Assembly (NCBI GenBank): GCA_025060325.1
Contig: JANXBW010000038.1
Location: 1-35,570, forward strand
Reading direction: 5' to 3'
Length of the DNA stretch: 35,570 nucleotides
Source: Thermoguttaceae bacterium
GTDB taxonomy: Bacteria > Planctomycetota > Planctomycetia > Pirellulales > Thermoguttaceae
Positions 1 to 35,570 of this stretch are shown in pieces. Every line of letters begins with the position of its first letter. Within the stretch, counting starts at the first letter, position 1. Under the pieces are notes generated by a model. That model worked only from the letters and a program-made list of their open reading frames with translations. It had not been told where the DNA came from and searched no databases. The position numbers were made by a program, and so were the translations under genes.

Positions 1-476
1 CGAGACACTCCACCAGCCGGAAACGATGCCAAGCGAAAAGCCGTTACCTCCGATTCACTGCCCTGACGAAAAAGGGATCGAGACAACTCACCAATAAGTT
101 CCGTTACCGCCCCGAGTCGGTCCCTCCGATTCACTGCCCTGACGAAAAAGGGATCGAGACCTCCTCTGGGGCCTCCACGAGACCGTCTGGTCTGGGTCTC
201 CTCCGATTCACTGCCCTGACGAAAAAGGGATCGAGACACAACGAGCACGCTTTGGGTAAACCTGATGACCGTCATGACTGCTCCGATTCACTGCCCTGAC
301 GAAAAAGGGATCGAGACCACCCCCATACGGTCTTCCGAGGAATGGATGTGTATCCTCTCCGATTCACTGCCCTGACGAAAAAGGGATCGAGACATGCACC
401 ATGCGGGTCCGCCCGTCTACGGACGATGGGCCGTTCATGCTCCGATTCACTGCCCTGACGAAAAAGGGATCGAGTT
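1..476 (+). CRISPR. CRISPR array, trailer end (6 repeats plus a truncated one)
   Basis: Five identical 37-nt repeats lie at 48-84, 124-160, 201-237, 281-317 and 357-393. A sixth at 440-476 ends in TT instead of AC, and the last 6 nt of another repeat fill positions 1-6. Each repeat begins CTCCGATTCACTG and ends GGGATCGAGAC. The six spacers are unique and 39, 39, 40, 41, 43 and 46 nt long. The decayed last repeat marks the leader-distal end, and the plus-strand 3' end ATCGAGAC resembles the 8-nt crRNA 5' handle of type I and III systems, so transcription is probably rightward from a leader beyond the left edge. No cas gene is in the window, so the subtype is not known; long, variable spacers would suit type III or some type I systems. 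Confidence 0.97.
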
Positions 477-1092
477 CATAAACGGCTGATGCTCCGCCGA
501 GAAAAGCGTTGATGTTCCCCACGGATAACCCACTTGGAGCGAAAGCTGGTGCTTGCTTTTGGCGCCGCGTGGCCTCGTCACTTTCGGATGTGGTCCTTAT
601 CCGACCGGCATCAGCCCAACAACCAAGCCTCGAGGCCGGGGTCGGCAGACTTGTTGACCCTTTGTCCTCGGACGTTTCCCAAGGCTGTTGACTCAGGAGG
701 CGTATGGTTTTTTACCGTCGGTTGCGTTCTCCAGTGGGAAAGTTTGGGGGGCTGCGTTTTGCCTAGTCTTTGCTGAGCAGGAGCGAACTACTCCGAAGCG
801 ATGGTCGGCCGGGAGTTTGGCACCCCGGTAAAAAGAATGGAAACCAGCAGGCACAGTTTTGGTTTTTTGCACATACTGTCGCGAGAAAATAGGCTCGGTT
901 GTTGAGAGCTGGCGTCTAGTGGCGAAACTGTACCTGTGCGGGGGACGCTTCGCACCGCGTGTTTGACACCAGGGAACTAAATCCTATGATGAGTGTGGAG
1001 GCGCGATCGGTGACCATGGTTGTGCCTTCCGGCCGGTTGGTTGGGGTGGTCTTGAGTGCGGTGGGACACATCTTGTTACAGGAGCCCGGGCG
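477..1092. other. Intergenic region between CRISPR array and DUF1559 gene
   Basis: No convincing gene is seen here; the short open frames overlap each other on both strands and match nothing I recognise. A weak promoter-like pair (TTGCAC at 867-872, TAGGCT at 890-895, 17-nt spacer) could serve the pilin-like gene but lies about 200 nt from its start. Because the degenerate repeat faces this side, it should be trailer sequence and not the CRISPR leader. Confidence 0.5.
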
Positions 1093-2160
1093 ATGTTTAT
1101 CCTGCACAGTGTAAACGGGTTTGCCAAACGTGGCAGGGGTTTTACTTTAGTTGAATTGCTCGTGGTCATTGCCATAATCGGCATTCTTATTGCGCTTCTT
1201 TTGCCGGCGGTGCAAGCGGCACGAGAGGCGGCCAGGCGGAGTCAATGCATCAACAATTTGAAGCAGCTTGCCCTGGGGATCCACAATTATGCCGATGTTT
1301 ACAAAAGCTTTCCTTCTGGCTTCATCACCGACTTTCCGCAAAATGAGGCGACGCTCGAGCGCTCGCACTGGAGCTGGGGTGCTTTGATTCTGCCATTTAT
1401 TGAACAGTCGGCTTTGCATGCTCAGTTAGGGGTGGTGGGGCGTAAGCTGCATGTCAACCTGGGCAATCCGCAGGCCGTAGTGGCGCTGCAGACCCCGCTT
1501 CCGGTGTTTATTTGCCCATCTGACTCAGGTCCGGTCCTTAATGACTTCGGCGCCAAGTACACGCAGTACGCCGACTTCCGCACCTATGAGAAGCAGCTGA
1601 CCAGCAACGGAACGGACCGAATACCGATTGCCAAGTCCAATTATGTTGGGGTGGCGTGTGTCAGCAACAGCACGACACCGCCATGCCAGGGCGATGATTA
1701 TCCGACGTATACTTATGGGCCGCCGGCGGGGGTTTTGTACTCGAATTCCCGGATCCGCTTCCCGGACATTGTGGACGGGGCAAGCAATACGGCCCTTTTG
1801 GGCGAACGTTGCTGGCAATTAAAAGGGCTTCTAATTGGGGCGGCGAACGCTTTAGGGTTTAGCTCGGAGGCGACGGCGTACAGTAGCCGGAACCGAGCGA
1901 TGATGGCCGCCTTGGGGATTCCCTATTGGGGGATCAATCGGACCGACTACATGCAGGGGCACCAAAACCGCGGTTTCCACAGTTTGCACCCCGGTGGTGT
2001 GAATTTTGCCCTGTGCGACGGTTCGGTGCGTTTCGTTAGCGAAACCGTGGATCACCGGCCGAACTCGCTCAATCCGGGCGACGACCCTGTGAAATATGTG
2101 GACAGCGTTCTGGAGCGGTTCTTGTCGCGTCGCGATGGCCAACCGCTGGGTGAACTGTAG
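1093..2160 (+). CDS. DUF1559 pseudopilin-like protein with prepilin-type N-terminus
   Basis: This 355-residue protein begins with a short basic leader, then a type IV prepilin cleavage/methylation site (GFTLVELLVVIAIIGILIA, about residues 16-34) that forms the single membrane-anchoring helix. The rest is the DUF1559 domain found in very large paralogous families in planctomycetes. Near the C-terminus is the H-X9-DG motif (HPGGVNFALCDG, about residues 298-309) typical of the family. The start is supported by AGGAG at 1080-1084, eight bases before ATG. It is presumably processed by a prepilin peptidase and exposed outside the inner membrane; its actual function is unknown. The lipoprotein gene that follows is a common partner. 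Confidence 0.93.
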   Translation: MFILHSVNGFAKRGRGFTLVELLVVIAIIGILIALLLPAVQAAREAARRSQCINNLKQLALGIHNYADVYKSFPSGFITDFPQNEATLERSHWSWGALILPFIEQSALHAQLGVVGRKLHVNLGNPQAVVALQTPLPVFICPSDSGPVLNDFGAKYTQYADFRTYEKQLTSNGTDRIPIAKSNYVGVACVSNSTTPPCQGDDYPTYTYGPPAGVLYSNSRIRFPDIVDGASNTALLGERCWQLKGLLIGAANALGFSSEATAYSSRNRAMMAALGIPYWGINRTDYMQGHQNRGFHSLHPGGVNFALCDGSVRFVSETVDHRPNSLNPGDDPVKYVDSVLERFLSRRDGQPLGEL

Positions 2161-2624
2161 CAGGGCACCTTTCCCGGCGCTTTTTGCGCAGGGGTTGGCT
2201 AGCGCACTTGGAACAGCCCAGCGTAATAGCTTTCCGAGCGGTTTCCCGATCCTAACGGTGGCGGTTAGGTGTCAGTTATAGGCTATTGGCTTTAAAGAAG
2301 GGGGTGCGAGCGGTACGCCCGGGCCCCTTTTTGGTTGCCCGCTGCGGAGGTCGTCCCGGCTGGAAAATTTGGCCAGCCCTTGTTGAGAAATTAGGCTGCG
2401 CTGGTTCCCGCCGTTTTTGCCATACACACCGGCTTGCGGTCTGTCCACCGGCTGCGGCGTCGGGGTGTGGGGTTAGTCGATAGGCAAGGAGAGATTTTGT
2501 CGATTGAGCCCCCGTGCTACGAGGGGCAAACACTTTTTGCCGTTGACGTAAGTAGCTTCGGATGCGTGACCGGTGAAAGATAGCTTCCTCGAAAAGAGTA
2601 TTGATTCGTAGGGGGAGAAAGGCT
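2161..2624. other. Intergenic region
   Basis: About 460 bases separate the DUF1559 gene from the lipoprotein gene. The only structure I see is the terminator-like hairpin at 2296-2332. The open frames here on the minus strand look like chance shadows. Confidence 0.5.
2296..2332 (+). terminator. Possible imperfect Rho-independent terminator
   Basis: A GC-rich imperfect hairpin pairs AAGGGG (2298-2304 region) with CCCCTT (2324-2329) and has a GCG/CGC top stem around a GTA loop (2313-2315). A run of T residues at 2328-2332 follows. It lies 135 nt after the DUF1559 stop codon. Mismatches in the middle of the stem lower confidence. Confidence 0.4.
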
Positions 2625-3029
2625 GTGAAGTGTGTGCGAATACTTGTCTGCAGATGTGGTTTTGCTGTGGTCTCGGCAGTCCTGGCAATAATCGTAGGTT
2701 GTGGACGATCTGATCTCCCGCCGTTGGGAACGGTTTCCGGAACCGTCACGCTAAACGGGCAACCGCTGGAAGGGGTGACGGTGATGTTTCAACCCGTGCA
2801 AGGCCGGCCGTCCCTTGGGCAAACTGATGCCAACGGTGCGTATGAGCTGCGGTACATGGCCGGGGTCAAAGGGGCGGTAGTGGGCAAGCACCGTGTCGAG
2901 GTTTTTTGGCCGGAAGATGCTGGGCCAGGCAAGCCCCGGATACCCGAGCGATACAACAGGCAAAGCGAGCTTTCCTTCGAGGTCAAGCCTGGGCGAAACA
3001 AGTTCGATATCAAACTGACTTCTCCCTAG
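2625..3029 (+). CDS. Small lipoprotein with carboxypeptidase-regulatory-like (transthyretin-like) fold
   Basis: The GTG at 2625 is preferred over an upstream in-frame TTG at 2601 because AGGGGGAG (about 2609-2616) lies at proper spacing, giving 134 residues. A basic N-terminus and hydrophobic stretch lead to a lipobox (AIIVGC, Cys at about residue 29), so it is probably a lipid-anchored exported protein. The mature part has the pattern GTVSGTVTLNGQPLEGVTVMF, then TDANGAYEL, characteristic of carboxypeptidase-regulatory-like beta-sandwich domains. Such small proteins commonly follow DUF1559 genes in planctomycetes. No enzymatic residues are evident; a structural or surface role is an inference. 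Confidence 0.85.
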   Translation: MKCVRILVCRCGFAVVSAVLAIIVGCGRSDLPPLGTVSGTVTLNGQPLEGVTVMFQPVQGRPSLGQTDANGAYELRYMAGVKGAVVGKHRVEVFWPEDAGPGKPRIPERYNRQSELSFEVKPGRNKFDIKLTSP

Positions 3030-3225
3030 CGGAAGCGTCGCCCGAGCAAACGGTGAGGTTGCCGAACCGGCGGATTTGGGCCGCTGCCGGGCCGGCCCTC
3101 TAATTGCCGGGTGTAGGTCCTTAGATAGCGCTTCCTGACGAAATTGCGCCTGAGTCGCGTTGCTTGCCGGTGTGGTCTGACAGAAGGGGCGGGAGTGTCT
3201 GGGCCTGGAGGAATGCGGCCAAGCT

Positions 3226-4323
3226 TTACTCATCAACCCAGTCTTCGATATCACGGACAAGCTGATCGAGCTTAGGCTTTGTGCCCAAGCTGGCATCATC
3301 AGGCCGAGCCCCCTCAGTTGCCTCGTTTGACACTTGGCCGTTTTCGGGCGCCTTCTCGGCGGAGGCCGTCGGGTTGTCAGTTGCCGGCTTAACGCTGGGT
3401 AACCGCCCGGCGCGAGATATCTCGCCCCAGACCTGGGCGTTTCCTGGAAGGATGGGCAGACTGGGTAGGCTGGGTGAGATATTGCCTTTCGGTGGTGCAC
3501 CACCAGCGATCACCGGATCCGGGTACATCGGAAAGATAATGGCGCCCGACGGGCAAATTCTGGCACAGGCTGGACATCCGTCGCGGCAGGCGTCCGGCAT
3601 TCTCACCATCAGCTTGCCAAGTCCGTCCACGTGGTAGACGCCAAAAAGGCAGAAGTTTAGGCATTGCAAGCAATTGCGGCATCGGGAGTAATCGATGACC
3701 GGATACCACCGAGGCCGGAAGGGAACCTGAAGCTCGTGTTTCAGCTGGGCGCCTGCCGCTGCCCTTGTTTGGTGGGCGGTGTCGCGTGCCTTGTCGGAAG
3801 AATGCCCGCCCACCGGGGAACCAGGGTTCTGTGCGAAAGCCGGGCTTACCTGAGAAGTGACTTCGGCTAACAACTGACGGATTTGGCCGACAGCGGATTC
3901 GGCCGATTGGAAATCGCGGACATCAAAGCACCAGATAAACCGTTGCGGGGAAGCTGAGGGACGTTCGACCATCTCTGCGGATGTCTCGGGAGCCGAGGAA
4001 GCCGCTCCTTCCCGGGGCCGTTCCGGTAAATCTTCTTCGTGCCAGGAACTTGTTTGCACCCACTGGCCGTCTACGCCGTGGGCGCGGAGGACCCAATAGG
4101 TGGCGCGAGGGTAAAGCGCGCAAAGGACCACGAGGTGTTCGCTCGCAGTAGCCAGCTCGTCCCAAAGGGGTGCCTCCGGGGGCAAGTCGTACAAATGGGG
4201 CATGACTTGGACCGAGGTCTCTGCCGCGCCCGAGAATTCTCGGACGATTGCTTCCTCAAGCAGAGCCACTAGGGAGTCAAATTGACGAGGGCGGGAAAAC
4301 AAAATGCGAATAACCCCGGTCAT
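3226..4323 (-). CDS. Double 4Fe-4S ferredoxin-type protein of unknown function
   Basis: The 365-residue product has two cysteine clusters in its C-terminal half: C215-x2-C218-x2-C221-x3-C225 and C246-x3-C250-x2-C253-x3-C257-P. The first is the classical CxxCxxCxxxC ligand set; the second has one extra residue after the first Cys. The N-terminal 160 residues hold no motif I recognise, and residues 160-200 and the last 90 are low-complexity (Pro/Ser/Ala-rich, acidic end). No signal peptide is visible, so it is likely cytoplasmic. GAGGAA precedes the ATG at good spacing. The gene lies 97 nt after the M42 peptidase on the same strand and may be co-transcribed. An electron-transfer role is inferred from the cysteines alone. 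Confidence 0.8.
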   Translation of the reverse strand: MTGVIRILFSRPRQFDSLVALLEEAIVREFSGAAETSVQVMPHLYDLPPEAPLWDELATASEHLVVLCALYPRATYWVLRAHGVDGQWVQTSSWHEEDLPERPREGAASSAPETSAEMVERPSASPQRFIWCFDVRDFQSAESAVGQIRQLLAEVTSQVSPAFAQNPGSPVGGHSSDKARDTAHQTRAAAGAQLKHELQVPFRPRWYPVIDYSRCRNCLQCLNFCLFGVYHVDGLGKLMVRMPDACRDGCPACARICPSGAIIFPMYPDPVIAGGAPPKGNISPSLPSLPILPGNAQVWGEISRAGRLPSVKPATDNPTASAEKAPENGQVSNEATEGARPDDASLGTKPKLDQLVRDIEDWVDE

Positions 4324-4420
4324 AGTCGGTTCCTCGACAACGCGAGGGATTGTGTCTACGTCACTTGAGCACGTCCTTGGGAGCGGATTGAACTCCGCAC
4401 CCGCGGACTGTGTAAGCAGT

Positions 4421-5479
4421 TTACGGAATAAACGACATGTCGGCGGTTAAGCTTTCGGCGAACCGCGCAAGGAGATCGGCGGCTCGGTCCAGGTCGTCAA
4501 GGGAAATGGTTTCCACCGGTGAGTGCATATAGCGGTTGGGTATGCTGACCAGTCCTGTGGCAACACCTCCTCGGGAAACCTGGATCGGATTTAAATCGGT
4601 CGGTGTGATCCGGCCGGAAGCCCCGAGTTGATGCGGGATTTGATGGGTTTCGGCCGTCTTCATTAAAAGCTCGACAACCCGTGGATTCATGTTCGGCCCG
4701 CGGTAAATAACGGGACCTTTTCCCAAAGCGATGTCTCCCTCCTCCTTTTTATCTACAGTGGGGCAGTCGGTAGCGTGCGTCACGTCGACGGCAATGCCTA
4801 CCTCCGGATCAATTCGGTAAGCGCTTGTCTTTGCCCCGCGAAGCCCAACTTCCTCCTGAACCGTGGAGACGGCGTACACAGCCCAGGTTAATTTGGCAGG
4901 ATCAATGCGGCGGAGAGCTTCCATCACCACCCAGGTGCCGCATTTGTCGTCAAGCGCGGGCGAAGCGATACGGTTGTTGGCAAGGGGATGGATCTTCAAT
5001 TCCAAAGTCACCGGGTCGCCGATGCGAACCATTTTTTCCGCCTCGGCTTTGTTGGCAGCTCCAATGTCGATCCACAGATCTTTAAGCTTGGGAACCTGTT
5101 TACGCTCTTCATCGGTCAACAAGTGGATTGGTTTGCGTCCGAGAACACCATGCACCGGACCATTCTGGGTCCAGATACACATTCGCTGGCCGACTAGAAT
5201 GATCGGGTCCCATCCACCGATGGATTGAATGTATATGAATCCTTGATCGTCGATGTGGTTGACGATGAGGCCAATCTGATCGCAGTGGCCCGCCAGCATA
5301 AGACGGCGGTTCGCCCCGGGATTTCGGCACACATACAGGTTGCCGTGAACATCGGATTCGACCTTGTCGGCGAAATCGGCGACATACTGGCGAACAAGGC
5401 TTTGAAGCCGTGATTCGTACCCCGATGGGCTGGGCGTTTGCAGGATGTCTTCCAGAAACTTTTGTGCCCGCGAATCCAT
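4421..5479 (-). CDS. M42 family metallo-aminopeptidase (glutamyl aminopeptidase/endoglucanase-like)
   Basis: The protein is 352 residues, the usual length for cytoplasmic M42 (TET-type) aminopeptidases that trim peptides from the N-terminus using two divalent metals. Expected residues are present in order: H65 and D67 (AGHCDQIG), D177 bridging aspartate (ALDDKCG), E209-E210 as catalytic base and metal ligand (VQEEVGLRGA), D232 (VDVTHA) and H319 (YMHSPVE). A GTAGGAG box precedes the ATG with seven-base spacing. Members often form dodecameric tetrahedral complexes. Some relatives were annotated as cellulase M, but peptidase activity is the better supported role. Confidence 0.93.
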   Translation of the reverse strand: MDSRAQKFLEDILQTPSPSGYESRLQSLVRQYVADFADKVESDVHGNLYVCRNPGANRRLMLAGHCDQIGLIVNHIDDQGFIYIQSIGGWDPIILVGQRMCIWTQNGPVHGVLGRKPIHLLTDEERKQVPKLKDLWIDIGAANKAEAEKMVRIGDPVTLELKIHPLANNRIASPALDDKCGTWVVMEALRRIDPAKLTWAVYAVSTVQEEVGLRGAKTSAYRIDPEVGIAVDVTHATDCPTVDKKEEGDIALGKGPVIYRGPNMNPRVVELLMKTAETHQIPHQLGASGRITPTDLNPIQVSRGGVATGLVSIPNRYMHSPVETISLDDLDRAADLLARFAESLTADMSFIP

Positions 5480-6044
5480 GTTTGGCTCCTACAGTTCACC
5501 AGGACACATCCCGAAAGTTGTTGAATTTACCGAGAGTTGTTCAAAAGGTGTCAACGAGCCCCTTACCGAGGACCTGCCGGTGATTTCCCAACGGCCCGGC
5601 GGGCCGTTTTTGCGCAAGGGAAAGCTCTGGCGGCAGTCAGCGGGTTGCTCAGCTAGCCCGGCTTGAGCGCGCCGTCCCGCGTGCCTGATGTTGGAGCAAG
5701 CGCTGGCCGGAGTGCCGTTTGCAACACGCCGGCAATTGGGCGTTTTGGTCCCTTCGAAAAAGGCCGATGTGCTTGCAAAAAGCAACACGCCACTAGCCTT
5801 CCGGTCCCCGATCCGCTGCGGCACATCCGGTGCGCCAAGGCTACGCCATTGGGGAGTGAACCCTCTCGAACGGCCAAAAGGGGGCATCTATAATTGCCGA
5901 TCTTATTGGCCCCGCTCAAGCTGGCATAAGCCATCGGAACCTGGTCGGACCGACCTTTGACCCCAATTTTTTGGTCAAAGGAACCAAAAATTTTAAATAC
6001 TGGTGTTGCTAGACGCTAAGGGCAGAAAATTTAGGGACTTAGTA
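5480..6044. other. Intergenic region between divergent M42 peptidase and hom
   Basis: Roughly 565 bases hold no convincing gene. The right-hand end (5943-5999) carries two palindromes and a promoter-like pair listed separately; the remainder shows nothing recognisable. Confidence 0.5.
5943..5999 (+). promoter_or_regulatory. Candidate promoter/operator of the hom cluster
   Basis: A 13-nt palindrome (GGTCGG-A-CCGACC, 5943-5955) abuts and overlaps by two bases a perfect 9-bp inverted repeat (CCTTTGACC at 5954-5962, GGTCAAAGG at 5973-5981, 10-nt loop). The right arm overlaps a possible -35 element, TTGGTC (5971-5976), with TAAATA (5994-5999) 17 nt further on. This would start transcription about 40 nt before the hom ATG. 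Palindromes covering a promoter suggest a repressor operator or an RNA hairpin switch; which one is inference. Confidence 0.45.
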
Positions 6045-7346
6045 ATGACCCCGGCGCGAGTGGCTCTGATCGGGTTTGGGACTGTCGGCTCCGGAGTGGC
6101 CCGGCTGCTTCTTGAGCATCGCGATCGAATTTGCCGGAGTGCTGGCAGGCCGGTCGAGCTTGTGCGAATCGTCGACAAGGATCTCACCCGGCCGCGGAAC
6201 GTCCGTGTGCCGGCGGAATTGCTGAGCGATGACGTAGGGGCTGCGATTGAGGATCCTACCGTCCAGATTGTGATTGAACTAATTGGCGGAATTGAGCCGG
6301 CCCGGACCATTGTCCTTAAGGCGCTGCAGGCCGGCAAAGACGTGGTGACGGCTAATAAGGCGCTCCTTGCGGAGCACGGGCCGGAGCTTTTCCGCGAGGC
6401 CCGGCGGTTGGGGCGATCGATCTCTTTCGAGGCCTCGGTGGCCGGGGGCGTGCCGATCATCGCGGCTCTCTCGGAGAGTTTGGTGGCCAACGAGATTCGC
6501 TCTATTCACGCCATCCTGAATGGCACAAGCAACTATATCCTGACCCGAATGGAACAGCGGGGGGTGGGCTACCAGGAGGCATTGGCCGAGGCCCAAAAGC
6601 TCGGATATGCGGAGGCAGATCCGACCCTGGATGTAAGCGGCGCCGACGCGGCTCAGAAGTTGTGCATTTTGGCGGCGCTGGCCTTCGGGGTGCAGGCCGA
6701 CTGGAAGTGTATTCCCCGGCAGGGGATCGACGTGGTTGAGTTGGCCGACCTCCGGTATGCCGGGGAACTTGGTTACACGATTAAGCTGATCGCCTCGGCG
6801 GAAGTTGTCGACGGGAAGTTGGACCTTCGGGTGTGCCCGACATTAGTGCGGCACCGGACCCCTCTGGCGGAGGTTTGGGGGGCCTTCAACGCCGTGGAAG
6901 TGGTGGGGGATGCGGTGGGGCGGGTGTTTTTCCACGGACAAGGGGCCGGCCAAATGCCCACGGCCTCAGCGGTCGTGGCGGATGTCATCGATCTTGTGCT
7001 AGGTCGGGCACCGATTACGTTCCGGATGCTGCCTATAGGCTGTGACCCAGCTCGGGGCGTCCCGCTTGCTGACCCGAAGGAGGCTCGCAGCCGGTTTTAT
7101 CTGCGACTCCGGGTTGTTGATCGTCCGGGGGTCCTTGCGGAAATCGCAGGGATTTTGGGTCGGCTACAGATTTCGATAGCCTCGGTCATTCAGCATGAGC
7201 CTGATCCGCCTGTTGAAGACGGGGTCGTGCCGCTTGTCATCATGACGCATGCTGCCCCGGAGGGTCCAATGCAGCAAGCTATCGAGGCGATTGAAAAGTT
7301 GGCCGTCGTTCGGGACAAGGTCGTTCGCTTCCGGGTGCAGGATTAA
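6045..7346 (+). CDS. hom: Homoserine dehydrogenase with C-terminal ACT domain
   Basis: It reduces aspartate semialdehyde to homoserine with NAD(P)H, the branch point of threonine, methionine and lysine synthesis. The ATG at 6045 is chosen over a GTG at 6003 because AGGGA (6033-6037) is well placed and the protein then opens directly with the Rossmann strand. Of 433 residues, GFGTVGSG (10-17) binds the dinucleotide, VTANKALLAEHG (101-112) is the family signature, and GYAEADPTLDVSGADAAQK (187-205) holds acidic substrate ligands and catalytic K205. A C-terminal ACT domain (RLRVVDRPGVLAEIAGIL, after about residue 350) implies allosteric feedback, probably by threonine. It heads a plus-strand cluster with the mutase-like gene and lysC. 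Confidence 0.96.
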   Translation: MTPARVALIGFGTVGSGVARLLLEHRDRICRSAGRPVELVRIVDKDLTRPRNVRVPAELLSDDVGAAIEDPTVQIVIELIGGIEPARTIVLKALQAGKDVVTANKALLAEHGPELFREARRLGRSISFEASVAGGVPIIAALSESLVANEIRSIHAILNGTSNYILTRMEQRGVGYQEALAEAQKLGYAEADPTLDVSGADAAQKLCILAALAFGVQADWKCIPRQGIDVVELADLRYAGELGYTIKLIASAEVVDGKLDLRVCPTLVRHRTPLAEVWGAFNAVEVVGDAVGRVFFHGQGAGQMPTASAVVADVIDLVLGRAPITFRMLPIGCDPARGVPLADPKEARSRFYLRLRVVDRPGVLAEIAGILGRLQISIASVIQHEPDPPVEDGVVPLVIMTHAAPEGPMQQAIEAIEKLAVVRDKVVRFRVQD

Positions 7347-7416
7347 GCGGGGGATAGCACCGCTGGGGACGCAGGCGGGCTGTTAAGGCGGCGGACCTTG
7401 CAGAGAGTGGCACCAC

Positions 7417-8634
7417 ATGAAATATGCAATCATTATTCCCGACGGCTGCGCGGATGAACCCCAGGAATCGTTGGGGGGAAGGACTCCGCTTGAGGCGGCG
7501 GACACACCCAACATGGATGCAATTGCGCGGGAGGGTGCCGTCGGTTTGGCCAACCATACCCCGCACGATCTGCCGCCGGGATCCGATGTGGCCAACATGA
7601 GCGTCTTTGGCTTTCCGCCACGGGAGTTTTACTGTGGACGTGCGCCGATTGAGGCAGCAGCGCAAGGAATAACACTTGGCCCGGAAGATTGGGCCATCCG
7701 TTGTAACTTGGTGACCATCGAAAACCAGGTCATGCGCGATTTTACGGCGGGGCATATTTCGACGGGGGAAGCTCGGGAACTTTTGGCAACGCTTCAGGAG
7801 CGGGTAGGGCGACCGGAGATCGAGTTCCATGCTGGTGTTAGTTACCGCAATTTAGCTATCTATCGCGGTGAGCCTGGGCGGCGAGTTTTCTCCCCGGAGA
7901 CGCGGACCACACCCCCTCATGACCTGATGGACAAACCGGTTGTGGACGACTATCCCACGGGGCCAGGCAGTGATCTTTTAGTCGAGCTGATGACACTTAG
8001 TTGGGAGCTATTTGCGGAGCATCCGGTCAATGTGGCCCGGCGTCAAGCCGGCAAATTACCAGCCACTAATATTTGGCTATGGGGACTGGGCCAAGCACCA
8101 CGTTTGCCCCGGTTTGAGGAGCGCTATAGTAAACGGGGGGCGATCATTACTGCCGTCGACTTATTGCGGGGTTTGGGGGCACTGCTTGGGCTGGAGCGCA
8201 TTGAGGTTCCCGGCGCGACCGGCTATCTTGACACCAATTACAGGGGCAAGGGGCAGTATGCGGCGGAGGCGCTAGCGCGCGTTGACTTAGTATTTGTCCA
8301 TGTGGAAGCTCCCGACGAGGCTTCCCATCAGGGCGACGTACGGGCTAAGATTGAGGCAATCGAACAAGTGGACCGACACATCGTCGGGCCGGTTCTGGAG
8401 GCTTTGCGGTCTTATGGGCAGTTCCGGATTATGGTCACTCCGGACCATCCCACGTTTTTGCGGTTGAAGACTCACTGTCATGGGAATGTTCCCTGGGCGG
8501 TAACGGGGACGAGTGTTCGGCGGACTGGCGCCGAGGCATTTTCGGAGCGTGCTGCAGCTCGGTCGGGAATTATTTTTAACGACGGCTGGCAATTGATGGG
8601 CGCTTTCTTGACGGAGGGATGTTTTCCGCCGTAA
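7417..8634 (+). CDS. Phosphoglycerate-mutase-like alkaline-phosphatase-superfamily protein; probable homoserine kinase
   Basis: The 405-residue protein belongs to the archaeal-type, cofactor-independent phosphoglycerate mutase group (apgM-like). Visible residues are D9 (IIPDGCAD), the nucleophilic Ser in PGSDVANMSVFG (S56, aligned with the Ser of NSEVGH in iPGM), and late metal ligands in VHVEAPDEASHQGD and TPDHPT. A subset of this family was proposed as an alternative homoserine kinase (TIGR02535) because it clusters with threonine genes in genomes lacking the GHMP-type ThrB. Here it sits 70 nt after hom and just before lysC, which fits that role: homoserine plus ATP to O-phosphohomoserine. 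A glycolytic mutase role remains possible. The ribosome binding site is weak. Confidence 0.88.
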   Translation: MKYAIIIPDGCADEPQESLGGRTPLEAADTPNMDAIAREGAVGLANHTPHDLPPGSDVANMSVFGFPPREFYCGRAPIEAAAQGITLGPEDWAIRCNLVTIENQVMRDFTAGHISTGEARELLATLQERVGRPEIEFHAGVSYRNLAIYRGEPGRRVFSPETRTTPPHDLMDKPVVDDYPTGPGSDLLVELMTLSWELFAEHPVNVARRQAGKLPATNIWLWGLGQAPRLPRFEERYSKRGAIITAVDLLRGLGALLGLERIEVPGATGYLDTNYRGKGQYAAEALARVDLVFVHVEAPDEASHQGDVRAKIEAIEQVDRHIVGPVLEALRSYGQFRIMVTPDHPTFLRLKTHCHGNVPWAVTGTSVRRTGAEAFSERAAARSGIIFNDGWQLMGAFLTEGCFPP

Positions 8635-8927
8635 ACAAATTGTGGATGCAGGCTGCGGAGAGTGTCAGGCATAGTTTATCGACCGGAGGGCTTCGGTTTG
8701 ACTTGGGCTGGTCCGGATTTGGGATGAAGGCGCTTGGGGCCGTCAGCGCAGGTGCCCGGGCCATTGGGCGGATTGCCACTTGGGTTTACATGGCGAATTT
8801 CGGGGGAATCCTTGCCAGAAGTCTCTCGGGGAACGCTGGCGGTTGGCTCTTGCATCGGGCGTTTTGGTCAGCTAGTCAACTGGCGGATGGTCTGAGTAAA
8901 CCAGGGGTCAGCGAAGAGTTGAGGTAG
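8619..8927 (+). CDS. Possible small protein between mutase-like gene and lysC
   Basis: A 102-residue frame starts inside the end of the mutase-like gene (16-nt overlap) and stops seven bases before the lysC ATG, a layout that suggests translational coupling. The product is rich in Gly, Ala, Ser and Trp, with no signal peptide, no cysteine motif and no family that I recognise. A purine-rich GGAGGG touches the first ATG too closely for good initiation, and the next in-frame ATG (8646) has none. It may be real or simply a leader region for lysC. Confidence 0.35.
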   Translation: MFSAVNKLWMQAAESVRHSLSTGGLRFDLGWSGFGMKALGAVSAGARAIGRIATWVYMANFGGILARSLSGNAGGWLLHRAFWSASQLADGLSKPGVSEELR

Positions 8928-8934
8928 GCGAACG

Positions 8935-10704
8935 ATGGCAATTTTGGTGCAGAAGTTTGGTGGCACAAGCGTTGCGGATGCGGAGAAGATCTTGGCCGCT
9001 GCTCGGCGAGCTATTCGAGCGAAAAACCAGGGCTATCAGGTGGTCATGGTGGTTAGCGCCATGGGGCATACCACCGACGAGCTAATCGCCTTGGCCAAGC
9101 AAATTACCGAGCATCCGCCTGCCCGCGAACTGGACATGCTGATGGCAACCGGCGAACAGGTAAGTGTGGCGCTGATGGCGATGGCAATTAATTCGTTAGG
9201 TCATGATGCCATCAGCTTAGCGGGTGCCCAGCTGGGGATTGTTACCGACAGCACGTTCACTAAGGCGCGGATCCGCTCGATCGACGCGGAGCGAATTCGG
9301 CAATTGCTGAATCAGGGGAAGATCGTGATTGCCGCGGGTTTCCAGGGGGTGGATCCGGCCTTTAATATCACAACACTGGGTCGAGGCGGAAGCGACACCA
9401 CGGCCGTTGCGCTGGCGGCCGCTTTGCAAGCAGAGTTTTGCGAAATCTACACAGATGTTGATGGTGTGTACACCACTGATCCGCGGATTGTCCCGGAGGC
9501 CCGGCAGCTTAAACGAATCAGTTATGACGAGATGTTGGAACTGGCAAGCGCTGGGGCGGCGGTCATGCACAATCGGTCTATCGAATTTGCTAAGCGCTTT
9601 GGGGTACCGGTTCACGTCCGCAGTAGTTTCAGCGACCGGCCAGGCACGCTGATCACATCAGAGCCGGAGTCAGTAGCTCGTCCTGTGTGTGGGGCGGCGC
9701 TTGCACGGAATGAGGCGCGAGTGACCGTGCTGGGAGTGCCCGATCGACCGGGGATGGTCTACGCTATCTTTTCCAAGGTGGCCGCTCGCAACGTGGCCAT
9801 GGATATGATCGTGCAAAATATGGCGGCTGACGGACGGGCGGACGTGTCGTTTACTGTGCCGCGGGATGAGCTGGCCCATGCCTTACGCGCTGCCGAAGAG
9901 GCTGCCAGAGAACTCGGCGCCGAGGGCACAAGCTACGAGGACGATGTCGCCAAGGTGTCGATCGTCGGTTTGGGGATGGCTAACCAGCCGGGCGTCGCGC
10001 AAAAGATGTTTAGCGCCGTGGCGGAAAAAGGCATCAACATCGAAATGATTAGCACAAGCCAGATTAAGATCTCCATCGTTGTTGAGCGGCAATACGGCGT
10101 GGAGGCGCTCCGGGCGGTCCACCAAGCTTTTGCGCTTCACGAAGAAGTGCCCGAAGGGGAACTCCCGCCGGCGGGGAAACCACGGCCGATCCTCACGCCG
10201 GAAATCCTGGAGCGACTTCGGGGCATGGAGGATTTGGTGATCGAAGACATTCGGCTAGATGAGACCCAATCGCGGGTGACGCTTGTGGATATTCCGGATC
10301 GGCCAGGCTTGGCGGCGAAGCTTTTCGGCCAAGTGGCTCGGGCCGGGGTCAATGTGGACATGATTGTGCAGAGCGTGGGTCGCGAAGGCCGAGCCAGCAT
10401 TACCTTCACCGTTCCCCGCGGCGATTTAGAGCGATGCCTCCAAGTGGCGCGGGATTTTGCTCGCGAGGTGGGCGGCGCTCCGCCAATCGGCTCCTGGAAT
10501 GTGGCTAAGCTGATGGTGGCTGGCACAGGGATGCGGAGCCATTCCGACGTGGCTCGACGGAGCTTCAAAGCTCTGGCCGAGAAGGGTATCAATGTCGACA
10601 TGATCAGCACAAGTGAGGTGTGCCTCAACATCGTTGTTGACGGCGCAAGGGGACAAGAAGCTTACCAAGCACTCGAGCAGGAATTTGCTGACGTGCGTTT
10701 GTAA
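8935..10704 (+). CDS. lysC: Aspartate kinase with four ACT domains
   Basis: It phosphorylates aspartate, the first step of lysine, threonine and methionine synthesis. The kinase domain (about residues 1-245) shows KFGGTSVAD (7-15), GRGGSDTTAVALA (149-161) and TDVDGVYTTDPR (173-184). At 589 residues it is about 180 longer than the common 400-410 form, because the regulatory ACT pair is duplicated: ACT1 from about 262 (VTVLGVPDRPGM), ACT2 from 340 (KVSIVGLGMANQPG), ACT3 from 447 (RVTLVDIPDRPGL) and ACT4 from 525 (KLMVAGTGM). Four-ACT aspartokinases are known, for example in cyanobacteria. Feedback by lysine and/or threonine is expected. A GAGGTAGG-like box precedes the ATG. Confidence 0.96.
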   Translation: MAILVQKFGGTSVADAEKILAAARRAIRAKNQGYQVVMVVSAMGHTTDELIALAKQITEHPPARELDMLMATGEQVSVALMAMAINSLGHDAISLAGAQLGIVTDSTFTKARIRSIDAERIRQLLNQGKIVIAAGFQGVDPAFNITTLGRGGSDTTAVALAAALQAEFCEIYTDVDGVYTTDPRIVPEARQLKRISYDEMLELASAGAAVMHNRSIEFAKRFGVPVHVRSSFSDRPGTLITSEPESVARPVCGAALARNEARVTVLGVPDRPGMVYAIFSKVAARNVAMDMIVQNMAADGRADVSFTVPRDELAHALRAAEEAARELGAEGTSYEDDVAKVSIVGLGMANQPGVAQKMFSAVAEKGINIEMISTSQIKISIVVERQYGVEALRAVHQAFALHEEVPEGELPPAGKPRPILTPEILERLRGMEDLVIEDIRLDETQSRVTLVDIPDRPGLAAKLFGQVARAGVNVDMIVQSVGREGRASITFTVPRGDLERCLQVARDFAREVGGAPPIGSWNVAKLMVAGTGMRSHSDVARRSFKALAEKGINVDMISTSEVCLNIVVDGARGQEAYQALEQEFADVRL

Positions 10705-11117
10705 CGAGCGCTCCCGGCGCGAAGGACGCATCTCGCGTTGGTGAGGGAGGCGATCCAGGTCCTCGTCGCAAGGTTGCGGCAAATCGGTCGGGATGTGGTC
10801 CCTGACCGGGCTCTTTTTTGGCCCCGGGCGACTATTAGCGCCTGGCGAGCTTAGGCGTTTCCGCATTGAGGGCGACAAGTTGAGTACTACTCACGGCCGG
10901 GGAAATCGGCGCACTCTAGAGCGCGTGTCGTCTCTTGAGCTTGGGAAGTCGCCTGCAGGGGGTGACGGGGCATCTATGCGGCCGTATTTGGCCGGATAAG
11001 CCGCCCGGCGGAATTAATTAATCTTTTGCGGGTGGAGAAAGTGCGCCTTCCTGAAGCAAGATACCGCGGGGGATCCTTTCTAGCCCGCCAGGGCTGGAAG
11101 CAGACGGCCGAGATTGT
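10705..11117. other. Intergenic region between convergent lysC and the DUF151 gene
   Basis: No gene is supported. A stretch around 10808-10828 can pair CCGGG with CCCGG across a T-rich loop but lacks a following T run, so it is not called as a terminator. A CTCTAGAGCGC element at 10914-10924 recurs at 11712-11722. Confidence 0.45.
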
Positions 11118-11528
11118 TTACATTTGGTCACGCAACGCCATCTCGAGCACATCTTCGTTGACGTAAATGGGCAAAGGTGGCTGACAAGTGACTGCGACGG
11201 CAATAGCATCGGAAGGACGCGAGTCAACTTCGACCAATTCCCCTCGGTGACGAATGCGAAGCTTGGCGTAATAAGTGTGCTCGCGCAACTCGGTAATGAT
11301 GACATCCTGCGGTTCGCCGCCTAGGGCTTGGATCACATTCAGCACCAAGTCATGAGTCATCGGTCGGGGCCGTTTGATCCCCTTTACCCGCTGATCGATA
11401 CTGGATGCCTCAAAAAGGCCAATCACAATCGGAAAAGACCGATCGCCGTCCACTTCTTTGAGCCAAATAACTTGTTGATCACTGATCTCCGCAATCAAAA
11501 TGCGGGCAAGCTTCATCAGGACAGGCAT
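11118..11528 (-). CDS. Bifunctional nuclease family (DUF151) protein
   Basis: The 136-residue product matches the DUF151/BFN family from end to end: FPIVIGLFEASSI near residues 32-44, an RPMTHDLVLNVIQALGG segment, and the VDSRPSDAIAVAV signature (about 100-112). Members have been linked to DNA and RNA nuclease activity in plants and are widespread in bacteria, where their role is poorly defined. No signal peptide or membrane segment is seen. GAGGTC precedes the ATG by about six bases. A second in-frame ATG four codons later is possible. The gene appears to be monocistronic. Confidence 0.9.
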   Translation of the reverse strand: MPVLMKLARILIAEISDQQVIWLKEVDGDRSFPIVIGLFEASSIDQRVKGIKRPRPMTHDLVLNVIQALGGEPQDVIITELREHTYYAKLRIRHRGELVEVDSRPSDAIAVAVTCQPPLPIYVNEDVLEMALRDQM

Positions 11529-11843
11529 GGGTTGACCTCACCCCTGGATCAGGAAAGTTGTTCGCAGTGATTTGCTCCCGCAATTTCGGCCGCTTAAATC
11601 CGAAACAACATCCCGTCCGAGCTGAAAGCCACTGGCCAATACCGGCGGCCAGGCAAGTGGCACACAATTTCTTCCCAAGACACCCTTGTGGCTGCTTTGG
11701 AGCCTGGCGCGCTCTAGAGCGCCAAAACCCGTTGCTCATCCTCGGCGACGTAGACCCCGTTACTCAACATTATACCCGACCTGTGGCTCCTTTGCCTGCG
11801 AGCGAAGCGGAGCTTAAAAGCTAGACCTCGGTTTCCCACGAGA
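11529..11843. other. Intergenic region
   Basis: About 315 bases between two minus-strand genes contain no supported gene. A perfect 14-nt palindrome, GCGCTCTAGAGCGC, occupies 11709-11722; its core is shared with a near-copy downstream of the DUF151 gene. Confidence 0.45.
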
Positions 11844-12413
11844 TTAAGCTCCGCTGCCTTTGCAAGGACGGGCAATAAATGGCCAAGGTCTTGGTTCCCA
11901 GCCGGCAGCCTGGTTGTGCCGCTCGATATAGTCAACCCAGCTGGCAACTTCTTCCTCCTCGAATAGAAATCGCTTGGCGTAGTCTGGTGCCCAGATGGGA
12001 AGGGCCGACTGGAAGAGCCGCCGAAGGGCATCCTCGGCCACCATTCTGATACGGTCCGGGGGAGTTGAGGCTGGCTGGTAAACCATGTGCACATACCACG
12101 GTTGCACCGTCAGTGCCAAAATGTTCACCTGGGCCTGACGCACCAGGGCTGCACCGATAATGGCGCCGATTCGATGTAGATGCTCGTTGGCGAAGATTAA
12201 AGTGTCCCCTGTGATGTCTTCCGCTGGAGCATCAGGAAGGACGGCGGGCACAGCCGGCAGGATCATCTGTTGGTCAACCCAGTCCAAGTCGTTTTCGGTC
12301 AACTGATTTCCGCGAGTAACCAACGTGAGCATCGTTGCCAGCGCATCGTCCATAGGCAAAACCTCGGCCAAAGGCGGGAGGCAAACTGGCTGCTCGCCAC
12401 GGGGAAACTGCAT
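11844..12413 (-). CDS. Hypothetical protein resembling a decayed Y1/HUH (IS200-like) transposase domain
   Basis: The product is up to 189 residues. Its middle and end recall REP-associated tyrosine transposases: a hydrophobic strand with LTVQPWYVHMVYQ in the place of the usual mPnHvHllv, then a helix, then IWAPDYAKRFLF, then YIERHNQAAGWEPRPW, like the family's YI..NP..AGL..RP ending. Only one histidine of the HUH pair remains, so classic nicking activity is doubtful. The N-terminal 60 residues are unrelated to what I know of the family. No good ribosome binding site precedes 12413; an ATG at 12353 has GAGG at better spacing and may be the true start. A domesticated or degenerate copy is inference. 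Confidence 0.6.
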   Translation of the reverse strand: MQFPRGEQPVCLPPLAEVLPMDDALATMLTLVTRGNQLTENDLDWVDQQMILPAVPAVLPDAPAEDITGDTLIFANEHLHRIGAIIGAALVRQAQVNILALTVQPWYVHMVYQPASTPPDRIRMVAEDALRRLFQSALPIWAPDYAKRFLFEEEEVASWVDYIERHNQAAGWEPRPWPFIARPCKGSGA

Positions 12414-12706
12414 GAACCGATCGGGCTAGTTTTCGAACAACGTTCCAGGATTTCACTTCGGGATAGTTATTTGCCCTCGGGCATTGGGAAGCGATAGTTG
12501 CGCAGGGCAGCGAGGGCTACTCGGCCGAAAGAACCTTCCGTCTATTTTCCGGGAGGCACCCTCCGCCCGAAAATAGACGGTAGACCGGTTCCGGCCAAGT
12601 CCGGAAACGTTGGCGGGGTGGGTGGAGAACTTGCTGAGAGTCCCGGGGCGTTTCCGAGGTTTGCATTCGAATTGGACGGTAACGAGGAAACTCCGGAGGG
12701 CGTCTT
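12414..12706. other. Divergent intergenic region
   Basis: This roughly 290-base gap between two divergent genes must hold both promoters. Its main visible feature is the large inverted repeat at 12538-12580. I could not assign -35/-10 boxes with confidence. Confidence 0.45.
12538..12580. repeat. Perfect 12-bp inverted repeat with inner hairpin
   Basis: CCGTCTATTTTC (12538-12549) and GAAAATAGACGG (12569-12580) are exact reverse complements. The 19-nt interior can itself fold by pairing GGAGG (12552-12556) with CCTCC (12560-12564) around a CAC loop. No T run follows on either strand, so it is not a standard terminator. Position between divergent genes suggests an operator, a structured leader or a mobile-element remnant. 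Confidence 0.85.
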
Positions 12707-13207
12707 ATGCCCCTCGAATACCGGTTCGAAGGCTTGGGTTTTTTCTACCCCGACAATTGGAGCCTTCAAGAAGAGCCGCGATGGGGTGGCGAGCACGCCG
12801 TGGTGCTCTATCCGCCTGATGGCGGCTTCTGGTCAGTTTCCTTTCATCCTCGGCAGGTCGATCCGGAAAAGCTGGCCGAGTCGGCCGTTACCGCAATGAA
12901 GGAAGAATATAAAGGCATTGATGTCGAACCGGTAAGGGAGACCGTGGCCGGCTGGGAGCTTATCGGTTACGACTTGGCGTTCTTCTATCTTGATTTCATC
13001 GTTTGCGCGCAGGTCCGTTGTATCCGCACTGACCGCCACACGTTGGTGGTCTTTTGCCAGGCGGAGGATCGCCAATTCGAACGCTTGACGCCGGTTTTTA
13101 AAGCCATCCTCACCAGCCTGATCCAAAGCATTAAGCCCCTTCGGTACGGCTGGCCAGAAAGGCCGTTTCCCGCAGATTCCTCGGGCGCCCAGGGGGACTC
13201 TGGCTAG
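12707..13207 (+). CDS. Hypothetical protein, PsbP/DUF1795-like in shape
   Basis: I do not recognise the family with certainty. The 166-residue product opens with LEYRFEGLGFFYPDNWSL, followed by alternating beta-strand-like segments (VSFHPRQVDPEKLAESAVTA, WELIGYDLAFFYLDFIVCAQ, HTLVVFCQAEDRQFERL) and a closing helix (VFKAILTSLIQSIK). This resembles the small PsbP/Mog1-type fold of DUF1795-like proteins. No signal peptide is seen and the last 20 residues look disordered. GGAGGG at 12695-12700 supports the ATG. Its stop lies only five bases from the stop codon of the convergent ilvB gene. Confidence 0.75.
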   Translation: MPLEYRFEGLGFFYPDNWSLQEEPRWGGEHAVVLYPPDGGFWSVSFHPRQVDPEKLAESAVTAMKEEYKGIDVEPVRETVAGWELIGYDLAFFYLDFIVCAQVRCIRTDRHTLVVFCQAEDRQFERLTPVFKAILTSLIQSIKPLRYGWPERPFPADSSGAQGDSG

Positions 13208-13212
13208 CAAAG

Positions 13213-15012
13213 CTATTGACGAATAATGTCCCGCACCGTCATCCCTGATGGGATCATGGGCAGCACGTGTTCTTGATACGGCACGGCAATATCCAGGAGG
13301 TATGGCCCCGGCGCGGCGATAAGTTCCTTGAGGGCATCAATGAGCTCTTCTTTTCGCCAAATGGATCGCGCCTGCCAACCAAAGCCGCGCGCAATGGTGA
13401 CGAAGTCAGGATAACGGTCTTCCGGCGGTAACATCCCGGATCCGCGCCCAATTGCCTCCGGACGATCGACGGGGCCTAAATACGTGTGAGCACGGTTGGA
13501 GGCGTGGAACCGGTCTTCCCATTGCACCACCATCCCCAGGTGTTGATTGTTAAGCAAGATGACCTTCACAGGGATTTTTTCGCAGTAACAGGTCGCCATC
13601 TCTTGGATATTCATCAGCAGGCTGCCATCGCCATCGATGTCGATGACGAGCTTGTCCGGGTGGGCGATTTTGGCCCCAATGGCAGCCGGCAAACCAAACC
13701 CCATGGTTCCAAGGCCCGAGCTGGAAAGCCAAGTTCGGGGATGGCGGAATTTATAAAACTGTGCCGTCCACATCTGATGTTGGCCCACCCCCGTGGTAAT
13801 GATGGTGGGAATGTCTTTTGTCAACTTCCACAGCTCGCTGATCACATGCTGCGGGAGGATCTCATCCCGGGTTTGGTCGTAAGTCAAGGGATCTGCGCGC
13901 CGCCAAGCGTCGATTTGTCTATACCAGTCGGAGAGATCCTGGGGCGGTTCCACAATTTTGTTAAGCTCGGCCAGCGCATACTTGACATCGCTAACCACGG
14001 GGATGTGCGCGGGTTTGACTTTGTTGATTTCCGAGGGATCGATATCGATGTGGACGATCCGGGCATGTTTGGCAAATTCGGAGACCTTACCCGTCACGCG
14101 ATCGTCAAAACGCATTCCTAAAGCGATAAACAGGTCACACTCTGCCACGGCGTAGTTGGCGTAAACGCTGCCGTGCATTCCCAGCATGTCGAGGAAAAGC
14201 GGATGGTCGCCGGGGAAGCCCCCCAGACCCATTGAGGTGCATGTGACGGGAATCCCCGTTCGCTCCACAAGCTCTAAAAGCTCAGGCGATGCCCCGGAGG
14301 CGATCACGCCACCACCGCAGCAAATAACCGGCCGGCGGGAATGGCGAATTGCCTCGGCTATCGCGCGAATTTGCTCGGGCTTAGCCCGCGGTTTTTCCCC
14401 TTTATAACCCGGAAGATCCATTGGGGCTTCAAAGTCTGGGTTGACCTGGGCAAGCTGCACATTCTTGGGTAGGTCGATGAGGACGGGCCCAGGCCGCCCG
14501 GTTGTCGCGACATAGAACGCCTCCCGCATGACCCGGGCAATTGCATTCGGATCGGTGACTAGATAGTGGTGCTTGGTGATACTACGGCAAACTTCGACAA
14601 TTGGCGTCTCCTGGAAAGCGTCCGTCCCGATGACTGGGGTGGGCACCTGGCCGGTGATCGCGATAATCGGCACGCTATCTAACTTGGCGTCGGCCAACGC
14701 GGTCACAAGGTTGGTAGCCCCTGGGCCGCTGGTCGTCATGCAGACGCCAACTTTTCCGGTAGAGCGAGCATATCCCTGGGCAGCGAAACCACCGCCCTGC
14801 TCATGCCGGGGAAGCACGACTCGAATCTTGTCCCGATAGCGAGTGAGGGCCTGGTGGAGGGGCATACTGGCCCCACCCGGGTATGCGAATATCACTTCCA
14901 CTCCGTGCCGAATTAACGATTGGACCACCACTTCTGCCCCGGACATCGGGCCAGGACATCGGGCTTCCAAGGAGCCACTGGGCAACGGAGCTGTCATCGC
15001 AACGGTTGCCAC
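13213..15012 (-). CDS. ilvB: Acetolactate synthase, large (catalytic) subunit
   Basis: It is a thiamine diphosphate enzyme that joins two pyruvates, or pyruvate and 2-oxobutyrate, in valine, leucine and isoleucine synthesis. The 599-residue protein has the conserved catalytic Glu (E71 in [16 protein letters not shown]), the FAD-domain region in the middle ([11 protein letters not shown], about 321-331) and the ThDP/Mg motif GDGS (461-464) ending in NN (488-489). The start is a GTG at 15012, supported by GGAGGG a few bases upstream; the N-terminal 20 residues are variable. No small regulatory subunit (ilvN/ilvH) and no other branched-chain gene is adjacent. Related ThDP enzymes such as glyoxylate carboligase are less likely given these motifs. 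Confidence 0.95.
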
Positions 15013-16154
15013 TGCCTTCCCTCCAACTCGAGCTGTCTTGGCGGAAAAGTTGACCGGTGAGCTGATTGCAATTTAGTTTTTGTCGGTTGTCAATATTTTC
15101 AGGGTTCGGCTAACTGGGTGAAGCCGCCCTTGCCGCTTCTGCTCACCCAAACAGTTCAGGATACCCCTAGGGATCCCCCAGGCCAACCAAAAATCTGCGA
15201 TTGTTGACTTAATCAATCATCTTGCATCGCAAATTGTAGCGTGGTACCAGCTTGAGCGAAGCTTAAGAGCCCGGTTGCGGTCACTGGGACTGCCGCCACG
15301 AGCAATTTCACTATCCGGCTTCCGTCGGTCGCGGGCCTCCCTCAGCCGGGTGGAGCAGGCTGGAAGTTCGCCCTCGGAAGACCACTCCTCCGTTGAGACG
15401 CAATTGACGAGTGGACCGGCCGGGCCGATCCGAAGCCTGTCCCCACCCTTCTTGGAGCCCGATTCTGCCCAAAAACGCTTGGTCTTGTGAGTATCGTGGT
15501 CTGGGTTTTGGCTCCACTGCAAAGCCCCAAACTGATCAAGCCGCCGGAAACTTGGGGCGATCCTTCACCCTCTTGGGTGCGCCGTCAGTCCTTCATGTAT
15601 TCAGCGTTCCTGGTTCTGCGGGACCATCTTGCTGCCACGGATTCCGCCGCCAGTTTCTCGCTTCCCCGGATGCTCGGCCAATTGGTCCCCACGAGCGCCG
15701 CCGGACCGTAACCGAGGGATGTGAGCAGGGTCAAAACCCCGGATTTTGGTGAGACGCTTCGTAGCAAATGGGAAGCGTTCACCCTGACCGCCGGGTTTGG
15801 TCCAGGCGGGTTCAGAAAGAAATGATGCGCAAGCTCGAAAGAAGGTTCGCGGCCAAACGCAGATCGAGAGTCCTCTCGAAATGCTCGGCCTTTCGGCGTA
15901 CCAAACGGGGGAACGCAAGTCGTGCCGGAAGACCCGTGCGAAGCCTCTCCAGAAAGTCTACTTATAGACGAAATTTAGTCATCTTCCAGAAGACCGCGTG
16001 GTCCGCCTCTCTGCCAAAGCCGGGCTTTTATAAGCAGGAACGGCCTTCATTCGGCGCGGCAAACCGTCCCAGCTTATCGCGTTTGAACCCATTCCGCGCG
16101 AGGCGGGCAAGGGGTATGTTCTCCGAACTGGGAGTGTCACAGCCAAGTTCAGAG
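15013..16154. other. Gene-poor region, about 1.1 kb
   Basis: No supported gene. The longest frame (15768-16208, plus) is Arg/Ser-rich with no recognisable motif and runs into the MFS gene. A small perfect hairpin, AGCTT-gagcg-AAGCT, lies near 15250. The stretch also contains the upstream region of ilvB and the downstream end of the MFS gene. Confidence 0.5.
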
Positions 16155-17396
16155 TCAATCGGGCAACGGGCGGCCTTTGGTCTCTGGAGCAAGCCAAATC
16201 ATCACTAGCCCAATCACATAGATAAGTGTGATGGTAGAGCACGCTTTGGGGTAACTGCCGCCAAAGAATGCGACAAGTTGCCCAGTCCCAAGCGCCCCGA
16301 CCGCCGTGAGGATTCGGCCGAAATTAAAGCTGAGTCCCTGCCCGGTCGCTCGAACTCGCGTTGGGAAAAGCTCCGGAAGATAAAGAGGCATCCACCCGTA
16401 AAACGCTGCTGTGACGGCTCCCGCAATGCCACATACGAAGAGGAAGGTCGGCCCGTAGACCCACCATTCTCGAAACAGGATTTGGCACACGAGAAGCGAC
16501 AAAGCGCACAAAGTGAAGTAAACAGGTCGCCTTCCCACTTGACCGCCAATGACGGGTGCCACCAGACAGCCGATGATCGCCCCAATCGAAACGACGACCT
16601 GAACCATCCCTTTCGCGCCGGGATATTTTGGTCCGGCTAATTGATCGGCCCAAACCGGCAGGAAGCCGCTCACCCCTCCCCACGTTGCGACAAGGGGGAC
16701 GGTGGAGAATATGATCGCAAGGAGGGTGAACTTTAGGAGGGGAGGGCGAAAGATCTCACGAACCGGATGGGCGGGGCGTTCCTGGGTGGCGGCTTTCCAA
16801 CGCTTTGACTCCGGCACGGCAAGCCAGATGAAGCCGGCGAGAATTATCGGGGAGGCTCCCGCTGCCATGATCCAACGCCACGAATCCGGCGTTATGTGAA
16901 TGATGGTGGCAAGCAGGGCTATCAGGAGGAAGCCTACATTGGCAGCCGCGCCGATAACCCCTGCCATGTACGGACGAAAACGTTCCGGCCAAAATTCCAC
17001 CACCAATGCAACACCTAACCCCCACTCGCCGCCAATGCCCATTCCCCCCAGGAAGCGAAAGAGCACCAGGTGGGCCGGGTGGGTAGCAAAGTAACACAAT
17101 CCAGTAAAGATGGCGAAAAATGCAACCGCCGCTGCCATGCTCCGCACCCGTCCGATTCGATCTCCCAGCCATCCGAAGCAAAGTCCACCCAAAGCGGCTC
17201 CTAAGAGCCAGCTGGCGTTGATCCGCCCGGTCCACACCCCGATTACTTCCTCAGGTGGCTGATTAAGCAGGCTTTGGACTGCAGGCCGAACCGCCAGGGG
17301 GAATAGTCCCAGGATCACCCCGGCGCACATCCACCCGAGAAATGCGGCGGTGATAACAAGCCACTGCGCCCTTCCCACCTGTGTGTTGCTAGACAT
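16155..17396 (-). CDS. Major facilitator superfamily transporter
   Basis: This roughly 413-residue inner-membrane protein has about twelve hydrophobic segments. The MFS loop 2-3 motif is GDRIGRVRS, and a sugar/organic-acid transporter-like segment GGMGIGGEWGLGVALVVEFWPERFRP follows TM4. A C-terminal ELFPTRVRATGQGLSFNFGR matches the second-half signature of sugar- and sialate-type symporters. The ATG at 17396 is preferred over one seven codons upstream, because the intervening bases form AAAGGAG at correct spacing. The substrate cannot be told from sequence; a sugar acid or carboxylate is a guess. It is divergent from the CYTH gene. Confidence 0.9.
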   Translation of the reverse strand: MSSNTQVGRAQWLVITAAFLGWMCAGVILGLFPLAVRPAVQSLLNQPPEEVIGVWTGRINASWLLGAALGGLCFGWLGDRIGRVRSMAAAVAFFAIFTGLCYFATHPAHLVLFRFLGGMGIGGEWGLGVALVVEFWPERFRPYMAGVIGAAANVGFLLIALLATIIHITPDSWRWIMAAGASPIILAGFIWLAVPESKRWKAATQERPAHPVREIFRPPLLKFTLLAIIFSTVPLVATWGGVSGFLPVWADQLAGPKYPGAKGMVQVVVSIGAIIGCLVAPVIGGQVGRRPVYFTLCALSLLVCQILFREWWVYGPTFLFVCGIAGAVTAAFYGWMPLYLPELFPTRVRATGQGLSFNFGRILTAVGALGTGQLVAFFGGSYPKACSTITLIYVIGLVMIWLAPETKGRPLPD

Positions 17397-17689
17397 GCCG
17401 GTCTCCTTTAGCCTCAAATCGTGGATGCCTTAAGCGGGTCCGTCGTCGTGATGGCGAGCCCACCCTGGCGATGCGGATCCCCATCCTAGGCAGGCGAGTC
17501 GGCGTGCACAATCTTCTTGCACAGGATTCAAGCCAGTCTTTGGATTCCTTGGCGGCCCAGGTGATCTCCCGAGTCACCCGGTGTCTGATGGACCCTTCGT
17601 TGGGTATGAGGGAGTCCGGTAGAATGGTCAGCTTTTGCGGGGGCATGTGCCGCGGCAGTAGTCGGACTGTCTCCGGAGGAATCAACCCC

Positions 17690-18274
17690 ATGGGCTACGA
17701 AGTGGAAGTCAAATATCCTGTCACTGACGCGGCTTGCTTGCAAGCTGCGCTGGAAAAGCTCGGCGTCCAATGGACGGAGAGGGTTGTTGAGCAAGACATT
17801 TATTTTCAGCATCCCTGTCGAGACTTTGCGTCAACAGACGAAGCCCTTAGATTGCGCGAGGCAGGGGGCAAGGCCTTTTTGACTTATAAGGGTCGGAAGA
17901 CGGACTCGGTGACGAAAACGCGTCAAGAAATCGATCTGCCTTTGGATCTTGCGGCGACACCGATCTCTTTATGGGTACGCTTGTTGGCAGAATTGGGATT
18001 TCGCCAGGTTGCGCCTGTGGTCAAAACCCGGTGCCGGGGATTTGTGGTTTGGGAAGGCAAGAGAATCCAGGTCTGCGTTGACGATGTAGCAGAATTAGGT
18101 TGCTTTTTGGAGTTAGAACTTCCCGCCGAGGAGGAAAATCTGGCCGAGGCCCGCGAGGTCGTGCTCTCTTTAGGAAGGCACTTGGGATTTGACCGCTCGG
18201 AAAGGCGAAGCTACCTCGAGCTTTTGCTTGAGAAGCGATCGGAGAAGTTTCCGCCGGTGATTTCCGGAGGATGA
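17690..18274 (+). CDS. CYTH domain protein (class IV adenylate cyclase / triphosphatase-like)
   Basis: The 194-residue product starts with the signature ExExK (E4, E6, K8 in YEVEVKYPV) of the CYTH triphosphate tunnel fold. Later acidic/basic strands follow (EALRLREAG, FLTYKGRK, TRQEIDLPL, CVDDVAELGCFLELEL), as in CyaB-type class IV adenylate cyclases. Family members act on triphosphates: ATP to cAMP, or hydrolysis of inorganic or thiamine triphosphate. Which applies here is not decidable. The ATG at 17690 is chosen because GGAGGA (17675-17680) precedes it; a frame open further upstream to 17471 adds 73 residues without family character. Confidence 0.88.
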   Translation: MGYEVEVKYPVTDAACLQAALEKLGVQWTERVVEQDIYFQHPCRDFASTDEALRLREAGGKAFLTYKGRKTDSVTKTRQEIDLPLDLAATPISLWVRLLAELGFRQVAPVVKTRCRGFVVWEGKRIQVCVDDVAELGCFLELELPAEEENLAEAREVVLSLGRHLGFDRSERRSYLELLLEKRSEKFPPVISGG

Positions 18275-18469
18275 ACTTGTGGACATTAATTGGCGGCGTA
18301 GCGGTACGGGGTGTTAGCAATGGCCCTTAGCTTGCACAAGAGGCAAAGCGTTAAGTTGCATTTTGAGCGGTTCGCTGCATTATCGCCAGTAGCCATTGCG
18401 GGTAAAGGGCGGGCGGTTCTGGGGCTGTAGGGAGGCTCGGGGATATTTGCTCAAAGGAACCCAGCTAGC

Positions 18470-19315
18470 ATGAGGAGCTTTGACAACGTTGCCATTGTGG
18501 GTGTGGGCTTAATTGGTGGTTCGATTGGGCTTGCCCTTAGGCAGCGAAAATTGGCCGGCAAAGTCATCGGCATTGGCCGAAGACAGTCCTCCTTGCGAAT
18601 TGCTCGGCAAATGGGGGCTGTCGACACCACCACCATCAACCTAGCCCGGGGGGTAGCCGAGGCAGAGCTTATCTTCGTCTGCACGCCGGTGGGGCAAATT
18701 CCGGATCATATTCGTCAGGTGGCCGAGCATTGTCCTGTCGGGGCACTGATCACCGACGTAGGGAGCACCAAACAAGTGATCGTGGAAAGCGTCGACGGAA
18801 AGCTACCTCGGCAATGCCGGTTTCTCGGGGGACATCCAATTGCCGGGGGAGAGCGGACCGGGCCGGCTCATGCACGGGCCGATCTCTTTGACGGTCGGGT
18901 AACCGTGTTGACACCCACGAAAAACACATTGGCCGAGGACTTTGACACGTTGTCCCAGCTTTGGTCGCAATTAGGCGCGGTGGTGGTCCGGATGAGTCCT
19001 GAAGAGCATGACAAGGTCCTGGCCATGACTAGCCATTTGCCGCACCTTGTGGCTGCGGCACTGGCAGGGATTCTGCCTGAAGAGTTGTTCCGGTTTGTGG
19101 GTACTGGATTTTTGGACACGACGCGAATTGCGGCTGGCTCCCCGGAATTATGGCGCGACATCTTTGTCCAGAATCGTCAAAACGTCCAGCACTGGCTTGG
19201 TGTTTTGCAGCAGAAGCTAAACCAATTTGGTCAGGCGCTGGCCCGGGGTGATGCCCAAAGCCTGGAAAGCTTATTGGAGGAGGGCAAAAGACACCGCGAT
19301 GCTTTGGCAGGTTGA
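18470..19315 (+). CDS. tyrA: Prephenate dehydrogenase
   Basis: It converts prephenate to 4-hydroxyphenylpyruvate with NAD+ on the way to tyrosine (arogenate use cannot be excluded). The 281-residue protein has the dinucleotide motif GVGLIGGS (11-18), the TDVGSTK segment (95-101), the substrate-site HPIAGGERTGP (122-132) and a helical dimerisation half containing MTSHLPHLVAAALAG. There is no chorismate mutase or ACT domain. Its 3' end overlaps the ATG of the PurL gene by 17 bases, so the two are likely translationally coupled although the pathways differ. Confidence 0.94.
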   Translation: MRSFDNVAIVGVGLIGGSIGLALRQRKLAGKVIGIGRRQSSLRIARQMGAVDTTTINLARGVAEAELIFVCTPVGQIPDHIRQVAEHCPVGALITDVGSTKQVIVESVDGKLPRQCRFLGGHPIAGGERTGPAHARADLFDGRVTVLTPTKNTLAEDFDTLSQLWSQLGAVVVRMSPEEHDKVLAMTSHLPHLVAAALAGILPEELFRFVGTGFLDTTRIAAGSPELWRDIFVQNRQNVQHWLGVLQQKLNQFGQALARGDAQSLESLLEEGKRHRDALAG

Positions 19316-22300
19316 TGTACGACCTTCCCCCCGGCAGCCGGATCTTGTTGGACGGACCCTGACTCAGGATGGCCTTGATCTTGGCCTGCCGGATGGGCTG
19401 AGTATCCGCGCGGCCCGAGGCTTTCTCATCCAGGGGCCTCTTTCCCGTCAACAAATCGAGCAAGCAGTTGGGGAGCTTCTGTGCGACACGGTGGTTGAGG
19501 AAGCGGTGTTTGCGCCGGTTGGCTCCCCGGAGCTGAATGATCTCCCGGCCGGTTTCCATCATTTGGTTTACGTATTGCCAAAGCCGGGGGTTATGGATCC
19601 GGTTGCCCAGAGCACGCAGGCTGCCCTCCGCGATCTGGGCCTTGAGGTAGAAGCGGTGCGGACGTTTCGCAAGTTTTGGATCACTGCGCTTGGGGAGGGG
19701 CAGCTTGAGCAACTTTGTTCGCGCATCTTGGCAAACGAGGCCATCGAGCAGGTAATCATCGGTCCACTCCGAGTTGAGCGATTGGATTTCGGTCGACCTT
19801 ATGAATTTCACCTGGTCCGGGTGCCCATTCGCCAGATGGACGACCAGGCACTTGAAAGGCTTAGTCGCGAGGGGCAACTCTATCTGTCGCTTGTGGAAAT
19901 GCGGGCTATCCGCGATTACTTTTGTCAACTCGGCCGCGATCCGACTGACGTCGAACTGGAGACCCTGGCCCAGACTTGGAGTGAGCATTGTAGCCACAAG
20001 ACACTTGCTGGACCCATCGATTATGAGGATGAAAATGGCCGCCGCGTTTTCCGCAACATGTTGCGGGAGACGATTTTTGCCGCCACGGAGAAAATCCGAC
20101 AAGCGCTGGGCCCGAACGACTGGTGTGTGAGCGTCTTTGAGGACAATGCAGGGATTGTCCGGTTCGATGACGAGTACCATATCGTCTTCAAAGTTGAGAC
20201 GCATAATCACCCCTCGGCTATCGAGCCTTACGGCGGGGCAAGCACAGGGATCGGCGGGGTCATCCGTGATCCCTTGGGCACCGGGCTTGGGGCCAAACCG
20301 ATTTGCAATACCGATGTCTTTTGTTTTGCGCCGCCTGATACCCCGTACGAGTCGCTCCCCCCGGGCGTGCTTCATCCACGGCGGATCATGCGGGGCGTTG
20401 TGGCCGGTGTTCGCGATTACGGCAACCGAATGGGTATCCCCACCGTCGCTGGAGCGATCTTTTTTGATCCCCGCTATTTAGGCAATCCACTTGTTTACTG
20501 CGGCAACGTCGGGCTGCTGCCCCGAGACAAAGCGCGAAAATCCCCTCAGCCGGGTGACTTTATTGTGGTAGTGGGAGGCCGAACCGGCCGCGATGGTATC
20601 CATGGTGCCACATTTAGCTCGGCGGAGCTGACAAGTCACAGCGAGGAAATATCCGGCGGTGCCGTTCAGATCGGCAACCCGATTACCGAAAAGATGCTTG
20701 TTGACATTCTCTTAGTGGCTCGGGATAGGGGACTGTATCGGGGGATTACCGACTGCGGCGCTGGGGGCTTTTCCAGTGCCGTGGGGGAAATGGCCCGCGA
20801 AATTGGGGCAGTGGTGTGGCTCGAGCGGGTCCCGCTGAAGTACGAGGGGCTTTCGTACACGGAAATCTGGATCTCCGAGGCCCAGGAGCGAATGGTTCTG
20901 GCCGTGCCGCCGCAATGCTGGCCGGAGCTGGAAGCCCTGTGCCGATCGGAAGGGGTAGAGGCGACGGTGATTGGCGAATTTCGGCCCACCGGGCGGCTTG
21001 AGCTTTTCTACCAAGGTCATCAGGTGGCACATTTGGAGATGAACTTTCTCCATCGGGGTCGGCCGGCAGTGATGCGGAAGGCTGTTTACCGGCCTCGAGC
21101 TGAAGACGATCGCATCTGCGGGGATCGCTGGCCGCCTGATTACACCGAGGACCTCCGGCGGATCCTTGGCTCGCTTAACGTGGCAAGTAAACACTGGGTG
21201 ATCCGCCAGTATGATCACGAGGTGCAAGGGGGCAGTGTCATCAAGCCTTTGGTGGGCCGGGAGAATGATGGTCCTAGCGATGCGGCGGTACTTCGTCCAC
21301 GCCTCGATTCCTACCGAGGTATTGCCATCGCCTGTGGGATGAACCCATGTTACGGGGATTTTGACACTTACTGGATGGCGGCAAGCGCCATTGACGAGGC
21401 CATACGCAACTGTGTTGCCGTGGGGGCTGATCCCCAGCAAGTAGCTCTCTTGGACAATTTCTGCTGGGGGAACACCGACCGCCCGGAAACACTCGGGTCG
21501 CTTGTGCGAGCGGCCTTGGCCTGTCACGACATGGCGATCGCTTTTGGTACCCCGTTTATTAGCGGAAAGGATAGTCTCAACAACGAATTTCGCCCGGCTG
21601 GCTCGGAAAAGACGATCTGTATTCCCCCCTCGCTTTTAATCAGTGCCCTGGCGATTGTGCCGGACGTCCGCCGCTGTGTCACCATGGATCTGAAGGAGCC
21701 GGGCAACTTCGTGTACCTGGTGGGGGTCACCCGGAACGAGCTTGGTGGCTCCCATTACTGCTTAGTGCAGGGGAAATCGTGCGGACGAGTTCCTCGTGTT
21801 GACGCGCCGCTTGCCGGGCGGATCTTCCGTGCCATGCACCAAGCGATTAGCCGGGGGCTGGTCCGGGCCTGCCATGACCTTAGCGAAGGCGGGTTGGCCG
21901 TGGCTGCTGCCGAAATGGCTTTCGCTGGTGGATTGGGCCTGCGGCTATTTCTGGCCCAGATTCCTAGTGATCTTACCCCTCCGGGGGAGGCCCAGCAGCA
22001 AGTTGAAAAGTGGCGGGCAAGATGGCCAGGTGAGGAGATTCACCCGTTGTCTGCCTGGCCGGCAGCAGTGCCAATCTTGCTCTTTAGCGAATCCAATAGT
22101 AGGTTCTTGGTGGAAGTTCGCCCCAGCGACGCACCTGCCTTTGAGGCCCTTTTTGTCGGCCTGCCCTGCGCCCTTGTGGGAGAGGTGACGGAAACTACCT
22201 ACCTTGAGATTGTCGGCCTCCCGGTACCGTACGGGCAAGGACTGCCGGATGAGGAAGAGCACTTAGGGGCACCGCTTGTTATCCGCGCTTCCCTTGGCGA

Positions 22301-22337
22301 GTTAAAAGCGGCCTGGCAAAAACCCTTGGATTGGTGA
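19299..22337 (+). CDS. purL: Phosphoribosylformylglycinamidine synthase, PurS-PurL fusion
   Basis: It makes FGAM from FGAR, ATP and ammonia (fourth step of purine synthesis). The 1012-residue protein is longer than small PurL (about 730-800) and shorter than the large, glutaminase-bearing form (about 1300). The first 165 residues look like two PurS-like halves, the second with PKPGVMDPVAQSTQAAL and ILANEAIEQVII. The synthase part follows: WSEHCSHKT (H230), VETHNHPSAIEPYGGASTG (299-317), GGRTGRDGIHGATFSS, and a second AIR-synthase-like half with SGKDSLNN and ACHDLSEGGLAVA. The ammonia source would be the separate PurQ encoded 3.3 kb downstream. ATG 19299 is internal to the end of tyrA. Confidence 0.95.
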   Translation: MLWQVDVRPSPRQPDLVGRTLTQDGLDLGLPDGLSIRAARGFLIQGPLSRQQIEQAVGELLCDTVVEEAVFAPVGSPELNDLPAGFHHLVYVLPKPGVMDPVAQSTQAALRDLGLEVEAVRTFRKFWITALGEGQLEQLCSRILANEAIEQVIIGPLRVERLDFGRPYEFHLVRVPIRQMDDQALERLSREGQLYLSLVEMRAIRDYFCQLGRDPTDVELETLAQTWSEHCSHKTLAGPIDYEDENGRRVFRNMLRETIFAATEKIRQALGPNDWCVSVFEDNAGIVRFDDEYHIVFKVETHNHPSAIEPYGGASTGIGGVIRDPLGTGLGAKPICNTDVFCFAPPDTPYESLPPGVLHPRRIMRGVVAGVRDYGNRMGIPTVAGAIFFDPRYLGNPLVYCGNVGLLPRDKARKSPQPGDFIVVVGGRTGRDGIHGATFSSAELTSHSEEISGGAVQIGNPITEKMLVDILLVARDRGLYRGITDCGAGGFSSAVGEMAREIGAVVWLERVPLKYEGLSYTEIWISEAQERMVLAVPPQCWPELEALCRSEGVEATVIGEFRPTGRLELFYQGHQVAHLEMNFLHRGRPAVMRKAVYRPRAEDDRICGDRWPPDYTEDLRRILGSLNVASKHWVIRQYDHEVQGGSVIKPLVGRENDGPSDAAVLRPRLDSYRGIAIACGMNPCYGDFDTYWMAASAIDEAIRNCVAVGADPQQVALLDNFCWGNTDRPETLGSLVRAALACHDMAIAFGTPFISGKDSLNNEFRPAGSEKTICIPPSLLISALAIVPDVRRCVTMDLKEPGNFVYLVGVTRNELGGSHYCLVQGKSCGRVPRVDAPLAGRIFRAMHQAISRGLVRACHDLSEGGLAVAAAEMAFAGGLGLRLFLAQIPSDLTPPGEAQQQVEKWRARWPGEEIHPLSAWPAAVPILLFSESNSRFLVEVRPSDAPAFEALFVGLPCALVGEVTETTYLEIVGLPVPYGQGLPDEEEHLGAPLVIRASLGELKAAWQKPLDW

Positions 22338-22366
22338 TCGTCAACGCGTGGAAGAGGAAACTACTC

Positions 22367-24334
22367 ATGAGAGGCGTTAATGTGCGCTCGGCGGTGCTGA
22401 TCCTATTCTTTTTGGGCGTGTTGGGTATCACTTCATCGTCGATCCATGCCCAGGATGTATCGGTGTGGGTTGTAGATCCGCATGTAAAAGTTTTTCGTGA
22501 TACAACTCCGCCGGCGGGTGGTGATCTTCCTGGTCAAATCCACCTGAAGGCGGCCCGGAACGAGTTTGAGCCAGCCCAGGTTGCGGTTCGATCGCGGCAG
22601 GAGCTTAAAGGGTTGCGGGTTGAGTGGGGGGCCTTGCAGCACGAAAGTGGTGCGACGATTCCCAGCCAGTGTCTGACGTGGATTTTTGTGGGCTTCATCC
22701 CTATGCCCAAGAACACTCCGGGTTCTGAGGGCATTCGCATTTGCCAAGCACCGTGCGATGTTCCCGATCCCCTTCTTGCAGATCGTGTGATGGATCTCCC
22801 TCCCGAGCGGACCCAACCCATTTGGTTGACCGTCCGAGTTCCGGCCGAGGCAGCCGCCGGGAAATATCAAGGCGAAATACGCCTTGTGGCAGACAATTGG
22901 CAAGCGAGCGTGCCTGTGGTTCTAGAGGTCTTCGATTTTGTCCTCCCGAGTGATCGCCATCTTTGGATGACCAATTGGTTCAATCTCAACAACATTGCCC
23001 GGGCACATAATGTTGACATGTGGTCGGAAGCCTTTTGGGAGATCCTGGCACGCTACGCGCGGAATATGGCCGAGCATCGCCAAAACGTGGTCCTTGTGCC
23101 TTGGACGCTTGTTGACATTTATCGGGAGGCTGATGGCACACTCTCCTTCGACTTTGCCCGATTTGATCGGTACGTTCGACTGTTTATGGATGCCGGGGTG
23201 GCTGGCCAGCTAGAAATCAGCCACGTTGGCCGAGGGGAAAAGGGTTGGGGCACCACGTTCGTTTTGAACGGAGTGACGGCGGTAGACCGCCAAAGCAATA
23301 AGCGGATTCGGCTTTCGCCGGAAGAAGGATTGCGTCCGCTTTTAAAAGCGCTTGAAGAGCATTTGGACAAGCAAGGTTGGCTAAAGCGGAGCATGATCCA
23401 CGTCGCCGACGAGCCGATTCTGACCAATTTGGATTCCTGGAAAAAAGCCTCGGCTTTTGTTCGCGAAGCTGCGCCGAGAATCCGGCGGATTGAGGCCATA
23501 GAAACGATTGGCCTGGAGGGCTATCTGGAAGTTTGGGTGCCCCAGCTTAGCCACTTCGAGCGGTGGCGACAGGCGTATGAAGCTAGGCGCAACCAGGGTG
23601 AGTTTTGGTACTATATTTGCGTCAACCCCCACGGGAGCGTGTATCCGAATCGTTTTCTGGACTATCCCCTTTCTGCGGTCCGGGTGCTCCATTGGATAAA
23701 CTTCTCGGAAAAGCTCCGTGGCTATTTGCACTGGGGTTGGAATTTCTGGGGTGAAAACCCCTTCGGTCCGCCGACCGACCGGTTGCCGCCTGGCGATACT
23801 CACATCGTCTATCCTGGTCCCGACGGCCCGCTTAACTCGCTACGATGGGAAATCCAGCGGGAAAGTGTGGAGGATTTCGAATACTTGCACCTACTTGCCG
23901 TGGAGCTTACCCGGCTGAAAGAGCAGCAAGGCGAAAAGGCTGCCTGGTTTGATCCGTGCCGTTACCCCATGGAACTTGCGCGTAAAGTGGTGCCGTCGAT
24001 CGTGACTTTCGAGCGAGATCCCAAGCGGATCATGAGGGTTCGCGAGGAGCTAGCGGAGGCCATTGTGGCTGCCCGGCAAAGTCCGCTCCTTCTCGTTCAG
24101 ACCGAGCCCTCTGCAGACACCGTGCTTTGGGATGGCCCGGTAGTTGTGGAGTTATTCGGGTTGACCGAGCCAGGGGCCGAGGTTGTTGTCAACGGCCGGA
24201 AAGTTGCTCTCCGCGAGGATGGCACGTTCCAGGTGCGGCTATCTCCGTCTCGTCCAGCCGGCGAGGTTGTCGTCCAGGTGCGGAAAGACGGCCAGAGCAA
24301 GACCTTGCGGAAACAATTCGTCATTAAGCCATAA
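22367..24334 (+). CDS. Exported DUF4091 (GH123-like) glycoside hydrolase-type protein
   Basis: The product (655 residues) has a signal peptide (hydrophobic stretch 8-25, cleavage near SIHAQ). It has an N-terminal beta-sandwich-like region (about 30-190), then a TIM-barrel region with an adjacent acidic pair D348-E349 (IHVADEP), the arrangement used by GH123 beta-N-acetylgalactosaminidases. A C-terminal Ig-like domain (about 580-655, VELFGLTEPGAEVVVNGR) follows. It is probably periplasmic or outer-surface and acts on amino-sugar glycans; the substrate is an inference. The ATG at 22367 (with GAGGAA upstream) is preferred to a TTG overlapping the purL stop. It interrupts the purL-purQ order. Confidence 0.88.
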   Translation: MRGVNVRSAVLILFFLGVLGITSSSIHAQDVSVWVVDPHVKVFRDTTPPAGGDLPGQIHLKAARNEFEPAQVAVRSRQELKGLRVEWGALQHESGATIPSQCLTWIFVGFIPMPKNTPGSEGIRICQAPCDVPDPLLADRVMDLPPERTQPIWLTVRVPAEAAAGKYQGEIRLVADNWQASVPVVLEVFDFVLPSDRHLWMTNWFNLNNIARAHNVDMWSEAFWEILARYARNMAEHRQNVVLVPWTLVDIYREADGTLSFDFARFDRYVRLFMDAGVAGQLEISHVGRGEKGWGTTFVLNGVTAVDRQSNKRIRLSPEEGLRPLLKALEEHLDKQGWLKRSMIHVADEPILTNLDSWKKASAFVREAAPRIRRIEAIETIGLEGYLEVWVPQLSHFERWRQAYEARRNQGEFWYYICVNPHGSVYPNRFLDYPLSAVRVLHWINFSEKLRGYLHWGWNFWGENPFGPPTDRLPPGDTHIVYPGPDGPLNSLRWEIQRESVEDFEYLHLLAVELTRLKEQQGEKAAWFDPCRYPMELARKVVPSIVTFERDPKRIMRVREELAEAIVAARQSPLLLVQTEPSADTVLWDGPVVVELFGLTEPGAEVVVNGRKVALREDGTFQVRLSPSRPAGEVVVQVRKDGQSKTLRKQFVIKP

Positions 24335-24440
24335 AAAAGCTCGGGTGGGTCAACAATCCCGGGTTAGGCTTTGGGTCGACTGGGGTAGGGCTGAGGCCCC
24401 AAAACCAAGCGGCTGCGATATTTTTCCTGGATAACCAGCA

Positions 24441-25517
24441 ATGACGAATTTCTCCGTGAACCGTCGCCAGGCCGTCCGCTGTCTGGCGGCTTCCCCTGCA
24501 TTGAGCTTACTAAAACCCTTGTGTACTCAAGAGGCGGAGGCCTCTGGAAGGCCGGAAGCCTTGGGGGTTAGGCTCCAAGATGAGCCCGAGCCGGCTGCAC
24601 AGCGCGGCGCTGCCCTCCCGACCCAAAGCGCCGCTGATGAGAAAACTAAGACCAAAAACCGGCGGTTTCGAACGGCCCTTGTGCCCTCGGCTGTAGGCAT
24701 CCGGCTTAGTCAACAGGAGGCGATCGCCGCTGCGCGTCAATACGGCTTTGAGGCTGTAGAGCCCCAGATCGATTATCTGGCGCGGCTATCCGATGACGAG
24801 CTTGCGGTCCTTCGGGAGCAGATGGCTCAGGCCGGCTTAGTGTGGTCCGCAGCAGGTCTACCTGTTGACTTCCGCGGTGCTGAGGAACGGTTTGCCGAAG
24901 GTCTTAAGCGCCTGCCGGACTATGCCCGGCAGCTCAGACGGATAGGCGTGGATCGCGTAGGGACTTATATCCAGCCGGTTCACCGCCAGCTCACCTACCT
25001 GGAGAACTTCCGCCTTCATGTGGCGCGATTCCGGGCAATGGCCGAGGTTTTGGGCGAATTCGGTATTCGGCTTGGGATTGAGTACGTGGGTCCCAAACGG
25101 TCGTGGACGGCGGGGCGCTACCCTTTTATCCACACCTTAAAAGAATTGCGGGAACTTATCGAGGCAATTGCCAATCCGGCCGTGGGGTTTACGCTCGACA
25201 GCTGGCATTGGTATACGGCGGGGGAAACCACCGCGGATATCCTGGCCTTGCCCGGCAAAGACGTGCTTATTGTCCACTTGAATGACGCTCCGGCTGGCAT
25301 CCCAGTTGACGAGCAGGTTGACTCCGTTCGCGAGCTGCCTCTTGCCACTGGGGTGATTGATATGAAGGGCTTTTTGGGCGCACTGGTGGAAATTGGCTTT
25401 GAGGGCCCCGCTTATATCGAGCCATTTAAGGCCGAGCTACGCCGACTGCCAACGGAAAAGGCTCTTGCGCTGGTCGCCGAGTCGATGAAAAAATGTATAG
25501 CTCTCATTGAGTCGTAA
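24441..25517 (+). CDS. Exported sugar phosphate isomerase/epimerase-like TIM barrel protein
   Basis: The 358-residue protein starts with a Tat-like region (NRRQAVRCLAASPA, residues 7-20), followed by a low-complexity linker to about residue 75. The rest is a xylose-isomerase-like (AP endonuclease family 2) barrel: GFEAVEPQ (102-109), IEYVGPK with E214, LDSWHW with D253 and H256, HLNDAP with H279, and IEPF with E327, the usual divalent-metal ligands. Such proteins isomerise or epimerise sugars, inositols or keto acids; the substrate is unknown. Planctomycetes carry many exported versions. It lies between the DUF4091 gene and purQ on the same strand. Confidence 0.87.
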   Translation: MTNFSVNRRQAVRCLAASPALSLLKPLCTQEAEASGRPEALGVRLQDEPEPAAQRGAALPTQSAADEKTKTKNRRFRTALVPSAVGIRLSQQEAIAAARQYGFEAVEPQIDYLARLSDDELAVLREQMAQAGLVWSAAGLPVDFRGAEERFAEGLKRLPDYARQLRRIGVDRVGTYIQPVHRQLTYLENFRLHVARFRAMAEVLGEFGIRLGIEYVGPKRSWTAGRYPFIHTLKELRELIEAIANPAVGFTLDSWHWYTAGETTADILALPGKDVLIVHLNDAPAGIPVDEQVDSVRELPLATGVIDMKGFLGALVEIGFEGPAYIEPFKAELRRLPTEKALALVAESMKKCIALIES

Positions 25518-25597
25518 CCAAGGCTGTGGGTTTGTGTTTGCCGACCAGTTCCTTCAGGGAGCAAGGAAGGCAGCAAACTTTTCGATCGGGTTGTCCT

Positions 25598-26419
25598 ATG
25601 GGAACAAAGCCACGGGTTTTAGTGCTTCGGGCACCGGGAACCAATTGCGACGTGGAGACGGCCTACGCCTTCGAGGTAGCTGGGGCCGTTGCGGAAAGAG
25701 TGCATGTCGCCCGGCTGCTTGAATCCCCTCAACTTCTCCGGAATTACCAGATCCTCTGTATTCCCGGCGGATTTAGTTACGGGGACGATATAGCCGCGGG
25801 CAGAATCCTGGCTACTCAGCTGCGGGTTCACTTGGGCGAGGTCCTTGCGGAATTTTGCAGCCGGGACCGGTTGGTGCTGGGGATTTGTAACGGCTTTCAG
25901 GTGTTGTTAAAAGCGGGCTTGCTCGTTGCGCCTCGCCCGGAGGCAGGGATTCCCGCGACGTTGACCTGGAATGACACCGGCCGATTTGAGGACCGGTGGG
26001 TGTACCTTCGCGTGGTGGGGGAAAAGTGCGTGTTCCTAAGGGGTATTGACCGGATGTATCTTCCCGTGGCGCATGCCGAAGGGAAATTTCTCTGCCGCGA
26101 TGAGGCGACGCTCCGCCAACTGGAAGCTGCGGGCCAGCTGGTCCTCCGGTATGCTTTGCCGCCCTGTCGACAGGGATTAGGCGGCGGTTCCCTGGTCGCA
26201 AATCAAACGGGGCTAATTCCTTTTCCTTACAACCCCAACGGCTCTCAAGGGAATGTGGCCGGGATGTGTGATGAGACTGGGCGAATTTTCGGCCTTATGC
26301 CCCACCCGGAGCGCCACATCGATCCCACCCATCACCCTCGCTGGACACGCGGGGAAGCTGGGCCGGAAGGAGATGGGCTGCGGATCTTTCGAAATGCCGT
26401 GGAGTACTTCGCCGGGTAG
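25598..26419 (+). CDS. purQ: Phosphoribosylformylglycinamidine synthase, glutaminase subunit
   Basis: It is a class I glutamine amidotransferase that supplies ammonia to PurL. Of 273 residues, RAPGTNCD (11-18), IPGGFSYGDDIAAGR (55-69), the nucleophile C97 (GICNGFQ) and H236/E238 (MPHPERH) complete the triad. At 273 residues it is somewhat longer than the roughly 225-residue Bacillus type, and nearer the long PurQ forms that pair with large PurL proteins. The ATG at 25598 starts directly at the family N-terminus; the ribosome binding site is weak. The gene is followed by a strong terminator. Confidence 0.95.
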   Translation: MGTKPRVLVLRAPGTNCDVETAYAFEVAGAVAERVHVARLLESPQLLRNYQILCIPGGFSYGDDIAAGRILATQLRVHLGEVLAEFCSRDRLVLGICNGFQVLLKAGLLVAPRPEAGIPATLTWNDTGRFEDRWVYLRVVGEKCVFLRGIDRMYLPVAHAEGKFLCRDEATLRQLEAAGQLVLRYALPPCRQGLGGGSLVANQTGLIPFPYNPNGSQGNVAGMCDETGRIFGLMPHPERHIDPTHHPRWTRGEAGPEGDGLRIFRNAVEYFAG

Positions 26420-26440
26420 CAACGCCGAGGACGGTCTCCG

Positions 26441-26474
26441 GCGGGGGCCGAGTTGGCTCAGTCCCCCGCTTTTT
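26441..26474 (+). terminator. Rho-independent terminator after purQ
   Basis: GCGGGGG (26441-26447) pairs exactly with CCCCCGC (26463-26469), and an inner GAG/CTC pair extends the stem. Five T residues follow at 26470-26474. It lies 22 nt after the purQ stop, so it should end the transcript that runs through purQ. Confidence 0.88.
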
Positions 26475-26831
26475 CCCGTCATGTGCTTGTCGCTTAAGCC
26501 GACTAATTTCCCGAGAGATCTTTGGTTGGGTCGGGAATCGTTCTGTGTTCGAGGACTCTCCGGGAATATTTAGCTTTTTGATTAGCCCCAGTTGGGGGAG
26601 TAAGATGTCAATGGGCCCGGTTTTTGCTAGACACAGCCGGGGGTGCTCCAGCGAGTAAAGTTCGTTTATTACGTCTTTCGCGTTGATAATCGAGAGGCTC
26701 GAAAGAGGTTTACCTTTCCGCCTTATTGGCTAAAGCCAAGCTGGCGGGCACCGAGTGGGGTGATTGGGCGCTTTGGGGGAGAAAATAACTGCCGGATAGT
26801 GGTGGCAGGAGATGTACGCAGGAGAAAGACT
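26475..26831. other. Upstream region of the zinc-ribbon gene
   Basis: About 355 bases without a gene. The frame of the zinc-ribbon gene stays open upstream to 26643, but the extra 63 residues have no zinc-ribbon character. A symmetric hairpin occupies 26718-26747 and is listed separately. Confidence 0.5.
26718..26747 (+). promoter_or_regulatory. Symmetric two-stem hairpin in the leader of the zinc-ribbon gene
   Basis: CCGCC (26718-26722) pairs with GGCGG (26743-26747), and TTGGC (26726-26730) with GCCAA (26735-26739), around a TAAA tetraloop and a symmetric 3x3 internal loop. It ends 84 nt before the ATG and has no T tract. A cis-acting RNA element or protein-binding site is inferred. Confidence 0.5.
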
Positions 26832-27191
26832 ATGGCCATTCAAGTGACTTGCCCTAACGGTCACACCCTTAAGGTTTCAGACGACATGGCCGGGAAGACT
26901 GGCCTGTGCCCCGTGTGCAAGGCCAAGGTCAAAGTTCCGGAAAAGCAGCAAGGACCTTTGACCGAGGAGGCTATCTTGGAAATCCTGTCGGGTGGGGAGG
27001 AGTCTTGGCAGTCCAAAGCGGCGGACACGTCGGACCTTGATCCCTTGGCTCAAGCGGCCGCGGCACGGCGCGCCCCCGAAGGTCCGGCGACCCCGCGGAA
27101 AACATGCCCACGCTGCAATGCCATTATTCCGGGCGGAATGAAGATCTGTCCCAATTGCAAGACTTATGTGGCCACCTTGGAGGAGTTTTGA
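26832..27191 (+). CDS. Small double zinc-ribbon protein
   Basis: The 119-residue product has an N-terminal zinc ribbon (CPNGHTLKVSDDMAGKTGLC, continuing to PVCKAKVKVP, residues 7-36) and a C-terminal one (CPRCNAIIPGGMKICPNCK). An acidic, Ala-rich linker of about 55 residues joins them. The first ribbon uses C-x3-H...C-x2-C spacing. Such ribbons start many planctomycete proteins of unknown role; protein- or nucleic-acid binding is inferred. AGGAGAAAG just before the ATG fixes the start. The next gene follows about 200 nt later on the same strand. Confidence 0.82.
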   Translation: MAIQVTCPNGHTLKVSDDMAGKTGLCPVCKAKVKVPEKQQGPLTEEAILEILSGGEESWQSKAADTSDLDPLAQAAAARRAPEGPATPRKTCPRCNAIIPGGMKICPNCKTYVATLEEF

Positions 27192-27391
27192 AAGCTGCGC
27201 CTAACCCCTCCGGAAAGAGGAGAAGTGGCGGGTCAGTGAAAGTCAGAGGCATTTGTTCGGAGAGGGCGGAGGAGGGGAGCTTTGAAAATTGTCGGAAGGA
27301 ACTTCGTTTAAAACCCACATATTTGTTCCTAAGCGTTTTGTGCGGCGTAGCTGGGTCGAGGTCGGTTGTCAACATAACGAGAGGTGTCATC

Positions 27392-29392
27392 GTGAGCTCT
27401 TTCCGCCTGCTGGTTTGTCCTCTTGGGCTGAGTGTGCTCTTAATAAGTTGGTCGCTTGTCCTTTTTGGTACTGCCTTTCAGTCCTTCGCCGCGGACGGGA
27501 ACCGCCTGAGCTACGTGGACGCGCCATGCGATCCCTTTTATCCGCACGGAAATTTCCCTCGACTAGTGACCCCGCAATGGATAGGCGAAGAAGGGGTGGA
27601 CGCCGTTATCGTGTTGTCAATTGATGACTTGCGTGATACAACGCGATACGAGAATTTCCTTCGGCCGATTTTCGAGCGACTGAAAGCCATCGACGGACGG
27701 GCGCCGGTAAGTATCTTCACGGTGAAAATCGACCCAAAAGACCCACTCATCCAGCGGTGGCTGGCTGAAGGAGTAAGCCTGGAAGTCCACACGGTGACGC
27801 ATCCTTGTCCGCTTCTTCAAGAAGGTGATTTTTCGGCGGCCAAAAAAAGTTACGAGGACTGCGTGGATCTACTGGCTACTGTGCCGGGGCTAACTCCCCG
27901 GGCGGTGCGCATTCCCTGTTGCGATTCGATGAACTCGCCCAGCCCTCGCTTCTTTGCCGAAATTTTTGCCGCCCGAAGCGCCCAAGGCAGATTCCTGTGG
28001 ATGGATAGTTCGATACCGGTTGTGTTCACAAAGGCCGATGCCGATCTGCCGGAACACCTTGTTGTTGACGAGTCCGGCCAGGACCGCTTCGCCAAATACA
28101 TCCCGGCCGAGCGCGAATTGGGAAGTTATGTGGAGGATTATCCGTACCCTTATGTGGTGGGCAAACTCTGCTGGGAAATTCCGCCGGTTATGCCCAGCGA
28201 CTGGAATGCGCAGCGCGTTAATGGGACATGCCATCCGCATACGCTCCGGGATTGGCAGCGAGCTGTGGACGCTGTCGTTATCAAAAAGGGAATATGGGCC
28301 CTTTGCTTTCACCCACATGGTTGGATCGCTGCCGAGCAAATCGTCGCCCTTGTTGATTATGTAGCGCAAAAGTACGGCCCTCGAGTGAAATTCCTGACTT
28401 TTCCGGAGGTTCTCTTGCGCTTAGAAACGCACCTCTTAGCCGGTCAGTCCCTTCGAGCAGCCGACGGCAGCGACAACGGGATTCGAATTTTGGATGTAAA
28501 CGGTGACGGATGGATGGACGTAGTGATCGCCAATAAACACATGCAAGTCACCCGCGTGTGGACGCCGGAAACCGGGTGGAAAGAGTACAGCTTTCCCGCC
28601 GTAATTGCCACCAGAAAGGGTTTTGCCGAAGACTCTGCGCATGTTTACTTTGGTGTCCTCGGCGACGGGAAGGAGGCATATATGCTTTTAAACCGCGGCA
28701 GGAAGTGGAGCCTGTGGCAGTGGACGCCGACCGGTTGGCGGGAAGTTCCCGACGGACTCAAAGGTGCCGAGGAGCTTGAGGTTCTGACGGCCCAGCTGCC
28801 CGGTGAAGACATCGGTGTTCGTTTGCGCGATATCGACGGCGACGGCAGTTGTGAACTACTTGTGGGTAACTCTCGGGGAAATGTCATTTATACCTGGCGG
28901 GCCGGTACCGCGGCAGGAAGCAGTCCGGCAGAAGCTGCTGGCCCCTCGCCATATCTGGCAGGCTCCTGGCACAAACTTTCGTTTACTCTTCCGTGGCCGG
29001 TCGTCAGCGCCCAGGGAAAGGATTTGGGGCTCCGCCTTGTTGACCTGGACGGTGACCGGGATTTGGACGTTGTGGCATCAGGACCTACGGGTTGGCTAGT
29101 GGCAAAATTCGAGGACCTGGCTAACGGTTGGGTTGTGGTCCGGCAGGGTAAGCGAAGCGAACCTGGCGCGTTGGCTCCTTTCGTGGATGAGACAGGAGCC
29201 AATCTGGGCGCGTGGTTCAAATATGGCCGACTATGGATCCAAAATGAATACACAGGGCGATGGGTGGGAGAGGGGCCAGGGCGTTACCGGATTGCTGCCG
29301 ACTGGATCACTTTTGGGGAACTACTTAGTGGTTCCTCGCGCCCGAGGCCAGCTGATCAACAAGAGGGCGCTTCCACCCAAGGTGGAGGCTAG
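27392..29392 (+). CDS. Exported polysaccharide-deacetylase-like protein with FG-GAP/VCBS repeats
   Basis: From a GTG at 27392 (GAGAGG box upstream) the product is 666 residues with a signal peptide (hydrophobic 5-30, cleavage near SFAA). The NodB-like domain has D78-D79 (LSIDD) and the metal motif H133-x3-H137 (EVHTVTHPCP), with a late HPHGW motif; it probably removes acetyl groups from a polysaccharide. The C-terminal half has calcium-binding FG-GAP/VCBS-type repeats: DVNGDGWMDVVIAN, DIDGDGSCELLVGN and DLDGDRDLDVVASG, predicting a beta-propeller for surface binding. A longer frame opening at 27104 overlaps the zinc-ribbon gene and is not preferred. Confidence 0.88.
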   Translation: MSSFRLLVCPLGLSVLLISWSLVLFGTAFQSFAADGNRLSYVDAPCDPFYPHGNFPRLVTPQWIGEEGVDAVIVLSIDDLRDTTRYENFLRPIFERLKAIDGRAPVSIFTVKIDPKDPLIQRWLAEGVSLEVHTVTHPCPLLQEGDFSAAKKSYEDCVDLLATVPGLTPRAVRIPCCDSMNSPSPRFFAEIFAARSAQGRFLWMDSSIPVVFTKADADLPEHLVVDESGQDRFAKYIPAERELGSYVEDYPYPYVVGKLCWEIPPVMPSDWNAQRVNGTCHPHTLRDWQRAVDAVVIKKGIWALCFHPHGWIAAEQIVALVDYVAQKYGPRVKFLTFPEVLLRLETHLLAGQSLRAADGSDNGIRILDVNGDGWMDVVIANKHMQVTRVWTPETGWKEYSFPAVIATRKGFAEDSAHVYFGVLGDGKEAYMLLNRGRKWSLWQWTPTGWREVPDGLKGAEELEVLTAQLPGEDIGVRLRDIDGDGSCELLVGNSRGNVIYTWRAGTAAGSSPAEAAGPSPYLAGSWHKLSFTLPWPVVSAQGKDLGLRLVDLDGDRDLDVVASGPTGWLVAKFEDLANGWVVVRQGKRSEPGALAPFVDETGANLGAWFKYGRLWIQNEYTGRWVGEGPGRYRIAADWITFGELLSGSSRPRPADQQEGASTQGGG

Positions 29393-29547
29393 CCTTGGGG
29401 CCGGGACGGTTGCACCCACACTGCCTCATTTTTCCGGTTTGGGACATGGCGGTTATTCCTCCTTGGGAACTTGGGGCAAAAAGTTAAGAGTTCCCTTCCC
29501 AAACTTTCGCTTGGTGATTGGTATCTGTAGCCGGCGGAGCAAGACCG

Positions 29548-31041
29548 ATGGTTTTAGCTATTTGTCAACGCGGTGGTGGGGTCTCCGGCACTGGGTGGGC
29601 AAGGAGCGCCTGTATACTTGCTTTGGTGGCCTTGCTTATTAATGCGGTGCCTGAGGCTTTTGGTCAACAAATTGTTCGTGTGTCGCCGCGGGAAATTGAT
29701 GATTTGCTACCTAATCCGCACATGGGTTGGCAGACGTTTCACCGCACGCGCCTTCAAGACAAGAATTTGCCGAGCTGGATCCCCTCAACTGTGCATTATG
29801 CCCGTTGGGGTTGGGGCCAGCTTGAACCGCGGCCGGGCGAGCTTGCTGTTGACTTTCTTGACCGCATCCTCGAGGAAACCCGCCAGGCCGAACAAACTCT
29901 GGCTTTTCGGGTGATGTGTTGTTCGTCCACGCCTGGGGAGCCCTATCATCCCGCCTGGCTTAAGGAAGTGCGGGGCAAAGTTCGAACAACTCGGTACGAA
30001 GGCAGCGCGCCCCTGGAGGTTCCGGACCTCGATGACCCAGTGGTGCTCAAGTATCACTTGGATTTTATTAGCCGGCTGGGCCAGCGCTACGATGGCCACC
30101 CTGTGATTGATCACATCGATTTGGGCTCAGTTGGGTGGTGGGGGGAGTGGCACATGAGCGGCTCAAGTGATGTGCCTATGCCCAGTATGGAAACTCGTCG
30201 ACAAATTGTTGACGCTTACCTTAAAGCCTTCCGTAAGACGCCGGTTCTCATGCTCATCGGCGGCGAGGAGATGCTGCGCCATGCCGTAAGCCGGGGGGCT
30301 GGTTGGCGGGCTGACTGCCTCGGCGACATGGGCGGATTCTCTGCCCGATGGAACCACATGCGCTCCTACTATACTCAAGCCCTCGCCAAATTTGGGGCCG
30401 TCAACGCTTGGGAAAAAGCCCCGGTTGCTTGGGAAACATGCTGGGATATGCGGAAATGGGTAGCCGAAGGGTGGCCGTTGCGGTATATCTTCAACTATGC
30501 CTTAGCCTTGCATGGCTCATATATCAACAACAAGTCAGCGCCGTTACCGCAAGGTCCAGAGGTGGAAAGCGAGCTTCGCCGGTTCCTCCGGCGACTTGGC
30601 TATCGGTTCGTGCTGCGCGAGCTTCAGCACCGTTCGACCGCCTTCCCGGGCGGTGAACTGACAGTTACCTCGGTTTGGCAAAACGTTGGCTCGGCGCCGT
30701 GTTATCGGCCTTATCGGCTGGCCTACAAGCTAGAAGGCCCGGGCGGCACATTGGTGGCCTTAAGCCAGGCAGATATCCGCACGTGGATGCCCGGCAGTGT
30801 AGACATTCGGAACCCTAGGTTCCTGGAGAACCCGCCGGAACTTCCGCCAGGCAATCCGGTCCGGGTTGTGGACAAAATAAAGCTTCCTGGCGACCTGCCT
30901 CCAGGCGAGTATACCCTGGCGGTGGGAATCGTCCGGCCGGAGGACCAAACGCCGGTTATCCGCCTGGCCATCGAAGGCCGCACCGACACTGGCTGGTATC
31001 CGCTAAGTAAGCTCCGGATCTTAGCGGTCAGCGAAAAATAA
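29548..31041 (+). CDS. Exported DUF4832 domain protein (glycoside-hydrolase-like)
   Basis: The 497-residue product has a signal peptide (hydrophobic 21-38, cleavage near AFGQ). A TIM-barrel-like region follows: NPHMGWQTFHRTR, YARWGWGQLEPRPGELAVDF, then HIDLGSVGWWGEWHMSG with a Glu in the position of a clan GH-A acid. A C-terminal beta-sandwich (from about residue 355, PGGELTVTSVWQNVGSAPCYRPY) matches DUF4832. Similar proteins are frequent in planctomycetes and Bacteroidetes with carbohydrate-active genes, but no substrate is established to my knowledge. The ATG at 29548 is preferred over 29518 because of a GGAG box about a dozen bases ahead. Confidence 0.85.
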   Translation: MVLAICQRGGGVSGTGWARSACILALVALLINAVPEAFGQQIVRVSPREIDDLLPNPHMGWQTFHRTRLQDKNLPSWIPSTVHYARWGWGQLEPRPGELAVDFLDRILEETRQAEQTLAFRVMCCSSTPGEPYHPAWLKEVRGKVRTTRYEGSAPLEVPDLDDPVVLKYHLDFISRLGQRYDGHPVIDHIDLGSVGWWGEWHMSGSSDVPMPSMETRRQIVDAYLKAFRKTPVLMLIGGEEMLRHAVSRGAGWRADCLGDMGGFSARWNHMRSYYTQALAKFGAVNAWEKAPVAWETCWDMRKWVAEGWPLRYIFNYALALHGSYINNKSAPLPQGPEVESELRRFLRRLGYRFVLRELQHRSTAFPGGELTVTSVWQNVGSAPCYRPYRLAYKLEGPGGTLVALSQADIRTWMPGSVDIRNPRFLENPPELPPGNPVRVVDKIKLPGDLPPGEYTLAVGIVRPEDQTPVIRLAIEGRTDTGWYPLSKLRILAVSEK

Positions 31042-31206
31042 TCAACGACGCGGCAGTGCGTGCTTGTGCATCGGAACTTATTACGCACTTCACCTGCGGC
31101 CGCCATAGGATGCCACAAAGTGCGCAAAAACCGCTTCGAATTAGAGAGGGTGTCAAAAAAGCCTGGCGATGTCGTAAGTCGTAAAGGCTCGAGCAACTCT
31201 CAACCA

Positions 31207-31232
31207 GGGGGCTGCCTTTTGGCCCCTCCTTT
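31207..31232 (+). terminator. Weak terminator-like hairpin after the DUF4832 gene
   Basis: GGGGGC (31207-31212) pairs with GCCCCT (31222-31227) using one G-T pair, with a T-rich loop; the tail is only CCTTT. It lies 165 nt after the stop codon. Confidence 0.3.
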
Positions 31233-31803
31233 CGTGGCCTTAATCTAAATCTATAGGCCAAGCACCGATAGCGGCGTCACCGGCCGTGGGATAAGAAGTC
31301 ACGTATCCGCGATTCGGATGACAATATCGCCACCGTTACGGCTGGCCGAACTGCCCCAAGCAAGGGGAGGAATCTCCACAGGGATCACGTGGGAGTAGGG
31401 GACCGCCGGACCGCCCGTGAGCGGGGGGAGGAATCGGCGGGCTCCCATTCCCGCGCACCTCCCCCGGATTGAGGTGGTGGCTTACTGGGTGGGGGGAAAA
31501 GAGACTGCCTCGGTTGGACTCGTCTCACCATCACTCTGGAGATTTCCGGCAGCCACGGCGACCCATTAATTTCCGCCTGGCTTACAAGCGCAAAGCACTC
31601 TTGCGTTGCCGCTTTGGCCTGCTTTTCAAAGGTCTTGGTCAAGCGTGCGGAGCATTCCGAAGGCCTTTCGGTGGGGAGATCGCGGCCTGGGCTTATTTGC
31701 AATCAGGGCTAAGCGAGTGGGCGTCTTGCCGATTAATTCACTAAGTTGGTGCTGATAGTGCTGTTTGAGAGGGTGTGCGGGCTACACGCGGGTATGTCAC
31801 GAC

Positions 31804-31831
31804 TTGTATGGCCTCGAAAAGACGATATAAA
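31804..31831 (+). promoter_or_regulatory. Probable promoter of tRNA-Gln
   Basis: TTGTAT (31804-31809) and TATAAA (31826-31831) are separated by 16 bases. Transcription would start near 31838, about ten bases before the mature tRNA. The match to sigma-70-type boxes is moderate, but the position is right. Confidence 0.5.
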
Positions 31832-31848
31832 ATTGTGGTGGATTCGTT

Positions 31849-31919
31849 TGGGGAATGGTGTAACGGTAGCACGGCTGACTCTGGATCAGCTAGTCTAGGT
31901 TCGAATCCTAGTTCCCCAG
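31849..31919 (+). tRNA. tRNA-Gln (anticodon CTG)
   Basis: A complete cloverleaf: acceptor TGGGGAA (31849-31855) pairs with TTCCCCA (31912-31918), discriminator G31919. The anticodon stem GCTGA/TCAGC encloses the loop CTCTGGA, giving anticodon CTG (codon CAG). The T arm is CTAGG-TTCGAAT-CCTAG. The TGGGG start is typical of bacterial tRNA-Gln. CCA is not encoded. A terminator follows at once. Confidence 0.95.
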
Positions 31920-31932
31920 CTCCATTTGATCC

Positions 31933-31960
31933 GGGCGGCTTTTAGCCGCCCAATTTTTTT
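31933..31960 (+). terminator. Rho-independent terminator after tRNA-Gln
   Basis: GGGCGGC (31933-31939) and GCCGCCC (31945-31951) form a perfect 7-bp stem with a TTTTA loop, followed by AA and seven T residues (31954-31960). It lies 14 nt after the tRNA. Confidence 0.93.
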
Positions 31961-32693
31961 CCGTGAGGCCTCCGTGGCCGACTTTGCGGAAGATGAAAAG
32001 GGGGTATAAAGCACCTCCTTAAAGGACTAAAGCCGTACTACCTTCGATCCCGCCGCGGCGTCCTGGAGCTGCCATGGGGTTTAACAGTTAGTGGTCGTAT
32101 CGCCTAGGTGGACACAACTGTCCGATTTGGACTCCCAGGCTGATTCGAGCGCCCTCCGCCGGGAGATCTTGGGCGCGACGTGTCGAAGGAGAGTCTAGGG
32201 CGGGCAGTCCGGATAGCGCTCCCGCCCTTTGCGTACTTGGACGTGGAATGTTCTGTCAGCTGGGCGAGGCTCTCGGGAACTCCCCTCTTTCGGATGAAGG
32301 AAGGCGTGGGGCCCACTAGAGCTACCAAGCGGTTGACCGTAGAATGGATCCGAAACGGATCTGAGTACGGCTTGCCGGAACGAGTAAACGCGCCGCGATG
32401 GGCCAAACGGCCGGAGATGGCACCGCGGTGGAGGCGGCGGTTGCGCGGGACACTTATTGGGTAGCGTTTAAGCCTGTCGGGGATTTAAGCCCACGGGGGA
32501 TCCCGGGAAGACAGCCAATAACTTTTAGTTTGCTGAAGGCTGAGTTCCACGGGTATCCGCACTGGTCGGCGGCAACCATAGTGTGGGAGGCGAGGGAGCT
32601 TTACCGGCCAAGAGGCCAAGTGCTCGGGCCGGTAGTAAGATCGGGCATCTTTCCAACCGGCGGCTGTTCCAGCGGTGGCGATAGTGACACGTC
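31961..32693. other. Gene-poor spacer between tRNA-Gln and tRNA-Lys
   Basis: About 730 bases. Open frames of up to about 100 codons overlap on both strands and show no recognisable motif or convincing ribosome binding site. I see no gene here. Confidence 0.5.
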
Positions 32694-32766
32694 GCCCCCT
32701 TAGCTCAGCTGGTAGAGCAACTGACTCTTAATCAGTGGGTCGGAGGTTCGAATCCTCCAGGGGGCA
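32694..32766 (+). tRNA. tRNA-Lys (anticodon CTT)
   Basis: Acceptor GCCCCCT (32694-32700) pairs with AGGGGGC (32759-32765), discriminator A32766. The D arm TAGCTCAGCTGGTAGAGCA is canonical, the anticodon stem ACTGA/TCAGT encloses CTCTTAA with anticodon CTT (codon AAG), and the T arm is GGAGG-TTCGAAT-CCTCC. CCA is not encoded. Confidence 0.96.
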
Positions 32767-35570
32767 CTTGGGGCGCTGTGGCCGATGTTTTACCCGCATT
32801 GTCGTTGTCCCGGTGTCCTCGGACCGCTTCTCCTGTCAGACGCTTAGTAAACAAAATTCGACCCTATCTAGAGTTCCCTCTTTTCGCTTCGCCCACAGGG
32901 CGGAGCCTTCATTGCGCGGCGAAGAGGAATCCCAACTGGCAATGTTTGATTCGGGTTTTCCCGTGAACTGACCGCCAAACGGGCCGAAAAAATTACCCTC
33001 TCATCGGTTTGATAAACACGCGAGTCAGCCCAGATCCCAGCCCGGGATGGCATGTCCGGACTCCCTTGCGTGTGGGCCCAAGTAGATCTCCCGGTAGGCG
33101 CCGTACCCGATTGGGGCCTTCGCGAAGCCAACGAGCTTTTTAAAAAAGTAGTAGGCCGCCGGCAGCTGTTTCGTAAACAAAGCGCCCAGCGACGGGTCCG
33201 GTGGACACGCGGAAAAGCATGTTTTCTGGAGTGTTCGGGAAGCAGGAAATCCGCCGTTGATCTATCAACCCTATTAGTTCGCCCCCATGAGCTTGCTAAA
33301 TAGCTCCACATGGGAAGGATAGCGCAAGCAGCTTAACTCGATCTTACCAAACAAAAGGCTCGGCCCTCTCTATGAGTTCTACCAGTAGGCCGGCTACGGC
33401 TACACTTCCGTTGTGGAGCCATTTAGTTGCCGGAGACTAACCCTGCCGGCCGGTGAGGAAGGAGCGTGCACGAGGAACTTGACCGGCCCATCAGCGCCGG
33501 CAAATACTCCAGGAACTGGTGCTTGAAGTTTATAAATGATTCGGCCGCCGGGCCGACTTTCGCCAACAAACGGTGTGCTGCCACGACTTTTCCCGCCAAG
33601 CTGGTCGCCCCTCCACCGGTGGCGAGCTGGCACGCCGTGGTTGACAGACCTAGGAGAGCCGCCGAAAACGGTGTATTCCTGCCTGATCCCTTGGTTGTTG
33701 CGCTACAGGGAGCAGATGAACCATCGCCGGATGGGGTTCTTTAGGCGGTTAAGACCAAGACATTGGTTCCCGTCTGGTGAAGGCAGAGCCAAGGGAAGCC
33801 GTCGGCCGGTGGGAAGAAAGCTTGTTTTGGGGAGGGTAGGGCCAGGAAAAGGTTCTTCTGGTTTGTTGTGGTGGGGGTAGGGTTATGGGGGTGTGGCATG
33901 CAGAATATGCTGCCGGCCTATGGGCAACTGCGGCAGGCCGGCCCACGGGTGCACTAAACTCGGCTTGCGACTCTTCTAAGGCTATTCCTGGGAGCGCCTG
34001 GTTTGGGCGGCATAGGTGGGCAGTGGCCGGTGGGATTCCGAGCAGAGGAGGCGTGAAGTATGGCTTAACGGCCAGGAGGGGCCAGAGTACGACGGCATTG
34101 TCCAAAATGGCCCATCCTTTCATTCGGATGGCACGCTCGAGTTCCTGGCTGCACGGGGCGACGTTTTATACCGGGTCGTAATTCCGCCACCCTAATCTCT
34201 GCCGCAGCGCGGAAATGCTTTCCGTTCCCACGGATGCCTTTTTAGGGAGCGTTTTAGGTCGAGACAGCGCGCAACTGGCGATTGCCGCACAGGGGGAGCG
34301 GCAGATAACGGCTGTTCGGTTGCCCTCTTTGCGGGGATGAGCCCATCAGGGCCCGGGAGGACGTTCCCTCTTAGCTTACAGCCCCGTGTAAACGAGCAGT
34401 ATCCAAACCCAGGTGCGGTAGGTTCCCTCTTCGCTATGAAGCCCGCGGCCCGCTGGGTATAATGCCTACAGAGGGGTGGTTGGCCGTGCCCCAGCGGGGG
34501 GGCGGAAGCTTACATTGCCGGCACGGGTTGGCAAATCTTGGTCTATTCCCTGGCCACTTCGTTGGCGAAGGCCAAGTCTATCGCGCGGAGGCGGGACCGC
34601 CCGGGGCGGATACCACCGACAGAACTAATCCTGTTAACCGCTGGTGAAGGCCCGATGGTTTTATCAACAACATGAGACCAGCTACCAGCGCCATCGAGCA
34701 TGGGCGGCGGCATCAAAACAGGTCCACCTTCGACAGGTAGCCCTACAAACAAACGGGATGTTTTTAAAACTGGCCGCGGAGTAAACATCCCTCACCGGTT
34801 TCCGCGCTTTTACAGCCTCTGTGGTAAGGCACGTAGGGCGTCCGTTTAGCCGTAAAGCTAGTTAATCCACAGAAGGGCGGCGGAAATCGCCAAGGCAATC
34901 GGACAAGAAAGCGGTAAACCTTCGGGTTCACCACTGCGGCGATTATTCGGTTGACTCCGGTTCGTGCGCGCTAGCAATGCTATTTCCGCCAAACCGGTGG
35001 GCCTCCTTTGAGGTGCCATGGTGCACCCGGTTAATTTTCTTTGGGTTTCTTGAGGGCTTTTGTGGAAGCCGGGGAAACGGGAAGGGCCCCGGCAGTTATG
35101 GGAATGCTTGCCCCGTGGCCGCAAGCACGGCTTTACTTTCCTTTCGTGGGTGGGGGCTTCATGCCACGAATCTTGTGGCGGAGGAGGTCTCCTCCCCGCC
35201 TAACTGTGCCACCAGGCTAGGCAGTCGGCGGGTGTATGGCCGCATCTTTCCCGCCGTGTGTTGATCCCATACCAGATCGATTCAGCACACAAGCAGCCGG
35301 GGGAAGGTTCCGGCATAGATTTGCCGCTTGCTTTGCTGGTCGAGAGGTACGATCTTGGCGCTTTGCAGAAACCACCTGGGCACAAAGAAGTTCGCACGAC
35401 GATTTCTACTTGCCGGTTCAAGCGAGGCAACTTTGTCGTGGACGATCCGGGGGACGTAATATCTTGCAGGAGATTGGTGGCGGTTGATCGCTCAAAAAGC
35501 TTTTGCTTCTCTGGGTGTGAATTCTCGATTCAATCAACCACAGTCACTCATTTTCAAGCCCGGCATTTGT
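32767..35570. other. Long gene-poor region at the right edge (2.8 kb)
   Basis: No open frame here exceeds about 150 codons and none shows a known motif, a lipobox, a clear signal peptide or a good ribosome binding site. Perfect stem-loops are visible at 33912-33942 (GCCGGCCT/AGGCCGGC) and 35068-35093 (GCCGGGG/CCCCGGC), without T tails. Signatures of RNase P RNA and tmRNA were looked for by eye and not found. Confidence 0.5.

Follow-up and report, generated by a model that had tools for sequence, protein, structure and literature searches.

A phosphoglycerate mutase-like protein as the probable homoserine-phosphorylating enzyme of threonine synthesis in a Thermoguttaceae bacterium

What does a phosphoglycerate mutase-like protein do in the middle of a threonine gene group? 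The question is raised by a stretch of 35,570 nucleotides from a Thermoguttaceae bacterium (assembly GCA_025060325.1, contig JANXBW010000038.1; hereafter the window), in which three recognised genes follow one another on the forward strand: homoserine dehydrogenase (hom, 6003–7346; NF004976, 503.9 bits against a cut-off of 205, with an in-frame ATG at 6045 as a possible true start), an apgM-like reading frame of 405 residues with an ATG start (thrB2, 7417–8634) and an aspartate kinase of 589 residues (8935–10704; NF005656, 735.3 bits, cut-off 657). The gaps are 70 bp between hom and thrB2 and 300 bp between thrB2 and the aspartate kinase gene. The original prediction had placed the apgM-like gene directly between the other two, and this holds for recognised genes, a restriction made because a small forward-strand ORF of 102 residues (8619–8927) sits in the second gap. 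This ORF has no NCBIfam match, overlaps the 3′ end of thrB2, fills the space up to the aspartate kinase gene and may be a chance ORF. A stem-loop and T run 3′ of the aspartate kinase gene (10784–10809, forward strand) resembles a terminator weakly, by consensus match only; 8 terminator-like sites were counted in 5800–11200 against a shuffle mean of 6.0, and a promoter scan gave 1 site against 1.8 in shuffles. An Rfam scan returned two tRNAs and nothing else, and therefore no known threonine leader or riboswitch. Elsewhere in the window, the large subunit of acetolactate synthase (13213–15012; TIGR00118, 721.1 bits) is encoded on the opposite strand, some 2.5 kb away from the operon, and a forward-strand segment at 22331–25517, encoding glycoside hydrolase 123 family and xylose-isomerase-like TIM-barrel proteins, is flanked by parts of FGAM synthase (a PurS/PurL-like protein at 19227–22337 and a GATase_5 protein at 25526–26419).

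The product of thrB2 is an apgM-like protein of the alkaline-phosphatase (metalloenzyme) superfamily and a proposed homoserine kinase. It matches TIGR02535, 'proposed homoserine kinase', with 535.5 bits over a cut-off of 446.3, so that its predicted assignment to this family, put forward as a replacement of ThrB, is borne out. NF003242/PRK04200, a model that NCBIfam applies to the same cluster under the label 'cofactor-independent phosphoglycerate mutase', scores 544.2 bits (cut-off 426), and the apgM subfamily model TIGR00306, which spans the ThrB2 clade too, scores 497.3 bits (cut-off 320). The protein carries the Pfam domains PF10143 and PF01676, and it is not a GHMP-type homoserine kinase: TIGR00191, the model for GHMP ThrB, is absent among its seven NCBIfam matches at E ≤ 0.001. 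One apgM relative, the phosphonoformyl transferase PhpG (NF038358), takes its name from a transfer distinct from the mutase reaction; the window protein reaches 214.1 bits against a PhpG cut-off of 545 and is therefore not a member. Its AlphaFold2 model (mean pLDDT 94.9) superposes on the Pyrococcus structure 2zkt_B with a Z-score of 45.0 and 2.3 Å over 368 residues, a predicted fold in common with the archaeal-type apgM mutases (2zkt, 3kd8, 3idd) over that length.

The idea that such proteins replace ThrB is already in print (PMC7311316, PMC9026213), and the present locus therefore adds one more instance, and comparative evidence, to an existing proposal; new here are the phylum-wide exclusion of ThrB, the five-residue conversion of the active site and a degenerate side clade. 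As related in PMC7311316, the TIGRFAM curators proposed that TIGR02535 proteins replace ThrB with a donor such as PEP. Of 148 diverse prokaryotes able to grow when no amino acids are supplied, 29 had homoserine kinase as a low-confidence step, and 15 of these carry TIGR02535 (PMC7311316). The same source describes the Bacteroides protein BT2402 as required in minimal medium lacking threonine, and reports that it failed to complement an E. coli thrB mutant. The name ThrB2 is used in PMC9026213, where the protein is recorded in 300 gut genomes, 278 of them without thrB. Later biochemical proof of the ThrB2 reaction was not recognised among titles and abstract openings in the open-licence literature. 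The window protein resembles BT2402 of Bacteroides thetaiotaomicron in its TIGR02535 membership, its place beside threonine-pathway genes and its occurrence where ThrB is missing (PMC7311316, PMC9026213). Gene order differs: most Bacteroidetes are described as carrying thrB2 with thrC and a fused asd-hom (PMC9026213), whereas in the source genome thrB2 follows hom and precedes the aspartate kinase gene, ThrC being encoded elsewhere.

We searched the source assembly (4.78 Mb in 89 contigs, 95.57% complete) for other enzymes of the same step. No GHMP ThrB scored over the TIGR00191 cut-off of 168.25 in this 95.57% complete genome; the two weak matches, at 33.6 and 21.8 bits, are respectively IspE (TIGR00154, 165.1 bits, cut-off 138.7) and a galactokinase-like protein, and TIGR00938, the model for APH-type ThrB, gave no match at E ≤ 0.001. 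A canonical ThrB elsewhere in the source genome, the alternative that the original prediction had singled out for checking, was thus looked for with both models and not found. Threonine synthase, ThrC, is present (212.9 bits, cut-off 167.1), and the pathway therefore has its last step without a recognised kinase before it.

A second check, for another phosphoglycerate mutase, turned up an apgM-type protein on contig 40 that scores 606.6 bits against PRK04135 (cut-off 468) and retains the DRRAGR and DHSTP motifs and the Lys. Since no gpmI- or gpmA-type mutase in the source genome scores over cut-off, this PRK04135-type protein is likely, judging from sequence, the glycolytic mutase. At this locus (L205, 4554–7158) its gene lies 3′ of a gene of the methionine gamma-lyase/cystathionine gamma-synthase family on the same strand. 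The metal ligand equivalent to His304 is Glu in this protein and in three paralogs of family f37 (loci L105–L107).

The window protein keeps the catalytic residues of its mutase relatives. Its nucleophile S56 and metal ligands D9, D300, H304, D343, H344 and H353 are retained in 41 of 41 aligned TIGR02535 members, and the same seven residues are found in 80 of 80 named loci, which are the best 80 of at least 550 relatives, nearly all labelled planctomycete (some may be of the same species as members of the 41-member set). The serine and metal ligands are common to ThrB2 and the archaeal-type apgM mutases. In the C. elegans enzyme the two metal sites are given as Asp, Asp, His and His, Ser, Asp, His (PMC5382265), and in BT2402 the zinc sites are described as conserved and a calcium site as unconserved (PMC9765024). 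A profile alignment to E. coli GpmM spans 93 columns of the C-terminal part only, and over these the C-terminal ligands of ThrB2 match. The conserved metal and serine residues of the original prediction are therefore present, and its view that an active phosphotransfer enzyme is plausible is upheld as far as the alignment goes.

What sets ThrB2 apart from the mutases lies outside these seven residues. Five positions (109, 110, 113, 222 and 297) carry Arg or Lys in each of the 11 mutase-type proteins and in none of the 41 ThrB2 members; the comparison group is small, since of its 11 rows just two are solved structures and some are near-duplicates of one another, and 7 degenerate ThrB2 relatives were left out of it. 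In the archaeal-type apgM mutases these are Arg109, Arg110, Arg113, Arg222 and Lys297, all lacking in ThrB2, and in the window protein all five (the DRRAGR motif, R222 and K297) are absent. In their place the 41 members have Phe, His or Tyr at 109, Thr, Ser, Cys or Ala at 110, and His, Gln, Ala, Ser or Gly, mostly His, at 113, while 222 is Trp and 297 is Glu throughout. The best 80 of at least 550 relatives give a similar picture, with F/H/Y at 109, T/S/N at 110, H/Q/G at 113, W222 in 80/80 and, by alignment, E297 in 80/80 (one, L126, carries Glu297 but Val later in the motif). Among the newly fixed residues of ThrB2 are W220, W222, E297 and E301 (41/41 members) and D248 (39/41), of which E297 lies three residues before the metal ligand D300; together with the separate clade that ThrB2 forms, these five residues set it against the apgM mutases. 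The Arg/Lys positions of the mutases probably serve in substrate binding, and the lost arginines may be counterparts of the substrate-binding arginines of GpmM. The changed positions would then line the acceptor site, suggesting that an acidic phosphate-ester site has been remade in ThrB2 as an amino-acid site. E297, W222 and the lost arginines are direct targets for mutagenesis, and the planctomycete ThrB2 proteins offer assay alternatives to BT2402.

These observations bear on the simplest alternative, in which the protein would be an ordinary cofactor-independent glycolytic phosphoglycerate mutase that stands in the operon by chance. The fold match to 2zkt_B, the TIGR00306 score, the name of NF003242 and the retention of Ser56 and the metal ligands all agree with it. 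It must however accommodate a second, PRK04135-type mutase in the source genome and the loss, in 41/41 ThrB2 proteins, of five Arg/Lys residues held by 11/11 mutase-type relatives, and it gives no reason for the adjacency to hom or for the ThrB exclusion described below. We therefore consider a plain mutase improbable and reject it as the main explanation, because a second mutase is present and the active-site residues are changed.

We instead propose that ThrB2 is very probably, on the evidence of sequence and gene context, a homoserine-phosphorylating enzyme of the threonine pathway that stands in place of a GHMP-type ThrB. In such an enzyme two divalent metals would activate Ser56, as in the mutase relatives; a donor would phosphorylate the serine, and the resulting phosphoserine would hand the group on to an acceptor hydroxyl. 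The remade Arg/Lys set, with the arginines at 109, 110, 113 and 222 gone and Lys297 replaced by Glu, would suit an acceptor that bears an amino group, for which homoserine is the probable candidate; the product, O-phosphohomoserine, would be the substrate of threonine synthase. As to the donor, we tentatively suggest, at somewhat less than even likelihood, that ThrB2 is a non-ATP homoserine phosphotransferase drawing on PEP or phosphoglycerate, which evolved from a mutase by loss of the five Arg/Lys residues and gain of E297, E301 and D248. If so, threonine output would be tied to lower glycolysis, and a glycolytic donor could help to explain the failure of BT2402 in the E. coli thrB mutant.

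If ThrB2 does the work of ThrB, how are the two distributed? GHMP ThrB, which belongs to a protein family unrelated to ThrB2, is proposed to carry out the same step, and we searched for both families in 294 genomes of the phylum of the source organism. TIGR02535 was over cut-off in 124 genomes and GHMP ThrB in 66, and no genome had both, against 27.8 expected if the two were independent, an expectation that overstates independence because the sampled genomes are related. For the same reason the Fisher value of 2e-19 is not a true probability, and the fairer figure is the count of families, made by hand from their labels: TIGR02535 occurs in 24 families and GHMP ThrB in 22, with none shared. 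Adding near-cut-off genomes picked by eye raises the two sets to 131 and 82 and leaves the overlap at 0. APH-type ThrB was over cut-off in 0 of the 294 genomes. ThrC matches at E ≤ 1e-40 were found in 122 of the 124 TIGR02535 genomes, 56 of the 66 ThrB genomes and 38 of the 104 genomes with neither. The finding that the source genome lacks a canonical thrB over cut-off thus extends to the 123 other TIGR02535 genomes of the sample, and the non-orthologous displacement in threonine synthesis that had been predicted is supported by the lack of ThrB, the presence of ThrC and the exclusion between the two families.

The ThrB2 account leaves part of the phylum aside. Once 20 hand-picked near-cut-off genomes are left out of the 104, 22 of the other 84 have a strong ThrC match and no TIGR02535, GHMP ThrB or APH-type ThrB over cut-off (G003, G021, G029, G214 and G262 are among them). 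Of the 22, at least G291 carries a contig-terminal TIGR02535 fragment, and at least G034 and G076 carry degenerate ThrB2 relatives; the remainder are not covered by the ThrB2 account.

Gene order at related loci adds a second line of comparison. Each family contributed from one to a few of the 41 TIGR02535 loci compared, the window among them. Within about 6 kb, 22 of these loci have hom and 11 have aspartate kinase; the other 19 show no hom over that distance, some of them being cut by contig ends. Among the best 80 of at least 550 relatives, hom is present in 48 and, in 44, lies upstream on the same strand with at most 400 bp between aligned ends, while aspartate kinase is present in 41 and within 400 bp in 34; in this set of 80, every hom is upstream, every aspartate kinase downstream and all are on the same strand. 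GHMP ThrB shares with ThrB2 comparable hom operons in other genomes of the phylum: within about 6 kb, 13 of 20 GHMP thrB loci have hom, 11 have aspartate kinase and 10 have thrC, and four of these loci (L091, L093, L097 and L098) read hom – thrC – thrB – aspartate kinase. As a control we took 20 loci of mutase-type or below-cut-off paralogs, none of which showed hom, aspartate kinase or thrC at E ≤ 1e-6; contig ends truncate several of these loci, and since the search used proteins of the window as queries, distant forms could have escaped it.

The same neighbours weigh against a role for ThrB2 on another hydroxy amino acid, or an indirect role in threonine synthesis. Dehre_1608 of Dehalobacter restrictus, a TIGR02535 member, has been proposed as an L-threonine kinase of corrinoid synthesis, 'CbiU' (PMC4285132), so that the substrate of the family may vary, and in PMC7311316 the GapMind authors allow that BT2402 has 'another role in threonine synthesis'. 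Like the window protein, Dehre_1608 has a TIGR02535 domain and is proposed to act on a hydroxy amino acid (PMC4285132); unlike thrB2 here, it is encoded in a corrinoid operon. With hom and aspartate kinase as neighbours, ThrC present without a recognised ThrB, and an exclusion that is with ThrB, we regard such a role as unlikely. Least likely is that some unrecognised kinase phosphorylates homoserine with ThrB2 as an accessory, since, although the kinase-gap genomes (22 of 294) indicate that such kinases may exist in the phylum, the source genome offers at E ≤ 0.001 only IspE and a galactokinase-like protein for TIGR00191 and nothing for TIGR00938, and the exclusion of ThrB would be left unexplained.

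A tree of 64 rows separates the 11 mutase-type proteins, with support 100/100, from every ThrB2 and degenerate row. Inside the ThrB2 side lies a group of at least 10 degenerate proteins, in each of which three or more of the seven residues for catalysis or metal binding are missing. Two of them sit on long branches, and 98% of 200 bootstrap trees give the group a single origin. The set was drawn from below-cut-off TIGR02535 rows among the matches listed, where it covers loci L112–L115 and L117–L122, genomes G105, G107, G063, G087, G035, G279, G223, G076, G034 and G050, and families f25, f36, f46, f47 and f67. GHMP ThrB is over cut-off in 4 of these 10 genomes (G035, G107, G223 and G279). The degenerate clade may consist of ThrB2 descendants that have gone out of use or moved to another use. 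At two of its loci the next large ORF downstream encodes DnaA (L220, in G223) and a class I tRNA synthetase with a valyl-type C-terminal arm (L221, in G076).
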